NCBI RefSeq assembly: GCF_900095695.1
Contig: NZ_FMIQ01000055.1
Coordinates: 118,196-182,195 of the forward strand
Reading direction: 5' to 3'
Source: Hafnia alvei
GTDB taxonomy: Bacteria; Pseudomonadota; Gammaproteobacteria; Enterobacterales; Enterobacteriaceae
DNA length: 64,000 bases
The notes beneath the pieces are model-generated. The model worked only from the letters and a program-made list of their open reading frames with translations, did not search any database and was not told where the DNA came from. The position numbers were made by a program, and so were the translations under genes. This document shows, piece by piece, positions 1 to 64,000 of the stretch. Positions within the stretch are counted from its first letter, which is position 1. Every line of letters starts with the position of its first letter.

Positions 1-333
1 TCCATCTTGGCGAATATAGGGGAGGTGATTGGGTGTATTGGGATTTGGCCACCAATAAGTACCAAAACTATAGTAGTCATGTTTATTATTCGATGCGGGA
101 GAAAGGCTTTTATCGACCACGCTGTAATTGGCGTGTTTAAGCGCGATGTTTGCCTCGGTGATGAGTTGCTCGAAAGCCGGCTGCAACGCAGATGCTGGCT
201 GTGTCAGTTGTTGTTTACTCGCGGCTAATGCTTCTGGCGAGTAAGTAAAATAGCGAGACTCGGCCGCATGGCTTAATGCTATAGAGCTGAATAACACGCA
301 TGAAATAACGCTGACGAGTAATTTAATCTTCAT
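1..333 (-). CDS. Alginate-lyase-family enzyme, N-terminal part (runs off the left edge)
   Basis: Only the first 111 codons are in the window. They begin with a cleavable signal peptide (hydrophobic core around residues 4-19, then SHAAES), so the enzyme should be exported to the periplasm. The motif DYYSFGTYWWPNPNTP followed by LPYIRQDG (about residues 84-110) is the hallmark start of the alginate lyase family (Pfam Alginate_lyase). The family cleaves uronate-containing polysaccharides by beta-elimination; the exact polymer cannot be told from this fragment. Two ATGs are adjacent (336 and 333). The second has better spacing from an AGGA ribosome site and is used here. It lies 30 bases after the KdgM-like porin gene on the same strand, so it is probably the third gene of a uronate-oligomer operon. 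Confidence 0.82.
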   Translation of the reverse strand, partial: MKIKLLVSVISCVLFSSIALSHAAESRYFTYSPEALAASKQQLTQPASALQPAFEQLITEANIALKHANYSVVDKSLSPASNNKHDYYSFGTYWWPNPNTPNHLPYIRQDG

Positions 334-363
334 CATTTTTCCTATTCAAATTTGTTTTTTGGG

Positions 364-1119
364 TTACAAGGTAAATGTCATGCCAATACGATAGCGTGAT
401 TCAGGAATATTTCCTTCGCCGTCGTAATATCCTTGTTTATCTAAATAATCATATTCGATGTATGGGCTAAACCAATCGTTCCACTTATAGCGCAGTGTGA
501 AAGCATTTTCCGTAGACCAGGTTTTCCCATTTTTATATTCATACTGATCGCTCGCATGTTTATAGACCGTGCCTTGATATAATACGCTCCACTGTTTATT
601 TATTTTATAACCAAGATATAAATCTAAGCGATTAACGCTATCGCGATGATATTCGCCATTATCATTTGTCGTTTCATAATCATTGTAATCATAACGATAG
701 CGTAGGCTGGTGCTTAGTTGGGGTGTTATTTTATAGTTGATCCTGAAATAAGGCCGAATCTGTGTGCCTTTACTGCTCCAGTGTAAAATGCCACCGGGCT
801 GAAGACTCCATTTATCGGTTAATGTGTAGGTATAGTTGGTCTCGATTTCGTTATAGTCCGAAGTAATGTCTCCCAACGAATGGGCACTATCGCTTTGATC
901 GGCGCCGTTAGGCCCTTTACCATTGTTTTTGTTGTTCTTATTATCGGTCTCCATACTGGCCCACCAGCCATTTTTCCAGCTTTCGCTGACTTTAAAGCGG
1001 GACTCATAGCTGTGGCTTCCTGCTCGATATCCGCCACGTACGTCGAAGGTAAGCGCATGAGAGATGAGGGGGGTCGCTGCAATCAGTAAACTGATTACAG
1101 AAATAATCTGTTTTTTCAT
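364..1119 (-). CDS. KdgM-family oligogalacturonate-type outer-membrane porin
   Basis: The 251-residue protein has a signal peptide (MKKQIISVISLLIAATPLISHA) written here only for its start: hydrophobic residues 4-18, cleavage after SHA. It is followed by alternating aromatic/polar beta strands typical of the small monomeric KdgM/NanC porins (usually about 215-240 residues), such as RGGYRAGSHSYESRFKVSE near the N terminus and RYRIGMTFTL at the end. The terminal aromatic/hydrophobic strand is as expected for an outer-membrane barrel. KdgM porins admit anionic oligouronides. It sits between a uronate permease gene (9 bases upstream) and an alginate-lyase-family gene, which fits uptake of polymer fragments. 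A loop rich in Asn/Lys/Gly near residues 60-75 looks insertion-like. Confidence 0.85.
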   Translation of the reverse strand: MKKQIISVISLLIAATPLISHALTFDVRGGYRAGSHSYESRFKVSESWKNGWWASMETDNKNNKNNGKGPNGADQSDSAHSLGDITSDYNEIETNYTYTLTDKWSLQPGGILHWSSKGTQIRPYFRINYKITPQLSTSLRYRYDYNDYETTNDNGEYHRDSVNRLDLYLGYKINKQWSVLYQGTVYKHASDQYEYKNGKTWSTENAFTLRYKWNDWFSPYIEYDYLDKQGYYDGEGNIPESRYRIGMTFTL

Positions 1120-1128
1120 GTTATTCCC

Positions 1129-2400
1129 TTATATGAAAGCAGTTTGCTGCGTGGTGTTATGCGTTTTTTTCTCTTTGACCAAGGTCCATAAGAAGGCGGC
1201 ACCAATAAGATCAAAGAACCCTAAGCCGACAAAGAAGAAGTTGTAACCAATCACGGCGACGGACGCGCCTAAGAACATTGAGAAAAGAAAGTTTCCCGTT
1301 CCCCCGCTGAGCGCGGCGAAACCGGTCGCCGTTGCCACTTCGGATTTATTAAATAAATCTGACGACATGGTGATAACGGTAATAGAGAGACATTGATGTG
1401 CAAAACCAGCAATGCAAAATAGTGCGACAGCCAAATAGATATTTTCGACGTGGCAGATAAACGCCATGCTGACCATGAGACAGGCCGCAAAGGTGTAGGT
1501 AATACGGCGTGAATTAATAATGGTGATGCCGCGATTATTTAAATAGCGCGCCATTATTCCTGAGAAAATACAGCCTAAATCTGAGGTTAAAAAAGGGAGC
1601 CAGGTAAACATAGCCACATGAGCCATATCGAGATGACGTTCGGTGACTAAATAAAGAGGCATCCAATAATGCAACGTTCCCCATGCGGGATCGGCCATAA
1701 AACGCGGCAGGGAAATGCCCCATAAATTGCGATTAGTGAGCATATCCTTGAGTTTAACTCGCTGGACGTTCTCCGTAGATTTCACCTGCCCATCGGCGAT
1801 CAAAATACGCTCTTCATCTGATAACGCCGGATTTTTTTCTGGTGACTGATAAAAAAATAGCCATAGAACCACCCAGATGAGACCAACCGCACCGGTGATA
1901 ATAAAGGACATTTCCCAGTTATATTCGAGTATTGCCCAAACTACCAAGGGAGGCGCCAGCATTGCGCCGAGGGACGTTCCCATACTGTAGATCCCGCAGG
2001 CCAAGCCGCGCTCTTTAGCGGGAAACCATTCAGCCACTACTTTCATACCGGCAGGATTTGCCGAAGATTCAGTAACGCCCATGGTACCTCGCCAAAATGC
2101 GAGAGACTGCCAGCCGCCAGCCGTGCCATGCGCCATATTGGCAACAGACCAACCGATAGCAAAAATGGCAATTCCCCTCTTAACACCGATGATATCGATG
2201 ACGTATCCCACCACCGGCGCAGCCAGCGCGTAGGTTGCTTGAAATGCACTGACGACGTATGAATATTGTTGCTGTGTGATGCCAAGTTCTTTAATTAAGG
2301 TTGGCGCGGCAATTCCTAATGCGCTGCGAGATAAATAGTTGGTGATTGTCCCTACGGTAACGAGCGCAATTATCCACCAACGTAATCCTTTAACTTTCAT
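1129..2400 (-). CDS. MFS hexuronate/anion:cation symporter, ExuT-like
   Basis: The 423-residue protein has twelve predicted membrane segments and the typical beginning of the ACS (anion:cation symporter) branch of the major facilitator superfamily: RWWIIALVTVGTITNYLSRS, then GYVIDIIGVKRG (motif A region) and the family sequence ESSANPAGMKVVAEWFPAKE near residues 110-130. ExuT-like members import galacturonate or glucuronate by proton symport across the inner membrane. It is the first gene of the leftward operon with the porin and the lyase-family enzyme. A KdgR-type operator lies just upstream, which supports a uronate substrate, although the exact sugar acid (mono- or di-uronide) is an inference. 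Confidence 0.85.
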   Translation of the reverse strand: MKVKGLRWWIIALVTVGTITNYLSRSALGIAAPTLIKELGITQQQYSYVVSAFQATYALAAPVVGYVIDIIGVKRGIAIFAIGWSVANMAHGTAGGWQSLAFWRGTMGVTESSANPAGMKVVAEWFPAKERGLACGIYSMGTSLGAMLAPPLVVWAILEYNWEMSFIITGAVGLIWVVLWLFFYQSPEKNPALSDEERILIADGQVKSTENVQRVKLKDMLTNRNLWGISLPRFMADPAWGTLHYWMPLYLVTERHLDMAHVAMFTWLPFLTSDLGCIFSGIMARYLNNRGITIINSRRITYTFAACLMVSMAFICHVENIYLAVALFCIAGFAHQCLSITVITMSSDLFNKSEVATATGFAALSGGTGNFLFSMFLGASVAVIGYNFFFVGLGFFDLIGAAFLWTLVKEKKTHNTTQQTAFI

Positions 2401-2424
2401 CCGTTATCCACCTTTTCTATTTTG

Positions 2425-2441
2425 TGAAACGATGTTTTATT
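2425..2441 (-). promoter_or_regulatory. KdgR-type operator
   Basis: TGAAACGATGTTTTATT fits the consensus TRAAAYRNYRTTTYATT remembered for the KdgR repressor at every position of this 17-base core. It is 25 bases upstream of the permease start codon, in the 361-base intergenic region with hisI. KdgR is an IclR-family repressor released by 2-keto-3-deoxygluconate, the common intermediate of uronate breakdown, so the permease-porin-lyase operon is expected to be induced by uronate catabolism. No kdgR gene is visible in the window. Confidence 0.75.
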
Positions 2442-2466
2442 AAAACAGATTTAATGTTTTGTTTAT

Positions 2467-2482
2467 TGTGATCGATGATCAA
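2467..2482. promoter_or_regulatory. CRP-like site, one good half
   Basis: TGTGATCGATGATCAA has a perfect left half (TGTGA) and a weak right half (ATCAA) with the correct six-base spacer. It lies 67-82 bases upstream of the permease start, next to the KdgR-type operator, the usual arrangement for catabolite-controlled uronate genes. The rest of the gap up to 2761 is AT-rich and shows no open frame or clear hairpin. Confidence 0.45.
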
Positions 2483-2761
2483 TATATTGATATTGTTGCA
2501 TTTTTTTCATGAATGATTTTTTGGGACATATTATTGCTATCGATCATTTAATTTTATAATCGTGAGAAGAAGTATTTTTGTTTGAAATAAACGGGAAGGA
2601 ACTCAATAGATTGGTGTTTTTTAGCCGGAGCTAATAAATAAGTTATTACTACAAATAGCGGCTTATTTAATTTGTGGCGAATGGAAAACGTCGCGGAGAG
2701 TGGGGAACGCCACCCAAAAAGTCGCGGATGGCGTTAAATAAGAAGAGGATAAATTCAGCGG

Positions 2762-3384
2762 CTATTTCTCATGCCGTTGGCGTAAATTATTAATCACCGC
2801 GCTGAGGTCCAGATCTTGATCCTGTAGCAATACCATCAGGTGATACATCAGGTCTGAGGCTTCATTCACCAGTTCGTCGCGGTCGTGCACCGTGGCGGCT
2901 AGCGCGGTTTCCACGCCTTCTTCTCCCACTTTCTGCGCGATACGCTTGGTGCCGCTGGCGTATAGGCTCGCGGTATAAGAGCTTTTCGGATCGGCATTTT
3001 TACGCTCTGCCAGCAACTGTTCTAACTGGAACAAAAATGCCCAGTCGGAGGCGGCAGGAGAGAAACAGCTGCTAGTCCCTTTGTGGCAGGTTGGGCCCTG
3101 AGGCTCCGCCAGAACCAGCAACGTATCGTTATCGCAGTCAGGCGTGATGCTGACAACGCTGAGGAAGTGGCCTGAGCTTTCGCCTTTGGTCCACAGGCGC
3201 TGCTTAGTACGCGAGTAAAACGTTACGTGGCGGCTACGATTGGTTTCATCGAGTGCTTCAGGTGTCATATAGCCCAGCATGAGCACTTCGCCGGATACCG
3301 CATGTTGAACGATCGCAGGCATCAGGTTATCGACTTTGTTCCAATCTAATTGTTCTTTCTGCTGTTCAGATAAAAAGGATTCTT

Positions 3385-3391
<7 letters not shown>
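2762..3391 (-). CDS. hisI: Bifunctional phosphoribosyl-AMP cyclohydrolase / phosphoribosyl-ATP pyrophosphatase (HisIE)
   Basis: Steps two and three of histidine synthesis are fused in this 209-residue protein, as in other enterobacteria (E. coli 203 residues). The N-terminal cyclohydrolase domain (about 1-115) shows LMLGYM, the metal motif DCDNDTLLV and CHKGTSSCF. The C-terminal MazG-like pyrophosphatase domain (about 120-209) shows [17 protein letters not shown] and the acidic [13 protein letters not shown]. It is the last gene of the minus-strand operon, and its start overlaps the end of hisF by seven bases, so the two are probably translationally coupled. Confidence 0.97.
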
Positions 3392-9006
<5,615 letters not shown>

Positions 9007-9007
<1 letters not shown>

Positions 9008-9906
9008 TACTCCATCATTTTTTCGATTGGCAGAACCAGAATCGAGCTAGCACCCAGAGACTTCAGTTTTTCCATGGTTTCCCAGAACAGGGTTTCGCTG
9101 CTCACCATGTGCATGGCGACACGGTTTTGGTCGCCGGCCAGCGGCAGTAATGTTGGACGTTCAGCCCCCGGCAACAGCTGAATAATTTGTTCTAGCTTGT
9201 CGCTTGGCGCGTGCAGCATGATGTATTTGGATTCGCGAGCTTGAATCACGCCTTGAATACGGGTCATCAGCTTGTCGATCAGCTCTTGCTTAGCCGCTGG
9301 CATTTCGCCATCGCGCTGGATCAGACAGGCTTTGGAGCGATAAATCACCTCAACTTCACGCAGGCCGTTAGCTTCTAACGTTGCGCCGGTAGACACCAAA
9401 TCGCAGATCGCATCGGAAAGGCCCGCGCGTGGCGCAACTTCCACCGAGCCGTTCAGCAGGCACGATTTAAAGCGGATATTTTGTTTATCGAGGTATTGCT
9501 TTAGCAGGTGTGGGTAGGAGGTCGCGATGCGGGAATCTTGCAAACACTGCGGGCCGTCGTAAGGAACGTCTAGCGGCATCGCCAGTGATAAACGACAGCT
9601 GCCGAAATCCAAGCGGCGCAGGGTGAAGTAGCGCGGATCTTCGCCCTGAGCGCGACGGCTCAGCAGCTCTTCTTCCAAAACGTTCTCGCCAATGATGCCT
9701 AAATCGACAACGCCATCCATCACCAATCCGGGGATATCGTCATCGCGAACGCGCAGAATATCGATAGGCATGTTTTCAGCGAAGGCGATCAAGCGTTGCT
9801 GCTGTAGATTAATTTTAATACCGCAGCGTGCCAGAAGCTCCTGAGAGTCTTCGCTCAGGCGACCGGATTTTTGCATGGCGATACGTAAACGAGTTTTGTC
9901 TAACAT
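9007..9906 (-). CDS. hisG: ATP phosphoribosyltransferase
   Basis: HisG catalyses the first, histidine-inhibited step (ATP + PRPP). The protein is 299 residues, exactly the E. coli length, if the ATG at 9906 ([16 protein letters not shown]) preceded by AGGGAAG is used. The open frame extends 13 codons further upstream without support. Key segments are [20 protein letters not shown], the PRPP-binding region [14 protein letters not shown] and the C-terminal regulatory (ACT-like) domain from about residue 225. Confidence 0.98.
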
Positions 9907-9964
9907 GTGGCTTCCCTTAATATTTTTTAAATTCTGTGGTGTCATTTAGCGATCTTTGGGCAAC

Positions 9965-9998
9965 AAAAAAGCCCTCGGAAGATAATCTTCCGAGGGCT
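9965..9998 (-). terminator. hisL attenuator: his operon attenuator terminator
   Basis: On the minus strand a 14-base-pair perfect stem (9970-9983 with 9985-9998, arms AGCCCTCGGAAGAT and its complement) is followed by a run of U residues (A-run 9965-9970 on the plus strand). It lies between the hisL leader peptide and hisG. A second hairpin at 10019-10044 (arms CTGGAAGA / TCTTCCAG) lies between leader peptide and terminator. Its arms repeat the GGAAGA/TCTTCC sequence of the terminator, so alternative pairing, as in the known his attenuator, is possible. Ribosome stalling on the histidine codons would favour readthrough. Confidence 0.95.
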
Positions 9999-10063
9999 CT
10001 CTTTTGCGTTCTGCGCCACTGGAAGATTGTTAACCGTCTTCCAGCACTCATCGGCCTGTCAGA

Positions 10064-10114
10064 CTAGTCAGGATGATGGTGATGATGGTGGCTGAACTGA
10101 ACGCGAGTAAGCAT
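10064..10114 (-). CDS. hisL: his operon leader peptide
   Basis: The 16-codon frame reads MLTRVQFSHHHHHHPD and ends in TAG. Six consecutive histidine codons (E. coli has seven) make it a sensor of charged tRNA-His. It begins 208 bases upstream of hisG and precedes the attenuator hairpins. The region 10115-10453 between hisL and yeeZ holds the divergent promoters. It contains a short inverted repeat (GCAGAC/GTCTGC, 10136-10153) in the his leader, and no further gene. Confidence 0.97.
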   Translation of the reverse strand: MLTRVQFSHHHHHHPD

Positions 10115-10453
10115 TTTTGTAATCCAATAATTTGGCAGACACTATTGTCTGCGTTAACTGTAAATTAACCTAAACCAAATACAGGGGGGATGGCAACCCC
10201 TTTTTTGTGGTCATTTTTTATTTTATCTATTGCCGCATCATGGCGAGAAAAGTTTAATATTTCGTTTTTGTTTCATTTACCCAGCATGATTGATTATTAC
10301 TGACAATACTTTACTGCACGATATAGCGTGGAAATTGTATAAACAGAGAGAGTGGCGTAGCCTGATTTATATGAATAAATTGTTTTCCATGCATAATTCA
10401 TTGAAATAAATAGTGCGACTAGGTCGCAGGTCATGCGTATTGAGAGGGCCGCA

Positions 10454-11281
10454 ATGAAAAAAATATCAATAGTAGGACTTGGTTGGGTTGGTATGCCGTT
10501 GGCCCTATCTCTGCTGGGGCATGGCTATCAGGTGGTTGGCAGTAAAACCACCTCCGACGGCGTTGAAGCTGCACGTATGAGCGGGATCGAATGTTATCCG
10601 TTGGTGATGACGCCCGAGCTCGAGTGTGAGCAAGACGATCTAGAGCAGCTGCTTGATGCCGATGCTTTAGTGATTACGCTGCCAGCCAGCCGCAAGCCAG
10701 AAGAGGGCGAGCGCTATTTGCATGCGGTTCAGCTTTTGGTGGATAGCGCTTTGGCGCACAACGTTCCACGGATTATCTTCCTAAGCTCTACCTCGGTTTA
10801 TGGCGACGCCGTTGGCACCGTCAATGAGCGCTCTGAGCTGCAGCCTAATACCAGTGCTGGCCGCACCTTAGCTGAGTTAGAAACGTGGCTGCACGATTTG
10901 CCAAATACCTCGGTTGATATTTTGCGCTTGGCAGGATTGGTTGGCGCAGGGCGTAATCCGGGACGTTTTCTCGCGGGAAAAACAGGTATTTCTGGTGCCA
11001 ACAGCGGCGTGAATCTGGTGCATCAGGACGACGTGATTGCGGCTATTCAGATGCTGCTCAAACTGCCGCAGGGTGGGCATGTGTATAACCTGTGTGCGCC
11101 GATCCATCCGACTAAAGCCGATTTTTATCCGCCTCTAGCGCGGGCTTTAGGACTGGAGCCACCGCAGTTTGCCGATGAAGATAAGCCTTCGCAGGGAAAA
11201 CTGGTGGATGGTAGCTTAATCAGCAAAGAATTAGGCTTCGAGTATCAGTATTCGAATCCGACGTTGATGCCATTGAATTGA
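10454..11281 (+). CDS. yeeZ: NAD(P)-binding SDR-like protein YeeZ
   Basis: The 275-residue protein matches E. coli YeeZ along its whole length (KKxxIVGLGWxGMPLA at the N terminus, IIFxSSTSVYGDA in the middle, NLVHxDDVIxAI, LGFEYQY near the C terminus). The N-terminal GLGWVGMP is a dinucleotide-binding glycine loop. It belongs to the extended short-chain dehydrogenase superfamily; no reaction is established to my knowledge. The open frame starts at 10433, but the ATG at 10454 follows GAGAGGG and matches the family start. It is divergent from hisL, as in E. coli. Confidence 0.95.
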   Translation: MKKISIVGLGWVGMPLALSLLGHGYQVVGSKTTSDGVEAARMSGIECYPLVMTPELECEQDDLEQLLDADALVITLPASRKPEEGERYLHAVQLLVDSALAHNVPRIIFLSSTSVYGDAVGTVNERSELQPNTSAGRTLAELETWLHDLPNTSVDILRLAGLVGAGRNPGRFLAGKTGISGANSGVNLVHQDDVIAAIQMLLKLPQGGHVYNLCAPIHPTKADFYPPLARALGLEPPQFADEDKPSQGKLVDGSLISKELGFEYQYSNPTLMPLN

Positions 11282-11341
11282 TATGCGGTTAACGTAAAAA
11301 GCCAGTCATTCGACTAATGCTGGCCACTTAAGCGTGATTTT

Positions 11342-11412
11342 AGGGGAAGTACACCGATGGGGTCGTAGCAGCTTTAGCTGCCGGAGCGCCCCGCGGTGTG
11401 CTAGCCCCGTGT
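11342..11412. other. GC-rich structured element of unknown identity
   Basis: Between yeeZ and rimO a compact, self-complementary segment stands out. ACACCG (11352-11357) pairs with CGGTGT (about 11393-11398), and the adjacent GGGG with CCCC. Inside is a small stem GCAGC-TTTA-GCTGC, and a second CCCCGTGTAT downstream can pair alternatively with the 5' arm. There is no U-run, so it is not a standard terminator, and no open frame. It may be a small RNA, an mRNA 3' structure or a repeat; I do not recognise it. Confidence 0.4.
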
Positions 11413-11481
11413 ATCTCGATCTCTTAAACGATCAGCATCAGTCATCTAACAGGCTTTTTGTTGCAGAAATCAGCGCCGCTT

Positions 11482-12798
11482 TTAGGCGCTAACGCTGCCC
11501 CACATATCGTATTCATCAACGTTTTCGATGGTGACGTTAACCACGTCGCCAATCTTCAGCGCGGTTGCGCCGTTGAGATAAACTGCGCCGTCGATTTCAG
11601 GTGCATCAGCCATGCTGCGGCCAATAGCGCCTTCTTCATCCACTTCATCAATGATAACGGGAAGTGTCAGGCCAATTTTGTCTTTCAGACGCTGGGCTGA
11701 AATTTGCTGCTGCAGCTGCATAAAGCGGTGGAAACGTTCTTCCTTCACCTCTTCCGGCACTTGGTCAGCCAACTCATTGGCGGTGGCACCTTCAACCGGG
11801 CTGAATTTGAAACAGCCAACGCGGTCGAGTTTCGCTTCACTCAGAAAATCGAGCAACATCTGGAAGTCTTCTTCGGTCTCGCCAGGGAATCCAACGATGA
11901 ACGTCGAGCGCAACGTGAGCTGCGGGCAGATTTCGCGCCAGCGCTTGATGCGCTCAAGGGTGCGTTCAACTGCGCCAGGGCGCTTCATCAGTTTAAGGAT
12001 TTTTGGACTGGCGTGCTGAAGCGGAATATCCAGATACGGCAATACTTTGCCTTCCGCCATCAATGGAATGACGTCATCCACGTGCGGATAGGGGTAAACG
12101 TAATGCAGGCGGATCCAAACACCCAGTGAGGAGAGCTGTTCACACAGGCCGATCATGCTGGTTTTCACCGGCTGACCGTTCCAGAATCCGGTGCGGTGTT
12201 TGACGTCAACGCCGTAGGCCGAGGTATCCTGCGAAATAACCAGCAGCTCTTTTACGCCCGCATCAACCAAACGTTTTGCCTCATCCAATACGGAACCAAT
12301 CGGGCGGCTATCCAGATCGCCACGCATGGATGGAATGATGCAGAACGTACAGCGATGATTACAGCCTTCGGATATCTTCAGGTAAGCGTAATGTTTGGGC
12401 GTGAGTTTGACACCCTGTTCCGGCACCAAGCTGGTAAACGGATTATGCGTTGGTTTCGGCACATACTGGTGTACGTGCTCGAGTACGGCTTCGTAGCTGT
12501 GTGGCCCAGTGATTTCCAAAACTTTAGGGTGAACCTCGCGGATCTGGTTCTCTTTTGCCCCTAAACAGCCGGTAACAATCACTTTTCCATTTTCGTTGAG
12601 CGCTTCACCGATAGCCTCTAACGATTCTTGCACGGCGCTGTCGATAAAACCGCAGGTGTTCACGATAACGAGTTCGGCGTCGTCGTAGCGGGGGACTACA
12701 TCATAACCTTCGGTGCGCAGTTCGGTCAGAATACGTTCGGAGTCCACTAGGTTTTTCGGGCAACCCAAAGACACAAAACCAATACGCGGTTGGTGCAT
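11482..12798 (-). CDS. rimO: Ribosomal protein uS12 (S12) methylthiotransferase
   Basis: RimO (438 residues; E. coli 441) is a radical-SAM enzyme that methylthiolates the conserved aspartate of ribosomal protein S12. The N-terminal UPF0004 domain has the three cluster cysteines Cys13, Cys49 and Cys78. The radical-SAM cluster motif is C146-NHR-C150-TF-C153. A C-terminal TRAM domain follows (about 370-438). It stands alone on the minus strand. In E. coli rimO lies a few genes before dacC; here about 22 kb of accessory genes separate them. Confidence 0.97.
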
Positions 12799-12962
12799 AT
12801 ATTACGCTCACAAAATGTTCAAAGAATAAAAACGGCTGCGATTTTACACGGGAATTTATTCCGCCTCTAGTTTTTATCATGGCGGGTGCCTAGGCTAGGT
12901 CAATTCGTAGTGATATTGTCAGAAATATGGCTGCGGAGTGAACGATTTTTAAGGATGCATAG

Positions 12963-13514
12963 GTGGTGATACTAGAAACTCAAAGACTAATCATGCGGCA
13001 AATAAATGAATCAGACTGGGCATTTTTCAGCGATCTTTACCGTGATGAGCAAGCTATGGCGCTGATTGCCGATACGCAAACAGAGCAGCAAATTTTGGCT
13101 GCTTTCGATTGCCGCTTACCTGAATGGCGTAAAGAACTGCCCCAATGGTTGTGCTTAGTCATGATTGATAGAGACTCTGGCCAGCGAGTGGGATTGACCG
13201 GTTTTGTTTCTGAATGGCTGCCACATCGTATGGCGGAAGTTGGTTTCATCATTCCCCCTAAATTTCAACGCAAAGGCTATGGCAAAGAATCTCTCGCTGC
13301 GCTGATTGATTTTGCGTTTTCACAATGTGGCTATCACAAGCTAAAGGCGGTGGTGACTTCAGGCAATGAGGCATCGCGGGGATTATTATTGCACGGCGGT
13401 TTTCAGCAGGAAGGTTGCTTGCGGCAGAATTATTTTCTACAGGGAAAATGGCATGATGACTGGGTTTTCGGCTTGTTGGCCGAAGAATATAGCAGGGGCG
13501 AACCCCTGCTATGA
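12963..13514 (+). CDS. GNAT-family N-acetyltransferase (RimJ/RimL-like)
   Basis: The 183-residue protein has the GNAT fold typical of the RimJ/RimL branch: LETQRLIMRQINESDW at the N terminus, MAEVGFIIPPKFQRKGYGKESLAALIDFAF (acetyl-CoA loop with QRKGYG) and the final ASRGLLLHGGFQQEGCLRQNYF. Such enzymes acetylate protein N termini or small molecules; the substrate is unknown. The start is GTG at 12963, eight bases after AAGG; the nearby ATG at 12955 is closed by a stop after four codons. Confidence 0.85.
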   Translation: MVILETQRLIMRQINESDWAFFSDLYRDEQAMALIADTQTEQQILAAFDCRLPEWRKELPQWLCLVMIDRDSGQRVGLTGFVSEWLPHRMAEVGFIIPPKFQRKGYGKESLAALIDFAFSQCGYHKLKAVVTSGNEASRGLLLHGGFQQEGCLRQNYFLQGKWHDDWVFGLLAEEYSRGEPLL

Positions 13515-13523
13515 TTCGATTTA

Positions 13524-14720
13524 TTATTCAGCTAATTTCCTCTTCACAAAGAGCTGAGCACAAAGAAGAAGCACCAATACTCCGGCGATAACCAGTAAAT
13601 GCTCGATGCGAAAATGATCGGCAAGTGGGCCGAATAGCACCATACCCAGCGGCAAAGCACAGCAGTTGGCGACCTGTACCAAGCTGAAAATTCTACCGTG
13701 CATTTCCGGTATCACTTTCTCCTGCAGAAGAGAAGTCACCGGTGCGTTAAAGCACGGCATGGTGATCCCTATCAGGAAATTAAAAACCAGATAAATGCTG
13801 AATAGGGGCGCGCAGCCAAGTGCAATCATGAAAAAGCCATAGGCTCCGCCAGCGAATAAGGTCGTGCGTAGGCGGCTGGTAAATCCTCCCCACATCGCAA
13901 TCAATATTCCGCCTGCAATGGCCCCGCTGCTAAAGGCCATTTCATTGATGGCTAAACGCCATGCCTCTGGGCCAAACGAACGACTGACCATCAGGGGCGT
14001 CATAAATGCCGCAGGGCTTATTAAGATCATCATGGCAATCAAGAACATAATCAGATAGCGGATAAACGGATTTTGTCGAAGGTAGTGGAAGCCTTCACCG
14101 ATAGCCTTGATAGTCGATTTACCGTCAAGATTGCCGTTTGTGAGTTTGGTGATCTTTAACATCGACATAAACACTAAGCCAATCGCGGCGGTAATGACGT
14201 CGGCGAAGAAGATTTTCTCGATGGAGAAATAAGCATACAGAACGCCGCTGGCCGCCGGAGCAATCAGCATATTTAGCGAACTTAATGTGCTGTTGATTCC
14301 ATTTATCTTTATCAAATGATCTTTCGGCACCAGTTGAGGAATGATCGCATTCACCGTTGGTGTTTGAATCCCCGAGCCAAAAGAACGAACGGCTAACACG
14401 GCAAAGATCAACCATAGCGGCTTGTATCCTAAGATAAATGCAATAGCCAATAGCAGCGTCACCAGCGCGATAGCCGCGTCCGAAATCATACTGACATACT
14501 TGCGGTTATAGCGATCTACCCATACACCGGCAAACAGCGAAATAACGAGCTGAGGCAAAAAACCGCACAGCGTCGAAATGGTGATCATCAACCCTGAAGA
14601 CGTCGTCAGCGTGATGTACCAAATAATGGCGTATTGCACGATGGATGAACCAAGCAGGGTCACTGTTTGGGCTGAGAGGAAAAGGGCGATGTCCTTTTTC
14701 CAATGAAGTTGTTGCGTCAT
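13524..14720 (-). CDS. MFS drug exporter, MefA/H+-antiporter-3-like
   Basis: This 398-residue protein has about twelve membrane segments. The motif FAGVWVDRYNRKYV in loop 2-3 and the N-terminal sequence VTLLGSSIVQYAIIWYITL are typical of the MFS branch that contains the macrolide efflux protein MefA. It probably exports a drug or toxic compound from the cytoplasm. The open frame begins with TTG at 14735, but the ATG at 14720 is more likely; neither has a strong ribosome site. An intrinsic terminator ends only 25 bases upstream of the ATG and a short leader frame precedes it, which suggests attenuation control. It converges with the GNAT gene. Confidence 0.82.
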   Translation of the reverse strand: MTQQLHWKKDIALFLSAQTVTLLGSSIVQYAIIWYITLTTSSGLMITISTLCGFLPQLVISLFAGVWVDRYNRKYVSMISDAAIALVTLLLAIAFILGYKPLWLIFAVLAVRSFGSGIQTPTVNAIIPQLVPKDHLIKINGINSTLSSLNMLIAPAASGVLYAYFSIEKIFFADVITAAIGLVFMSMLKITKLTNGNLDGKSTIKAIGEGFHYLRQNPFIRYLIMFLIAMMILISPAAFMTPLMVSRSFGPEAWRLAINEMAFSSGAIAGGILIAMWGGFTSRLRTTLFAGGAYGFFMIALGCAPLFSIYLVFNFLIGITMPCFNAPVTSLLQEKVIPEMHGRIFSLVQVANCCALPLGMVLFGPLADHFRIEHLLVIAGVLVLLLCAQLFVKRKLAE

Positions 14721-14744
14721 GGTATTGATACTCAAGTTTTTTCA

Positions 14745-14781
14745 ATAAAAAAGCCGGTTCGCACTGCTGGCGGCCCGGCTT
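14745..14781 (-). terminator. Leader terminator of the MFS exporter (attenuator candidate)
   Basis: On the minus strand AAGCCGG pairs with CCGGCTT (14775-14781 with 14751-14757) and is followed by TTTTTTATT. It lies after the 11-codon leader frame and before the exporter start, so it can only terminate the exporter's own mRNA. The 5' arm segment at 14767-14775 (GGCCGCCAG) can instead pair with CTGTGGCC at 14830-14837, just before the leader ATG. This would be an antiterminator. Confidence 0.7.
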
Positions 14782-14790
14782 AAAGATTGT

Positions 14791-14826
14791 CTATTTCAAC
14801 AATCCGTCACGGATGTTTTGCAACAT
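14791..14826 (-). CDS. Candidate regulatory leader peptide (11 codons)
   Basis: The frame reads MLQNIRDGLLK and stops with TAG ten bases before the terminator stem. A hairpin forms within it (AACATCCG/CGGATTGTT, about 14798-14817). Position, size and the flanking terminator resemble the leader peptides that sense ribosome-targeting drugs upstream of erm, msr and mef genes. No strong ribosome site is visible, so translation is unproven. Confidence 0.5.
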   Translation of the reverse strand: MLQNIRDGLLK

Positions 14827-14861
14827 CAAGGCCACAGATAAAGCGTGGCGAGAGACTCAAA

Positions 14862-14983
14862 CCCGTCATACTTCAAGCTGCTTACGCGTTGGCTACTCCC
14901 GCTCACCCCAGTCACTTACTTGAGTAAGCTCCTGAGGATTCACGGGCTTGCCGCCTTCAAGCAACTTGAATTATTTTGGGTAC
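14862..14983. repeat. ERIC element (copy A)
   Basis: This is an intergenic repeat of about 122 bases with imperfect dyad symmetry. It contains GAGTAAGCTCCTGAGGATTC and, further left, the exact complement of AAGTAAGTGACTGGGGTGAG, the two conserved blocks of Enterobacterial Repetitive Intergenic Consensus elements. The outer ends are CCCGTCATAC and GGGTAC. It lies upstream of the MFS exporter and may be in its leader transcript. Confidence 0.92.
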
Positions 14984-15021
14984 AACCCTTAATTTCAGCT
15001 AGCCGAAAACGACGTAATTAA

Positions 15022-15144
15022 ACGACCGATAACGAGCTGGCTGATGAAGAGTTTAAGCAGCGGGTGGCTGCTGATTAGGCTCCGAACAACGCTTCATCTT
15101 TCGATTGCGCGGAGCTGCGTCTGGTGACGGATTTTTTGAAATAG
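15022..15144 (+). pseudogene. Short open segment with an internal stop, possible gene remnant
   Basis: One frame reads TDNELADEEFKQRVAAD, TAG, then APNNASSFDCAELRLVTDFLK and TAG. The composition is protein-like on both sides of the in-frame stop, but there is no start codon with a ribosome site and I recognise no family. It may be a degraded small gene. The rest of 14984-15250 shows nothing else. Confidence 0.25.
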
Positions 15145-15250
15145 CTGCAAACCATGAAATACACTCGATACCAAGAGATAAATTCTCTTTAGATTAGGTG
15201 CGGATTATATCTGTGGGATATGAATTGGGCAAATCGTGATCTTTTGATAG

Positions 15251-16069
15251 CTACTCTAGATTAAGAATATCGCCGGTATTAAACGGCTGAGCATTTAACC
15301 ATAAGCGACCCCAACTTCCGGTACAGTGGCAACCGTAAATAAGATTGATATTTTGCTGTTGGAAATAGCGTCGGGTGCGGAGCATCTCTGGCAGACCTGC
15401 GCTACGCAAATGCAGACCGCCGATAACGGCGCTGACTTTATCTATTCCAGTGATCTGTTTGGCGTAGTCAATAATATCGCAGATGCCTGAATGCGAGCAG
15501 CCAACAATGACCACTAAGCCTTGGTTCCCACGCCAGATCAAACAGCTATCGTCTCTGACGTAGTCAGTTTCATAGCCCATATTATTTTCAATTAAGCCGA
15601 AGCGTTTATTGGGATTGCTGCGGGGGATTTCTCCGGCAAAAATAAAGCGCTTACCGATGTTCACCGGTTGGCGTGAAAGCTGAAAAGGGAAATGGGTTTG
15701 TAACTGAGCTTTGTTATTTTCAGGGGATATTTTTTTAATTTTAATGGCGCGCGAGCCAATAAATCCCCCCGCGTAGCGTGTGAGAAACACATCGGGGTGA
15801 CAAATGACCTCAGGCTTGTGCGGCGTGTAAGGAATCAGATAGGGAAGTCCACCAAAGTGATCGTAATGCCCGTGTGAAAGCACCACGCAAGAGATGGTGC
15901 TTAAATCTATTCCTAAGCGTTGAGCATTATGACAAAAGCGCTGATCCTGCCCCGTATCAAATAAAATCCGCTGTTCGCCATCATCCAGCCATAAACTTAA
16001 TCCTACACCGCTGTTTAAATCAGCGTGACGGGTATCATTTTCTAGCAGAACCGTAATCTTAAGCGACAT
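15251..16069 (-). CDS. Metallo-beta-lactamase-fold hydrolase
   Basis: The 272-residue protein has the metal motif HGHYDH at His66-His71, further ligands in VIVGCSHSGICDI and a C-terminal YGCHCTG histidine. The layout matches the MBL-fold family often annotated as similar to the archaeal dihydropterin-aminobenzene-phosphate synthase, whose members in bacteria have no assigned substrate. A cytoplasmic location is expected, since there is no signal peptide. It is 38 bases downstream of the leucine-rich-repeat gene on the same strand and may be cotranscribed with it. Confidence 0.82.
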   Translation of the reverse strand: MSLKITVLLENDTRHADLNSGVGLSLWLDDGEQRILFDTGQDQRFCHNAQRLGIDLSTISCVVLSHGHYDHFGGLPYLIPYTPHKPEVICHPDVFLTRYAGGFIGSRAIKIKKISPENNKAQLQTHFPFQLSRQPVNIGKRFIFAGEIPRSNPNKRFGLIENNMGYETDYVRDDSCLIWRGNQGLVVIVGCSHSGICDIIDYAKQITGIDKVSAVIGGLHLRSAGLPEMLRTRRYFQQQNINLIYGCHCTGSWGRLWLNAQPFNTGDILNLE

Positions 16070-16107
16070 TTGTTATTTGTCCGAACAGTTGATAATGACT
16101 AGCCAAA

Positions 16108-17043
16108 CTAGATATGAATCAGACAGCCATTTTCTTCAAGCTGAGCTAGCTGTGCCGGATATTGGCTAAATGAATTCCAACGCAGATCGAGCCGTTTAAG
16201 ATTCTTGAGGGTGTAGATACTGTCTGGCAATGAAGTGAGGTTATTTGCCCGCAAATCCAGCGTTTGTAACCCAGTCAGTGCGGCGATGCTTTCTGGTAAT
16301 TCAGACAGATTATTGAATCTAAAATTAAGATCCTGCAGGTGGCTTAATTGCGTTAAGGCATCGGGTATCGATTTAATGCGATTACCCGATATATCTAGCA
16401 CGCGCAGCAGAGTTAGCTGATTGATTTCGGCCGGGAACTGGCTGAGATGATTATTCATTAAATGCAGCTCTTTGAGGTTTTTAAGCTCACCAATCTTTTC
16501 AGCAAACGACGATATCTTATTATTGTATAAGCGCAGCTCTTCTAAGCCGCGCATGGCAAAAACGGTTTCAGGGATGTTTGTAAGATGGTTATCCGTAATA
16601 TTCAGATAACGCAGCTTATGTAACGCTGACAACGTTGATGGAATATCGCTGAGCTGGTTATTGCTCAAATAGAGATAGACCAATTCAGTTAGCTGACCAA
16701 GCGTGTTGGGTAATTCGGATAATTTATTATGCCCAAGATCGAGCATTTCCAGCGCGCGAAGCTGCCCAATAGAATCGGGAATATGTGCGATCTGATTACA
16801 GGAAATATTGAGCACCTGTAGCTTGGTTAAGCTATCAATCTGCTCGGGATAGTCGCTAAGTTGGTTGTTATAAGCGCTAAACCCAGTCAGCCCTTCATCC
16901 AGTTTAATGTTATCAAGATGCTCCAACTGTTGATTATCAAGATTTAGAAACGGTGCATTATGCTGTTCTGTTGATGTTATTGAGCGTTGGTGTAATAGCA
17001 TAGGGATGAATCCAGTGAGTGAGGCTGACAGCGAGGAGATCAC
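16108..17043 (-). CDS. Leucine-rich-repeat protein
   Basis: After about 60 unstructured residues, the 311-residue protein consists of about ten consecutive 23-residue repeats of the form LxxLxxLDLxxNxLxxLPxx, for example ALEMLDLGHNKLSELPNTL and LKRLDLRWNSFSQYPAQL. These build a solenoid used for protein binding. There is no obvious signal peptide, enzyme domain or E3-ligase domain, so it is unlike the IpaH/SspH effectors. The start is uncertain: the ATG at 17043 has a weak ribosome site and an internal Met lies at residue 15. Function unknown. Confidence 0.8.
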   Translation of the reverse strand: MISSLSASLTGFIPMLLHQRSITSTEQHNAPFLNLDNQQLEHLDNIKLDEGLTGFSAYNNQLSDYPEQIDSLTKLQVLNISCNQIAHIPDSIGQLRALEMLDLGHNKLSELPNTLGQLTELVYLYLSNNQLSDIPSTLSALHKLRYLNITDNHLTNIPETVFAMRGLEELRLYNNKISSFAEKIGELKNLKELHLMNNHLSQFPAEINQLTLLRVLDISGNRIKSIPDALTQLSHLQDLNFRFNNLSELPESIAALTGLQTLDLRANNLTSLPDSIYTLKNLKRLDLRWNSFSQYPAQLAQLEENGCLIHI

Positions 17044-17225
17044 TTTAGCCAGTTTGCCTAGAGATGGGAAGAAAAGGGGAGCAAAACTGAGGGCTCACAA
17101 GGATAAAATAAATCCTATGGCGTGTTGTTTATAAACAGTGAGTTGGCGCACGTTGTTACGCTAAATAGCTTCTCATAATGCCCCTAACCATCATGTTACT
17201 AACGTTGACGAACTCGGGAAGAATA

Positions 17226-17864
17226 ATGGAACCATTACATGCGGTTTGGGTGACCGTTGGGCTGTTTGTGCTCACCTTTTTTAATCCGGGGGCGAACCTC
17301 TTTGTGGTGGTTCAAACTAGCTTATCTTCCGGGCGCCGCGCCGGTGTGCATACGGGATTAGGCGTGGCGCTAGGCGATGCGATTTATTCCGGTCTTGGCC
17401 TATTCGGTATGGTGGCCTTGATGACCCAGTTTGAAAGCCTGTTCTCAATCATCAAAATCGCAGGCGGTCTCTATTTGCTTTGGTACGCCTACGGCGTAGT
17501 GAAAAATCAAAATGATATACAAATTGGCGCGTTGCATACGCTGGTGCCCGGTGAAGGTGCGGTTTTTTTCCGTCGTGGACTGATTACCGATCTCTCTAAT
17601 CCGCAAACCGTACTGTTTTTTATCAGTATTTTTTCGGTGACGCTGAGTGCTGATACGCCGACTTGGGCCAAATTATTGACATGGTTTGGCATTGTGATGA
17701 GTTCAGTTATTTGGCGCATTTTCCTGAGTCAGGCTTTTTCCCTATCAGTAGTACGCCGTGGTTATTCGCGTATTCAACGCGTAATCAGTAAGGTGATCGG
17801 TGCCGTGGTAGGAGCATTTGCGTTACGGCTCATTTACGAAGGTAGCCGCGAGCTCAGCCGCTGA
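17226..17864 (+). CDS. LysE/RhtB-family amino-acid exporter
   Basis: The 212-residue membrane protein shows the family pattern: FFNPGANLFVVVQTSLSSGRRAGVHTGLGVALGDAIYSGLGLFG at the N terminus (P-G near residue 20), GGLYLLWYAYG and the loop FFRRGLITDLSNPQTVLFFISIF. About six membrane segments are expected. It resembles RhtC-type threonine/homoserine exporters, but the substrate cannot be assigned. The open frame starts at 17178; the ATG at 17226 follows GGGAAG and gives the usual family length. Confidence 0.88.
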   Translation: MEPLHAVWVTVGLFVLTFFNPGANLFVVVQTSLSSGRRAGVHTGLGVALGDAIYSGLGLFGMVALMTQFESLFSIIKIAGGLYLLWYAYGVVKNQNDIQIGALHTLVPGEGAVFFRRGLITDLSNPQTVLFFISIFSVTLSADTPTWAKLLTWFGIVMSSVIWRIFLSQAFSLSVVRRGYSRIQRVISKVIGAVVGAFALRLIYEGSRELSR

Positions 17865-18093
17865 CCCACATCGTAGGGATAAGCCGCAGCACTAATCGAT
17901 ATTTCAACTATGCTGTTATGGGGTGAAAAACAGATGTGTTGCGGTCTTATAAGTATGATTAATTCAATCTGGGCCTGAGAGCGTTGCTTGTTCATATCGG
18001 TAGCATTTTAGCCAACAAGGACGATCGTTTTTTTGAGTTGTATGCAAAATTGTTAGATTTATGGTGGATTATTTAACCAAATAATCAACATTT

Positions 18094-18109
18094 TGTGCGA
18101 TCCGTCACA
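18094..18109. promoter_or_regulatory. CRP-like site upstream of gluconate dehydrogenase
   Basis: TGTGCGATCCGTCACA differs from the ideal TGTGA-N6-TCACA at one base. It lies about 190 bases upstream of the gluconate dehydrogenase operon in the 17865-18299 gap, which otherwise shows AT-rich sequence without an open frame or strong hairpin. Catabolite control of the operon is an inference. Confidence 0.55.
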
Positions 18110-18299
18110 CTTACTCAGTCACAATAGTCTATCGCTCGTTTTCCTCCCTAATCAGTAAGTTACCCGTAACAATTCGGTTTATTCACGCCAAATCTGTCAT
18201 TTCCAAACGTAGCGTAACGTAAGCAAATATTTCATAACAACACATTCAGCAAGGAAATGGTGTTAAATAACTGATAACATTTTGTAGATGGGCAATGTC

Positions 18300-19037
18300 A
18301 TGGCAAAAGAAAAATCTGGAAGCTCAAGAAGAGATTTCCTTCTAAAAACAATAACATTAGTACCCGCAGTGGCTATCGGTGGAACAGGTATTGGTTCACT
18401 GGCTGCTCCAATAGTTGCTCATGCAACTGAACCTAAAGCGCCAGAAAAGCATACGGCGCGTGATTACAACCCTACCTTTTTTACTCCTGAAGAATATGCG
18501 TTTGTGCAAGCGGCCGCTGCACGCTTGATCCCGAATGACGATCGTGGTCCTGGCGCGTTAGAAGCGGGCGTACCCGAGTTCATCGATCGCCAAATGAATA
18601 CCCCGTATGCCACAGGTTCACAGTGGTATATGCAAGGGCCATTTAATCCTGATGCAGAACATGATTTTGGCTATCAGCTGCCGTTAACGCCGCAGCAGAT
18701 TTATCGTTTAGGCGTGGCCGAAGCCAATGACTACGCAAAAAAGCAGGCAGGCAAAATCTTTGCTGAATTACCGCAGGACAAGCAGGACGATCTGTTAAGC
18801 CAAATGGAAGGCGGGAAAGCGGAGTTTACTCAGGTACCGGCCAAGGTCTTCTTCTCTTTCTTACTGCAAAACACCCGTGAAGGTTTCTTTAGCGATCCCA
18901 TCCATGGTGGCAACCAAGGCATGGTGGGCTGGACGCTAATCAATTTCCCAGGCGCACGTGCAGATTTTATGGACTGGGTAGAGCGCGGTGAACGTTATCC
19001 GTTCCCTCCGGTGTCTATTCGCGGAGAAAGAGGATAA
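18300..19037 (+). CDS. Gluconate 2-dehydrogenase, subunit 3 (gamma)
   Basis: The small subunit of the membrane-bound periplasmic gluconate dehydrogenase has a twin-arginine signal: [20 protein letters not shown] near residues 8-27, which exports the folded complex. The mature part belongs to the Gluconate_2-dh3 family ([26 protein letters not shown]). The complex oxidises D-gluconate to 2-keto-D-gluconate at the outer face of the inner membrane and passes electrons to ubiquinone. An in-frame ATG at 18288 is an alternative start (245 or 249 residues). It is the first of three tightly spaced genes. Confidence 0.93.
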
Positions 19038-19040
19038 ATC

Positions 19041-20825
19041 ATGGCGAATACAATGAAGAAAGTTGATGCGGTTGTGGTGGGATTCGGTTGGGCGGGTTCC
19101 ATTATGGCGAAAGAACTCACCGAAGCCGGTTTAAATGTGGTGGTGCTAGAGCGTGGTCCGCATCGCGATACCTATCCTGATGGTGCCTATCCGCAGGTGA
19201 TTGATGAATTAACCTATAACACCCGACGTAAGCTGTTTCAGGACTTATCCAAAAGCACCGTGACTATCCGCCATAACGTCTCTCAAACCGCGCTGCCTTA
19301 TCGTCAGCTAGCGGCATTTTTACCGGGAACCGGTACCGGTGGCGCAGGCTTGCACTGGTCTGGGGTGCATTTCCGTATCGACCCGATGGAGTTGCGCATG
19401 CGCAGCCATTATGAAGAACGCTATGGCAAAAATTTTATTCCTGAAGGGATGACGATTCAGGATTTCGGCGTGACCTATGAAGAGCTTGAGCCGTATTTTG
19501 ATAAGGCTGAGAAAGTCTTTGGTACTTCAGGGACTCCGTGGAGCGTGAAGGGGAAAGTGATTGGTCAGGGCAAAGGGGGAAATCCGTTTGCGCCAGATCG
19601 TTCTGACAATTTCCCGTTACCGGCTCAGAAACGCACCTTCTCTGCACAGATGTTTGCTCAAGCAGCGGAGTCTGTGGGCTATCATCCTTATGATTTACCT
19701 TCGGCAAACACCTCAGGCCCGTACACTAATACCTATGGTGCTCAGATGGGGCCATGTAACTTCTGCGGATTCTGCAGTGGTTACGCCTGCTATATGTATT
19801 CTAAAGCCTCGCCAAACGTTAACGTGTGGCCAGCTTTACGCCAAGAGCCTAAATTCGAGCTGCGTACCAACTCACATGTACTGCGCGTTAATCTGACCGA
19901 TGATAAAAAGCGCGCCACCGGTGTGACCTATGTGGATGCGCAGGGGCGTCAGGTTGAGCAACCTGCTGATTTAGTTATTTTGGCCGCATTCCAATTCCAT
20001 AACGTGCATCTGATGCTGTTGTCTGGCATTGGCCAGCCTTACAACCCGATAACGAATGAAGGGGTGGTCGGGCGTAACTTTGCTTACCAGAACATTTCGA
20101 CGATTAAGGCCTTCTTCAATAAAGATATCTTCACTAATACCTTCATTGGTGCCGGTGGTGCTGGTGTGGGCGTGGATGACTTTAACGCTGATAACTTTGA
20201 TCACGCCAAATATGGCTTCGTCGGTGGATCGCCGTTCTGGGTGAACCAAGCGGGGACTAAACCAATTTCTGGTTTACCAACGCGCCCAGGAACTCCAGCG
20301 TGGGGAAGCAAGTGGAAGGCCGAAGTGGCTGATGTTTATCCGCATCATGTCTCTATGGATGCGCACGGTGCGCACCAGTCTTATCGTGCCAACTATCTGG
20401 ACTTAGACCCTAATTATAAAGATGTTTATGGTCAGCCATTGCTGCGCATGACGTTCGACTGGCAGGAAAATGACATCAAAATGTCGCAGTTTATGCATGG
20501 GCGTATGCATAAAATCGCCGAGGCGATGAACCCAACGGTGATTAGCGGTTCGCCTAAAAGTGAAGGGACGCATTTCGATACCACCGTCTACCAAACCACG
20601 CATATGAACGGCGGGGCGATTATGGGCGACGATCCGAAAACCAGCGCCATCAATCGCTATCTACAAAGCTGGGATGTGCCAAACGTGTTTGTACCGGGAG
20701 CATCAGCATTCCCGCAGGGCTTGGGCTACAATCCGACTGGAACCTTGGCGGCTCTGACTTACTGGTCTGCTCGTGCAATTCGCGAACAGTATTTGAAAAA
20801 TCCAGGACCGTTGGTGCAGGCTTAA
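19041..20825 (+). CDS. Gluconate 2-dehydrogenase, flavoprotein (catalytic) subunit
   Basis: This GMC-type oxidoreductase (594 residues) has the FAD-binding loop VVVGFGWAGSIMAKEL with Gly14, Gly16 and Gly19, then FLPGTGTGGAGLHWSG near residue 95. A cysteine cluster CNFCGFCSGYACYM near residue 240 is typical of the FeS/flavin subunits of this group. The C terminus has GMC active-site sequence HMNGGAIMGDD and NPTGTLAALTYWSARAI. It has no signal of its own and should be co-exported with the Tat-bearing gamma subunit. GAGGATAAATC precedes the ATG, three bases after the previous gene. Confidence 0.95.
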   Translation: MANTMKKVDAVVVGFGWAGSIMAKELTEAGLNVVVLERGPHRDTYPDGAYPQVIDELTYNTRRKLFQDLSKSTVTIRHNVSQTALPYRQLAAFLPGTGTGGAGLHWSGVHFRIDPMELRMRSHYEERYGKNFIPEGMTIQDFGVTYEELEPYFDKAEKVFGTSGTPWSVKGKVIGQGKGGNPFAPDRSDNFPLPAQKRTFSAQMFAQAAESVGYHPYDLPSANTSGPYTNTYGAQMGPCNFCGFCSGYACYMYSKASPNVNVWPALRQEPKFELRTNSHVLRVNLTDDKKRATGVTYVDAQGRQVEQPADLVILAAFQFHNVHLMLLSGIGQPYNPITNEGVVGRNFAYQNISTIKAFFNKDIFTNTFIGAGGAGVGVDDFNADNFDHAKYGFVGGSPFWVNQAGTKPISGLPTRPGTPAWGSKWKAEVADVYPHHVSMDAHGAHQSYRANYLDLDPNYKDVYGQPLLRMTFDWQENDIKMSQFMHGRMHKIAEAMNPTVISGSPKSEGTHFDTTVYQTTHMNGGAIMGDDPKTSAINRYLQSWDVPNVFVPGASAFPQGLGYNPTGTLAALTYWSARAIREQYLKNPGPLVQA

Positions 20826-20837
20826 GGAAACCAGAAC

Positions 20838-22166
20838 ATGAAAAAAATACTCTCAGTGCTGGTATTTGGCGCGTTTAGCATGAGCGCACTGGCTCAGGAA
20901 ACGAGCGGCGTAGATTTGATCAAGCGCGGCGAATATCTGGCCCGTGCCGGAGACTGCGTGGCCTGTCATACCAGTAAAGGTGGAACCCCATTCGCGGGTG
21001 GATTACCGATGGCAACGCCAATCGGCACTATTTACAGTACCAATATCACGCCTGATAAGAAGCACGGCATTGGCGAATACTCTTTTGAGGATTTTGATCA
21101 AGCGGTGCGACACGGCGTGGCTAAGAACGGCAGTACGCTATATCCCGCGATGCCATATCCTTCCTATGCCGTTGTAACCGAACCGGATATGCGCGCGCTT
21201 TATGCCTATTTCATGCAGGGCGTAAAACCGGTCGATCAGGCAAATAAAGACAGTGATATTCCTTGGCCGTTGTCGATGCGTTGGCCGTTGTCTATCTGGC
21301 GCGGGATGTTTGCGCCGGACGTGCAGGATTTCAAACCCACACAGGGTGAAGACCCGGTGCTGGCACGTGGCCGCTATCTGGTGGAAGGTTTAGGGCACTG
21401 CGGTGCTTGCCATACACCGCGCAGTATTACCATGCAGGAAAAAGCGCTGAATAATGCGCAAGGTGATGTTTACCTTTCCGGCAGCGCGCCAATTGATGGC
21501 TGGATTGCTTCAAATCTGCGCGGTGATAACAAAGACGGTTTAGGTAGTTGGAGTGAAAAAGATCTGACTGAGTTCCTGCGAACGGGGCGAAACGATCGTA
21601 CTGCCGTGTTTGGTGGCATGACCGATGTGGTTGAGCATAGTTTGCAGTACTTAACGCCAGAGGATGCCACGGCAATTGCGCGGTATCTGAAGTCACTGCC
21701 GGCAAAAGATAAAGATCAGCAGGCCTTTAAAGAAGATAAAACCGTCGCTAATGCGCTGTGGAAGGGCGATGACAGCAAGAAAGGCGCAGCGGTATACGTT
21801 GATAACTGTGCGGCTTGTCACCGAACTGACGGTAGTGGTTACACGCGTTTCTTCCCTGAACTGCGTGGTAATCCGGTGGTGATGACCGATGATGCTACTT
21901 CGCTTATCCATGTAGTATTAACCGGGAATACGCTACCGGGCGTGAAAGGGGCTCCATCCTCGATCACCATGCCTGCATTTGGCTGGCGCTTGAACGATCA
22001 GCAGGTAGCTGATGTAGTTAACTTTATTCGCACTAGCTGGGGGAACAAAGCCCCAGAAATTACGGCGAAAGACGTTGCCAAAGTGCGCGAGAATAAGGAC
22101 ATTATTCCCGATCCGAAATTGTTAGGCAGTCCTGAAATTGAAAAATTACAGGCCACACAGCAATAG
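20838..22166 (+). CDS. Gluconate 2-dehydrogenase, triheme cytochrome c subunit
   Basis: The 442-residue protein begins with a Sec signal peptide (cleavage near SALA-QE, residue 19). It has three haem c motifs: Cys40-VA-Cys43-His44, Cys188-GA-Cys191-His192 and Cys324-AA-Cys327-His328. This is the electron-accepting subunit that links the flavoprotein to the quinone pool. The last 50 residues carry the membrane-associated tail. It starts 12 bases after the flavoprotein gene. No terminator is obvious before the convergent toxin gene at 22209. Confidence 0.95.
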   Translation: MKKILSVLVFGAFSMSALAQETSGVDLIKRGEYLARAGDCVACHTSKGGTPFAGGLPMATPIGTIYSTNITPDKKHGIGEYSFEDFDQAVRHGVAKNGSTLYPAMPYPSYAVVTEPDMRALYAYFMQGVKPVDQANKDSDIPWPLSMRWPLSIWRGMFAPDVQDFKPTQGEDPVLARGRYLVEGLGHCGACHTPRSITMQEKALNNAQGDVYLSGSAPIDGWIASNLRGDNKDGLGSWSEKDLTEFLRTGRNDRTAVFGGMTDVVEHSLQYLTPEDATAIARYLKSLPAKDKDQQAFKEDKTVANALWKGDDSKKGAAVYVDNCAACHRTDGSGYTRFFPELRGNPVVMTDDATSLIHVVLTGNTLPGVKGAPSSITMPAFGWRLNDQQVADVVNFIRTSWGNKAPEITAKDVAKVRENKDIIPDPKLLGSPEIEKLQATQQ

Positions 22167-22208
22167 CACAAATCTGCATGCCGTTCGTTTAAGCGAGCGG
22201 CATGTTCT

Positions 22209-22508
22209 CTAAAGCCGAATGAGATGTTCTTGTGGAGCCTGCCGTTGATGCAAGACGGCGGCAATCACTAAACGTTCATCGCTGATGATGTAATAAATCA
22301 CATGGCTCTTGTAGGGGAAATAGAATGACTCTCCGGCCATGTTGTTACAACGGATGCCCATCCGTGGCGTTCTAGCCAGAAGCTGTAGCTGCTTCCTGAG
22401 CCCGGAGAGATAATTATCCGCCTGCTCGATACCCCAATGTTCAACGCTGAAGGCTCGGATCGTGAGCAGATGCTGCTTTGCCGCCAGCGATAAATAATAA
22501 GCCATCAT
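22209..22508 (-). CDS. ParE/RelE-family toxin
   Basis: The 99-residue protein has the ParE pattern: LSLAAKQHLLTIRAFSVEHWGIEQADNYLSGLRKQLQLLARTP with a long N-terminal helix pair, then RMGIRC and the strand SHVIYYIISDERLVIAAVLHQRQ. ParE toxins inhibit gyrase; the family assignment does not prove the target. Its start overlaps the antitoxin stop (ATGATGG), a usual toxin-antitoxin arrangement. Confidence 0.9.
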   Translation of the reverse strand: MMAYYLSLAAKQHLLTIRAFSVEHWGIEQADNYLSGLRKQLQLLARTPRMGIRCNNMAGESFYFPYKSHVIYYIISDERLVIAAVLHQRQAPQEHLIRL

Positions 22509-22771
22509 TTCTTATCGTGTTTACCTGCAAGAAGATCCTGCATAAAAACTTCGCCATCAATGGTTTGCCCGTTAACGATATCGCTTTGTGCCTGTTCAAA
22601 ACAGTGCTGCAGATGGGCTGCTTTAATCTCTTCCACGGCCAGATAGTTTTCATAAGACATGACTACGGCTACGGTTTTGCCGTTTTTGCTGATTTGAATC
22701 GGTTCTGCCTGAACGCTCATTAATAACTCTCCAAACTGGGTTTTTGCTTGGTTGGCGGTATAGGTTTTCAT
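22505..22771 (-). CDS. Phd/YefM-type antitoxin
   Basis: The 88-residue protein has the Phd/YefM DNA-binding N terminus (YTANQAKTQFGELLMSVQAEPIQISKNGKTVAVVMSYENY) and a charged C-terminal tail that should wrap the toxin. It is the first gene of the pair on the minus strand and probably autoregulates the promoter in 22772-22870. Pairing of a Phd-type antitoxin with a ParE toxin is common. Confidence 0.92.
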   Translation of the reverse strand: MKTYTANQAKTQFGELLMSVQAEPIQISKNGKTVAVVMSYENYLAVEEIKAAHLQHCFEQAQSDIVNGQTIDGEVFMQDLLAGKHDKK

Positions 22772-22870
22772 GGCTTCGCTTCGGTGGTGAGAATGTATGC
22801 AAAAAATAACACGAATCGAACGATTTGCGCGATACGCTTTGGCTTAAAATTGTTTTGCATAAACCAATAT

Positions 22871-22898
22871 AAAAATGCCCACGGGCGTTGCCGTGGGC
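22871..22898 (-). terminator. Terminator after the ygcE-like kinase
   Basis: A perfect 8-base-pair stem (GCCCACGG 22877-22884, CCGTGGGC 22891-22898) is followed on the minus strand by ATTTTTAT. It lies 134 bases after the stop codon of the kinase gene, so it ends the minus-strand yqcE-ygcE transcript and separates it from the toxin-antitoxin pair. Confidence 0.8.
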
Positions 22899-23031
22899 AG
22901 TATCAATAAAATCGATAGGGACTGCTGAGGTTTTTAGCTGTCTGATGCAGAATTTGCGAGCGATTTCATCCCTATGGCTGTATTTACCCGGGTTTGCAAA
23001 TCGCAAACTGTATAGTCGTTCGCATTATTTT

Positions 23032-24483
23032 TTACGCATCAACTAAAGGGCTTAGACGCTGGAATAGGGGATCAAGATATTGGTTCGCCTGACGGTAAAC
23101 CTGCTGATTTAACGCGTTATACAGGTTATGGTTTTTTGGGTTAGGCATAAATGTATCGCCCATTCGCACCATTTTCTGTGTCGCTTGTTCATAGTTATCA
23201 AAAGCGCCCACGGCCATGCCTGCGTTAATGGCGCACCCAATGGCGGCCGATCCTTTCATGATGTTTCGGCTAGTGGGAATACCAAATATATCGGCGAATA
23301 TCTGCATGAAGACATCGCTGTTAGCACCGCCGCCAGAGATGATTAGGCTTTTGAACGGGGTCTTTAGCTCGGTCGCCATCTTATCCATATGATTTTTCAT
23401 GGTGAATGCGATGCCTTCCAGCACGGAGCGATACATGTGGCCACGGGTGTGGCGGCCATCAAAGCCAATCATTGCCCCTTTTCGGAATTCAGCCTCTGAT
23501 GGGGGAGCCCAGTCATGAATGGTGAGTAACCCTTCACATCCCGCCGGTATTTTTTCAGCTTCACGATTGAGCAATTCCTCAATACTTTCACCTTGGTCAC
23601 ATGCTTCTGCTAAAGCCGCTGCGCCAAACTGATCGCGAAACCAGCTGATAGTCCACATTCCGCGGCGAACACCCATGCATTCATAGAGATAATGATTTGG
23701 AATTGACGCTTGGAATGGCCAGAAATTTTTAGCCTCTTTGACATTTTCGTGCCCGTGAACCATCGCGCCAATGTAAGTGCCCAACGAAATCAGAGCAACG
23801 CCCTCGTCGAGAGAGCCTGCGCCCAAGGCTTCAACGGCTTTATCATGAGCGGTAGCAATAACCGGAATACCGGCGGGAATGCCAAGTTTTTTTGCCACGC
23901 TATCGGTAATTTGGCCCAGAATTTCTCCCGGACGCACAACATCAAACACCTGCTCGCGAGTGAGATTACAGCTCTGCCAGGTAGTGGGATCGGTGCTCCA
24001 ATCCAACGTATCGTTGTCCATTGGCCACCAGCCAATGTAATTTGCGCAGGTATCTTTAAACTCCCCCGTCAGCCGATGGGTAATATAACCGGAAGTTGTC
24101 GTGACATAGCGAACGCCTTGGTAGGCGTCTATATATTCATAAGGTTTATTTAAACGCTTATCCATCCAGTTAATCACGGGGTAAGCCAGTTCTCCATTGG
24201 CTTTGAGCAGCACACGGCAACAGCGAATGATACACACGCCCATAGCCAGAATATCGTCTGCACGGCGCCCTTGCTGATGGAATTTTTGCATTGCAGCGCG
24301 GAAGGCAATTTGTAGGGCATCCCACAGATCGTCATCAGGATGTTCGGCCAAGAGCGGCGCGGGAATATCCATTTTCCGTAATGCTTGTTTCCCTTCACAA
24401 ATAACTTGCCCATCCACGTCAAAAATAACCACTTTTGCACTTTGGGTACCCACATCCACACCCATAAGATATTGATTTTTCAT
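23032..24483 (-). CDS. ygcE: FGGY-family carbohydrate kinase YgcE
   Basis: The 483-residue protein has the sugar-kinase fold: LMGVDVGTQSAKVVIFDVDG (ATP phosphate loop), a central ATAHDKAVEALGAG and C-terminal LIISGGGANSDVFMQIFADIFG. FGGY kinases phosphorylate sugars or sugar alcohols; the substrate here is unknown. It is assigned as YgcE from family and from its position next to YqcE and the rest of the ygc cluster. It is 70 bases downstream of yqcE on the same strand, presumably one operon. Confidence 0.88.
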   Translation of the reverse strand: MKNQYLMGVDVGTQSAKVVIFDVDGQVICEGKQALRKMDIPAPLLAEHPDDDLWDALQIAFRAAMQKFHQQGRRADDILAMGVCIIRCCRVLLKANGELAYPVINWMDKRLNKPYEYIDAYQGVRYVTTTSGYITHRLTGEFKDTCANYIGWWPMDNDTLDWSTDPTTWQSCNLTREQVFDVVRPGEILGQITDSVAKKLGIPAGIPVIATAHDKAVEALGAGSLDEGVALISLGTYIGAMVHGHENVKEAKNFWPFQASIPNHYLYECMGVRRGMWTISWFRDQFGAAALAEACDQGESIEELLNREAEKIPAGCEGLLTIHDWAPPSEAEFRKGAMIGFDGRHTRGHMYRSVLEGIAFTMKNHMDKMATELKTPFKSLIISGGGANSDVFMQIFADIFGIPTSRNIMKGSAAIGCAINAGMAVGAFDNYEQATQKMVRMGDTFMPNPKNHNLYNALNQQVYRQANQYLDPLFQRLSPLVDA

Positions 24484-24553
24484 CTGTAAGGCCTCGCTCT
24501 AGAACTTAGGATTAATGATTGGTTTGTGATTCGGCGGATGACTGAACCGTATC

Positions 24554-25807
24554 TCAGTTACGATGCGTTGCTCGTCGCATGTTTTGAGCCAGCAGGTAGG
24601 TAAACACGATAACCAGGCCGGTTGCGGCAAGCCCCATTAGCCACATATTTCGATAGGCCTGCGCCGCAGGCAACGTGTCTTGCCAATGACCGATAATGGG
24701 ATAGACAAAGACATCAGGGAGAAAGCCAATCACCGAGCAAATACCAACGGTGGTTCCCATTATGTAGGCGGGGGTTCGTGCCTCGCCAATGCAGGCAAAA
24801 TAGAGTCCACGAGAGGCGTAACACACAAAGGCAAGCAACAGGATTAAACCTATCCCGATCGCAACAGAGCGTGGATTTTGGTTAGTAATGAGCAGCGCAA
24901 CTAATGTGATAACGCTGATGACGGCTAAAAACTGTATGACGCGGGTGGGGGATTTGAAACGACTATAGGTCGTGATTAAACCGCCCAAAGGCCCACACAT
25001 GGCACGGAAGATCTTGTTGATCACGATCCCCATGTAGCTGGCCGCAACGAGATCCATGGCATACATTTCGGTGAGATAATTAGTCGAGTAGCTGAGAATG
25101 GCGTAGATGGTATACACGCCAAAAATAATCATGCTGCAATACCAAGTGGTACTAATTTTGAGTACAGAGAGGATATCGCTGAGGTGGAATGCTGGAGAGG
25201 TTGTTTCGCCGCGTTGGCTGAAGCCGTCTTTAACAAAAAACCAGCAAAGAATACCTAGCAGAATGTAGACACCGCTATAAATCAAAATAACAGCTTTTAA
25301 GCTATTGGGATCGTTGGGAGAGAATAGTGAGAACACCCACATGGTGAATACGGCGAGGGCCATAACGCCAACGCCGCGTAAGCCTTCCATCCAGCCCATG
25401 ATTTTTCCCTGTTCATCATGTGAGCCCAACAACGAAGCGGCTTTAATTGAAACAGACCAGAGCAAAAGGATCGTGGTAATAGCAAATGCAACCTGAATGA
25501 AGATCATGACCCAAAAAGGCGGATAAATCATCATCAGCAGACCAAGGAGTCCGGTGGCAATCATAGAAAATGACATCATTTTCTTATGTGAAAACTTATC
25601 GGCAATAACGCCGCTTGGGGCATAAAGAATAATAGCCGTAATACCAAAAGTACTCATAATGAGCCCAATTTCGGTATTTGAAAAACCCATGAACTTTGCC
25701 ATGGGGATTTGATAAATATAGCGTAGGTAGGCAAGGTCAAAACTCACGCCACCACTAATGCTTATTATTGCAAGTGTTACCCAACGACGGAAATTATCTT
25801 TATCCAT
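24554..25807 (-). CDS. yqcE: MFS transporter YqcE
   Basis: This 417-residue permease (E. coli YqcE 425) has about twelve membrane segments. FDLAYLRYIYQIPMAKFMGF is at the N terminus and the first cytoplasmic loop is GVIADKFSHKKM. It is a likely importer or exporter for the compound handled by the ygc enzymes; the substrate is unknown. It is the first gene of the leftward operon, with a 91-base leader that contains a conserved terminator/antiterminator pair and an upstream CRP site. Confidence 0.88.
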   Translation of the reverse strand: MDKDNFRRWVTLAIISISGGVSFDLAYLRYIYQIPMAKFMGFSNTEIGLIMSTFGITAIILYAPSGVIADKFSHKKMMSFSMIATGLLGLLMMIYPPFWVMIFIQVAFAITTILLLWSVSIKAASLLGSHDEQGKIMGWMEGLRGVGVMALAVFTMWVFSLFSPNDPNSLKAVILIYSGVYILLGILCWFFVKDGFSQRGETTSPAFHLSDILSVLKISTTWYCSMIIFGVYTIYAILSYSTNYLTEMYAMDLVAASYMGIVINKIFRAMCGPLGGLITTYSRFKSPTRVIQFLAVISVITLVALLITNQNPRSVAIGIGLILLLAFVCYASRGLYFACIGEARTPAYIMGTTVGICSVIGFLPDVFVYPIIGHWQDTLPAAQAYRNMWLMGLAATGLVIVFTYLLAQNMRRATHRN

Positions 25808-25832
25808 AATAGTTTCTCAGTAAGCACATGGC

Positions 25833-25896
25833 AAAAAAAAAAGAGAAAAGTAAACTCCCCGCAAGGGAAGTTACTTTTCTCTTAGTCTCCAGTAAC
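25833..25896 (-). promoter_or_regulatory. Terminator/antiterminator switch in the yqcE leader
   Basis: On the minus strand a long stem (25842-25882; outer arms AGAGAAAAGT and ACTTTTCTCT, inner CTTCCC with GGGGAG) is followed by a U-run (25833-25841). Just upstream GTTACT (25896-25891) can pair with AGTAAC (25875-25870), which is part of the terminator 5' arm. The two structures exclude each other. The same design and nearly the same sequence occur on the plus strand before ygcW. Confidence 0.8.
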
Positions 25897-25904
25897 GACT
25901 GAGA

Positions 25905-25947
25905 TTAATAGCATGCTGGTTGAATTAATTTCGTGAGAATTGTCACA
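25905..25947 (-). promoter_or_regulatory. yqcE promoter with class II CRP site
   Basis: CGTGAGAATTGTCACA (25932-25947) is a near-consensus CRP site centred at 25939.5. A -10 like TATTAA (25910-25905, minus strand) predicts a start near 25898, exactly 41.5 bases from the CRP centre, the class II geometry. The terminator stem would begin about 16 bases into the transcript. Confidence 0.65.
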
Positions 25948-26076
25948 ATTCTAATTTTGGTTAATAAACAATAGCTAAATATAAAGTCCTTTAAATAAGA
26001 TAGTTAATAGTTTTATGCAGAAAAATAAAGTCATGTTTTTTATAAGGGGATTTTTAATCTGTCTTAGTTATATTTA

Positions 26077-26118
26077 TGTGATTGTGGTCACGGAAGTTGC
26101 CAAGGTAATCATGATACT
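26077..26118 (+). promoter_or_regulatory. ygcW promoter with class II CRP site
   Basis: TGTGATTGTGGTCACG (26077-26092) is a near-perfect CRP site centred at 26084.5. GATACT (26113-26118) can serve as -10 for a start near 26126, again 41.5 bases away. It mirrors the yqcE promoter on the other strand. The 416-base gap between the two operons contains only these control regions. Confidence 0.65.
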
Positions 26119-26127
26119 AATCTTATC

Positions 26128-26194
26128 AGTTACTCGAGATAAAGAGAAAAGTAACTTCCTGCTAAGCGGGGAGTTTGCTTTTCTCTTTTTTTTT
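26128..26194 (+). promoter_or_regulatory. Terminator/antiterminator switch in the ygcW leader
   Basis: AGAGAAAAGTAACTTCC (26143-26159) pairs with GGGAGTTTGCTTTTCTCT (26169-26186) and is followed by nine T residues, a strong intrinsic terminator 30 bases before the ygcW start. Upstream AGTTACT (26128-26134) is fully complementary to AGTAACT (26150-26156) inside the 5' arm, giving an alternative antiterminator helix. The sequence is nearly identical to the yqcE leader on the opposite strand. Confidence 0.8.
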
Positions 26195-26223
26195 GCTCTT
26201 TTATTATGAACAAAGGATATATC

Positions 26224-27009
26224 ATGTCATTAAGCGCATTAAATGAATTTAATCTCGACTTTTTCTCGTTAAAAGGAAAAAACGCGATCGTCACCGGTGG
26301 GAATAGCGGGCTAGGGCAGGCTTTTGCGGTGGCTTTAGCCAAAGCAGGCGCAAATCTATTTATTCCCAGCTTCATTATGGATAAGGGTGAAACCCGCGAA
26401 CTTATTGAACAGCAAGGTGTACAGGTTGAGTTTTTACAGATTGATATCACCGAAAAAGGTGCGCCGGCCAAGGTTATTGCTCAGTGCGTAGAGCGGTTTG
26501 GCTCTGTGGATATTTTAGTTAACAATGCCGGCATCTGTAAGCTTAATAAAGTGCTCGATTTTGGCCGTAAAGATTGGGACCCGATGATTGATATCAATCT
26601 TACTGCGGCATTTGAACTTAGCTATGAAGCAGCAAAATTTATGATCCCACAGAAAAGTGGGAAAATAATTAATATATGCTCGTTATTCTCTTATTTGGGT
26701 GGGCAATGGTCACCGGCTTATTCTGCAACAAAACACGCGCTGGCTGGATTTACCAAGGCCTACTGTGATGAGTTGGGGCAATATAATATTCAGGTTAATG
26801 GTATTGCACCTGGATACTATGCAACCGAAATTACGACAGAGACACGTAAAAACCCAGAAACTAATCAACGTGTATTAGACCATATTCCCGCCAATCGTTG
26901 GGGTGAGACTCAGGATTTAATGGGGGCAATGGTTTATTTAGCGAGTAGAGCGTCAAATTATGTTAACGGTCACTTGTTGGTTGTCGATGGGGGTTATTTA
27001 GTGAGATAG
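26224..27009 (+). CDS. ygcW: Short-chain dehydrogenase YgcW
   Basis: This 261-residue SDR matches E. coli YgcW almost throughout (same length). The NAD(P) loop is TGGNSGLGQAF, followed by NNAG (NNAGICKLNKVLDFG) and the catalytic Ser-Tyr-Lys set in CSLFSYLGGQWSPAYSATKHAL. It is close to gluconate/uronate 5-dehydrogenases, so a sugar-acid substrate is plausible but unproven. The ATG at 26224 follows AAAGGA; the frame extends six codons upstream. It is the first gene of the rightward ygcW-U-S-R-Q operon. Confidence 0.93.
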   Translation: MSLSALNEFNLDFFSLKGKNAIVTGGNSGLGQAFAVALAKAGANLFIPSFIMDKGETRELIEQQGVQVEFLQIDITEKGAPAKVIAQCVERFGSVDILVNNAGICKLNKVLDFGRKDWDPMIDINLTAAFELSYEAAKFMIPQKSGKIINICSLFSYLGGQWSPAYSATKHALAGFTKAYCDELGQYNIQVNGIAPGYYATEITTETRKNPETNQRVLDHIPANRWGETQDLMGAMVYLASRASNYVNGHLLVVDGGYLVR

Positions 27010-27129
27010 GTAAATATAAAATAAATCTTCAATCATAAAGGGTGGTTCCTTTTTTATTTTATGTTGTTTTAGCACGGGTTTATTTGCTGAAAGCTAAATT
27101 TTAATTATCAAAAATGATAAGGATTGACT

Positions 27130-28584
27130 ATGCCGTTAACACGAGAAGAAATTGTTGAAAATTTGAAAGAAATTGTTGGCCCAGCTCGCGTGATTACCGA
27201 CAAAGCTGTATTACAGAAAAATAGTATCGATCGCTTCAGAAAATATGCCGATATTCATGGCGTATTTACGTTACCGCTGCCAGCTGCAGTCGTGATGTTA
27301 GAAAATACCCAGCAGGTTTCAGATGTTCTAGCATTTTTAAATAAACACAAAGTTAATTGTGTGCCGCGTACTGGCGCATCAGCGACCGAAGGTGGTCTGG
27401 AAACCGTGGTTGAAAACTCGGTGGTGTTAGATGGCTCGGGATTAAATAAAGTTATCAAGATTGATATTGAAAACATGCAGGCAACGGCACAGTGTGGTGT
27501 CCCATTAGAAGTGCTAGAAAACCAACTGCGTAGCAAAGGTTATACCACTGGTCATTCGCCACAGTCTAAGCCTCTTGCGCAGATGGGGGGATTGGTGGCA
27601 ACGCGCAGCATTGGCCAATTTTCAACGCTGTATGGCGCCATTGAAGATATGGTCGTGGGGTTAGAAGCTGTTTTCCCGAATGGCACTATCACCCGAATTA
27701 AAAACGTACCGCGCAGAGCCGCTGGGCCTGATATTCGCCACGTGATTATCGGTAACGAAGGCGCGTTGTGCTATATCACTGAAGTTACAGTTAAAATCTT
27801 TAAATATCAGCCAGAGAATAATCTGTTCTATGGCTATATCCTCGATAATATGCAGACCGGGTTTAAGGTTTTGCGTGATGTCATGGTGGAAGGATATCGT
27901 CCTTCGATTGCTCGCCTTTATGATGCGGAAGATGGCACTCAGCACTTTACCCATTTTGCCGATGGAAAATGTGTGCTGATTTTCATGGCGGAAGGAAGCC
28001 AAAAAATGGCACAGGCGATTGGCTCTGGCATTGAAGAAATCGTTGCTCACTATCCTGAATGTCGCCGTGTTGATAGCAAACTGATCGAAACATGGTTTAA
28101 CCATCTGAACTGGGGGCCAGATAAAGTGGCCGCTGAGCGTGTTCAGATAATGAAAACTAACAATATGGGCTTCACTACGGAAGTATCGGGAGACTGGGGA
28201 AGCATTAATAAAATATATGAAAATGTTATTCACCGTATTCGCAATGAATTTCCACACGCCGACGATATCACCATGCTGGGAGGTCATTCGTCGCATAGCT
28301 ATATCAACGGTACCAATATGTATTTCGTCTATGACTATAACGTTGTGGACTGCAAGCCAGAGGAAGAAATCAACAAGTACCATAACCCGCTGAATAAAAT
28401 CATAGTGGAAGAAACGATTAAGCAGGGCGGCTCAATGGTGCATCACCACGGCATTGGTAAACACCGCGTGCACTGGACAAAAGACGAGCATGGTTCGGCT
28501 TATTATATCCTCAAAGCGTTAAAAGACGTGTATGACCCCAACGGCATCATGAATATGGGAACCATTTATCCGATTGAAAAATAG
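27130..28584 (+). CDS. ygcU: FAD-linked oxidase YgcU
   Basis: The 484-residue flavoprotein matches E. coli YgcU over its entire length. The FAD-binding PCMH domain is in the first half (VPRTGASATEGGLETV, QSKPLAQMGGLVATRSIGQFSTLYGAIEDMV) and a C-terminal FAD-oxidase domain ends in GGSMVHHHGIGKHR. It is related to D-lactate/glycolate and alkyldihydroxyacetone-phosphate dehydrogenases, which reduce a quinone or an electron-transfer flavoprotein. The EtfAB-like YgcQR encoded downstream are the obvious acceptors (inference). The ATG at 27130 follows AAGGA. Confidence 0.93.
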   Translation: MPLTREEIVENLKEIVGPARVITDKAVLQKNSIDRFRKYADIHGVFTLPLPAAVVMLENTQQVSDVLAFLNKHKVNCVPRTGASATEGGLETVVENSVVLDGSGLNKVIKIDIENMQATAQCGVPLEVLENQLRSKGYTTGHSPQSKPLAQMGGLVATRSIGQFSTLYGAIEDMVVGLEAVFPNGTITRIKNVPRRAAGPDIRHVIIGNEGALCYITEVTVKIFKYQPENNLFYGYILDNMQTGFKVLRDVMVEGYRPSIARLYDAEDGTQHFTHFADGKCVLIFMAEGSQKMAQAIGSGIEEIVAHYPECRRVDSKLIETWFNHLNWGPDKVAAERVQIMKTNNMGFTTEVSGDWGSINKIYENVIHRIRNEFPHADDITMLGGHSSHSYINGTNMYFVYDYNVVDCKPEEEINKYHNPLNKIIVEETIKQGGSMVHHHGIGKHRVHWTKDEHGSAYYILKALKDVYDPNGIMNMGTIYPIEK

Positions 28585-28629
28585 AAACTATTTTTTAGCG
28601 GTAGGGTTTCTGTTTAAAAGCACGATGAA

Positions 28630-28659
28630 GCATACTCAGGTCTATTGATCTGAGTATGC
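28630..28659. other. Perfect intercistronic hairpin between ygcU and ygcS
   Basis: GCATACTCAGGTC (28630-28642) and GATCTGAGTATGC (28647-28659) form a 13-base-pair stem, counting one G-T pair, closed by TATT. No U-run follows, so it is more likely an mRNA stability or processing element than a terminator. Confidence 0.6.
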
Positions 28660-28693
28660 GCATTGAGACAAGTGACTGCGCATGAGGATCAGA

Positions 28694-30058
28694 ATGTTAC
28701 AACAACGCCCTCAGCAGGTACGGATGGATGATATTCCGTTAAGCCGTTTTCATTTTCGTATTGCGGGTTTAACGTTTGGCGCGCATCTAACGGATGGTTA
28801 TGTGCTTGGCGTGATTGGTTTCGCGCTAGTGCAGATTAAGCCACAAATGGGGCTTTCTCCCGCTTGGGAAGGGCTGATTGGCAGTTCTGCATTATTCGGC
28901 CTATTTATTGGCAGCCTGACATTAGGCTGGCTATCCGACCATATTGGCCGACAAAAGATTTTCACCCTGAGTTTTGTGCTTATCACGCTGGCCTCTTTTT
29001 TACAGTTTTTTGTCACCTCTCCCGAACAGCTCTTTTGGCTACGGGTTTTGGTTGGCATTGGGCTCGGTGGAGACTATGCGGTTGGTCACACCATGCTGGC
29101 TGAATTTGCCCCCCGCAAGTACCGAGGCGTACTGCTCGGTGCTTTCAGCGTGATTTGGACGATTGGCTACGTGCTCGCCAGCCTGATGGGGCATTGGTTT
29201 ACAGATTCAGGGCCGGATACATGGCGTTGGCTGCTCGGGTCGGCCTCGATACCGGCGTTATGCATTATGTTACTGCGATGGGGAACGCCAGAATCGCCGC
29301 GTTGGCTGATGCGGAAGGGGCGAATTGAGGAAGCGCATCAGGTAGTTCGTTTATATCTGGGGCGAAATGTGATCCTTAATGATGAAATACCGGTTGAAAC
29401 CTCCCACCACATTCGCACTTTATTTTCAGCACGTTATTGGCGTAGAACGGCATTTAATAGCCTGTTTTTTGTCTGTTTGGTTATCCCGTATTTTGCTATT
29501 TACACCTATCTGCCCTCCATGCTGATCCTGCTAAACATCGATGCTGGTTTTGCGACAGATATGCTGCTGCATGGGCTGCTGATCGTCGGCGCATTATTGG
29601 GTTTGGTCTTAACCCAATATTGCTCACGGCGACGGTTTTTAATTGGCTCATTTATCGTGCTGGTTTTTTGCCTCGTGGTCCTTGCATTCACGCCATATCA
29701 GCAAGTTAGCGTGATGTTAGGGCTGTTTGGCATGTTCACATTGACTATCTCGGCGGTGAGCAATTTGGTTGGGGTATTTCCGGCAGAAAGTTTTCCCACA
29801 GACATTCGCTCGCTCGGGGTGGGGTTTGTTACTTCGATGAGTCGGTTGGGGTCGGCAATGGGGACGGGATTGCTGCCGCTGTCGGTGTTAGAGCTGGGGA
29901 TACGCACAACCACGTTAATTCTGGCTTTAGTGCTTCTACTGGGCGCGTGGGTTTCCCTGCTATGGGCGCCAGAAACCAAGGGGGCGACCTTGGTTGGCGC
30001 ATCTCAGGTAAGGAAAAAAGATCCCCATACGGTACTGACGCCTTCTGAACCTCTGTAA
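28694..30058 (+). CDS. ygcS: MFS transporter YgcS
   Basis: This 454-residue permease of the sugar/carboxylate-porter type matches E. coli YgcS (445 residues). It has HLTDGYVLGVIGFAL in the first helix, GWLSDHIGRQKIF in loop 2-3, GIGLGGDYAVGHTMLAEFAP and PAESFPTDIRSLGVGF. It is the second transporter of the cluster and probably imports the substrate of YgcW/YgcU. The ATG at 28694 follows AGGA; the frame also has an ATG at 28682. Confidence 0.92.
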   Translation: MLQQRPQQVRMDDIPLSRFHFRIAGLTFGAHLTDGYVLGVIGFALVQIKPQMGLSPAWEGLIGSSALFGLFIGSLTLGWLSDHIGRQKIFTLSFVLITLASFLQFFVTSPEQLFWLRVLVGIGLGGDYAVGHTMLAEFAPRKYRGVLLGAFSVIWTIGYVLASLMGHWFTDSGPDTWRWLLGSASIPALCIMLLRWGTPESPRWLMRKGRIEEAHQVVRLYLGRNVILNDEIPVETSHHIRTLFSARYWRRTAFNSLFFVCLVIPYFAIYTYLPSMLILLNIDAGFATDMLLHGLLIVGALLGLVLTQYCSRRRFLIGSFIVLVFCLVVLAFTPYQQVSVMLGLFGMFTLTISAVSNLVGVFPAESFPTDIRSLGVGFVTSMSRLGSAMGTGLLPLSVLELGIRTTTLILALVLLLGAWVSLLWAPETKGATLVGASQVRKKDPHTVLTPSEPL

Positions 30059-30070
30059 GGAGCAATCTTC

Positions 30071-30868
30071 GTGAAAGCATTACTTACGTTTAAGCCTCTT
30101 CCCGATCTCAGCATGTTATCCGAGCATGACTGGATCCCTAATGAGCAGCGACAGCTAAATATCGACCACGTGCGTTCAACGCTGAGCTGTTTTGATGAAA
30201 CCGCCGCTGAACTTTTATTAAGAGCTCAGGCGGCAGATAAAAGCCTGAAGCTAGAAGCCTTAGCCTTTAATGACAGCATGGTTGAATATCACCTTAAGTT
30301 GCTGTTGGCACTTGGTTTTGAGCGGGCATCACGGCTGATGGCTCCCGCCGGCGAGCTCTCCTTTAATCCATTGGCTAATGCGACAATATTGGCGAACTAT
30401 CTGCAGCACGAACACTATTCTTTGGTCGTGCTTGGGATGCAGTTTGGTGATGCTGACGATGGGCAAACGGCGGCGATGCTGGCTGAAATACTGGGATGGC
30501 CACATTTGAATCAGGTAAGTGATTTCACATTATTGCCAACGGCTAATTCGATTCGAGTTAGTCGAACGATGGAGACGGAAGTTCAGCACTTCACGATAAC
30601 ATTGCCAGCCGTTTTGGCCGTGGGTAACTCAACTCAGGCAGCAGCGCTTCGAATACCTACGCTAAAGCAAAAGTTGGCGGCCAGCAGAGCAAATATCGCA
30701 GCAGTAGCACCTGAGTTTTGCCCGGTAGAACAGGTTAGTTCACCGATTTTAGAAAGCCTAACCTCTATTGGCAAACAGAGAAAAACGCAGTGGCTTGAAG
30801 GAAAAACGCCGCAAGAGAAAGCGCTCAAACTCTATGATTTGTATCTACGAGAGAGAATAAATGTATGA
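30071..30868 (+). CDS. ygcR: Electron-transfer-flavoprotein beta-like protein YgcR
   Basis: The 265-residue protein is related to EtfB/FixA. It starts with GTG eight bases after AAGGAG. The fold is a Rossmann-like nucleotide-binding domain (NSIRVSRTMETEVQHFTITLPAVLAVG resembles the EtfB loop before the C-terminal arm). With YgcQ it should form a heterodimer carrying FAD and passing electrons between a flavin dehydrogenase (YgcU) and a membrane oxidoreductase (YgcN). Its stop overlaps the ygcQ start (ATGA). Confidence 0.9.
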   Translation: MKALLTFKPLPDLSMLSEHDWIPNEQRQLNIDHVRSTLSCFDETAAELLLRAQAADKSLKLEALAFNDSMVEYHLKLLLALGFERASRLMAPAGELSFNPLANATILANYLQHEHYSLVVLGMQFGDADDGQTAAMLAEILGWPHLNQVSDFTLLPTANSIRVSRTMETEVQHFTITLPAVLAVGNSTQAAALRIPTLKQKLAASRANIAAVAPEFCPVEQVSSPILESLTSIGKQRKTQWLEGKTPQEKALKLYDLYLRERINV

Positions 30869-31824
30869 AAATTGCGTTAATTTTTGATACCAATTCGCCT
30901 GCATTTTTGCGCCATGCCAGTGAGATGTGGCGGTTTTTACAAGATAGCCAAATCGAGAATGCTACTTTCACTTTTTGGCTGTTTTATCATCAAAATAAGC
31001 CGAGTGAGCTTCCGTTGCTCGGTTTATCACCCTCTGAAATTATAGGGTTTTCGGTGCCTGAGCCGATACAGGTTGAAGCCTGCTTATCTAGGCTCGAAGC
31101 AGCCTACGCCGAGTATCAGCCTGACGCCATACTGTGCAGTAGTGGGCAGTGGGGAAACGAGCTGGCTGCTCGACTAGGGATGCGGCTACATGGAAGTGCA
31201 ATAGCTTCTGCGCGATCCGTTTTGCTCTCTTCATCAAGCTGCACGGCCTATAAAGCCGTTTATGAACAACATCTGCTGGCTCAGTTTTCGCTGCCTATAC
31301 CGCCGTACTGTATATCTGTAGCGCAGAGTGGCGGAGGGACGATCGACGTTGCATCCGCTGCTCGGGTTACACAAATAGACATTCTGGAGCCAGCGCCTCA
31401 GTGTGAATGGCTACTTTCGGCGGAGGTTGAACGTAATGAGAATATTTTCCCGCTCAATGAGGCACGCAGTGTCTTGGCGGTGGGGTACGGCGTGGGCAGT
31501 GGTGCAGGCTTCCAGAAAATGCAAGATATCGCGCAACAGCTGGGGGCAAAACTTGGCGCAAGTCGCCCTGTTGTGATGAATGCGTGGAGCGATATGTCGA
31601 GCTTGGTGGGCATCTCTGGCGCGATTGTTGCGCCTGATATTTGCATTGCGGCAGGCGTGTCTGGAGCAGCGGCGTTTTCTGCAGGTATATGCCACAGCCA
31701 ATTTATTGTGGCAATAAACAACGATCCTCAGGCGGCTATTTTTGCTCACGCTGATGTCGCCATCGTTGATGATATGTATCCGGTGCTGGAAGCATTAGTG
31801 GTTTGCGTGCAACAGAACACTTAG
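30865..31824 (+). CDS. ygcQ: Electron-transfer-flavoprotein alpha-like protein YgcQ
   Basis: The 319-residue EtfA/FixB relative has the C-terminal FAD-binding domain: GVGSGAGFQKMQDIAQQLGAKLGASRPVVMNAW, then SGAIVAPDICIAAGVSGAAAF and IVAINNDPQAAIFAHADVAIVDDMYPVLEAL. These are the characteristic EtfA motifs, so FAD binding is likely. The stop codon lies in a tandem 15-base duplication (31816-31830 and 31831-31845), which repeats the TAG. Confidence 0.92.
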   Translation: MKIALIFDTNSPAFLRHASEMWRFLQDSQIENATFTFWLFYHQNKPSELPLLGLSPSEIIGFSVPEPIQVEACLSRLEAAYAEYQPDAILCSSGQWGNELAARLGMRLHGSAIASARSVLLSSSSCTAYKAVYEQHLLAQFSLPIPPYCISVAQSGGGTIDVASAARVTQIDILEPAPQCEWLLSAEVERNENIFPLNEARSVLAVGYGVGSGAGFQKMQDIAQQLGAKLGASRPVVMNAWSDMSSLVGISGAIVAPDICIAAGVSGAAAFSAGICHSQFIVAINNDPQAAIFAHADVAIVDDMYPVLEALVVCVQQNT

Positions 31825-31839
31825 CCACAGAACACTTAG

Positions 31840-31867
31840 CCACAGGACCGCTGAAGATGTCCTGTGG
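31840..31867. terminator. Hairpin between ygcQ and ygcP
   Basis: CCACAGGAC (31840-31848) pairs perfectly with GTCCTGTGG (31859-31867) between two convergent genes. U-runs are weak on both sides (TTAATTAGATTT on the plus strand), so it may be a modest bidirectional terminator. Confidence 0.6.
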
Positions 31868-31881
31868 TTAATTAGATTTCG

Positions 31882-32454
31882 TTATTGGTCAAAGGAGAGT
31901 TTCCACACGCCGGTATTGGTGGTGGAAATGGCGGTGGCTCCTGCATCGAGTGCATTATTAGCATCTTCAGCGTCGCACACGAGGCCACCGGCAATAATCG
32001 GCAGATCAATTTTCTCCGTTACCCACTTCAGCACTTTTGGCATACAGCCGGGCAGAATTTCAATACAGTCCGGATTCGACTGCGCAACCTGCTTATCAAT
32101 ACTGTGAAATGAAATGGAGTCGAGTAAAAAGAGTCGGTGTATGCCGTAAAACCCTTGGGCTCGGGCGGCCTTAATCATAGACGCTTTGGTACTGATGATG
32201 CCGTCGGCGGCGGTAACGATTTTAAGGAAGTTAATCACGATTTCTTTATTCGAGGTGCCATCAAGCAGATCAACATGGATAAAGGCGTATTTATCTGCGT
32301 TTTTAATGCGCTGGACAATCGCACCGATGTTGCAAATATTGCCGTATAGCACCGAAATAATCTTGCAGTCTGACTGCAATGCAACATTTAAACTTTCAGT
32401 ATCTTTCACCGCGGCGATAACGGGATGGTGGCGTAGAAGTTGCAAAATTGACAC
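31882..32454 (-). CDS. ygcP: GlpP-family putative antiterminator YgcP
   Basis: The 190-residue protein (E. coli YgcP 191) belongs to the family of GlpP, the glycerol-3-phosphate-responsive mRNA-binding antiterminator of Bacillus. It shows HPVIAAVKDTESLNVAL, AFIHVDLLDG, LLDSISF, EILPGCMPKV and IAGGLVCDAEDANNALDAGA in a TIM-barrel pattern. The start is GTG at 32454, seven bases after GGAGA; the open frame runs further upstream but has no support. The cluster contains two leaders with terminator/antiterminator pairs, which are candidate targets. The ligand is unknown. Confidence 0.88.
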   Translation of the reverse strand: MSILQLLRHHPVIAAVKDTESLNVALQSDCKIISVLYGNICNIGAIVQRIKNADKYAFIHVDLLDGTSNKEIVINFLKIVTAADGIISTKASMIKAARAQGFYGIHRLFLLDSISFHSIDKQVAQSNPDCIEILPGCMPKVLKWVTEKIDLPIIAGGLVCDAEDANNALDAGATAISTTNTGVWKLSFDQ

Positions 32455-32546
32455 GGGCGCTCTCCAGCATGATGTTAATGAAAGATTCTGAACATAACAT
32501 ATCACTCCGCCGCACAACGTATGCGGAGATACTTCACAGCACGCCA

Positions 32547-32825
32547 TTATCCATATCTGAATAAGATCCCAGCGCCTGCGGGAGGATATTGCCACCGCGA
32601 AAAAACCGCGCTGTCGCATAAAATTCGACAGGTGCCGCACTCTAAACAGCCTAGGTGATCGAATATCAGATTGCCTTGGGCGTCTAATTGATAAAGCCCG
32701 GCAGGGCAGCCATGAATCAATACTTGAGCCGTTTGCGGATCGATATCCGCAGATAAAACGATATGCGCGGGTATATCAGGTGAAGACTGAAAGTGGTTTT
32801 TCGCCAGCCTGTCGTGAGTATTCAT
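32547..32825 (-). CDS. ygcO: Ferredoxin-like protein YgcO (FixX family)
   Basis: The 92-residue protein has cysteines at 40, 60, 63, 66 and 70 (HGCPAGLY and GCLECGTCRILC), enough for one [4Fe-4S] cluster. FixX-type ferredoxins act with FixC-type flavoproteins. It overlaps the end of ygcN by four bases. The 92-base gap to ygcP contains a hairpin (CTCCGC/GCGGAG, 32507-32530) without a U-run. Confidence 0.92.
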   Translation of the reverse strand: MNTHDRLAKNHFQSSPDIPAHIVLSADIDPQTAQVLIHGCPAGLYQLDAQGNLIFDHLGCLECGTCRILCDSAVFSRWQYPPAGAGILFRYG

Positions 32826-34123
32826 AAACTTTTCCCCCCTCGCACAAGGTCTTTGAGCAATTGAGTGAGCCCGCTGCGTTTAGCATATTTCCACAGCAAC
32901 GTTCTTAGCGGCGGTGGCGGAGTTTCATTGATGGAAAAAAGATCCTGCATGAAATTGGCCGCTAGTTGCGGGTAGTGCTCGAACAAACGGGGCATCTTGA
33001 GTTGCATTTCTGGTACATGGCGATAGCGATGCATCAGAGACAATAACGAGGTTTCTTTGAGTGCGGCGTGATATTCGCTTAGCGATGATGGGCTAAAATC
33101 TTGCTTTTGCCATGCGGAAATTATCGTTTTGGCTGCGGCCTGAGCGGAGAGAATGGCCAAATCCATTCCTCGTACGATATAGCCGGTATTAACGCAGTAG
33201 CCAGCGGTATCGCCTACTAGCAAGTAGCCTGCGCCATAAACTGAGCGTGGCTTGTGGGTAATCTCTTCGGGAATGAGGTGCGCGCTATATTCGAGCCGTT
33301 CACTATTTTTGATTATCGGCGCGATGACCGGATGCTGGCGAAAACTCTCCATAAGCTGTGGCAGGCTCTGTTTTGCATCGTTGAGCGCCGAGAGGTTGCA
33401 GACCACGCCAAGCGATAGCGAGCTGCGGTTGGTATAGATGAATCCTCCTCCAACTTTTCCTTGGGTACAAGCGCCCGCAAACATCCAAGCGCAGCCTTGT
33501 TGAGGGAGCAGCGTGAAGCGGTCTTCTACTGTTTCTGCTGGCAAAGCGAGAATTTCTTTTACGCCAACGGCCATCGTATGAGGTAACGGTTTTGCAACCA
33601 GTTGATGCTTCTCTGCCAGCAGGGTGTTTGCGCCTTCAGCAACGATCACCCAATGTGCATAGAGCGATTCCTCACCTATTTTTACGCCGCAAATGCTACC
33701 TGACCGATCAATAAGGGCGTCTACGTTTACGCCAAGTAAGCATTGAGCACCTGCGGCCTCAGCCTGTGCCAATAGCCAAGGGTCAAAACGGGAGCGAAGC
33801 ACTGAATAGGAGGCTGTTTGTGATGCCTCAGGCGGGTGGCGATAGTCTAGTGTGACGGCGCTTGTATTGCTGAGTAATGATATTCGCTCTTGAGTTATTA
33901 GGCGTTCTAGCGGGGCGCTGGAGGCAAAATCGGGGATCAAGCGGCTAAGGCTATAGCTATACAGTCGTCCACCGGACATGTTTTTCCCGCCGGCCTGCGA
34001 CGAGCGCTCTAATAGAAGAACGTTCATTCCTGCTCTGGCAAGTAGCAATGCGCAACTACTTCCCGCGATCCCAGCACCAATAATGATGACATCAAATTTT
34101 TCATCTAAAGGCTTGTTACTCAT
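32822..34123 (-). CDS. ygcN: FixC/EtfD-like flavoprotein oxidoreductase YgcN
   Basis: The 433-residue FAD protein has VIIIGAGIAGSSCALLLARAG (described by its ends VIIIGAG and LARAG) at residues 12-32, ERSSQAGGKNMSGG, and VGDTAGYCVNTGYIVRGMDLA near residue 300. It resembles FixC and the ETF:quinone oxidoreductases, so it probably takes electrons from YgcQR with the ferredoxin YgcO and delivers them to quinone. The ATG at 34123 follows GGAGGATTGACATCG; the frame extends 25 codons upstream without support. The gap to dacC (34124-34375) holds divergent promoters. Confidence 0.92.
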   Translation of the reverse strand: MSNKPLDEKFDVIIIGAGIAGSSCALLLARAGMNVLLLERSSQAGGKNMSGGRLYSYSLSRLIPDFASSAPLERLITQERISLLSNTSAVTLDYRHPPEASQTASYSVLRSRFDPWLLAQAEAAGAQCLLGVNVDALIDRSGSICGVKIGEESLYAHWVIVAEGANTLLAEKHQLVAKPLPHTMAVGVKEILALPAETVEDRFTLLPQQGCAWMFAGACTQGKVGGGFIYTNRSSLSLGVVCNLSALNDAKQSLPQLMESFRQHPVIAPIIKNSERLEYSAHLIPEEITHKPRSVYGAGYLLVGDTAGYCVNTGYIVRGMDLAILSAQAAAKTIISAWQKQDFSPSSLSEYHAALKETSLLSLMHRYRHVPEMQLKMPRLFEHYPQLAANFMQDLFSINETPPPPLRTLLWKYAKRSGLTQLLKDLVRGGKSL

Positions 34124-34375
34124 CGATGTCAATCCTCCTTCAATGGAAGGAAACAGCATATCACCCCACACTGCTGCAAACTTGACCCAGCACAGCACAA
34201 TGATTAAGCAAAAAATTGATTAGCGAGTTTGTGAGGTTGGATTATATTTAAAGGGTTAATAATCTAGGGTTTATTCTTTAAGTTAAAGCCGTTATGGTTC
34301 CAAGCAGGGTGTACACGCCCTTTGCGAAGGTAAAGATTAATTTTTATTTATCTGAATGGATACGCTGGCATCATC

Positions 34376-35584
34376 ATGAAGAAAATCGCACTCACTACGT
34401 TAATCAAAAAAATCACTCTCGGGGCTGGCCTGACGTTAATGGCAATCCCGATGACCTATGCTGATGAGGCTGCTCCGGCGGCCCCACAAATCAATGCCAA
34501 AGCCTATGTGCTGATGGATTACGACAGCGGGAAAATCCTCACCGAGGCCAATGCCGATGAGCGCTTGGACCCCGCCAGCCTGACGAAGATCATGGCGAGC
34601 TATGTGATCGGTCAGTCAATTAAGGCCGGTAAAATCACACCTAACGATATGGTCGTGGTCGGTAAAGATGCTTGGGCGACGGGTAACCCCGTTTTGCGCG
34701 GTTCGTCGCTGATGTTCCTTAAACCTGGCGATCGGGTTCCGGTTTCTGAGCTAAATAAAGGCGTGGTTATTCAATCGGGTAACGACGCGAGTATCGCGCT
34801 TGCCGATTATGTTGCAGGCAGTCAGGATGCGTTCGTCAGCCTGATGAACAAATACGTTGAAGCTTGGGGACTGAAAAACACCTCATTCAAAACGGTTCAC
34901 GGATTAGATTCTGAAGGGCAATACAGCTCGGCGCGCGATATGGCGTTGATCAGCCAGCGTCTGATTGCTGATGTACCTGATGAGTATGCGTTACACAAAG
35001 AGAAGGAATTCACCTTTAATAAAATCCGTCAGATTAACCGCAACCGTCTGCTGTGGGATAGCAGCCTGAACGTGGATGGGATTAAAACCGGGTTTACCTC
35101 AGGTGCAGGCCATAACTTAGTCTCCTCGGCGACCGATGGTCCAATGCGTTTGATCTCGGTTGTGCTGGGCGCGCCAACGGATCGAATTCGTTTCGAAGAG
35201 AGTAAAAAGCTGCTGACGTGGGGCTTCCGCTTCTATGAAACCGTTACGCCAATTAAAGTTGGACAGGCATTTACCACTGAAAAAGTGTGGTTTGGTGATA
35301 AGAGCGAAGTGGAACTGGGCGTCGACAAAAACGCCGGTGTCACCATCCCGCGCGGGCAGCTGAAAAACCTGAAGGCCAGCTTTACCCTCAACCAGCCTCA
35401 GTTGGAAGCACCATTGGCCAAAGGGCAAGTGGTCGGGACGATAGATTTTCAATTGAACGGCAAAACTATTGAGCAGCGTCCGCTGGTGGTGCTCAACGAA
35501 GTGAAAGAGGCCGGCTTCTTTGGTCGTATCATCGACTTTGTGATGATGAAAATTCATCAGCTGTTCGGTTCGTGGTTTGGCTAA
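34376..35584 (+). CDS. dacC: D-alanyl-D-alanine carboxypeptidase, PBP6-like (DacC)
   Basis: The 402-residue protein has a signal peptide (about residues 1-29), the penicillin-binding motifs Ser68-L-T-Lys71, Ser134-G-Asn136 and Lys237-T-Gly239, a C-terminal beta domain (PBP5_C) and an amphipathic anchor [18 protein letters not shown]. It trims pentapeptide side chains at the periplasmic face. The C terminus is closer to DacC than to DacA or DacD, and the downstream order deoR-ybjG matches E. coli dacC. An inverted repeat ATCAGCGTGC/GCACGCTGAT follows the stop (35596-35620). Confidence 0.92.
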
Positions 35585-35730
35585 TACTTCCAACAATCAG
35601 CGTGCAACATGCACGCTGATTCATGCTTTATGCAATTCTCTTCGCAAGTCTTCATCGCAGTATGAAATACCGCTTTTCTCGCTGAAAAATCACCGTTAGC
35701 TTGGCTGCGGGTGCTTAGGGCTGTCTGCTT

Positions 35731-35857
<127 letters not shown>

Positions 35858-35877
35858 TGCATTAGCTGAAAGCAGAT

Positions 35878-35990
35878 AGAAAAAAGCCCCACCCGACTAT
35901 AAATCGAAGTGAGGCTCAATCTTATGCAAGACAACATGAGGTTAGTCTCTTACCCGCCGCAAGGCAAGGAAAAGGAGGCCGGAGATGCCG
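35878..35990 (-). ncRNA. sok: Sok-like antisense RNA (ends approximate)
   Basis: A minus-strand terminator is seen upstream of the hok frame: AGCCTCAC (35918-35911) pairs with GTGGGGCT (35892-35885), then TTTTTT. This is where the antisense Sok RNA should end. Its 5' end is not readable; the position given is an estimate. Sok would block translation of the overlapping mok frame and so of hok. Confidence 0.55.
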
Positions 35991-36073
35991 CAAAAAACGG
36001 TGATTTATTGTGTATTGATCGTCTGCTTAACGCTACTGGCGTTTATCAGAATCACTCACGGGTATCTTTGTGA
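35924..36073 (+). CDS. Mok-like overlapping frame
   Basis: This 49-codon frame (MQDNMRLVSYPPQGKEKEAG at its start) begins 61 bases before hok and overlaps its first third in another frame. In hok/sok systems translation of mok is needed for hok translation. The protein sequence itself is not expected to be conserved. The start at 35924 is the first ATG after the sok terminator region. Confidence 0.5.
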   Translation: MQDNMRLVSYPPQGKEKEAGDAAKNGDLLCIDRLLNATGVYQNHSRVSL

Positions 36074-36137
36074 GATACATATAAAAAACGGTGATAAAGA
36101 AGTGGCGGCTGTTTTGGCCTACGCATCCAAACGGTAA
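35985..36137 (+). CDS. hok: Hok-family type I toxin, small membrane protein
   Basis: The 50-residue peptide starts MPQKTVIYCVLIVCLTLL and continues with a single membrane helix, then LCEIHIKNGDKEVAAVLAY. This is the Hok/Gef pattern (MPQK, hydrophobic helix, LCExHIKxGxxEVAAxLA), including the conserved periplasmic cysteine at 29. Overproduced Hok depolarises the inner membrane. AAGGAGGCCGGAG precedes the ATG. It lies with mok and sok between dacC and sdaB. Confidence 0.93.
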   Translation: MPQKTVIYCVLIVCLTLLAFIRITHGYLCEIHIKNGDKEVAAVLAYASKR

Positions 36138-36142
36138 GCTGA

Positions 36143-36177
36143 CTCAACGGCGGGGAGGTGACTCCCCGCTTGTTGAG
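36143..36177 (+). terminator. Hairpin at the 3' end of the hok mRNA
   Basis: GCGGGGAG (36150-36157) pairs with CTCCCCGC (36162-36169) around GTGA; outer arms CTCAAC and GTTGAG extend it (36143-36177). No long U-run is present. In hok mRNAs the 3' end folds back on the 5' end; this stem may be part of that structure and may also serve the convergent sdaB transcript. Confidence 0.65.
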
Positions 36178-36238
36178 ACACTCTGGCTCAATCTTGTGGT
36201 GTTAGCATCAGTCACTAAGCACCCATACTAAGCACTTA

Positions 36239-37606
36239 TTAACCGCAGGTCAGAACCTTGAGTGCCAAACCACCGCGTGAAGTTTCACGGTATTTGGCAT
36301 TCATATCTTTGCCTGTTTCGTACATGGTTTCGATCACTTTATCTAGGCAAACGCGTGGGTCGCTGGTACGGCGCATTGCCATACGAGAAGCGTTGACCGC
36401 TTTCACGGCGGCGATAGCGTTACGTTCGATACAAGGAACCTGAACCTGGCCTGCAACTGGATCACAAGTTAAACCAAGGTTGTGTTCCATGGCGATTTCA
36501 GCGGCCATACAAACCTGCGCAGGGCTTCCGCCCATCAGCTCAGTCAGACCCGCTGCGGCCATTGAACAGGCAACCCCAACTTCACCTTGGCACCCAACTT
36601 CAGCACCGGAGATCGACGCATTCATTTTGTACAGTGCGCCAATAACCCCAGAGGCTAAGAAGTAGCGAGAGTACGAGTTAGTATTAACTTCACGAATGAA
36701 TTTATCGTAGTAGGCCAATACCGCAGGGATAATCCCGCATGCGCCGTTGGTTGGTGCGGTGACCACTCGACCACCGGCCGCATTCTCTTCGTTCACGGCA
36801 AAGGCGTACATGTTGATCCAGTCAACCACGGCCATTGGGTCAACGCTCATTTTATCGTGGGTCACCAGCATGCGACGCAGCGCTGATGCACGACGTGGAA
36901 CGCGCAACGGCCCCGGCAAAATGCCTTCGGTATTCATTCCGCGCTCGATGCCGCTACGCATGACATCCCAAACGCGCGTGAAGTGGGCTTCGATCTCTTC
37001 TTTGCTATGCAAAGCGAGTTCGTTTTGCATCACCAACCCAGACAGAGATAGCCCAGATGCTTTGCAATGTTCCTGCAAATCTGCGGCGCTCTTGAATGGA
37101 TAAGGCACCTGCACTGCGTTTTCAGACTGTTTGCCAAAGTTTTCTTCGTCAACGATAAAGCCGCCGCCGATAGAGTAATAGGTTTTGCTATGAACGACGG
37201 TGTCGCCAGCCAGCGCAGTAATACGCATGCCGTTCTCGTGCAGCGACAGGTTGTCTTGGTGGAAGTTCATGCTGGTTTCCAGCGGGAAATCCACTTCGTG
37301 CTGGCCTTTGGCCAACAACAGGCGTCCACGCTGTTCCACGTCTTTAATAAAACCGGGGATCATATCGATATCAACGCTGTCAGGCATGTTGCCCGCCAGA
37401 CCCATAATGATAGCGAGATCGGTGTGGTGGCCTTTACCGGTCAGTGAGAGCGAACCGTAAACGTCAACAACGACGCGGGTGACATCGCTCAGGATGCCTT
37501 TTTCAATTAAATCGTCAGAGAATTCTTTACCGGCTTTCATTGGGCCCACGGTGTGGGAGCTGGATGGGCCAATGCCAATTTTATAAATATCAAATACGCT
37601 AATCAT
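36239..37606 (-). CDS. sdaB: L-serine ammonia-lyase (deaminase)
   Basis: The 455-residue iron-sulfur enzyme deaminates L-serine to pyruvate and ammonia. It has the usual beginning SVFDIYKIGIGPSSSHTVGPM, the central region APTNGACGIIPAVL, AEVGCQGEVGVACSMAAAGL and the C-terminal LTCDPVAGQVQVPCIERNA; the cysteines in these segments hold the [4Fe-4S] cluster. Length is that of SdaB in E. coli, and the gene lies downstream of the serine transporter gene sdaC as in the sdaCB operon. The two are separated by 169 bases containing a short ERIC and a hairpin. Confidence 0.93.
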   Translation of the reverse strand: MISVFDIYKIGIGPSSSHTVGPMKAGKEFSDDLIEKGILSDVTRVVVDVYGSLSLTGKGHHTDLAIIMGLAGNMPDSVDIDMIPGFIKDVEQRGRLLLAKGQHEVDFPLETSMNFHQDNLSLHENGMRITALAGDTVVHSKTYYSIGGGFIVDEENFGKQSENAVQVPYPFKSAADLQEHCKASGLSLSGLVMQNELALHSKEEIEAHFTRVWDVMRSGIERGMNTEGILPGPLRVPRRASALRRMLVTHDKMSVDPMAVVDWINMYAFAVNEENAAGGRVVTAPTNGACGIIPAVLAYYDKFIREVNTNSYSRYFLASGVIGALYKMNASISGAEVGCQGEVGVACSMAAAGLTELMGGSPAQVCMAAEIAMEHNLGLTCDPVAGQVQVPCIERNAIAAVKAVNASRMAMRRTSDPRVCLDKVIETMYETGKDMNAKYRETSRGGLALKVLTCG

Positions 37607-37631
37607 GTCGCCTCCGTACGTTAAACAGGGC

Positions 37632-37688
37632 TATATCCTTCGTACTTGAAGCTGCTACCGTGCTGCAATTCCAATTACTGTGGATATA
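37632..37688. repeat. Short, internally deleted ERIC element (copy C)
   Basis: The ends TATATCCTTCGTACTTGAAG and TGGATATA match the outer arms of copies A and B, but the central block with the AAGTAAGT and GATTCAC motifs is missing, leaving 57 bases. It lies within the sdaC-sdaB intercistronic region. Short ERICs with central deletions are known in Yersinia and relatives. Confidence 0.75.
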
Positions 37689-37720
37689 AAGAATGGTGCT
37701 GCCAGAGAAGGGGGGTGATA

Positions 37721-37751
37721 CGGCCAGCGCAAGAGAAGAGTGCGCTGGCCG
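37721..37751. other. Intercistronic hairpin after sdaC
   Basis: CGGCCAGCGC and GCGCTGGCCG form a perfect 10-base-pair stem 25 bases after the sdaC stop codon. No U-run follows on the minus strand. It could protect the sdaC mRNA 3' end or set the ratio of sdaC to sdaB. Confidence 0.6.
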
Positions 37752-37775
37752 GTAGAGCATTAACTCTTACAGCGA

Positions 37776-39065
37776 TTAACCAAACAGGGTGTACAGAATT
37801 GCAGAGATTGCAATCAGACCCATGATGACTACGAATGCGTTGCTGATGTGGCCGCTGTATTTGCGCATCGCTGGAACTTTATGGATGGCGTACATTGGCA
37901 TCAGGAACAGGATCATCGCGATAACTGGGCCACCCAAGGTTTCGATCATACCCAGAATGCTTGGGTTCAGCGTTGCAACAGCCCAAGTGGTCAGCAGCAT
38001 GAACAGCGCAGTAATTTTGTTCAGTTTGCTGGTTTCAATAGTTTTGCCTTTGCCACGCAGAGACTTGATAACCATACCGTTGAAGCCTTCACGAGCACCC
38101 AGATAGTGACCCAAGAAGGATTTAGTGATCGCGATGAAGGCAATAACTGGCGCCATGTATGCGATAACTGGAGTATTAAAGTGGTTAGCCAAGTAAGACA
38201 GAATAGAGATGTTCTGTGCTTTAGCTTCAGCCAGATCCGCTGGAGACAGGCTCAATACGCAGCTGAACACGAAGAACATAACGGTCAGAACCATCATGAT
38301 GTGTGCATAAGCTAGGATCTTAGAACACTTCTTCTCAGCGTCTACACCGTACTCTTCACGTTTCGCAACGGCGAACGCAGAGATGATTGGTGAGTGGTTG
38401 AAAGAGAACACCATAACTGGAATTACCAGCCACAGAGTCATCCACAGGCCGCTGCCGCTCATTGACTGAGTCATTGCTGAAGTTTCGAAGATAGCACTGT
38501 TCCAGTTAGGGATCAGGTACAGAGCCAGAATCATCAGTACTGCAACAAACGGGAATACCAAGATGCTCATTGCTTTAACGATGAACTGTTCACCCAGGCG
38601 AACGATAGTCATCAGACCCAGAATCAGGATCAGAGACAGAATGGCGCGTGGAGGTGAAGACATACCCAGCTGGTGAGTAATGAAGCTATCAACGGTGTTG
38701 GTGATAGCAACGCTGTATACCAACAAAATCGGGTAAATAGCGAAGAAGTACAGCAGGGTGATCAGTTTACCTGCGCCAACGCCAAAGTGTTCTTCTACAA
38801 CTTCAGTGATGTCTTCGCCTGGATTTTTACCAGACAGCACGAAACGGGTCAGGCCGCGGTGCGCAAAGAAAGTCATAGGGAAAGCGATGATTGCCATGAT
38901 GATCAGTGGAATTAAACCACCGACGCCGGCATTGATTGGCAGGAACAGTACGCCTGCACCAATCGCTGTGCCGTACAGGCCCAGCATCCACATGGTATCT
39001 GACTTGCGCCAGGCCGTTGCGGAACCAGAAGTAGAAGTAATAGTACTAGTCTGAGTAGTGTCCAT
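37776..39065 (-). CDS. sdaC: Serine/proton symporter
   Basis: The 429-residue inner-membrane transporter has exactly the E. coli SdaC length and near-identical opening [20 protein letters not shown], followed by about eleven membrane segments of the STP branch of the amino-acid/auxin permease superfamily. It imports L-serine with protons and feeds SdaB. The ATG at 39065 follows GGAGACCCT; the frame runs 14 codons further upstream without support. Confidence 0.95.
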
Positions 39066-39233
39066 AGGGTCTCCGAAGTGAACACGTTTAAAACAGTTTC
39101 TTATCAAAACAATTCTTTGTTCAGTCGTGATGTACTACGAAAGAACTTTATTCAATTCAACGTACTGCGTGTGTTGCTAATTACCTGGTTATAAAAATGG
39201 ATTCATTCCATTAAATAAAGCGGCTGCACTATA

Positions 39234-39264
39234 CAACAGTGTATAAAACCAACAGTGTATAAAA
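39234..39264. repeat. Tandem 15-base repeat in the sdaC upstream region
   Basis: CAACAGTGTATAAAA occurs at 39234-39248 and 39250-39264. It lies in the AT-rich, gene-free stretch 39066-39987 upstream of sdaC, which would hold the sdaC promoter. In the same stretch are inverted repeats around TTATCACTT (39617) and TTATCAAAGTGATAA (39956-39970). I see no open reading frame of note there. sdaC is under Lrp and CRP control in E. coli; I could not identify convincing sites here. Confidence 0.6.
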
Positions 39265-39987
39265 GGAACGCATTAAGCTTACTTTTTCATGGAGCTTGCT
39301 TTTGTCCTGCTCAGCCAAAATAAAAAAAGCGAACAAATAATAGTCCGTTCATAAAATGCTCTTTTTAATTGTTGGTGAGTTGCAGCTGTTTTCGGCGGCA
39401 AAGATATATTTTTACAGTTAAAACGTCCGTGATCCGGCTCTCAATTGCGATATTCACTCGATTTTATCGCGTTTTTTCTGATTTTTAGGCTAAAATAAAC
39501 ACACAAAATTAACAAGGAAATTCATGCTAATTAACAGCATTAGGAAAATTAGTAAAAATTCGTTTCTTATGTGAAATAAAAAACACGATTTAACTGAATT
39601 CAAAAAAACAAAGATTCTTATCACTTTGGTTATAGTCAACATGTGTATTATAAGTGATGATATTTTAACTAACTGTTTTATATGAACTTATTTATGTTGG
39701 TTTATTGTTTTTTGTATGACGAAAATATATGTGTTTTAACCGAAAAATTAGATTGAAACTGATTATTCCTTGAGCGTAACTAATAAACAATATTGACTTC
39801 GAAGAGTGGAATTGGCAATTAAGTATGATTAATTAACTTATTGGTGAGAAAGGAAATGGTGAATAGGGAAGAAAGGATTGGTAAATAAACAAACGACTAT
39901 AATGGTGAAATGACTACAGCTCCAATTATCTTGAAACTGTAGTTTATAAATAGATTTATCAAAGTGATAATGATTATTAAATAGCGA

Positions 39988-40745
39988 TTAGCACAAAAGT
40001 TGTACGTTTTTTAAGATCAAGAACTGACAAATTTCCGTTCTTGGTGCCTGATCGGTGATTAGCATGGAAAACTCGGAAAGTGGCGCAATCCAAGCGGGTT
40101 TGACCTCACCAAATTTGCTGGCATCAGCGATGAGCGCCGTGCACGCTGAATCGCTTTTTGTTTAAGTGCTATCTCGTCAAGATTAAAGCAGGTCGCGCCC
40201 TGTTTGGGGGTGATGCCTGCAGCAGAAATAAAGGCCAGCGTGGGGCAAAGATTATCCAACTCGCTGCAGAGCCCGTTGGCAACGAAAATGGCGCTGTCTG
40301 GATTAAATGACCCACCGCACAAGATTACGCGGCAGTTTGGTTTGGTTCGCAATGCCATGAAGGTATTTAATGAGTAACAGACGCCGGTAAAGCTGAGAGA
40401 TTCATCAAGAGCATCAATGATGAAAGGAACCGTGGTACCGCAGTCAAAAAAGACCACGTCATCTTCTTGCACCAGTTGCGCGGCCAGCGTGCCGATGTGG
40501 CGTTTTTCTTTGACACGTTTTTCCTGCTGGTCGGTCACGAAGTAACGAGCGCTTTGATGGATTTTAGGATCTAGCACCACGTAACCACCCAGCAAAACCA
40601 CATCGCTACTTTGTGAGGCTAAATCGCGGCGCACCGTCATTTCTGAGACATTAAGTAACTCGGCAGCATCTTTAAGATGTAGTTTATCTGTTCGTTTGAG
40701 CGCCTGTGACAAGCGGTTAATACGATCGTAACGCCGGGTTTCCAT
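39988..40745 (-). pseudogene. deoR: deoR, frameshifted near the C terminus
   Basis: The first 203 codons match E. coli DeoR, the deoxyribonucleoside repressor: METRR at the start, helix-turn-helix HLKDAAELLNVSEMTVRRDL, then FFDCGTTVPFIIDAL and GATCFNLDEIALKQKAIQRA. At 40138-40139 the reading frame shifts. The continuation is found in another frame as ALIADASKFGEVKPAWIAPL and on to the TAA at 39988-39990. Compared with E. coli the gap is 7 bases short, so a 7-base deletion is the simplest explanation. As it stands the frame ends at 40059 (228 residues) without the last part of the inducer-binding domain. A sequencing error cannot be excluded. Confidence 0.85.
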
Positions 40746-40965
40746 AATTTCTCTCAGTAAAGTGGCCGGTACTTAAGCCGGGCAAGAATAATCGGGATGC
40801 CTTTTCCCATGAGATTCCGGAGAAGGAACAACGTTCCAACGTGGTGTTGGATGAGATAAATGCGACTACTTTCAACGAATTCAGTCGTTCGCGAGGCCTT
40901 TCATCTTACCTCTGTGCCCGCTGAGGCGCAAATTGGTGATTGAGTGACTGTAGTCTAGCAAATAC

Positions 40966-40988
40966 AAAAAAGCCCGCAAAAACGGGCT
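40966..40988 (-). terminator. ybjG terminator
   Basis: On the minus strand AGCCCG (40988-40983) pairs with CGGGCT (40976-40971), followed by six T residues. It lies 17 bases after the ybjG stop codon. Confidence 0.88.
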
Positions 40989-41004
40989 GATTATCTCATT
41001 GGGC

Positions 41005-41613
41005 TTATTGTCTCACCCATCCTCGTCGAATCGGCAGCGCAAAACTGAAGGCGTAAATCTGGTGTAAGCGACTCACGATGCTTTGGCCAATCATGCCCCA
41101 AAGCAGCTGCGTTACCGCACAGCTCATGAGTCCTACGAGCAGCCCGCCAACCATATCTAACGGCCAATGCACGCCAAGATAGACGCGTGACCAAGCAATG
41201 CAAATGCCCAATGCTAATAAAATCACACCGAATAACAGATGGCGATACCAGAACAAAAATGCCAAGGCGAAGGTAAAGATGCCGGTACCATGATCGCTAG
41301 GGAAAGAGTTGTCGGGCGCATGCGGGATAAATTGATAGCCGATGCCATCTACAAACGGTCGAGCATGGGGGAATATCATGCCAATGACGCGCGAGGCGAG
41401 CAGGGCGAAAATGAGTGCGAAGGTGGCTTTGGTTGCAAGAGTGCGATTCTCGGCCATGGCTTTACGTGGTCCCCATAGCCAAAAACTCACGATCAGTATC
41501 GGCACAATGGCGATCAAATCGTTGGCAAAAAACTTAGCTAATGCAATGAGCCAAGCCGGAGAATTTGGTGTGGCGTTCACAAGTATAAAGAACGCTTGGT
41601 TAAACTGTTCCAT
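41005..41613 (-). CDS. ybjG: Undecaprenyl-diphosphatase YbjG (BcrC-type, PAP2)
   Basis: The 202-residue membrane phosphatase recycles undecaprenyl pyrophosphate to the monophosphate for cell-wall synthesis and can give bacitracin resistance. The PAP2 active-site motifs are HARPFVDGIG, PSDHGTGIFTF and SRVYLGVHWPLDMVGG. The C-terminal ALPIRRGWVR is shared with E. coli YbjG. A PmrA/BasR-type box lies 257 bases upstream and a short hydrophobic frame sits between box and gene. Confidence 0.95.
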   Translation of the reverse strand: MEQFNQAFFILVNATPNSPAWLIALAKFFANDLIAIVPILIVSFWLWGPRKAMAENRTLATKATFALIFALLASRVIGMIFPHARPFVDGIGYQFIPHAPDNSFPSDHGTGIFTFALAFLFWYRHLLFGVILLALGICIAWSRVYLGVHWPLDMVGGLLVGLMSCAVTQLLWGMIGQSIVSRLHQIYAFSFALPIRRGWVRQ

Positions 41614-41629
41614 ATAACGTCTTACTCTT

Positions 41630-41764
41630 CTAACAAACCCAAAATAGGCATCTCAATGAAATAACAGCTATTTTATCGAATGACACCCAAACAAAGCCGA
41701 GCAGAAAGACCACATTGGCCCACATCAGTAACGGCAAAAGAGCGCATACAATAAAAGTCAGCAT
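41630..41764 (-). CDS. Candidate small membrane protein (44 residues) before ybjG
   Basis: The frame starts MLTFIVCALLPLLMWANVVF and continues with FLLGFVWVSFDK, one or two hydrophobic helices, then ends 16 bases upstream of the ybjG start. There is no good ribosome site in front of the ATG, and the same frame is open for 13 codons further upstream. It may be a real small protein, or a non-coding ybjG leader with hydrophobic codon bias by chance. A longer frame on the same strand (41673-41867) looks non-coding. Confidence 0.35.
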   Translation of the reverse strand: MLTFIVCALLPLLMWANVVFLLGFVWVSFDKIAVISLRCLFWVC

Positions 41765-41869
41765 CGCGGGAGTAAAGGCCAGTAATCTGAAAATTAGCAA
41801 AAAGTGTGGTATTCAGAATTTGAAGCAAATAGGGTGCCTCACCCCATGTCATTACCTTAACAATCACAG

Positions 41870-41886
41870 CTTAAGGGAACATTAAG
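41870..41886 (-). promoter_or_regulatory. PmrA/BasR-type box upstream of ybjG
   Basis: On the minus strand the sequence is CTTAAT-GTTCC-CTTAAG, an exact match to two HTTAAK half-sites with a five-base spacer. ybjG is a known member of the PmrA/BasR regulon in relatives. TAATGA, 15 bases after the box, is a possible -10, which would give a leader of more than 200 bases. Confidence 0.65.
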
Positions 41887-41927
41887 GGGTGATGCACCAT
41901 TCGGTTTATGAATGATTTTTTGAATGA

Positions 41928-43172
41928 TTAGTAAGCTCTTGCTGGCGTAGTCGGGAACATTAGCCCGATAGCCATGGCGCTAAGTGCAGGGAATAACGCC
42001 ATCACAAACCAAGGTAGGCCCGCGAGCGTCAGACTATGACGAGTGGCCTCCATCAGTTCCCCGATGATTGGGCTGCCAACTAAAACCGCAAAGCCACCGC
42101 TCAGCGCCAGTGCCTGATAATACGGCGCTGTATCATTGCCATTTGCAAAATAGCTCACAAGGCGCTTGGCCGTTGGCACAATCAGAATCTGCCCACAGTT
42201 GATGAGGAATACAAACATCAACAGCGGCAAATAGCCGTGCCAGCCGGTGGTCTGGTGGCGTATCGCGATAAATGCCATATAGATGAAGGCGAGCGACAGG
42301 GTTGAAAATCCCATCACTAATAGCTGGCTCTCTTTTCTGTTAGTAAAACTGCGTAGACCTTTTTGGACCAGCGCTGAAATCAGCACGGAAAACGCAAACA
42401 ACAGGCCAATATACTCACTCTCGCCGCCCAAATGACGCAGCGTCAGAGGAAGAGCTAAAAATAGCTGGCTGTAGCTGAGCAAATAGCTGCTGTAGGCTAA
42501 TACAAACACTAAGAAGCGGCGATTTTGTAACACGTTTTGCCAGCTGCCTTTTTGCTTGGGCAACTCTGGGTAATAGAAACTGGCAGGCAGTTTTTGCGCT
42601 AACCAAATCATTGCAGCAACAAACACCAAAACGCCGCCCCATGCTAAGGTATGAAAACCTAGGTCGACTAACCAAAAACCCAGTAAAGGCCCAACAATAG
42701 CGCCTAGTTCGCCCGCTATGGCCACTGAATTCCCAAGTTCCAAAACCTTGCCAGATTTCAGCTTATGATCGCCTTCGCCCGCTTCATTCAGCAGCAGGCT
42801 TTTGGCCGGCGCAAATAACGCGCCACCAATCCCAGTGAGTAATACTCCAGCGATGAGCAGGTTGGGCTGACTCGCGAATGCTAAACACAAAAAACCACTC
42901 GCCTGCGTCATACACCCAAGTAGCAAAAGATTTTTCCCACCAATAGAGTGAGCAAGTTGGTCACTCTTCATATACATCATTTGCTGAGCAAAAAAGCGCA
43001 GCCCAACGGCGAACCCGATGATCTCTCCAGATAACCGCAGTGAGTCATGCATAAATAGCACAAGGAAAGGGATAACAAGATAAAACGCACCGCTAAATAG
43101 CGACTGGCCCATGATCAGGTCGCGGGAGTTTGCATACAGAGGGATTGAGATAATTTTATTTTGAGTCTTCAT
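41928..43172 (-). CDS. MFS multidrug exporter, MdtH-like
   Basis: The 414-residue protein has about twelve membrane segments. The segment IIGFAVGLRFFAQQ followed by GGKNLLLLGCMTQASGFLCLA and GIGGALFAPAKSLLL has the drug:H+ antiporter-1 pattern and resembles MdtH. It occupies the position of mdfA in E. coli but is a different protein. The ATG at 43172 gives a normal N terminus (MKTQNKIISIP); the frame runs 20 codons upstream. A PmrA/BasR-type box lies 178 bases upstream. Confidence 0.85.
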   Translation of the reverse strand: MKTQNKIISIPLYANSRDLIMGQSLFSGAFYLVIPFLVLFMHDSLRLSGEIIGFAVGLRFFAQQMMYMKSDQLAHSIGGKNLLLLGCMTQASGFLCLAFASQPNLLIAGVLLTGIGGALFAPAKSLLLNEAGEGDHKLKSGKVLELGNSVAIAGELGAIVGPLLGFWLVDLGFHTLAWGGVLVFVAAMIWLAQKLPASFYYPELPKQKGSWQNVLQNRRFLVFVLAYSSYLLSYSQLFLALPLTLRHLGGESEYIGLLFAFSVLISALVQKGLRSFTNRKESQLLVMGFSTLSLAFIYMAFIAIRHQTTGWHGYLPLLMFVFLINCGQILIVPTAKRLVSYFANGNDTAPYYQALALSGGFAVLVGSPIIGELMEATRHSLTLAGLPWFVMALFPALSAMAIGLMFPTTPARAY

Positions 43173-43349
43173 AGCATTACCAATAATGAGTGAAAGTCCA
43201 TTAGGCACCACCTTGATAGAAGATGGCCTCAATCCGACTCATCATGAGAACGGCTTTAAAATTACTGTGGGTTCAAATCTGCCTCGATGCAAAAAAGCAA
43301 CCAGCTTGGCGATCTGAATGACAGAACAGGCTTAGGGTATAGCGAGTTG

Positions 43350-43366
43350 CTTAAGGCAACATTAAG
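43350..43366 (-). promoter_or_regulatory. PmrA/BasR-type box upstream of the MdtH-like exporter
   Basis: On the minus strand the sequence is CTTAAT-GTTGC-CTTAAG, again an exact double HTTAAK with a five-base spacer and nearly identical to the box upstream of ybjG. The rest of 43173-43449 shows no gene. Confidence 0.6.
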
Positions 43367-43449
43367 GGCGAGGGGAGTTATTGAATGAAATTCGCCATCA
43401 AGTATAAATACCAGTGATGGTTTAACTATTTGATTTAATATGGGTATTT

Positions 43450-43472
43450 ATTTCAGGCAATAAAAACCCGGT
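43450..43472. repeat. Left att-like direct repeat
   Basis: ATTTCAGGCAATAAAAACCC followed by GGT matches the copy at 47893-47916 except for one extra A in the latter. It is probably the attachment site scar at the left end of the prophage remnant. Confidence 0.7.
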
Positions 43473-43493
43473 TATGAGACTGAGTCTTTAAAA

Positions 43494-43908
43494 TCAGTAA
43501 GTTACTACCATCCGAACATCTTCAAACTGGCGTTCACAGATATGCTCTGCATCCTGCTCAACAATAACGATAGGGTTCTGCAGTTTTTCAGGAAGAAAAG
43601 ACTATCGAATAGATAAAAGCCATCTTCCTGTAACTTCCCATTTATGAGTTTTGATTTTGGAAGTGTAGAAACATCAATGTCACCCACGTCTTGCTCTGGG
43701 CCTGCACCAAATGCGATCCAGCGTAGATACATTCCTGTTTCTAGCGCGCACTGAATTACCCAATCTGAAGGGAAAGAGTCACGCATATAGCGCGTTGCTA
43801 ATGTGCTTTTAGACACACCAAGCGATCGCAAAGTTGTTGCCGAGTCTTGAAACCATACGCCTGAACCATTCGTTCAATTGTGCCACGCCCGCCATTCGTT
43901 AAATCCAT
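43494..43908 (-). pseudogene. P2/186-type cI repressor, two frameshifts and truncated
   Basis: Three frames together rebuild an N-terminal CI repressor of the Phage_CI_repr family: IERMVQAYGFKTRQQLCDRL, then GVSKSTLATRYMRDSFPSDW and VIQCALETGMYLRWIAFG with KSKLINGKLQEDGFYLFDSL, then LQNPIVIVEQDAEHICERQF. The first shift is at about 43822 (one G missing in the CGCTTGGTGTG run), the second at about 43590. The C-terminal peptidase-like half is cut short by TGA at 43494. A perfect palindrome TCACAC-C-GTGTGA (43912-43924) just upstream of the ATG may be its old operator. Confidence 0.85.
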
Positions 43909-44120
43909 AAGTCACACCGTGTGAGCTTTTTCGTTGAAGATTGTCTTGGGTGATCGTAAGTATCTGGCTGCACTGGCTAATGAGAAGGAAAGAAAATAGG
44001 TCCCGTATAGGCGGTATTGGCAAACTCTGAATTATAAGAAAATCTGAACATTCACTCATTTTTGGTATGGTTTAACTGGTATATTATTCCAATTGTTAAT
44101 CAATTAGAAATGGTGGTTCA

Positions 44121-44492
44121 GTGACTCAATATGACGTAATTCGATTCTTTGCTATCGACGGAGCAAAAACTAAGAATGGTGGTCGAGTTGTTGCTAACCG
44201 ATGTGCAATGAAATATCACGAACACAGCATGGCAATCGAAGGCGATGAGGTGGTTTATCCTGATGCGCCTACAGCTCATATAGAGCGTGATGAAAGCACC
44301 ATGATGGAAAGTATTGTTGAGGGTGTTAAATACACTGTGGCGGCTAGTGGGACTCGCGTAAGCAACGGTGATGAAATCATTGATGCTGGTCAACAAATGT
44401 CAGCAATGATAAGGCTAGTCAATGGGGAGATCACATGTGGTTATTTCGATCCTGAAGAGATCGAATTACTAAAGGCCATTGGGAAAATCTAA
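44121..44492 (+). CDS. PAAR-like protein
   Basis: This 123-residue protein starts with GTG after GGTGG. The pattern IRFFAIDGAKTKNGGRVVANRCAMKYHEHSMAIEGDEVVYPD, then a glycine-rich repeat of small beta turns (AASGTRVSNGDEIIDAG), resembles the PAAR-like spike-tip proteins found beside VgrG and T6SS effectors. Such proteins sharpen the VgrG spike and bind metal through Cys/His. It is 27 bases upstream of the PAAR toxin gene and presumably cotranscribed. Functional division between the two PAAR proteins is unclear. Confidence 0.65.
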   Translation: MTQYDVIRFFAIDGAKTKNGGRVVANRCAMKYHEHSMAIEGDEVVYPDAPTAHIERDESTMMESIVEGVKYTVAASGTRVSNGDEIIDAGQQMSAMIRLVNGEITCGYFDPEEIELLKAIGKI

Positions 44493-44519
44493 TTTTCAGT
44501 TCAAGAGAGAAGGTTTCAC

Positions 44520-45908
44520 ATGAGTCAGAAAGGATATTTTATCCGCGTAGGTGATAAGACAAGCTGCGGCGGTACGGTTAGAGGTGGAAATCCTAATTAC
44601 AATTTGCACGGCAAAGCTGCGTCGAGGCATGGCGATCTCGTCACATGCGGCAAGGATGGTAAGGTATACCGGATCATCGGTGGCATTCCTAGCATGCTGG
44701 ATAATAATGTACAACTAGCCGGTACGCTCGATAGTATTAGCGGTTGCCCTTGTAAGGCTAAGCTTCTCTCGTCTCTCTCGAGTGCGACATATGAGAAAAC
44801 TAGCCGTGCAGAAGCAAGAATGGCGGCTGCGCCACAATCGGAGGCGCCAACACAATACGCCCAAGCGGCTAAAAGTCATTCCCAACCTTTGATTGCTCCT
44901 GAAGCATCATCTCGTGAACCTGTCGATGCTGGTTTCTGTGTTTTGCCATTACCGAGCTCGGTGAATAGTTATGAGCAGTTTTTATTTATATCTCCCCCTG
45001 AAGGGACTAAGGAGCTATATCGCTCACTAAATGGGAGTGGCGATGTAAAAACTGGGTCTATCTTGCTTTTAGTAGACCCTCTTAAACAAGATCCTGAACA
45101 AATAGCACATCTAAAAGCGGCTAAAGATCGAGTTGATGCTGCCTTGGCTCCATTGACAAATGAAGAAGCAAATTTCTTACATAAACACTATGCAACTATT
45201 GCGAATTTTTCTAGTTTCGCTGATAAGGGAATTGGGCTTGCTGCTGATCCTGTCGGTAAATATTTCGAAAATATAGAGAAGATTCTTAAAGAAATACAAG
45301 ATACATATAAAAATACATACTTAACCCGTGGCGCACTTATCGGTGATCAGTTTTATGTAAAACGAAGCCAACTATTTAAACAGCTTGATAGTGTACTTAA
45401 AGTAGGTTTTTTAAATAAAGGGATGAAGCTTGGTGAATACACAAAGATAAAAAGTGCTCTAGGTCTTTCAACAAGCTCAATCACACATAAATGGAATACA
45501 TCAGGTGTTAGTGATATAGACGGATATGCAACACATATAGAACGTGCTGCCAAGTATGTAAAGCTTATGAAATATACAGGCTATGTTGGGATAGGGTTTA
45601 GCGCGTTGCATTCGATCAATGAAGTAAATGAGGCTTGCTCTACTGGGCGTGAGAGCGAATGTACAAAGAAACGTTTCACAGAAACTGGTAGTTTTGCTGG
45701 AGGTACCTTCGGTGGTTTGGCGGGTGGTGCAATAGGTGCAGGTGTATGTTCCATTGTTTTAGGTACAGCAACTATAGCAGCAGGAGGCAGTGGTGCTCTA
45801 GTCTGTGCGGTTGTATTAGGCTCGACTGGGGGGTATATTGCAGGTGAGAAAGGTAGTTCATTTGGTGAGTGGGTCGGAGAAAAAATATATGAGGTGATTG
45901 GTGAGTAA
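44520..45908 (+). CDS. PAAR-domain polymorphic toxin, probable membrane-acting T6SS effector
   Basis: The 462-residue protein has a PAAR domain (about 1-80: FIRVGDKTSCGGTVRGGNP, RHGDLVTCG, DNNVQLAGTLDSISGCPCKA). A low-complexity linker (about 90-140) and a mostly helical middle follow, then a C-terminal glycine-zipper hydrophobic region (about 390-450: FAGGTFGGLAGGAIGAG and VVLGSTGGYIAGEKGSS). That layout fits a secreted spike-tip effector that inserts in the target inner membrane. Pore formation is an inference. The immunity genes downstream encode membrane proteins, which supports it. The start ATG is preceded by AGAGAGAAGG. Confidence 0.78.
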   Translation: MSQKGYFIRVGDKTSCGGTVRGGNPNYNLHGKAASRHGDLVTCGKDGKVYRIIGGIPSMLDNNVQLAGTLDSISGCPCKAKLLSSLSSATYEKTSRAEARMAAAPQSEAPTQYAQAAKSHSQPLIAPEASSREPVDAGFCVLPLPSSVNSYEQFLFISPPEGTKELYRSLNGSGDVKTGSILLLVDPLKQDPEQIAHLKAAKDRVDAALAPLTNEEANFLHKHYATIANFSSFADKGIGLAADPVGKYFENIEKILKEIQDTYKNTYLTRGALIGDQFYVKRSQLFKQLDSVLKVGFLNKGMKLGEYTKIKSALGLSTSSITHKWNTSGVSDIDGYATHIERAAKYVKLMKYTGYVGIGFSALHSINEVNEACSTGRESECTKKRFTETGSFAGGTFGGLAGGAIGAGVCSIVLGTATIAAGGSGALVCAVVLGSTGGYIAGEKGSSFGEWVGEKIYEVIGE

Positions 45909-45909
45909 A

Positions 45910-46296
45910 ATGGATTTTATTACTATGATATTAGGAGTTATATCCTTCTTGTTTTTTTTTGCTACCATTATTTATTCAGTCATTAATAACAAAAAACATA
46001 AAGTCTTATGCTCCTTATTTATTAATGAGTTTGGTTTTTTACCTGGGGGAATTATACTCGCTCAAGCGGGTGGCGTTTTCCTAACCTTTCAAAAAGATCT
46101 TTTCTTTTTATTCCCACTAATAGTTTCTGAAGGTAATTTTATAGTTAGAGACATGAAGTCTGAACACTACAACTTCATTAGAACGCTACCTAGTGAAATA
46201 ACTCTATGGATAAAAATAAAATATATATTATTCTCTGTTAGCATAATATTAATGCTAATTTCATATATTTCCTACAGCTTATTAACAATAAGCTGA
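45910..46296 (+). CDS. Membrane immunity protein 1 (cognate to the PAAR toxin)
   Basis: The 128-residue protein has an N-terminal membrane helix (ILGVISFLFFFATIIYSVI), a soluble middle with GGVFLTFQKDLFFLFPLIVSEG and a C-terminal helix. It starts one base after the toxin stop (GGTGAGTAAAATGG). Two paralogues follow downstream. All share the pattern helix, KHKxLC, SGG-like turn, FTFQKD, FxVRD, IKxLPS, WIKxK, helix. Upstream TTG/GTG codons are possible but less likely starts. Confidence 0.75.
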   Translation: MDFITMILGVISFLFFFATIIYSVINNKKHKVLCSLFINEFGFLPGGIILAQAGGVFLTFQKDLFFLFPLIVSEGNFIVRDMKSEHYNFIRTLPSEITLWIKIKYILFSVSIILMLISYISYSLLTIS

Positions 46297-46319
46297 GTAG
46301 CGTCAGAGACCTAACTTAG

Positions 46320-46415
46320 AGAGTTATACTAGAGTGCAGGCATGTTGGTGGAGAAGCAGACTCTTATCTAGGAGACGGCTTTGGAGAGTCTATATATGAA
46401 TCAAGAGGTGAGTAA
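46320..46415 (+). pseudogene. Orphan toxin C-terminal tail 1
   Basis: This open stretch reads ECRHVGGEADSYLGDGFGES and then IYESRGE, TAA. It aligns with the end of the full toxin (GSSFGEWVGEKIYEVIGE) and with the second orphan tail. It has no start codon and is directly followed by immunity gene 2. It is a fragment left from an alternative toxin C terminus. Confidence 0.75.
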
Positions 46416-46799
46416 TTGAAATTATTAATTATGTTTTCATCACTTTTCAGTTTTGCTGTCATAGTGATAGCCTTCATTTATTCAGAATTAAAAAATAATA
46501 AACACAAGGAACTATGTAATGAGTTCCTTGAACAGTATCACTACATACCCGCAGATGTCTTGGCCTATCAAAGTTCTGGTATCCTATTTACATTCCAAAA
46601 GGATATTTTTTTCCTTATGGCCGAAATATTCAATGATGATAGCTTTTTTGTTAGGAATTTAGATAAAAACATATATTCTTTTATAAAAAAACAACCATCC
46701 AAAAAAATATTTTGGATTAAAGCTAAGTTTTTAATTTTGATATTTGGATTTATATCACTTATTGTTAACTATCTCGCTTTTACTATCTTCATAAAATAA
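46416..46799 (+). CDS. Membrane immunity protein 2 (paralogue)
   Basis: The 127-residue paralogue of immunity protein 1 begins with TTG at 46416, directly after the tail stop and five bases after GAGGTG. That start aligns it with protein 1 (MKLLIMFSSLFSFAVIVIAF, then NNKHKELC, SSGILFTFQKDIFFLM, WIKAKF). It has two membrane helices. It presumably protects against the toxin variant whose tail remains just upstream. Confidence 0.72.
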   Translation: MKLLIMFSSLFSFAVIVIAFIYSELKNNKHKELCNEFLEQYHYIPADVLAYQSSGILFTFQKDIFFLMAEIFNDDSFFVRNLDKNIYSFIKKQPSKKIFWIKAKFLILIFGFISLIVNYLAFTIFIK

Positions 46800-46916
46800 A
46801 AGTATTTATGTGATGAGACTATTGGCATAGGCGTTGTTAAGCATGTAGGTCATGAACTTGGTAGTTCTGGTGATGCATTGTTGGGTGATAAGGTATATGA
46901 AACTTATGGTGAATAA
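46800..46916 (+). pseudogene. Orphan toxin C-terminal tail 2
   Basis: Directly after the stop of immunity gene 2 the frame reads KYLCDETIGIGVVKHVGHEL and GSSGDALLGDKVYETYGE, TAA. HVG.E..S..D....GDKVYE matches tail 1 (HVGGEADSYLGDGFGESIYE) and the end of the full toxin. It has no start codon and is followed by immunity gene 3. Confidence 0.75.
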
Positions 46917-46944
46917 TATTTTTAGTACTACTGAAGAACTCATT

Positions 46945-47319
46945 ATGGCCGTGCTTACGGTAATTGCTGTGCTATCGACATTACTATGCTTTATCCAATA
47001 TTTTTCATCAAAAAGGGATTTTCAAGAAACATGTACGTTGTTTATGGACAAATTCAATAAACTCCCTACTCAAGTATTGATCTATAGAGATGGCGGGTTC
47101 TTTTTTTCTTTTATGCGGGACTCATTTTACATAGTTGCGTTACTGGCAAGAGAAAATGGGTTCTACACGCGTGACATGGATGTAAATGAGGTACGATTTA
47201 TAAAATCCCTCCCAAGAGAGCAAACAAAATGGATAAAACATAAAGTAATTGTAACTATAATTAGCTTTATCGCATATATATCATCACTTGCTTTCTATTT
47301 GGTGGTAATTAAAAAATGA
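46945..47319 (+). CDS. Membrane immunity protein 3 (paralogue)
   Basis: The 124-residue third paralogue starts MAVLTVIAVLSTLLCFIQYF, then DFQETCTLFMDKFNKLPTQV, GGFFFSFMRDSFYIV, WIKHK and a C-terminal helix. The ATG at 46945 follows GAAG and gives the family length; upstream ATGs at 46906 and 46852 overlap tail 2. It is more divergent from proteins 1 and 2 than these are from each other. Confidence 0.7.
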   Translation: MAVLTVIAVLSTLLCFIQYFSSKRDFQETCTLFMDKFNKLPTQVLIYRDGGFFFSFMRDSFYIVALLARENGFYTRDMDVNEVRFIKSLPREQTKWIKHKVIVTIISFIAYISSLAFYLVVIKK

Positions 47320-47462
47320 ATATTCTACGCAAGTGTAAACGGTGAAGAGTGATCTTCTGTTGGTGGGAGACTATGTGATGTTAGTTTTCTCATCATGTGT
47401 TAAGCAGCTAGTTATGCATGGATCTGCACGAAAGAAAAAGGATCTAGATCGTAAAGTATCGA

Positions 47463-47796
47463 GATCGACGCCTCGGCGCATGTATTTTGCCAGCGTAGGC
47501 TCTAGCGTGAGTGTGCCACCGAGTCGGTTTCTACGCTTTTCCAGATAGGCGTTGCCGAACACCAGATAATCTAGCGCAAAGCGGCTGAATGCCTGCTGGC
47601 TAAGCAACCTATGCGGAATGAAGGTGCTGGTCAGAATATTACGTTTTACGTAAATGGCCGAGCTGTGATGTGTTGCTGCACGGAACGTGCACGCCAGCCC
47701 ATCCAGACTAATCGGCGGTTCATACCACTGTTCGACGCGGGAGCATTCCAGATAATCCAATAGTTCGCGGCGGTCCAGTTCACTTTTCGGGCGGTT
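47463..47796 (-). pseudogene. Q: Fragment of P2-type phage portal gene Q
   Basis: The minus-strand frame reads DRRELLDYLECSRVEQWYEP, then PPISLDGLACTFRAATHHSS, AIYVKRNILTSTFIPHRLLS, FALDYLVFGNAYLEKRRNRL and LAKYMRRGVDLD. This is the N-terminal part of the P2 gpQ portal protein (which has ILDYVEC, WYEPPVS, AAVHHSSPIYVKRNILAS, FVLDFLVFGNAFLEKR). Homology stops near 47463, and the first about 50 codons are missing at the other side. The open frame runs on to 47371 but with unrelated sequence. Confidence 0.88.
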
Positions 47797-47892
47797 TTTT
47801 TATATCTGGGGAGTAGTGATTATTCTCTGCTGCCACTTTGATGCCATCGGTCTAAAAAGTCACTTTTAAGATATTGTTTTATATAGACTTAA

Positions 47893-47916
47893 ATTTCAGG
47901 CAATAAAAAACCCGGT
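47893..47916. repeat. Right att-like direct repeat
   Basis: This copy has ATTTCAGGCAATAAAAAACC then CGGT. It lies in the U-run and 3' arm of the ybjL terminator, the kind of site often used by tyrosine integrases of P2-like phages. Confidence 0.7.
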
Positions 47917-47948
47917 AGTCTTGAACCTAAGAAGGCGGGACTATCGGG
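47905..47948 (-). terminator. ybjL terminator
   Basis: On the minus strand CCCGATAGTC (47948-47939) pairs with GACTACCGGG (47920-47911), followed by TTTTTTATTG. It lies 127 bases after the ybjL stop codon. The att-like repeat overlaps its end, so phage integration would have preserved the terminator. The rest of 47320-48075 holds only the portal-gene fragment. Confidence 0.82.
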
Positions 47949-48075
47949 CTCCTCAATATGGGGAACATCAAAGAAAAGCAGTGGCACTAATTAAGACTTT
48001 GTCGCGGCTAGAAAGTTTCAGACAAAGTGAAAAAAATCACAGCTTTTTCCTTTTTGTTTGAATTATAAGGTTTTA

Positions 48076-49827
48076 TTATCCGCCGACGCCTGGCCATATG
48101 ATGACAATAAGTGTCCCCGCGAGCGTGAGCAGTACGTTGGCTATGGCATAAGTGCCCGCATAGCCTAGTGCAGGGATGTTGCTGCGTGAGGCATCGCTGA
48201 TGATTTCCATCGCGGGAGCACAGGTTCTGGCCCCCATAATGGCGCCAAATAGCAGGGCGCGGTTCATGCGCAGCACGTAGGCACCGAACAGGAAGCAAAT
48301 GACAACGGGCAGCAAGCTGACGACCAAGCCGGAGAGCAACATTTGCCCACCGATTTGTCCTAGGCCGTGGTTCATACCCGCACCTGCGCTTAGGCCAACA
48401 CCGGCCATAAACACCATCAAGCCAAACTCTTTCACCATGTTCAGCGCCCCTTGCGGGATATAGCCGAAAGTAGGGTGGTTGGCACGCAGGAACCCAAGCA
48501 TGATGCCGGAGAACAGTAATCCAGCTGCGTTGCCGATACCAAAGGAGAAATTACTGAACTTGAAGGTAATCAAGCCAATCATCAAGCCAACGATAAAGAA
48601 GGCGCAGAAGGCTAAAAGGTCAGTGACCTGACTGTGGATTGAAATAAATCCAATGCGTTCTGCCACACTTTTAACGCGGCGTGCATCGCCACTCACCTGA
48701 AGTACGTCGCCTTTGTTGAGCACGATGTTGTCATCAATAGGCATTTCAATCTGGCTGCGTATCACACGGTTTAGGAAGCAACCGTGGTCAGTCAGTTTGA
48801 TTTGGCTGAGGCGTTTACCCACTGCATTGTTGTTTTTGACCACAATCTCTTCGGTCACGATGCGCATATCCAGCAAATCGCGGTCGAAAACTTCTTTCCC
48901 ATTACGGAAGCTTGGGTCTAAGCGGGCATGGGCATCAGGGTAGCCCACCAGCGAAATCTCATCGCCGACCTGTAAAACCGCATCACCGTCTGGCGTGGCC
49001 AAGATGCCGTTACGGCGGATACGTTCGATGTAACAACCGGTTTGGCGATAAATACCCAGCTCGCGTAGGTTTTTGCCATCAGCCCAAGAAACCAGCTCGG
49101 GGCCAACGCGGTAAGCGCGAATAACCGGCAGAAAAACTTTGCGCTGCACTTCATTATCTAAGCCACGTTCACGAGCAATCTGCTGCGCTGATGTTGGCAA
49201 ATCTTGGTGTTGGAGTTTAGGTAAATAACGCGCGCCAAAAATCAGGCTGACTAAACCAATGAGATAGGTCAGAGCATAGCCAAGGCTTAGGTTGTCTTGC
49301 AGATGGGCGAGATTAGGATTGTTAGTCATGGTTTGACGCAGCGTATCGCCCGCACCTACCAGCACCGGCGTGGAGGTCATTGAGCCTGCCAACATCCCAG
49401 CGGTTAAGCCGATATCCCAATGGAAAAGTTTACCAAAGCCCAAAGCCATCACTAACGCACTGCCAACCATCACAAGGGCCAGCATGAGATAGTTTTTCCC
49501 ATCGCGGAAAAAGATAGAGAAGAAATTGGGACCGGCCTCTACGCCCACACAGAATATAAACAGCATAAAGCCGAGATTCAGTGCTTCCGTGTTGATGGCA
49601 AAATGCTGTTGTCCGAGTAGAAGAGAGACAACCAAAACGCCAATGGAGTTACCGAGCTGAACGGAACCCAGACGTAATTTACCGAGGCATAGCCCCAGCG
49701 CCAAGACAACGAACAACAGCAGGATGTAATTTCCTGTTAACAAACTTGCGACATCAATGTTCACGGCGAATAACTTATCGTTAACTAGCTTGCGCTTGAT
49801 ATGATTGACTATTGGAGATACATTCAA
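48076..49827 (-). CDS. ybjL: Aspartate:alanine antiporter-family transporter YbjL
   Basis: The 583-residue protein (E. coli 561) has two blocks of membrane segments (about 30-190 and 400-583). These flank two RCK/TrkA_C regulatory domains (about 215-390), seen as [18 protein letters not shown] and [21 protein letters not shown]. The AspT family pattern [16 protein letters not shown] and [13 protein letters not shown] is clear. The substrate of YbjL is not established. The N terminus is about 20 residues longer than in E. coli; an alternative start may lie inside. It is divergent from ybjM. Confidence 0.93.
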
Positions 49828-50095
49828 CCATACAAAATAATAAATTTCATCTTTAACTCGGAGATCCGCAGTAATAGATGAAACCCCAATACGAACGATG
49901 TATTGGCAGCTATTTTAGACGCGACTTGTGTGTTCGGCCAACAAAAAGCCGAAACATGTGGGAATGCGTCTTTTGCACGTTATCGCGCTAGGGAATGCGT
50001 GGGCTCACAGGGCTATCTGTTTCGCCAAGGGCGGTGAAAATAGCAGGTTACTGTGGGTGTATTGAATATCGCTTCTAAGGAAAGAGGGATTTTTG

Positions 50096-50488
50096 ATGAC
50101 AATGTATCGGCGTTGGTTGGGCGCGATTGTTGCTTTTATCTTGGTCAGCTTGCTCTTCATGGCATTAAAACCGTGGGATCACGCAGACGGCCCCAATATT
50201 GTAATGAAAGGTGAAATCAGCCTGCTGTGGTTTGTTATTCCAGGATTTATCGCGAGCTATGCTTCTGTGAGCGGCCGCATTTTTTATCCTTTTCTTGGCA
50301 CCCTTTGTGCCGTGCTGGCTTCAACATTGATTCACCTGTTTTATGGAACAGAACTCCGTAACGGATTACAGATGTTTGCGTATGGAACCAGTGCGCTTTT
50401 CTGGTCGACGTCAGGCGCGTTTCTTTTTTGGTTTGTCGCGCTCACTTGGCAGAAGAAGCGCTCTCTTGGCGTTGAGCGCTATCGCTAA
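50096..50488 (+). CDS. ybjM: Inner-membrane protein YbjM
   Basis: The 130-residue protein has four predicted membrane segments. The pattern RWLGAIVAFILVSLLF at the N terminus, then ISLLWFVIPGFIASYAS and TSALFWSTSGAFLFWFVAL matches E. coli YbjM in topology, with modest identity. Assignment also rests on position between ybjL and grxA. The ATG at 50096 follows GAGGGA. Function unknown. Confidence 0.82.
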   Translation: MTMYRRWLGAIVAFILVSLLFMALKPWDHADGPNIVMKGEISLLWFVIPGFIASYASVSGRIFYPFLGTLCAVLASTLIHLFYGTELRNGLQMFAYGTSALFWSTSGAFLFWFVALTWQKKRSLGVERYR

Positions 50489-50516
50489 AAACTCATGACA
50501 TTCGGATAGATAAAAT

Positions 50517-50546
50517 AAAAGGGCATCCAAATGGATGCCCTTTTTT
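50517..50546. terminator. Bidirectional terminator between ybjM and grxA
   Basis: GGGCATCC (50521-50528) and GGATGCCC (50533-50540) form a perfect stem, with AAAA on one side and TTTTTT on the other, so it can end both convergent transcripts. Confidence 0.92.
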
Positions 50547-50561
50547 CGAAGCAGAAAACGA

Positions 50562-50825
50562 TTACTGGAACAGAGCCAGATTTTCTTTGGCATAGGCTTC
50601 AAAGTCAGTGCATCCGCCAATGTGTTTCTGATCGATGAAAATCTGTGGAACGGTTTCAACCGGTTTACCGACGGTTTTTTCCAGATCGGCTTTAGTGATA
50701 CCTTCTGCGTGGATATCAATATAACGGAAGTTGAAATCATCGCGTTCTTCGGTCAGTTTCTCAGCCAACTCTTTAGCACGGACACAATACGGGCAGCCCG
50801 GACGCCCAAAAATTACTGCAAACAT
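50562..50825 (-). CDS. grxA: Glutaredoxin 1
   Basis: The 87-residue thioredoxin-fold protein has the redox motif Cys11-Pro-Tyr-Cys14 and the glutathione-binding TVPQIFIDQKHIGGCTDF. It reduces ribonucleotide reductase and other disulfides in the cytoplasm at the expense of glutathione. It is convergent with ybjM and divergent from ybjC. OxyR controls it in E. coli; I did not identify a clear OxyR site here. Confidence 0.97.
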   Translation of the reverse strand: MFAVIFGRPGCPYCVRAKELAEKLTEERDDFNFRYIDIHAEGITKADLEKTVGKPVETVPQIFIDQKHIGGCTDFEAYAKENLALFQ

Positions 50826-50980
50826 GAGAACTCCTTGATTGATTTGAGCTTATTCACTAAATCTTGATAATGTTTAGCGCCGACTCACTTTAACTGCGTT
50901 TACTATGCCTGCTACGGCAGTTAAAAAAAAGTAGGATTTGCCTGTTACTTTGATAAATTTTACCTATTTAGGGAGTCCGC

Positions 50981-51286
50981 ATGAAGGCTTTAGGGGATTT
51001 GCCTAGACCTGTTTTAATCTGTGAAGCGCTGGGAATGGTACTGCTGGTGGTAGCCTATCTCAGCATTCACGATTATATTCATCTACCCGATCTGCTTGCG
51101 ACACCGCTTGCGGCGGTCATGATGATTTTTGCCGGTGTTGCATTGATGATACCGGCTGCCGTGGCGCTGATTTGGAGTTTGACGCACAGCAAAACACCGC
51201 TGTTTAGCTTAACGCCAAAGCAAGATGCGTCGGCGGCAAAACCTGAAACAAAATCTGAGGAGCATAAAAATGACGCCAACCATTGA
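50981..51286 (+). CDS. ybjC: Inner-membrane protein YbjC
   Basis: The 101-residue protein starts MKALGDLPRPVLICEALGMV and has two membrane helices. It ends in DANH like E. coli YbjC. It is the first gene of the ybjC-nfsA-rimK-type operon; nfsA begins inside its last codons. The promoter region 50826-50980 should carry the SoxS/MarA site known from E. coli; I could not confirm it by eye. Function unknown. Confidence 0.92.
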   Translation: MKALGDLPRPVLICEALGMVLLVVAYLSIHDYIHLPDLLATPLAAVMMIFAGVALMIPAAVALIWSLTHSKTPLFSLTPKQDASAAKPETKSEEHKNDANH

Positions 51287-51992
51287 TCTTCTGTGTTCAC
51301 ATCGATCTGTCCGTGCGTTTACGCCACAGCCTATCGGTGACGCAGAGCGGGAGGCAATTTTTGCTGCGGCACGTGCAACGTCGAGCTCAAGCTTCTTGCA
51401 GTGCAGCTCTATTATTCGTATTACCGATCCTTCACTACGTGAGCAACTGGTTGAGTTAACCGGAGGCCAACAGCATGTGGCCGATGCTGCAGAGTTCTGG
51501 GTTTTCTGCGCTGATTTCAATCGTCATAAAGAAATTTTTCCTGAAGCTCAATTAGGTCTGGCCGAGCAACTGCTGTTGGGTACCGTTGATACTTCGCTGA
51601 TGGCGCAGAACGCTTTTACTGCGGCTGAATCGTTGGGACTAGGCGGTGTCTATATTGGCGGGCTACGTAATAATATTGAGGAAGTCACCCAGTTATTAAA
51701 GCTGCCACAAAATGTGCTGCCGCTGATGGGATTGTGCCTTGGATATCCGGCGACCAACCCTGCGCAAAAACCGCGTTTACCTCAGGCGATGGTGGTACAT
51801 GAAAATTACTATCAGCCGCTCGATCGCGAACTTCTCGCGCAATACGACGCCCATATTTGCGCCTACTATCAAAGCCGTGGAAGCAATACACGTAGCGATA
51901 CTTGGAGCGAGCAGATTAAGCGCACGCTGGCGAAAGAGAGCCGCCCGTTTATGCTGGAATATCTGCATAAACAAGGTTGGATCCTGAGATAG
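51270..51992 (+). CDS. nfsA: Oxygen-insensitive NADPH nitroreductase
   Basis: This FMN enzyme has 240 residues as in E. coli NfsA. It shows LLCSHRSVRAFTPQPI at the N terminus (FMN contact), GQQHVADAAEFWVFCADFNRH, ESLGLGGVYIGGLRNN and LCLGYPA. It reduces nitroaromatics and quinones by two electrons. The ATG at 51270 follows AGGAG, and overlaps ybjC by 17 bases. Confidence 0.96.
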   Translation: MTPTIDLLCSHRSVRAFTPQPIGDAEREAIFAAARATSSSSFLQCSSIIRITDPSLREQLVELTGGQQHVADAAEFWVFCADFNRHKEIFPEAQLGLAEQLLLGTVDTSLMAQNAFTAAESLGLGGVYIGGLRNNIEEVTQLLKLPQNVLPLMGLCLGYPATNPAQKPRLPQAMVVHENYYQPLDRELLAQYDAHICAYYQSRGSNTRSDTWSEQIKRTLAKESRPFMLEYLHKQGWILR

Positions 51993-52019
51993 TTTGCCTA
52001 CTGGCTTAAGAGGTTGGCT

Positions 52020-52907
52020 GTGAATATCGTCATACTTTCCCGTGATGGCTCCCTTTATTCATGTAAACGCTTGAAAGAGGCGGCGCTGCGACGTGGTCAC
52101 CACATTGATATTGTTGATCCGCTTTCATGTTATATGAACATCAACTGCGCGGCCCCCAGCGTGCATGAAAAAGGGCGCCAGTTAGAGCGCTATGACGCCG
52201 TTATCCCACGCATTGGATCGGCGATCACCTTTTACGGCACGGCGGTTTTGCGGCAGTTTGAAATGTTGGGTAGTTTTCCGCTGAACAACGCCGCTTCGAT
52301 AGCCAAAGCCCGTGACAAGTTGCACTCCTTACAGCTATTGGCTCAACAGGGCATCGATTTGCCTATCACGGGATTCGCGCACCGTCCTGACGATACTAGC
52401 GATTTGATTGAAATGGTCGGCGGTGCTCCGCTGGTGGTTAAGCTGGTTGAAGGGACGCAGGGGATCGGCGTGGTTCTTGCTGAAACGCGCCAGGCTGCGG
52501 AAAGTGTTATTGATGCTTTTCGTGGTTTGAATGCGCACATTCTGGTGCAGGAATACATCAAAGAGGCTCAGGGCGCGGATATACGTTGTCTCGTGATCGG
52601 CAAACGCGTGGTAGCGGCTATCGAACGGCAGGCTAAACCGGGTGAGTTTCGTTCTAACCTGCATCGCGGTGGTACCGCCAAACGGGTGGTTATCACCGAG
52701 CAAGAACGCGAGGTGGCGCTGAAAGCCGTTGCCACGCTCGGCTTGTGCGTGGCAGGCGTTGATATCCTACGTTCCGAACGAGGCCCGTTGGTGATGGAGG
52801 TCAACGCTTCGCCGGGGTTGGAAGGCATTGAAACTACCACCGGGAAAGATATCGCAGATATGATGATCGACTACATTGAGCGCACGATTGCGCGCAAAAA
52901 GCACTAA
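52020..52907 (+). CDS. rimK: Ribosomal protein S6 glutamate ligase
   Basis: The 295-residue ATP-grasp enzyme adds glutamate residues to the C terminus of ribosomal protein S6. ATP-grasp signatures are [36 protein letters not shown] and [17 protein letters not shown]. The start is GTG at 52020, six bases after AGAGG (the frame also has a TTG two codons earlier). It follows nfsA by 27 bases. Confidence 0.96.
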
Positions 52908-53098
52908 ACCTGCACAAACTGATTGGTTGCAGGCTGGTAGTGATATCCCGCCTGCGCCAATCGTTCCTGTAATCCGCTGATTGAAATATCATAACGGCGG
53001 GTCAAATCTTCTAGCGATGGGCACTCGTCGCGGAGTTTCATGTTGACGATGCTCATCAGCATCAATGGGTCCATGGTGGCATAGCGCGTCAGCGACAT
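52904..53098 (-). CDS. DUF4250-domain protein
   Basis: This 64-residue protein ([20 protein letters not shown], then [20 protein letters not shown] and [11 protein letters not shown]) has the DUF4250 pattern, a small helical protein of unknown function. AGAGGAG stands six bases before the ATG at 53098; the longer frame to 53239 overlaps the ybjN promoter and is not used. It is convergent with rimK (four-base overlap) and is not at this position in E. coli. Confidence 0.85.
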
Positions 53099-53240
53099 TG
53101 TGTACTCCTCTTTCCGCCAAGATTGATGAATTAATTGTCTTTGAGCATAGATAAAACGGGCAATTTTCCGTAAGCTATGCCCCTTTTCTACGTCTGTGCT
53201 TATTATCTCCTGTTTTATCATTTTTGTAAGGTAGGCCACT

Positions 53241-53732
53241 ATGGATTCGCTAATCGTCCCGGATCTGGATCTTTTACGACGCTGGCTGGATCAACTGGGC
53301 ATCACCTTTTTTGAGTGTGACTCCTGCCAAGCGCTACATCTGCCACATATGCAGAATTTTGACGGTGTATTTGATGCCAAAGTCGATATGATCGATAAAA
53401 CGATTTTGTTCAGCGCACTGGCTGAAATACGCCCAACCTCGCTGATTCCGTTGGTTGCCGATCTCAGTCAAATGAACGCCAGCACGTTGGCAGTGAAAGT
53501 CTTTGTTGATATTCAGGATGACAATTTACCGAAGCTGATTGCCTGTCTTTCATTGAACGGCAGCGTTGGCGTGACGCTTGAGCAGTTTGCTGAGTTTATG
53601 AAACAGGGCGAAGAACAGCTTTCGATGATCATGATGGAGACGCGCGCCAATGGCATGTTGTTTCTCGGCGAAGGTGAAGAAAGCGACGCCGATTATGACC
53701 CAGACGCCATGAGCGGACCTCTGCTGCATTAG
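53241..53732 (+). CDS. ybjN: YbjN family protein
   Basis: The 163-residue protein matches E. coli YbjN well in the first two thirds (LGITFFECDSCQALHLPHMQ, NFDGVFDAKVDMIDKTILFS, DDNLPKLIAC). It is a type III secretion chaperone-like fold protein linked to motility, biofilm and stress in published work. The C-terminal tail is acidic. AAGGTAGGCC precedes the ATG. Confidence 0.95.
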   Translation: MDSLIVPDLDLLRRWLDQLGITFFECDSCQALHLPHMQNFDGVFDAKVDMIDKTILFSALAEIRPTSLIPLVADLSQMNASTLAVKVFVDIQDDNLPKLIACLSLNGSVGVTLEQFAEFMKQGEEQLSMIMMETRANGMLFLGEGEESDADYDPDAMSGPLLH

Positions 53733-53770
53733 TGATAACACCACTGACAGTCACTGCGCTGACATGGTTC

Positions 53771-53802
53771 AACGGCACCGTTATGGTGCCGTTAGTTTTT
53801 GT
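53771..53802 (+). terminator. ybjN terminator
   Basis: AACGGCACC (53771-53779) and GGTGCCGTT (53785-53793) form a perfect stem, then AGTTTTTG. The remaining 53803-54129 before potF contains AT-rich promoter sequence without a gene. Confidence 0.88.
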
Positions 53803-54129
53803 ATAAAAACCTCATAAATATTCTGCAAACTAATCAATCTCCCCGATATCTGACGCCATTAGAGGCATGAATGGCGCACGACATAGATGCAATTGCATAG
53901 AAAATCGATAATTGACGTTTTTTCCACCGCTCGGTGGCTGGATAGGCTATCTGCAGTTATGCTTGATTTGCAGCGTACAGCTCAGATTTTCCTCATATTA
54001 TTACCCAACATTTAAATGAAGAAATAACCGTTTTTTCTGATTTTATATGCATAACGATCTGCTGTCGCATGCCATCACTGCTGGTAAACGGGCTAGTGCG
54101 CGCCGTTTCTACATTATTTGGAGGGATTG

Positions 54130-55239
54130 ATGATGATCAACGGGAATAAAAAGTGGCTGGTAGGTGCCATTTCAGGGGCTTTAATGGCTGCCGGGGCAAC
54201 GGCAGCCGATCAGAAAACGCTGCATATTTACAACTGGTCTGACTATATCGCGCCAGACACCTTGGCGAATTTCACCAAAGAAACCGGCATCAAGGTGGTT
54301 TACGACGTTTTCGATTCTAATGAAGTGCTGGAAGGCAAACTGATGGCCGGCAGTACCGGTTTTGATTTGGTTGTGCCTTCCGCCAGTTTCCTCGAGCGTC
54401 AGGTCGGTGCGGGCGTATTTAAACCCTTAGATAAAAGCCAGCTGAGTAATTATAAAAACCTCGATCCTGAGCTGTTACAGCTGGTGGCTAAGCACGATCC
54501 AGACAATAAATATGCGATTCCATACACCTTTGCGACCACGGGGATTGGTTACAACGTCGAGAAAGTGAAAGCGGCATTGGGTAAAGATGCACCGGTGAAT
54601 AGCTGGGATCTGGTGTTGAAACCTGAGAATCTGGAGAAATTGAAAAGCTGCGGCGTGTCATTCCTTGATGCACCCGCTGAAATTTATGCCACCGTACTTA
54701 ATTACATTGGTAAAGACCCTAACAGCTCTGATGCCAACGACTACAACGGCGCGGCGAACGATCTGCTGTTAAAACTTCGTCCAAATATTCGTTATTTCCA
54801 TTCCTCTCAGTACATCAATGACTTAGCCAACGGTGATATTTGCGTCGCGGTCGGCTGGTCGGGCGACGTGATGCAGGCCGCCAATCGTGCCAAAGAAGCC
54901 AAAAACGGCGTGGATATTGCCTACAGTATTCCGAAAGAAGGCGCACTGATCTTCTTCGATGTGTTTGCCATGCCCGCTGATGCTAAAAACACCCCTGAGG
55001 CATATCAGTTCCTCAACTACTTATTACGCCCTGAAGTGATCGCAAATATCAGCAACCATGTTTATTACGCTAACGCCAATAAAGCGGCGACACCGTTGGT
55101 GAATCCAGAAGTGCGGGATAATCCGGGAATTTATCCTCCGCCGGACGTGAGAGCAAAAATGTTCACGCTTAAAGTGCAATCGCCAAAAATTGACCGCGTG
55201 ATCACCCGAGCTTGGACCAAAGTGAAAACCGGAAAATAA
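54130..55239 (+). CDS. potF: Putrescine ABC transporter, periplasmic binding protein
   Basis: The 369-residue protein begins with a signal peptide (cleavage near ATA-ADQK, residue 25). It continues TLHIYNWSDYIAPDTLANF, which contains the putrescine-contacting tryptophan and serine, and GSTGFDLVVPSASFLERQV. It delivers putrescine to PotGHI. The ATG at 54130 or 54133 follows GGAGGG (spacing 4 or 7). Confidence 0.97.
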   Translation: MMINGNKKWLVGAISGALMAAGATAADQKTLHIYNWSDYIAPDTLANFTKETGIKVVYDVFDSNEVLEGKLMAGSTGFDLVVPSASFLERQVGAGVFKPLDKSQLSNYKNLDPELLQLVAKHDPDNKYAIPYTFATTGIGYNVEKVKAALGKDAPVNSWDLVLKPENLEKLKSCGVSFLDAPAEIYATVLNYIGKDPNSSDANDYNGAANDLLLKLRPNIRYFHSSQYINDLANGDICVAVGWSGDVMQAANRAKEAKNGVDIAYSIPKEGALIFFDVFAMPADAKNTPEAYQFLNYLLRPEVIANISNHVYYANANKAATPLVNPEVRDNPGIYPPPDVRAKMFTLKVQSPKIDRVITRAWTKVKTGK

Positions 55240-55284
55240 ATCAGCGAAACAGTTACGTAGACAAATAATGTGGCTACGCTGAAT

Positions 55285-55320
55285 ACACAGGCAGAGAAAA
55301 CCTCTTTGCCTGTGTGCTTT
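55285..55320 (+). terminator. Intercistronic terminator-like hairpin potF-potG
   Basis: ACACAGGCA (55285-55293) pairs with TGCCTGTGT (55307-55315), with a small inner GAG/CTC, then GCTTTT. It probably makes potF mRNA more abundant than the downstream genes. Confidence 0.75.
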
Positions 55321-55392
55321 TACACTGCTCGTTGAGCGGTATGTGTCGATGCAGCCGGGTCTGTATCAGGTACGAGAGCGAGGACGTCCCGA

Positions 55393-56526
55393 ATGAATGA
55401 TATTATCCCCCGTCAGGCACCTAAGGTGCATAAAGCGTTTACGCCGCTGTTGGAAATTCGCAATCTCAGTAAAACCTTTGACGGGCAACTTGCCGTCGAT
55501 GACGTCAATCTAACGATTTATAAAGGCGAAATTTTTGCGCTGCTTGGCGCATCCGGCTGTGGAAAATCCACGTTACTGCGCATGCTTGCCGGTTTCGAAA
55601 TGCCTACCAGCGGGCAAATTGTCCTCGATGGGCAGGATTTAGCCCACGTGCCTCCCTACCAGCGCCCCATCAATATGATGTTCCAGTCTTATGCGCTTTT
55701 CCCCCACATGAGCGTGGAGCAAAACATTGCCTTTGGTTTGAAGCAAGATCGCTTGAGCCGCGGTGAAATCAGCCAGCGGGTGGAAGAAATGCTGTCGCTG
55801 GTGCATATGCAAGAATATGCGAAACGTAAGCCGCATCAGCTTTCAGGCGGGCAGCGCCAGCGTGTTGCGTTGGCTCGCAGTTTGGCCAAACGGCCAAAAT
55901 TGCTGCTGCTGGATGAGCCCATGGGAGCATTAGACAAAAAACTGCGTGAGCGCATGCAGCTGGAAGTGGCAGATATCTTAGAACGCGTGGGCGTGACCTG
56001 CGTAATGGTGACGCACGATCAGGAAGAGGCGATGACGATGGCGGGGCGAATTGCCATTATGAATCGTGGGAAATTCGTGCAAATCGGCGAACCTGAGGAG
56101 ATTTATGAGCACCCCAATAGTCGCTACAGCGCCGAGTTTATCGGTTCAGTCAACGTCTTTGACGGTATTTTAAAAGAGCAATTAGACGATGCGCTGCTGA
56201 TCCAAAGTCCTGGCTTATTGAATCCACTCAAAGTGGATCTCGATGCGGCCGTGGTTGAGGGCGTTCCGGTGCAGATTGCTTTGCGCCCAGAGAAAATTCT
56301 GCTGTGCGAAGAGCCGCCGGAAGATGGCTGCAACTATGCAACGGGAGAAGTGGTGCACATTGCCTATCTCGGTGATTTGTCTATTTATCACGTTAAGCTG
56401 CTCAGTGGGCAAATGATAAGCGCCCAGTTACAGAACGGTCACCGTTTCCGTAAAGGCATGCCAACCTGGGGCGACCAAATCAAGCTGTGTTGGGATGCCG
56501 ATAGCTGCGTAGTTCTCACCGTCTGA
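55393..56526 (+). CDS. potG: Putrescine ABC transporter, ATPase subunit
   Basis: The 377-residue ATPase has Walker A LLGASGCGKSTLL, signature LSGGQRQRVALARSLAKRP, Walker B LLLLDEPMGALD and the H-loop VTHDQEEAM. A C-terminal TOBE domain starts at about residue 295. Length equals E. coli PotG. It powers PotH/PotI in the inner membrane. Confidence 0.97.
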   Translation: MNDIIPRQAPKVHKAFTPLLEIRNLSKTFDGQLAVDDVNLTIYKGEIFALLGASGCGKSTLLRMLAGFEMPTSGQIVLDGQDLAHVPPYQRPINMMFQSYALFPHMSVEQNIAFGLKQDRLSRGEISQRVEEMLSLVHMQEYAKRKPHQLSGGQRQRVALARSLAKRPKLLLLDEPMGALDKKLRERMQLEVADILERVGVTCVMVTHDQEEAMTMAGRIAIMNRGKFVQIGEPEEIYEHPNSRYSAEFIGSVNVFDGILKEQLDDALLIQSPGLLNPLKVDLDAAVVEGVPVQIALRPEKILLCEEPPEDGCNYATGEVVHIAYLGDLSIYHVKLLSGQMISAQLQNGHRFRKGMPTWGDQIKLCWDADSCVVLTV

Positions 56527-56536
56527 GGAGATAGCG

Positions 56537-57499
56537 ATGTCTACACTGTTTACAAGTCGCAGCGATCGCCCTCCGATTCAACGGGTTGGGAAATTCACTG
56601 CGTGGCTCTACCGTTTACGCGGTGTGCATGGCCGCAAACTGGTTATTGCCTTGCCCTATCTATGGCTGATCTGCTTATTTTTACTGCCGTTTCTGACGGT
56701 GTTTAAAATCAGTCTGGCCGAAATGGCACGCGCCATCCCGCCGTTCACCGATTTAATGACTTGGGCGGACGACAAGCTAGATATTGCGCTGAATTTTGCC
56801 AACTATTTTCAGCTGTTTGACGACCCGCTTTATATAGATGCTTACCTTCAATCGCTGCAAATCGCCGCTGTCTCAACGATATGCTGTTTAATCATTGGCT
56901 ATCCACTGGCGTGGGCGGTAGCGCACAGCAGTTCATCGACGCGCAATATTTTGCTGCTGCTGGTGATCTTACCGTCTTGGACGTCGTTTCTGATCCGCGT
57001 GTATGCATGGATGGGAATACTCAAAGAAAACGGCGTGCTGAATAACGTGCTGCTGTGGCTCGGCGTTATCGATCATCCATTGATTATTCTGCACACCAAC
57101 ACGGCGGTATACATCGGCGTGGTTTATTCCTATATGCCTTTTATGGTGCTGCCTATTTACACCGCGCTAACGCGTATTGATTACTCGTTGGTGGAAGCGG
57201 CGCTAGATCTTGGCGCTAGGCCAATGAAAACCTTCTTTAAAATTATCGTTCCTTTAACCAAAGGCGGAATTATCGCGGGCTCGATGCTGGTCTTTATTCC
57301 CGCCGTGGGGGAGTTTGTTATTCCTGAACTGCTAGGCGGGCCGGATAGCATAATGATTGGGCGCGTGCTGTGGCAGGAGTTCTTTAACAACCGCGATTGG
57401 CCAGTGGCTTCGGCAGTGGCGATCTTGATGTTGTTACTGTTGATCGTGCCGATCATGCTGTTCCACAAATATCAGAATAAAGAACTGGGGGCGCACTAA
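56537..57499 (+). CDS. potH: Putrescine ABC transporter, permease PotH
   Basis: The 320-residue permease has six membrane segments and the EAA-loop YSLVEAALDLGARPMKTFFKIIVPLTKGGI that contacts the ATPase. The N-terminal segment LVIALPYLWLICLFLLPFLT is typical of PotB/PotH. Its stop overlaps the potI start by one base. Confidence 0.97.
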   Translation: MSTLFTSRSDRPPIQRVGKFTAWLYRLRGVHGRKLVIALPYLWLICLFLLPFLTVFKISLAEMARAIPPFTDLMTWADDKLDIALNFANYFQLFDDPLYIDAYLQSLQIAAVSTICCLIIGYPLAWAVAHSSSSTRNILLLLVILPSWTSFLIRVYAWMGILKENGVLNNVLLWLGVIDHPLIILHTNTAVYIGVVYSYMPFMVLPIYTALTRIDYSLVEAALDLGARPMKTFFKIIVPLTKGGIIAGSMLVFIPAVGEFVIPELLGGPDSIMIGRVLWQEFFNNRDWPVASAVAILMLLLLIVPIMLFHKYQNKELGAH

Positions 57500-58344
57500 T
57501 GAATACTTTACCGGTTGTGCGCTCGCCGTGGCGTATTGTGATTTTGGTGGTTTGCTTCTTTTTCCTGTACGCCCCGATGCTGCTGTTGGTCATCTACTCC
57601 TTCAACAGCTCTAAACTGGTCACGGTGTGGGCAGGGTGGTCAACGCGCTGGTACAGCGTGTTATTCAATGATTCAGTGATGATTAGCGCGGTGGGATTAA
57701 GCCTAACTATTGCCGCTGCGGCGGCTACGATGGCGACAATTCTTGGCACCATGGCGGCGGTGGTGATGGTTCGTTTTGGCCGCTTTCGCGGATCAAACGG
57801 GTTTGCATTCATGCTGACAGCGCCGCTGGTGATGCCCGATGTGATCACTGGTCTCTCATTGCTACTGCTGTTTGTGGCAATGGGACACCTGATCGGCTGG
57901 CCTGCAGAGCGCGGTATGCTGACGATCTGGATGGCGCATGTGACCTTTTGTACGGCCTATGTCACCGTGGTGGTCAGCTCGCGCTTGCGTGAGCTGGATA
58001 AATCGTTGGAAGAGGCGGCGATGGATCTTGGCGCAACGCCGCTGAAGGTGTTCTTTGTGATCACCATTCCCATGATTGCCCCCGCGCTGGTTTCCGGCTG
58101 GCTGTTGGCATTTACGCTGTCGCTCGACGATCTGGTTATTGCCAGTTTTGTGGCGGGGCCGGGCTCAACGACGTTACCAATGCTGGTGTTTGCCAGCGTG
58201 CGTATGGGCGTTAACCCTGAAATTAACGCGCTGGCCAGTATTATTCTGCTGGTGGTTGGAGTGATTGGGCTGATTGCGTGGTGGTTTATGGCCAGAACGG
58301 AAAAACAGCGGTTGAAAGAGATCAGAAAAGCGGCAGGTGGCTAA
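57499..58344 (+). CDS. potI: Putrescine ABC transporter, permease PotI
   Basis: The 281-residue permease (E. coli PotI 281) has six membrane segments and the EAA-loop LDKSLEEAAMDLGATPLKVF. It is the partner of PotH. It ends the potFGHI operon; 152 bases separate it from ybjO. Confidence 0.97.
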   Translation: MNTLPVVRSPWRIVILVVCFFFLYAPMLLLVIYSFNSSKLVTVWAGWSTRWYSVLFNDSVMISAVGLSLTIAAAAATMATILGTMAAVVMVRFGRFRGSNGFAFMLTAPLVMPDVITGLSLLLLFVAMGHLIGWPAERGMLTIWMAHVTFCTAYVTVVVSSRLRELDKSLEEAAMDLGATPLKVFFVITIPMIAPALVSGWLLAFTLSLDDLVIASFVAGPGSTTLPMLVFASVRMGVNPEINALASIILLVVGVIGLIAWWFMARTEKQRLKEIRKAAGG

Positions 58345-58496
58345 CTATGGTTATTATTTCCGCAGATTTAATCAGTGAACGTGTGAATAAACAGGGTCTG
58401 TAACGCGTTAATTTGAAACATAAAGATCATAAACCGCTAGCCTGAATAACATAATTTGTCCTATTATGAGTTTTTCAGGCTAGCTTATGGAATAAG

Positions 58497-58994
58497 ATGT
58501 CAGAAATACTGCGTAACCGGCATGAAATGCTGAAAAAATGGGCTTTAGCCCCGGTACCTGTATTAATTGCCGGCACGGCAATGATCGGTATCCATACGCT
58601 TGGATTTTTGCTGTTACTCCATGAGCTGGGCTTTGACGGTTTAAGCGCGTTTATTTCAGATAGCGTACAAAACTGGGATTCTATGCTGCTTTGTATCGCC
58701 AGCATTATGGTGCTGAGCATTGAGATTGCCTGTGGACTGGCCGTCATTCAGGGAAAGAACTGGGGGCGCTGGGGGTATTTGGGCTGTCAGATTACGGTAA
58801 TAGGCTATATGTTGCTGGCCTCCCTTGGTTGGTTCCATCCTGAAATGTTCAGCGTAAACGGAGAAACCGGCAGTGAAATTTTTGCTGAGCTGGTGCGTTT
58901 AAAAATCCCCGAGCTCATGATTTTAGCTCTGCTGTTTGTTCCTCTTACTAGCCGCCGTTATTTTGGTTTGCAAAACCGCCGCAGGGTAAGCTAA
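58497..58994 (+). CDS. ybjO: Inner-membrane protein YbjO
   Basis: The 165-residue protein (E. coli 162) has four membrane segments, for example LLCIASIMVLSIEIACGLAV and YLGCQITVIGYMLLASLGWF. Its position between potI and rlmC matches E. coli. GGAATAAG precedes the ATG. Function unknown. Confidence 0.9.
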   Translation: MSEILRNRHEMLKKWALAPVPVLIAGTAMIGIHTLGFLLLLHELGFDGLSAFISDSVQNWDSMLLCIASIMVLSIEIACGLAVIQGKNWGRWGYLGCQITVIGYMLLASLGWFHPEMFSVNGETGSEIFAELVRLKIPELMILALLFVPLTSRRYFGLQNRRRVS

Positions 58995-59095
58995 CGCGTT
59001 ATTTACCGTCGGTGTTTCGCCTGAACCTATGCCTTTATGCTACAATTCGCGCCGTCGTAACCCCATCTTTTCTTATTCAATAGAGTCTTTGTGAT

Positions 59096-60229
59096 ATGCA
59101 CTGTGCCCTGTACCAGTCGGGAACCTGTCGCTCTTGTCAGTGGCTTGAAACGCCATACACCCAACAAATCACCCAGAAACAGCAGCAGCTAGAAGCGCTG
59201 ATGTCTGCCTTGCCGGTCGGACGTTGGCTACCGGTTGTTAGCAGTGCAGAACAGGCATTTCGTAATAAAGCTAAGATGGTTGTCAGCGGCAGCGTAGAAC
59301 GCCCGCTGCTAGGCATGCTGCATCGTGATGGCACGGCGGTTGATTTATGCGAATGCCCGCTTTATCCCGACGCCTTTGCAGCGGTGTTCGATACGCTTAA
59401 AGTGTTTATCGCTCGTGCAGGATTAACGCCTTACAACGTAGAACGTAAACGCGGCGAGCTAAAATATTTACTGTTAACCGAAAGCCAGAAAAATGGCCAA
59501 CTTATGCTGCGCTTTGTATTGCGCTCGGAAACTAAGTTGGCGCAGCTACGGCAGGCGTTGCCTTGGTTGCAGCAGCAACTGCCTCAGCTCGCGGTGATCA
59601 CGGCCAATATTCAACCGGTGCATATGGCTATTTTGGAAGGGGAGACAGAAGTCTTTCTTACCGAACAGCAGGCGCTGGAAGAGTCGTTTAACCAAATTCC
59701 ACTGTATATTCGCCCGCAGAGTTTTTTCCAAACTAACCCTCAGGTTGCCTCGGCGCTGTATGCCACCGCGCGTGACTGGGTGCGTGAGCTGAATGTCGGC
59801 AGCATGTGGGATCTGTTCTGTGGCGTGGGGGGCTTTGGATTGCACTGTGCAACGCCAGAGATGAAACTCACCGGCATTGAGATTAGTGCGGAAGCCATCG
59901 CCTGCGCCACGCGCTCTGCGCAGCAAATTGGCCTGCATAACGTCCAGTTTGCCGCACTGGATTCAACGCGCTTTGCCACTGCCGAAGGCGAAGTACCCGA
60001 ACTGGTGTTAGTTAATCCGCCGCGCCGTGGAATTGGGGCTGAGCTTTGCGCTTATCTCAGCGCCATGTCTCCGCACTACATTCTCTATTCAAGCTGTAAT
60101 GCGCAGACGATGGCTGTGGATATTGCACGCTTGGAAAATTACCGCATCGAGCAAGTTCAGCTCTTCGATATGTTCCCGCACACGGCACACTACGAAGTGT
60201 TAACCATGTTAGTTCGTCAGGATCGATAG
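59096..60229 (+). CDS. rlmC: 23S rRNA (uracil-747-C5)-methyltransferase
   Basis: RlmC (377 residues; E. coli 375) methylates U747 of 23S rRNA. The N-terminal FeS cysteines are C2, C10, C13 and C81-type positions ([14 protein letters not shown] and VDLCECPLY). The SAM-binding domain has [15 protein letters not shown] and VNPPRRGIG. The catalytic cysteine is in [12 protein letters not shown]. It overlaps the convergent ogt-like gene by 13 bases. Confidence 0.96.
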
Positions 60230-60705
60230 CTGATTTTCTCAAGCTCGAGCAAGGCTTTTTTGATTGGCAATCCGCCCGAATAACCGGTCAAAGAGAGATC
60301 TTTGCCGAGCACGCGATGGCAGGGTATCAGAATCGAAATGGGGTTTCTTCCCACTGCGCCGCCCACGGCCCGCACGGCTTTCGGATTGTTTAACGCATTG
60401 GCAATCACCGAGTAGTGGCTGATGGTGCCGTATGGGATGGCGAGTAATGCCTGCCATACCGACTGTTGGAACGGCGTACCGACGGGCGCCAGCGGCAGGT
60501 TATCAAAGCGTCGTTTTTCCCCCGCAAAATAGGCATCTAAACAGTCGCGGATCTGGCGATTGATGCAGAAATCTCCATCTTCAATCCACGCGGAAGGGCA
60601 GATCTTTTCTTCAATCTCATTGGGCAGCCACAGCTGGCGCAGCCCTTGTTCATCCGAAACTAGCCTGAGCATGCCAACGGGCGAGGAATAAAGTGCGTGG
60701 TACAT
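60217..60705 (-). CDS. ogt: Methylated-DNA-protein-cysteine methyltransferase (Ogt-like)
   Basis: The 162-residue protein repairs O6-alkylguanine by self-alkylation at Cys129 in [12 protein letters not shown]. Other family motifs are [20 protein letters not shown] and [11 protein letters not shown] (recognition helix and arginine finger). E. coli Ogt has 171 residues. It is convergent with rlmC. Confidence 0.92.
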
Positions 60706-60815
60706 GAAATCTCCCTGAGTTTGGTTTAGTCCACGTTAATTGCGCTAAGGTAGCAAAACGCGGCGAGGGAGGGTATTACCATGAAGGATAAGGGATGAGA
60801 TTCGGAATTTCAGCG

Positions 60816-60843
60816 AAGCCTCTCCCGATGTGGGAGAGGCTTT
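60816..60843. other. Strong hairpin in the ogt-T6SS intergenic region
   Basis: AAGCCTCTCCC (60816-60826) and GGGAGAGGCTT (60832-60842) form a perfect 11-base-pair stem with TTT on one side. It may terminate minus-strand transcription from the T6SS genes or be a repeat. Nothing else is seen in 60706-60980. Confidence 0.5.
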
Positions 60844-60980
60844 AGGTGAAAGCGGTGTAATTTTAGTGGAAGCATGAATGTGGAATATGAATAAAACAGT
60901 CAGCAAAAAATCCGCTTTGAGCGATATTTAAGTATTCTGATGCTATCTGGAATTTAAGAACGTTTATCATTTAGTGCTAG

Positions 60981-62405
60981 CTATAAATACATACCTATCT
61001 CTTCTTCAATTCCACGTTCGATGATGAATCGAGTCACAATGCCCATAACGAAAAATGAAATGAATCCCCCAATAATGAGCCAGATATAGATGCTGTCTAG
61101 TTTTGCGTTGTTATTATTGGCTATATATCCCACTTCGAAAATAAGCCCCATAAGAGGCAAATAGGCCACGCTGCTGCATAGGACGGAATCAAGTATTGGG
61201 CTGTGATTTTCAGGCGTAAAGGTTTCCTTTGGCGGACGAATCGATAACAAACCAAGCTGAAAACTATCTGCTTTGGTGCCAGATACGAGTTGGCTACCTT
61301 GTCCATAACGCGCGGCGTCTGCGGCCAGAGCCGATGCTAGCCAAATTTGCCCATCAGAGTGGTCGCCTAGGCTAAAATTGACATCATGACGGTTTTGTCC
61401 TGATGCACTGCTCTCGATGCCATCCAATGCCGCATATAAACCGTATTTTTCCTGCTTATCTAAGCCGCTGTGCCATAAGTGTTGTCCAGTTCCATCTGCA
61501 ATATGCTCGACAGCGAGATAGGTACGGCTATCTTCAGCCAGTTTATAGGCTGAGCTCTCTAGAGTACGAAACCAATAGAGAGGCGTTTCACTGGGCTTTT
61601 GTACGGAATAAAACCCTTTGTTATGTGCATCAGGGTGTGTGAAGAGGAATGCCTGCGCATTTTCGCAAAAGGATGCTTTGTCTTCTGTGTGGAGGTCAAC
61701 AATGATCAACAGCCGGCGCTCAGAGAATGGCGTATCTATCCATGTATTTAATAGCGCAAGGTCGGGACACTCTGATAGCCAATGGATTTTATGTTTCTCT
61801 ATGGCTGGGATGGATAGCTCTTTGAGCACTGTTTTTAATTCATCAACGTTATCCTCACTTCCGCCATGAACATAAAGCCATAGGCTCAAGTCGCTGCCTT
61901 GGAACGAGAGCGTTTTCTCAAGCGGTTTCAGTATTGATGTGAGAATTAGCTGTAGTCTCGTTGACTCAAATTGCTCTCCACTGTCATTATCGATTTCAAG
62001 TGGCGTGGCCGGTGCGGTAGGGAATTCACCTTCTAGGCGCAGTATTTTTAAAGCAAGATCGTCAAGAGATGACAGTGAAGCATGTTCATGGAGTAGGAGA
62101 TGGCTCCGTCCCCAATATTTCCATCGTTGTTTCAGGCAGCCATAGAGGTAATTCCGTGTATGCCATGCGAAGTTTTCTGAGACTTTGACGAAGAGAACGA
62201 TTCCTGCGATGAGAAAACCCACTGATGCGGGAAGTAAGAATGCTCGATGGATGAAACTGTTATCAACAAGTTTTCCTGTTGGCCAATTGAGTAGGGTAGC
62301 CACAAAAAAAATAATAACGAGGGCAATAAATATCAGAGAAACCACCAGCCAAGGATAGCGCGTTGGCCTAGGCATGGGGTTGGCGGGGGGAATATTCCAG
62401 CGCAT
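60981..62405 (-). CDS. T6SS-island membrane protein of unknown function
   Basis: The 474-residue protein has two membrane helices near the N terminus (LVVSLIFIALVIIFFVATLL, then LLPASVGFLIAGIVLFV), a soluble middle of about 320 residues and two C-terminal helices (LPLMGLIFEVGYIA and IWLIIGGFISFFVMGIV). I do not recognise a catalytic motif. The ATG at 62405 overlaps the PAAR stop by one base (TAATG), which decides the start. Its position directly after a PAAR gene in a Tli3-containing cluster suggests an adaptor or effector; this is an inference. Confidence 0.6.
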   Translation of the reverse strand: MRWNIPPANPMPRPTRYPWLVVSLIFIALVIIFFVATLLNWPTGKLVDNSFIHRAFLLPASVGFLIAGIVLFVKVSENFAWHTRNYLYGCLKQRWKYWGRSHLLLHEHASLSSLDDLALKILRLEGEFPTAPATPLEIDNDSGEQFESTRLQLILTSILKPLEKTLSFQGSDLSLWLYVHGGSEDNVDELKTVLKELSIPAIEKHKIHWLSECPDLALLNTWIDTPFSERRLLIIVDLHTEDKASFCENAQAFLFTHPDAHNKGFYSVQKPSETPLYWFRTLESSAYKLAEDSRTYLAVEHIADGTGQHLWHSGLDKQEKYGLYAALDGIESSASGQNRHDVNFSLGDHSDGQIWLASALAADAARYGQGSQLVSGTKADSFQLGLLSIRPPKETFTPENHSPILDSVLCSSVAYLPLMGLIFEVGYIANNNNAKLDSIYIWLIIGGFISFFVMGIVTRFIIERGIEEEIGMYL

Positions 62406-62659
62406 TATTCCACTCCTGCATTGGGTAAGGTTGTGTTTATGGAGCACCCACATTGAGCTTTACACCCGTCAACGACCACCCCTTTACCATTTATCATCCA
62501 AGTTGGATGACATTGCGCCGCTGTTTTTTGTCCATGTAGCGAACAACTCACCATTTCCCCGAGTAACATCACATTTTTTCCCATAAAGTCTGGCCCGGAT
62601 GCACTGATCACTGTTCCGCCATTGCTGAGTGGATCACCCAAGCGAATAACACCTTTCAT
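62405..62659 (-). CDS. PAAR-domain protein (T6SS spike tip)
   Basis: The 84-residue protein is a single PAAR domain: GVIRLGDPLSNGGTVISASG at the start, MLLGEMVSCSLHGQ, HPTWMINGKGVVVDGCKAQCGC. Histidines and cysteines for metal binding are present. It tops the VgrG spike of a type VI secretion system and overlaps the membrane-protein gene downstream. Confidence 0.9.
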   Translation of the reverse strand: MKGVIRLGDPLSNGGTVISASGPDFMGKNVMLLGEMVSCSLHGQKTAAQCHPTWMINGKGVVVDGCKAQCGCSINTTLPNAGVE

Positions 62660-62732
62660 TCATTAACCTTTATTGAAGGAGTATTAATTAAATAATTAGC
62701 TTTCTGTATTCAGGCTATTCATTCGCTATAAC

Positions 62733-63224
62733 TTATTTTTTAGTGAGTCCATATACACCAAAATCAACGCCATATTGCACTGGGCGAAGGTTTTTGAGTT
62801 TTAATATGTAATCCGTATTGATAACTTTCTCGAAATCTCTCGAGTCAAACGTAATATGATAAATACTCCCCTTTTCCCATGGTGATATTGTTCCAAATCC
62901 ATCAATGTCTAGAGTACAGAATGTGGATTGTTCTTTATTAGAACGTTTCACCGACGCTGATTGCGTTATTGGTGGGTCATAGGGAGTTTCAATCGTAAAG
63001 AGATACGTTGAGGAGGTCGTTTTTTCAACGTAGAAACGTGATTTTCCGCCTTCAACTTTATAGGTTCCTGAAAAATCTGGGCATTCAGACGTAGTTTCAG
63101 TTTCTGATGTGTTTGCTGAAGTCGTGGTTGACGCTTTTTGTAATGCATCATGCTGGCTATTTGCGCATCCTGCAAAAAGCATTACCGTAGCCATAAGTGT
63201 TAGTAATCTAATATTTCCATTCAT
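62733..63224 (-). CDS. Small lipoprotein of the T6SS cluster
   Basis: The 163-residue protein has a lipoprotein signal with lipobox LFAG-Cys20, then a Ser/Thr-rich stretch (about 30-48) and a compact beta-rich domain starting CPDFSGTYKVEGGKSRFYVE. It starts six bases after the Tli3-like gene. It may be a second immunity or accessory protein; no family was recognised. Confidence 0.75.
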   Translation of the reverse strand: MNGNIRLLTLMATVMLFAGCANSQHDALQKASTTTSANTSETETTSECPDFSGTYKVEGGKSRFYVEKTTSSTYLFTIETPYDPPITQSASVKRSNKEQSTFCTLDIDGFGTISPWEKGSIYHITFDSRDFEKVINTDYILKLKNLRPVQYGVDFGVYGLTKK

Positions 63225-63230
63225 TCTGTT

Positions 63231-63950
63231 TTACTCCTTATCTGGATCGCATTGCATATGATCCCATCCGGTATAGTTTTTTATCTCAGGGACTTTGGTG
63301 GGTAGCCCTTGCCATTCGGCTTTTTCTTCATTCGTCTGGCCTTTCAGCGTGCTAAGTTCAATGTATGACATTCCCCATTTTTCCCCTGGGAACTGAGGAT
63401 CGATCCGTCCTGTGCCAATTTTGCCATCGTAGGTGAAGGTGTAATCGATACCCGGACCTCCAGGGAGGACTCTTGGGTCATCGAAGGGTTTAGAACTGAG
63501 ATAGAGGTGGCCTTGTTTGGTGAGCAAAAAACCTTGGTCATTTACCACGGTGAAAGACACCACGTTTTCACGCTTGGGGCTGGTTGTACCATCAGGTTCG
63601 ACGCCATAGGGGACGGAGGCGTAATGCGCATTACGCCAAGTCTGACCATAATCTTTCGAAACCATAAAACCGCTAATATCCCAATCAGTGATAGCAATAT
63701 ATCGTTCTGAGGGATGAACATATTTCCCACCAAATGCGCGATAGAATTTGTCCATAACCTCTGACTTAATGCCTCGTTGGGTATCGACATACCAAAGTGC
63801 CCCTTCACAGTAGTAGCCTTTGAGTTCCAGATACCTATGGTCATCAAAACGGTAAATAACCTGCGTTGGAATTTCACTTTTTTTGGCCTGACATCCCGCC
63901 ATGAATACTGTCGAGAGCAGAACGCCTATCAAAGCGATATTTATGTTCAT
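63231..63950 (-). CDS. T6SS immunity lipoprotein, Tli3-like
   Basis: The 239-residue protein has a lipobox FMAG-Cys20 (start ATG at 63950 after GAGGA). It has the family sequence YRFDDHRYLELKGYYCEGAL, SERYIAITDWDISGFMVSKD, DVVSFTVVNDQGFLLT-like VVSFTVVNDQGFLLTKQGHLY and SSKPFDDPRVLPGGPGIDYT. This matches the Tli3 family that protects against T6SS phospholipase effectors of the Tle3 type from the periplasmic side. A cognate effector and VgrG are probably encoded beyond the right edge. Confidence 0.85.
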   Translation of the reverse strand: MNINIALIGVLLSTVFMAGCQAKKSEIPTQVIYRFDDHRYLELKGYYCEGALWYVDTQRGIKSEVMDKFYRAFGGKYVHPSERYIAITDWDISGFMVSKDYGQTWRNAHYASVPYGVEPDGTTSPKRENVVSFTVVNDQGFLLTKQGHLYLSSKPFDDPRVLPGGPGIDYTFTYDGKIGTGRIDPQFPGEKWGMSYIELSTLKGQTNEEKAEWQGLPTKVPEIKNYTGWDHMQCDPDKE

Positions 63951-64000
63951 TAGGCATCCTCGCCGTATTGATACGGAACCGCCCCTAACTAGCCTCATTG

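Follow-up and report, generated by a model that had tools for sequence, protein, structure and literature searches.

The intergenic region between the divergent genes yqcE and ygcW of Hafnia alvei, analysed here within a window of 64 kb (the whole stretch of DNA under study), carries two leaders that are mirror images of each other, each with a CRP-like site, a GTTACT box, two GAGA repeats, the sequence AGTAAC, a hairpin and a U-run. The question raised by this arrangement is whether the leaders are RNA switches and, if so, which regulator operates them. On the plus strand, the cluster includes ygcW (SDR oxidoreductase, 26206..27009, with 26224 the likelier start by comparison with E. coli), ygcU (GlcD-type FAD-linked oxidase, 27124..28584) and ygcS, ygcR and ygcQ (a transporter followed by two electron transfer flavoprotein-like proteins, 28682..31824). 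The minus strand encodes yqcE (MFS transporter, 24554..25807), ygcE (FGGY carbohydrate kinase, 23032..24483) and ygcP, with ygcO and ygcN (32547..34198) upstream of the latter on the same strand.

Organization of the two leaders

In the ygcW leader (plus strand), the GTTACT box (26129..26134) is followed by a GAGA-TAAA-GAGA loop (26136..26147), the second GAGA of which lies within the 5' arm of the terminator, and by AGTAAC (26150..26155), which is complementary to the box and lies in the same arm; the intrinsic-terminator hairpin and U-run before ygcW occupy 26141..26194 (hairpin 26141-26188, T-run 26186-26194). The yqcE leader (minus strand) repeats this layout, with the box at 25891..25896, a GAGA-CTAA-GAGA loop at 25878..25889, AGTAAC, again the box complement and part of the terminator 5' arm, at 25870..25875, and the hairpin and U-run at 25833..25883 (hairpin 25883-25841, T-run about 25842-25833). 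The spacing between the box and AGTAAC is 15 nt in both leaders, with the two GAGA repeats inside it, and the terminator arm GAGAAAAGTAAC is present in both, so that every part of the shared block described in the sequence-only reading (box, about 15 nt, arm, U-run) is located. Both hairpins stand 5' of ygcW and yqcE, not 3' of them.

The mirror similarity resides in a pair of inverted repeats, one 50 nt long at 82% and the other 29 nt long at 97%. A search of the 64 kb with the arm AGAGAAAAGTAAMYTCC at no more than three mismatches yields five matches, compared with 0.39 expected; four of these are the arms of the two leader hairpins, and the fifth (61784, three mismatches) lies outside them. 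The terminator folds have energies of -29.9 kcal/mol (ygcW, z -5.4) and -26.8 kcal/mol (yqcE, z -5.2), with none of 200 shuffles as good in either case. Chance repetition as the source of the likeness of the leaders was rejected on the strength of the inverted repeats, the excess of arm matches and the comparison of folds with shuffles.

CRP-like sites and predicted transcription starts

A CRP site had been proposed to precede each leader, centred 41.5 bases from a plausible start. CRP-like sites, each with nine of ten consensus bases, are found in both leaders of the window, namely TGTGATTGTGGTCACG (26077..26092, plus strand) in the ygcW promoter and TGTGACAATTCTCACG (25932..25947, minus strand) in the yqcE promoter, and CRP-type promoters fit the comparative data: at least eight of the ten consensus bases are present in 52 of the 52 leaders compared (see below), with the centre 42.5-45.5 nt before the box, a count made with no shuffle control. 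In the window, the distance from the centre to the box is 44.5 nt (ygcW) and 43.5 nt (yqcE), and class II spacing (-41.5) would place the start 3 nt or 2 nt before the box, respectively. A sigma-70 consensus scan of the window detects no promoter at either predicted start. Published data point to the same interval: genomic SELEX places CRP there (PMC3105977), a computed CRP prediction falls there as well (PMC1794230), and a table of CRP binding in ETEC gives a ygcW/yqcE site, TGTGATTACGATCACA (PMC4287617), that is identical to the CRP-like site found here for ygcW of E. coli K-12.

Conservation, covariation and folding of the two helices

Nineteen loci were collected from YgcP relatives in named genomes. 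The yqcE-ygcW divergent pair is present in 17 of these, with both leaders in 17 of 17; in the remaining two, the cluster is on another contig (L031, see below) or the sequence ends inside ygcS (L032). Together with E. coli K-12, loci of seven further relatives and the window, this makes 26 loci, all 26 of which have both leaders (52 leaders); the set was gathered through YgcP/PF04309, and for E. coli by position, and is not a random sample. A 27th locus (L131) also has both leaders, and 4998 of 5426 complete E. coli genomes contain 80% or more of the intergenic region of K-12.

Among the 47 leaders parsed, the box/arm pairs are GTTACT/AGTAAC (28), ATTACT/AGTAAT (10), GTTACC/AGTAAC (4, all yqcE leaders, with a C-A mismatch at the last pair), GTTACC/GGTAAC (2), GTTACC/GGTGAC (2) and GTTGCC/GGCGAC (1). 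Five more ygcW leaders, with GTTACT/AGTAGC (a U-G pair), are outside these counts and inside the covariation test. In the alignment (A1), 92.4% of the cells of the antiterminator helix are paired, a value lowered by misplacement of the box in two rows (L034 and L043, yqcE side), compared with at most 54.8% for slid versions of the helix. The antiterminator helix has 16 double-change cells versus 4.0 in shuffles (none of 500 shuffles as good), and the base of the terminator is 98.0% paired, with seven double-change cells versus 1.5; the rows are related, and the shuffle results are not probabilities. Two of the five covariation measures do not exceed shuffles, namely double-change pairs (3 versus 2.1; 155 of 500) and further pair types (7 versus 7.9). 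The arm changes together with the box and with the 3' arm, as would be expected of mutually exclusive helices, and the alignment across relatives that had been suggested as a check of the two helices finds that both keep pairing through double changes.

The two folds differ strongly in stability. The forced antiterminator fold is above the terminator fold by a median of 15.4 kcal/mol (9.8 to 19.1 over the 52 leaders) and leaves a short inner hairpin distant from the U-run, and the box/AGTAAC helix, folded by itself, reaches only -4.2 and -4.7 kcal/mol (z near 0), a weak fold no better than shuffles, of which 51 and 89 of 200 are as good. Given the difference of about 15 kcal/mol, termination is probably the default and a helper would be needed, so that the antiterminator probably requires a bound protein. 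Thus, the earlier proposal that each leader forms either a terminator or a GTTACT/AGTAAC helix agrees with the comparative data with respect to the exclusivity of the helices, but the two states are probably not evenly balanced.

The near-identity of the two leaders had also been taken to argue for selection on one shared regulator of antitermination. Within L017 and within L041, the inner sequences of the ygcW and yqcE hairpins are identical, and they differ between the two genomes. This pattern suggests that the likeness partly reflects recent homogenisation in some species, as if by gene conversion; therefore, near-identity alone is no proof of selection. The shared regulator itself is supported by the presence of both leaders in 26 of 26 loci and by a GlpP-family gene in the cluster.

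YgcP as the probable regulator

This gene, ygcP (31882..32640, minus strand), which did not figure in the sequence-only reading, probably encodes the regulator of both leaders. The protein matches PF04309, the glycerol-3-phosphate responsive antiterminator family (E 1.7e-63), and is the sole match in the H. alvei genome; among solved structures, it resembles the glycerol antiterminators 3kts (E 5.8e-30) and 1vkf. An alignment of 12 GlpP-family members contains 11 invariant residues; in it, YgcP shares 27-36% identity with the GlpP proteins, those of the glycerol type included. The 252-aa open reading frame overlaps ygcO, and its homologues begin about 62 residues later, which makes the GTG at 32454 the likelier start. 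The ygcP gene of H. alvei has no leader element of its own, the only two matches of the leader model (R1, see below) in the genome being those of ygcW and yqcE. RefSeq describes the E. coli ortholog only as a putative anti-terminator regulatory protein; the present analysis would provide it with two concrete candidate RNA targets and a testable mechanism. In the open literature, no paper was found that names ygcP together with antitermination, and among the open papers mentioning ygcP none is, by title, on the regulation of the ygc genes.

The R1 model of the leader matches 6 of 394 sampled genomes of the order, with two copies in each, and the same six have a PF04309 protein above the cut-off (11 of 394 at E 0.001); three of the six (G280, G390 and G416) are outside the R1 training and may be near kin of trained rows. 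Among 118 relatives, PF04309 is above the cut-off in 12, of which R1 matches 11, all with the YgcP type and all included in the R1 training, and in the remaining one (G029), which has no R1 match, the sole PF04309 protein is a more distant paralogue. One genome with YgcP (G451), the draft contig of which ends inside ygcS, has no R1 match. There are two R1 matches per positive genome, with no third leader before ygcN/O/P or ygcS; a weak third match in G052 (E 5.5e-4) is the opposite strand of that genome's own ygcW hairpin and was rejected.

YqcE orthologues (at least 79%) are found in exactly the same six of the 394 genomes as the leader, so that the co-occurrence of leader and YgcP is confounded with that of the whole cluster. 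Two sets of observations loosen this confounding. In 6 of the 26 loci (L021, L027, L028, L029, L033 and L043), ygcP and the leaders are present, and ygcN, ygcO, ygcQ and ygcR are missing from the stretch examined. In Serratia microhaemolytica (G450), ygcP, the only PF04309 match of that genome, lies next to a metH-like gene on contig C9, and the remaining cluster with both leaders is on C13.

A related element in other phyla and in glycerol-gene leaders

A tblastn search of plasmid records with YgcP matched 40, and 15 stretches from 14 organisms that are non-enterobacterial or carry a paralogue were examined; the element is found in eight of the 14, and no clear element in six. The closest cases are Enterococcus gilvus and E. 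raffinosus (YgcP 47-50% identical) and Streptomyces clavuligerus (45%), the clusters of which encode YgcU (60-61% identical) and YgcW (59-69%) and, in E. gilvus and S. clavuligerus, a YgcE orthologue (45-52%). A GTTACT...AGTAAC element precedes a gene for a YqcE-like MFS protein (31-32% identical) in Enterococcus and the ygcW orthologue in Streptomyces; one leader was found in each of these clusters, in contrast to two in the enterobacterial loci.

A scan of 957 kb, both strands, for GAGA-N-GAGA with a flanking helix and a terminator gives 49 matches, compared with 20 over five rounds of a shuffled control, or 4 per round. These comprise 35 of the 52 enterobacterial leaders, 10 leaders from non-enterobacterial loci with a GlpP-family gene (E. 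gilvus, E. raffinosus, S. clavuligerus, Acetoanaerobium, two in Cytobacillus, Paenibacillus, two in Listeria, and Peptoclostridium, the last assigned by position only) and 4 elsewhere; within the window, only the ygcW and yqcE leaders match. The pattern was fixed after the enterobacterial, Enterococcus, Streptomyces and Cytobacillus leaders had been seen, and those of Paenibacillus, Acetoanaerobium, Peptoclostridium and Listeria came later. A second Paenibacillus leader appears when the helix requirement is dropped. No clear element is present around the GlpP-family genes of Fusobacterium, Vescimonas, Planococcus, Cupriavidus and Burkholderia or of the Klebsiella paralogue (with related variants seen by eye in Vescimonas and Planococcus), and the glycerol genes of Fusobacterium and E. 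gilvus are without it.

Seven leaders of glycerol genes in four genera (Listeria, Paenibacillus, Cytobacillus and Acetoanaerobium) have a pair of boxes around GAGA-N-GAGA, with the second GAGA within the terminator arm, and a terminator; glpF in Listeria and Acetoanaerobium was named from its position before glpK. Box sequences differ among the seven; even so, the upstream and downstream flanks pair so well that only 143 of 5040 permutations equal them, and over 12 leaders none of 20000 permutations does. In six of the seven (all except Acetoanaerobium), AGTTAAT, which resembles AGTTACT of the YgcP leaders, occurs 6-20 nt before the first GAGA (L089, 10590-10610 and 13065-13086; L093, 8850-8870 and 11104-11124; L119, 1077-1099; L120, about 1505-1484).

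These four genera stand in for Bacillus subtilis in the comparison with GlpP leaders (box, GAGA-N-GAGA, second box, terminator). In B. subtilis, a GlpP site and a 5' UTR terminator accompany each of the three promoters of glpD, glpT and glpFK (PMC9604022), and the ygc system is similar in the PF04309 regulator, the 5' UTR terminator by the promoter and FGGY kinase genes in the regulon (PMC9604022). It differs in that the targets of YgcP are not glycerol genes, the promoters have CRP sites, and the box is a single helix of 6-7 bp common to both leaders. The ygc locus thus combines a PF04309 regulator, a leader terminator between the predicted promoter and the first gene, and an element common with glycerol-operon leaders.

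Proposed mechanism and alternative explanations

Most of these observations are best accommodated if each leader is a GlpP-type antitermination switch that is started by CRP and stops transcription by default, with YgcP as the likely binding partner that permits read-through, and we regard this as quite probable from the sequence comparisons. Under this model, CRP would start the transcript a few bases before the box, such that the first bases of the RNA form the box, and by default transcription would stop at the leader hairpin. The 5' box could pair with AGTAAC, closing a loop with the two GAGA repeats, and ligand-loaded YgcP would clamp this whole element, from the box through the GAGA repeats to AGTAAC, ahead of the synthesis of the 3' arm. 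Together, the second GAGA and AGTAAC form the 5' strand of the terminator beside the U-run, so that, when they are bound by YgcP, the base of the terminator could not close; since termination requires the second GAGA to base-pair with the UCUC adjacent to the U-run, its clamping would be sufficient to prevent it. With YgcP bound, only the short inner hairpin far from the U-run would remain, and transcription would read through into ygcW or yqcE.

GlpP senses glycerol 3-phosphate, which is made by GlpK. Since the targets of YgcP are not glycerol genes, its ligand is likely to be a different compound, probably a phosphorylated intermediate, for which the product of the FGGY kinase YgcE would be the first candidate by analogy with GlpK and GlpP. 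Inducer control of this kind could account for a presumed silence of the ygc genes in usual growth and could offer a route to their substrate. An E. coli small RNA detected by RNA-seq upstream of yqcE on the same strand, in a study that reports northern signals for five of six small-RNA candidates, medium-dependent apart from the control (PMC4681348), we read as a candidate for the terminated yqcE leader. A ygcW entry in a table of RNA switches (PMC4448311) has coordinates 3.5-4.2 kb from ygcW, outside the leader, and was rejected.

Among the alternatives, the one that survives best, and that we nevertheless consider unlikely, is that the leaders are controlled by another RNA-binding antiterminator, be it a general factor or a PRD-domain protein of the BglG/LicT type, and that YgcP has a different role. 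The GTTACT box presumably resembles part of the bgl RAT element, which would speak for such a protein, but a scan of ten cluster proteins found none that is regulator-like besides the PF04309 protein, the glycerol-gene leaders beside GlpP have the same GAGA-N-GAGA core, and YgcP and the leaders co-occur even when unlinked. LicT stabilises an antiterminator that overlaps the terminator (PMC7430163), and BglG/LicT systems resemble the proposal for YgcP in this respect; they differ in the protein family, no PRD protein being present among the ten proteins scanned. Still less probable is attenuation by a leader peptide, whereby the position of the ribosome on a short open reading frame chooses between the two helices. 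An ATG open reading frame of at least six codons begins at the same place (MRKVTS...), behind AGAGA, in 23 of 26 ygcW leaders, but only 11 of 26 yqcE leaders and neither leader of the window contain one, the lengths and C-termini vary by species, some frames run into ygcW, and no shared control codons are seen; with no conserved leader reading frame, peptide-dependent attenuation was rejected.

Marginally less plausible again are plain insulating terminators, which would stop stray transcription and leave regulation of the operons to CRP alone: the terminators are strong and published CRP surveys list sites in the interval (PMC3105977, PMC4287617, PMC1794230), but the hairpins are located after the predicted promoters and before the genes, and an insulator would have no need of the box upstream, which is conserved and covaries with the arm. 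The least credible alternative is a metabolite riboswitch sensing its ligand without protein, which the short leader with two exclusive folds might suggest, but no Rfam family reaches the gathering score in 25800-26240, which eliminates known Rfam riboswitches and leaders, and the portion available for sensing would span about 25 nt, with a fold about 15 kcal/mol weaker than the terminator.

Returning to YgcP-dependent antitermination, we moderately favour a broader interpretation in which the GlpP family in at least three phyla reads a common, portable RNA code, namely GAGA-N-GAGA flanked by a pair of boxes of variable sequence, with the second GAGA as the 5' strand of the terminator; such a shared recognition element is proposed here for the family. 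In E. coli and its kin, YgcP would read this code in a metabolite-sensing, CRP-gated pair of antitermination leaders and thereby open both divergent operons, the genes of which would belong to an undescribed pathway for a sugar acid or polyol; the extreme 5' end of the RNA would be the switch strand. We rate the coupling of GlpP-type antitermination to CRP, and its use outside glycerol metabolism, as the new aspect.

Additional observations

An enterobacterial operon with a PF04309 paralogue (L037, about 7900; L038, L039 and L095) encodes an aldolase, the antiterminator, an FGGY kinase and an SDR protein, in this order, and has a strong hairpin and U-run before the first gene. The leader of this operon lacks the GAGA-N-GAGA element in all four loci; the operon may have a second antitermination system that has diverged from the first.

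Next to the ygc cluster in the window, three open reading frames (18288-22166, plus strand) resemble, by eye, the small, FAD and cytochrome c subunits of membrane-bound gluconate dehydrogenase. Between these and ygcE, two small adjoining open reading frames (22209-22771, minus strand) resemble, also by eye, a Phd-type antitoxin and a ParE/RelE-type toxin.
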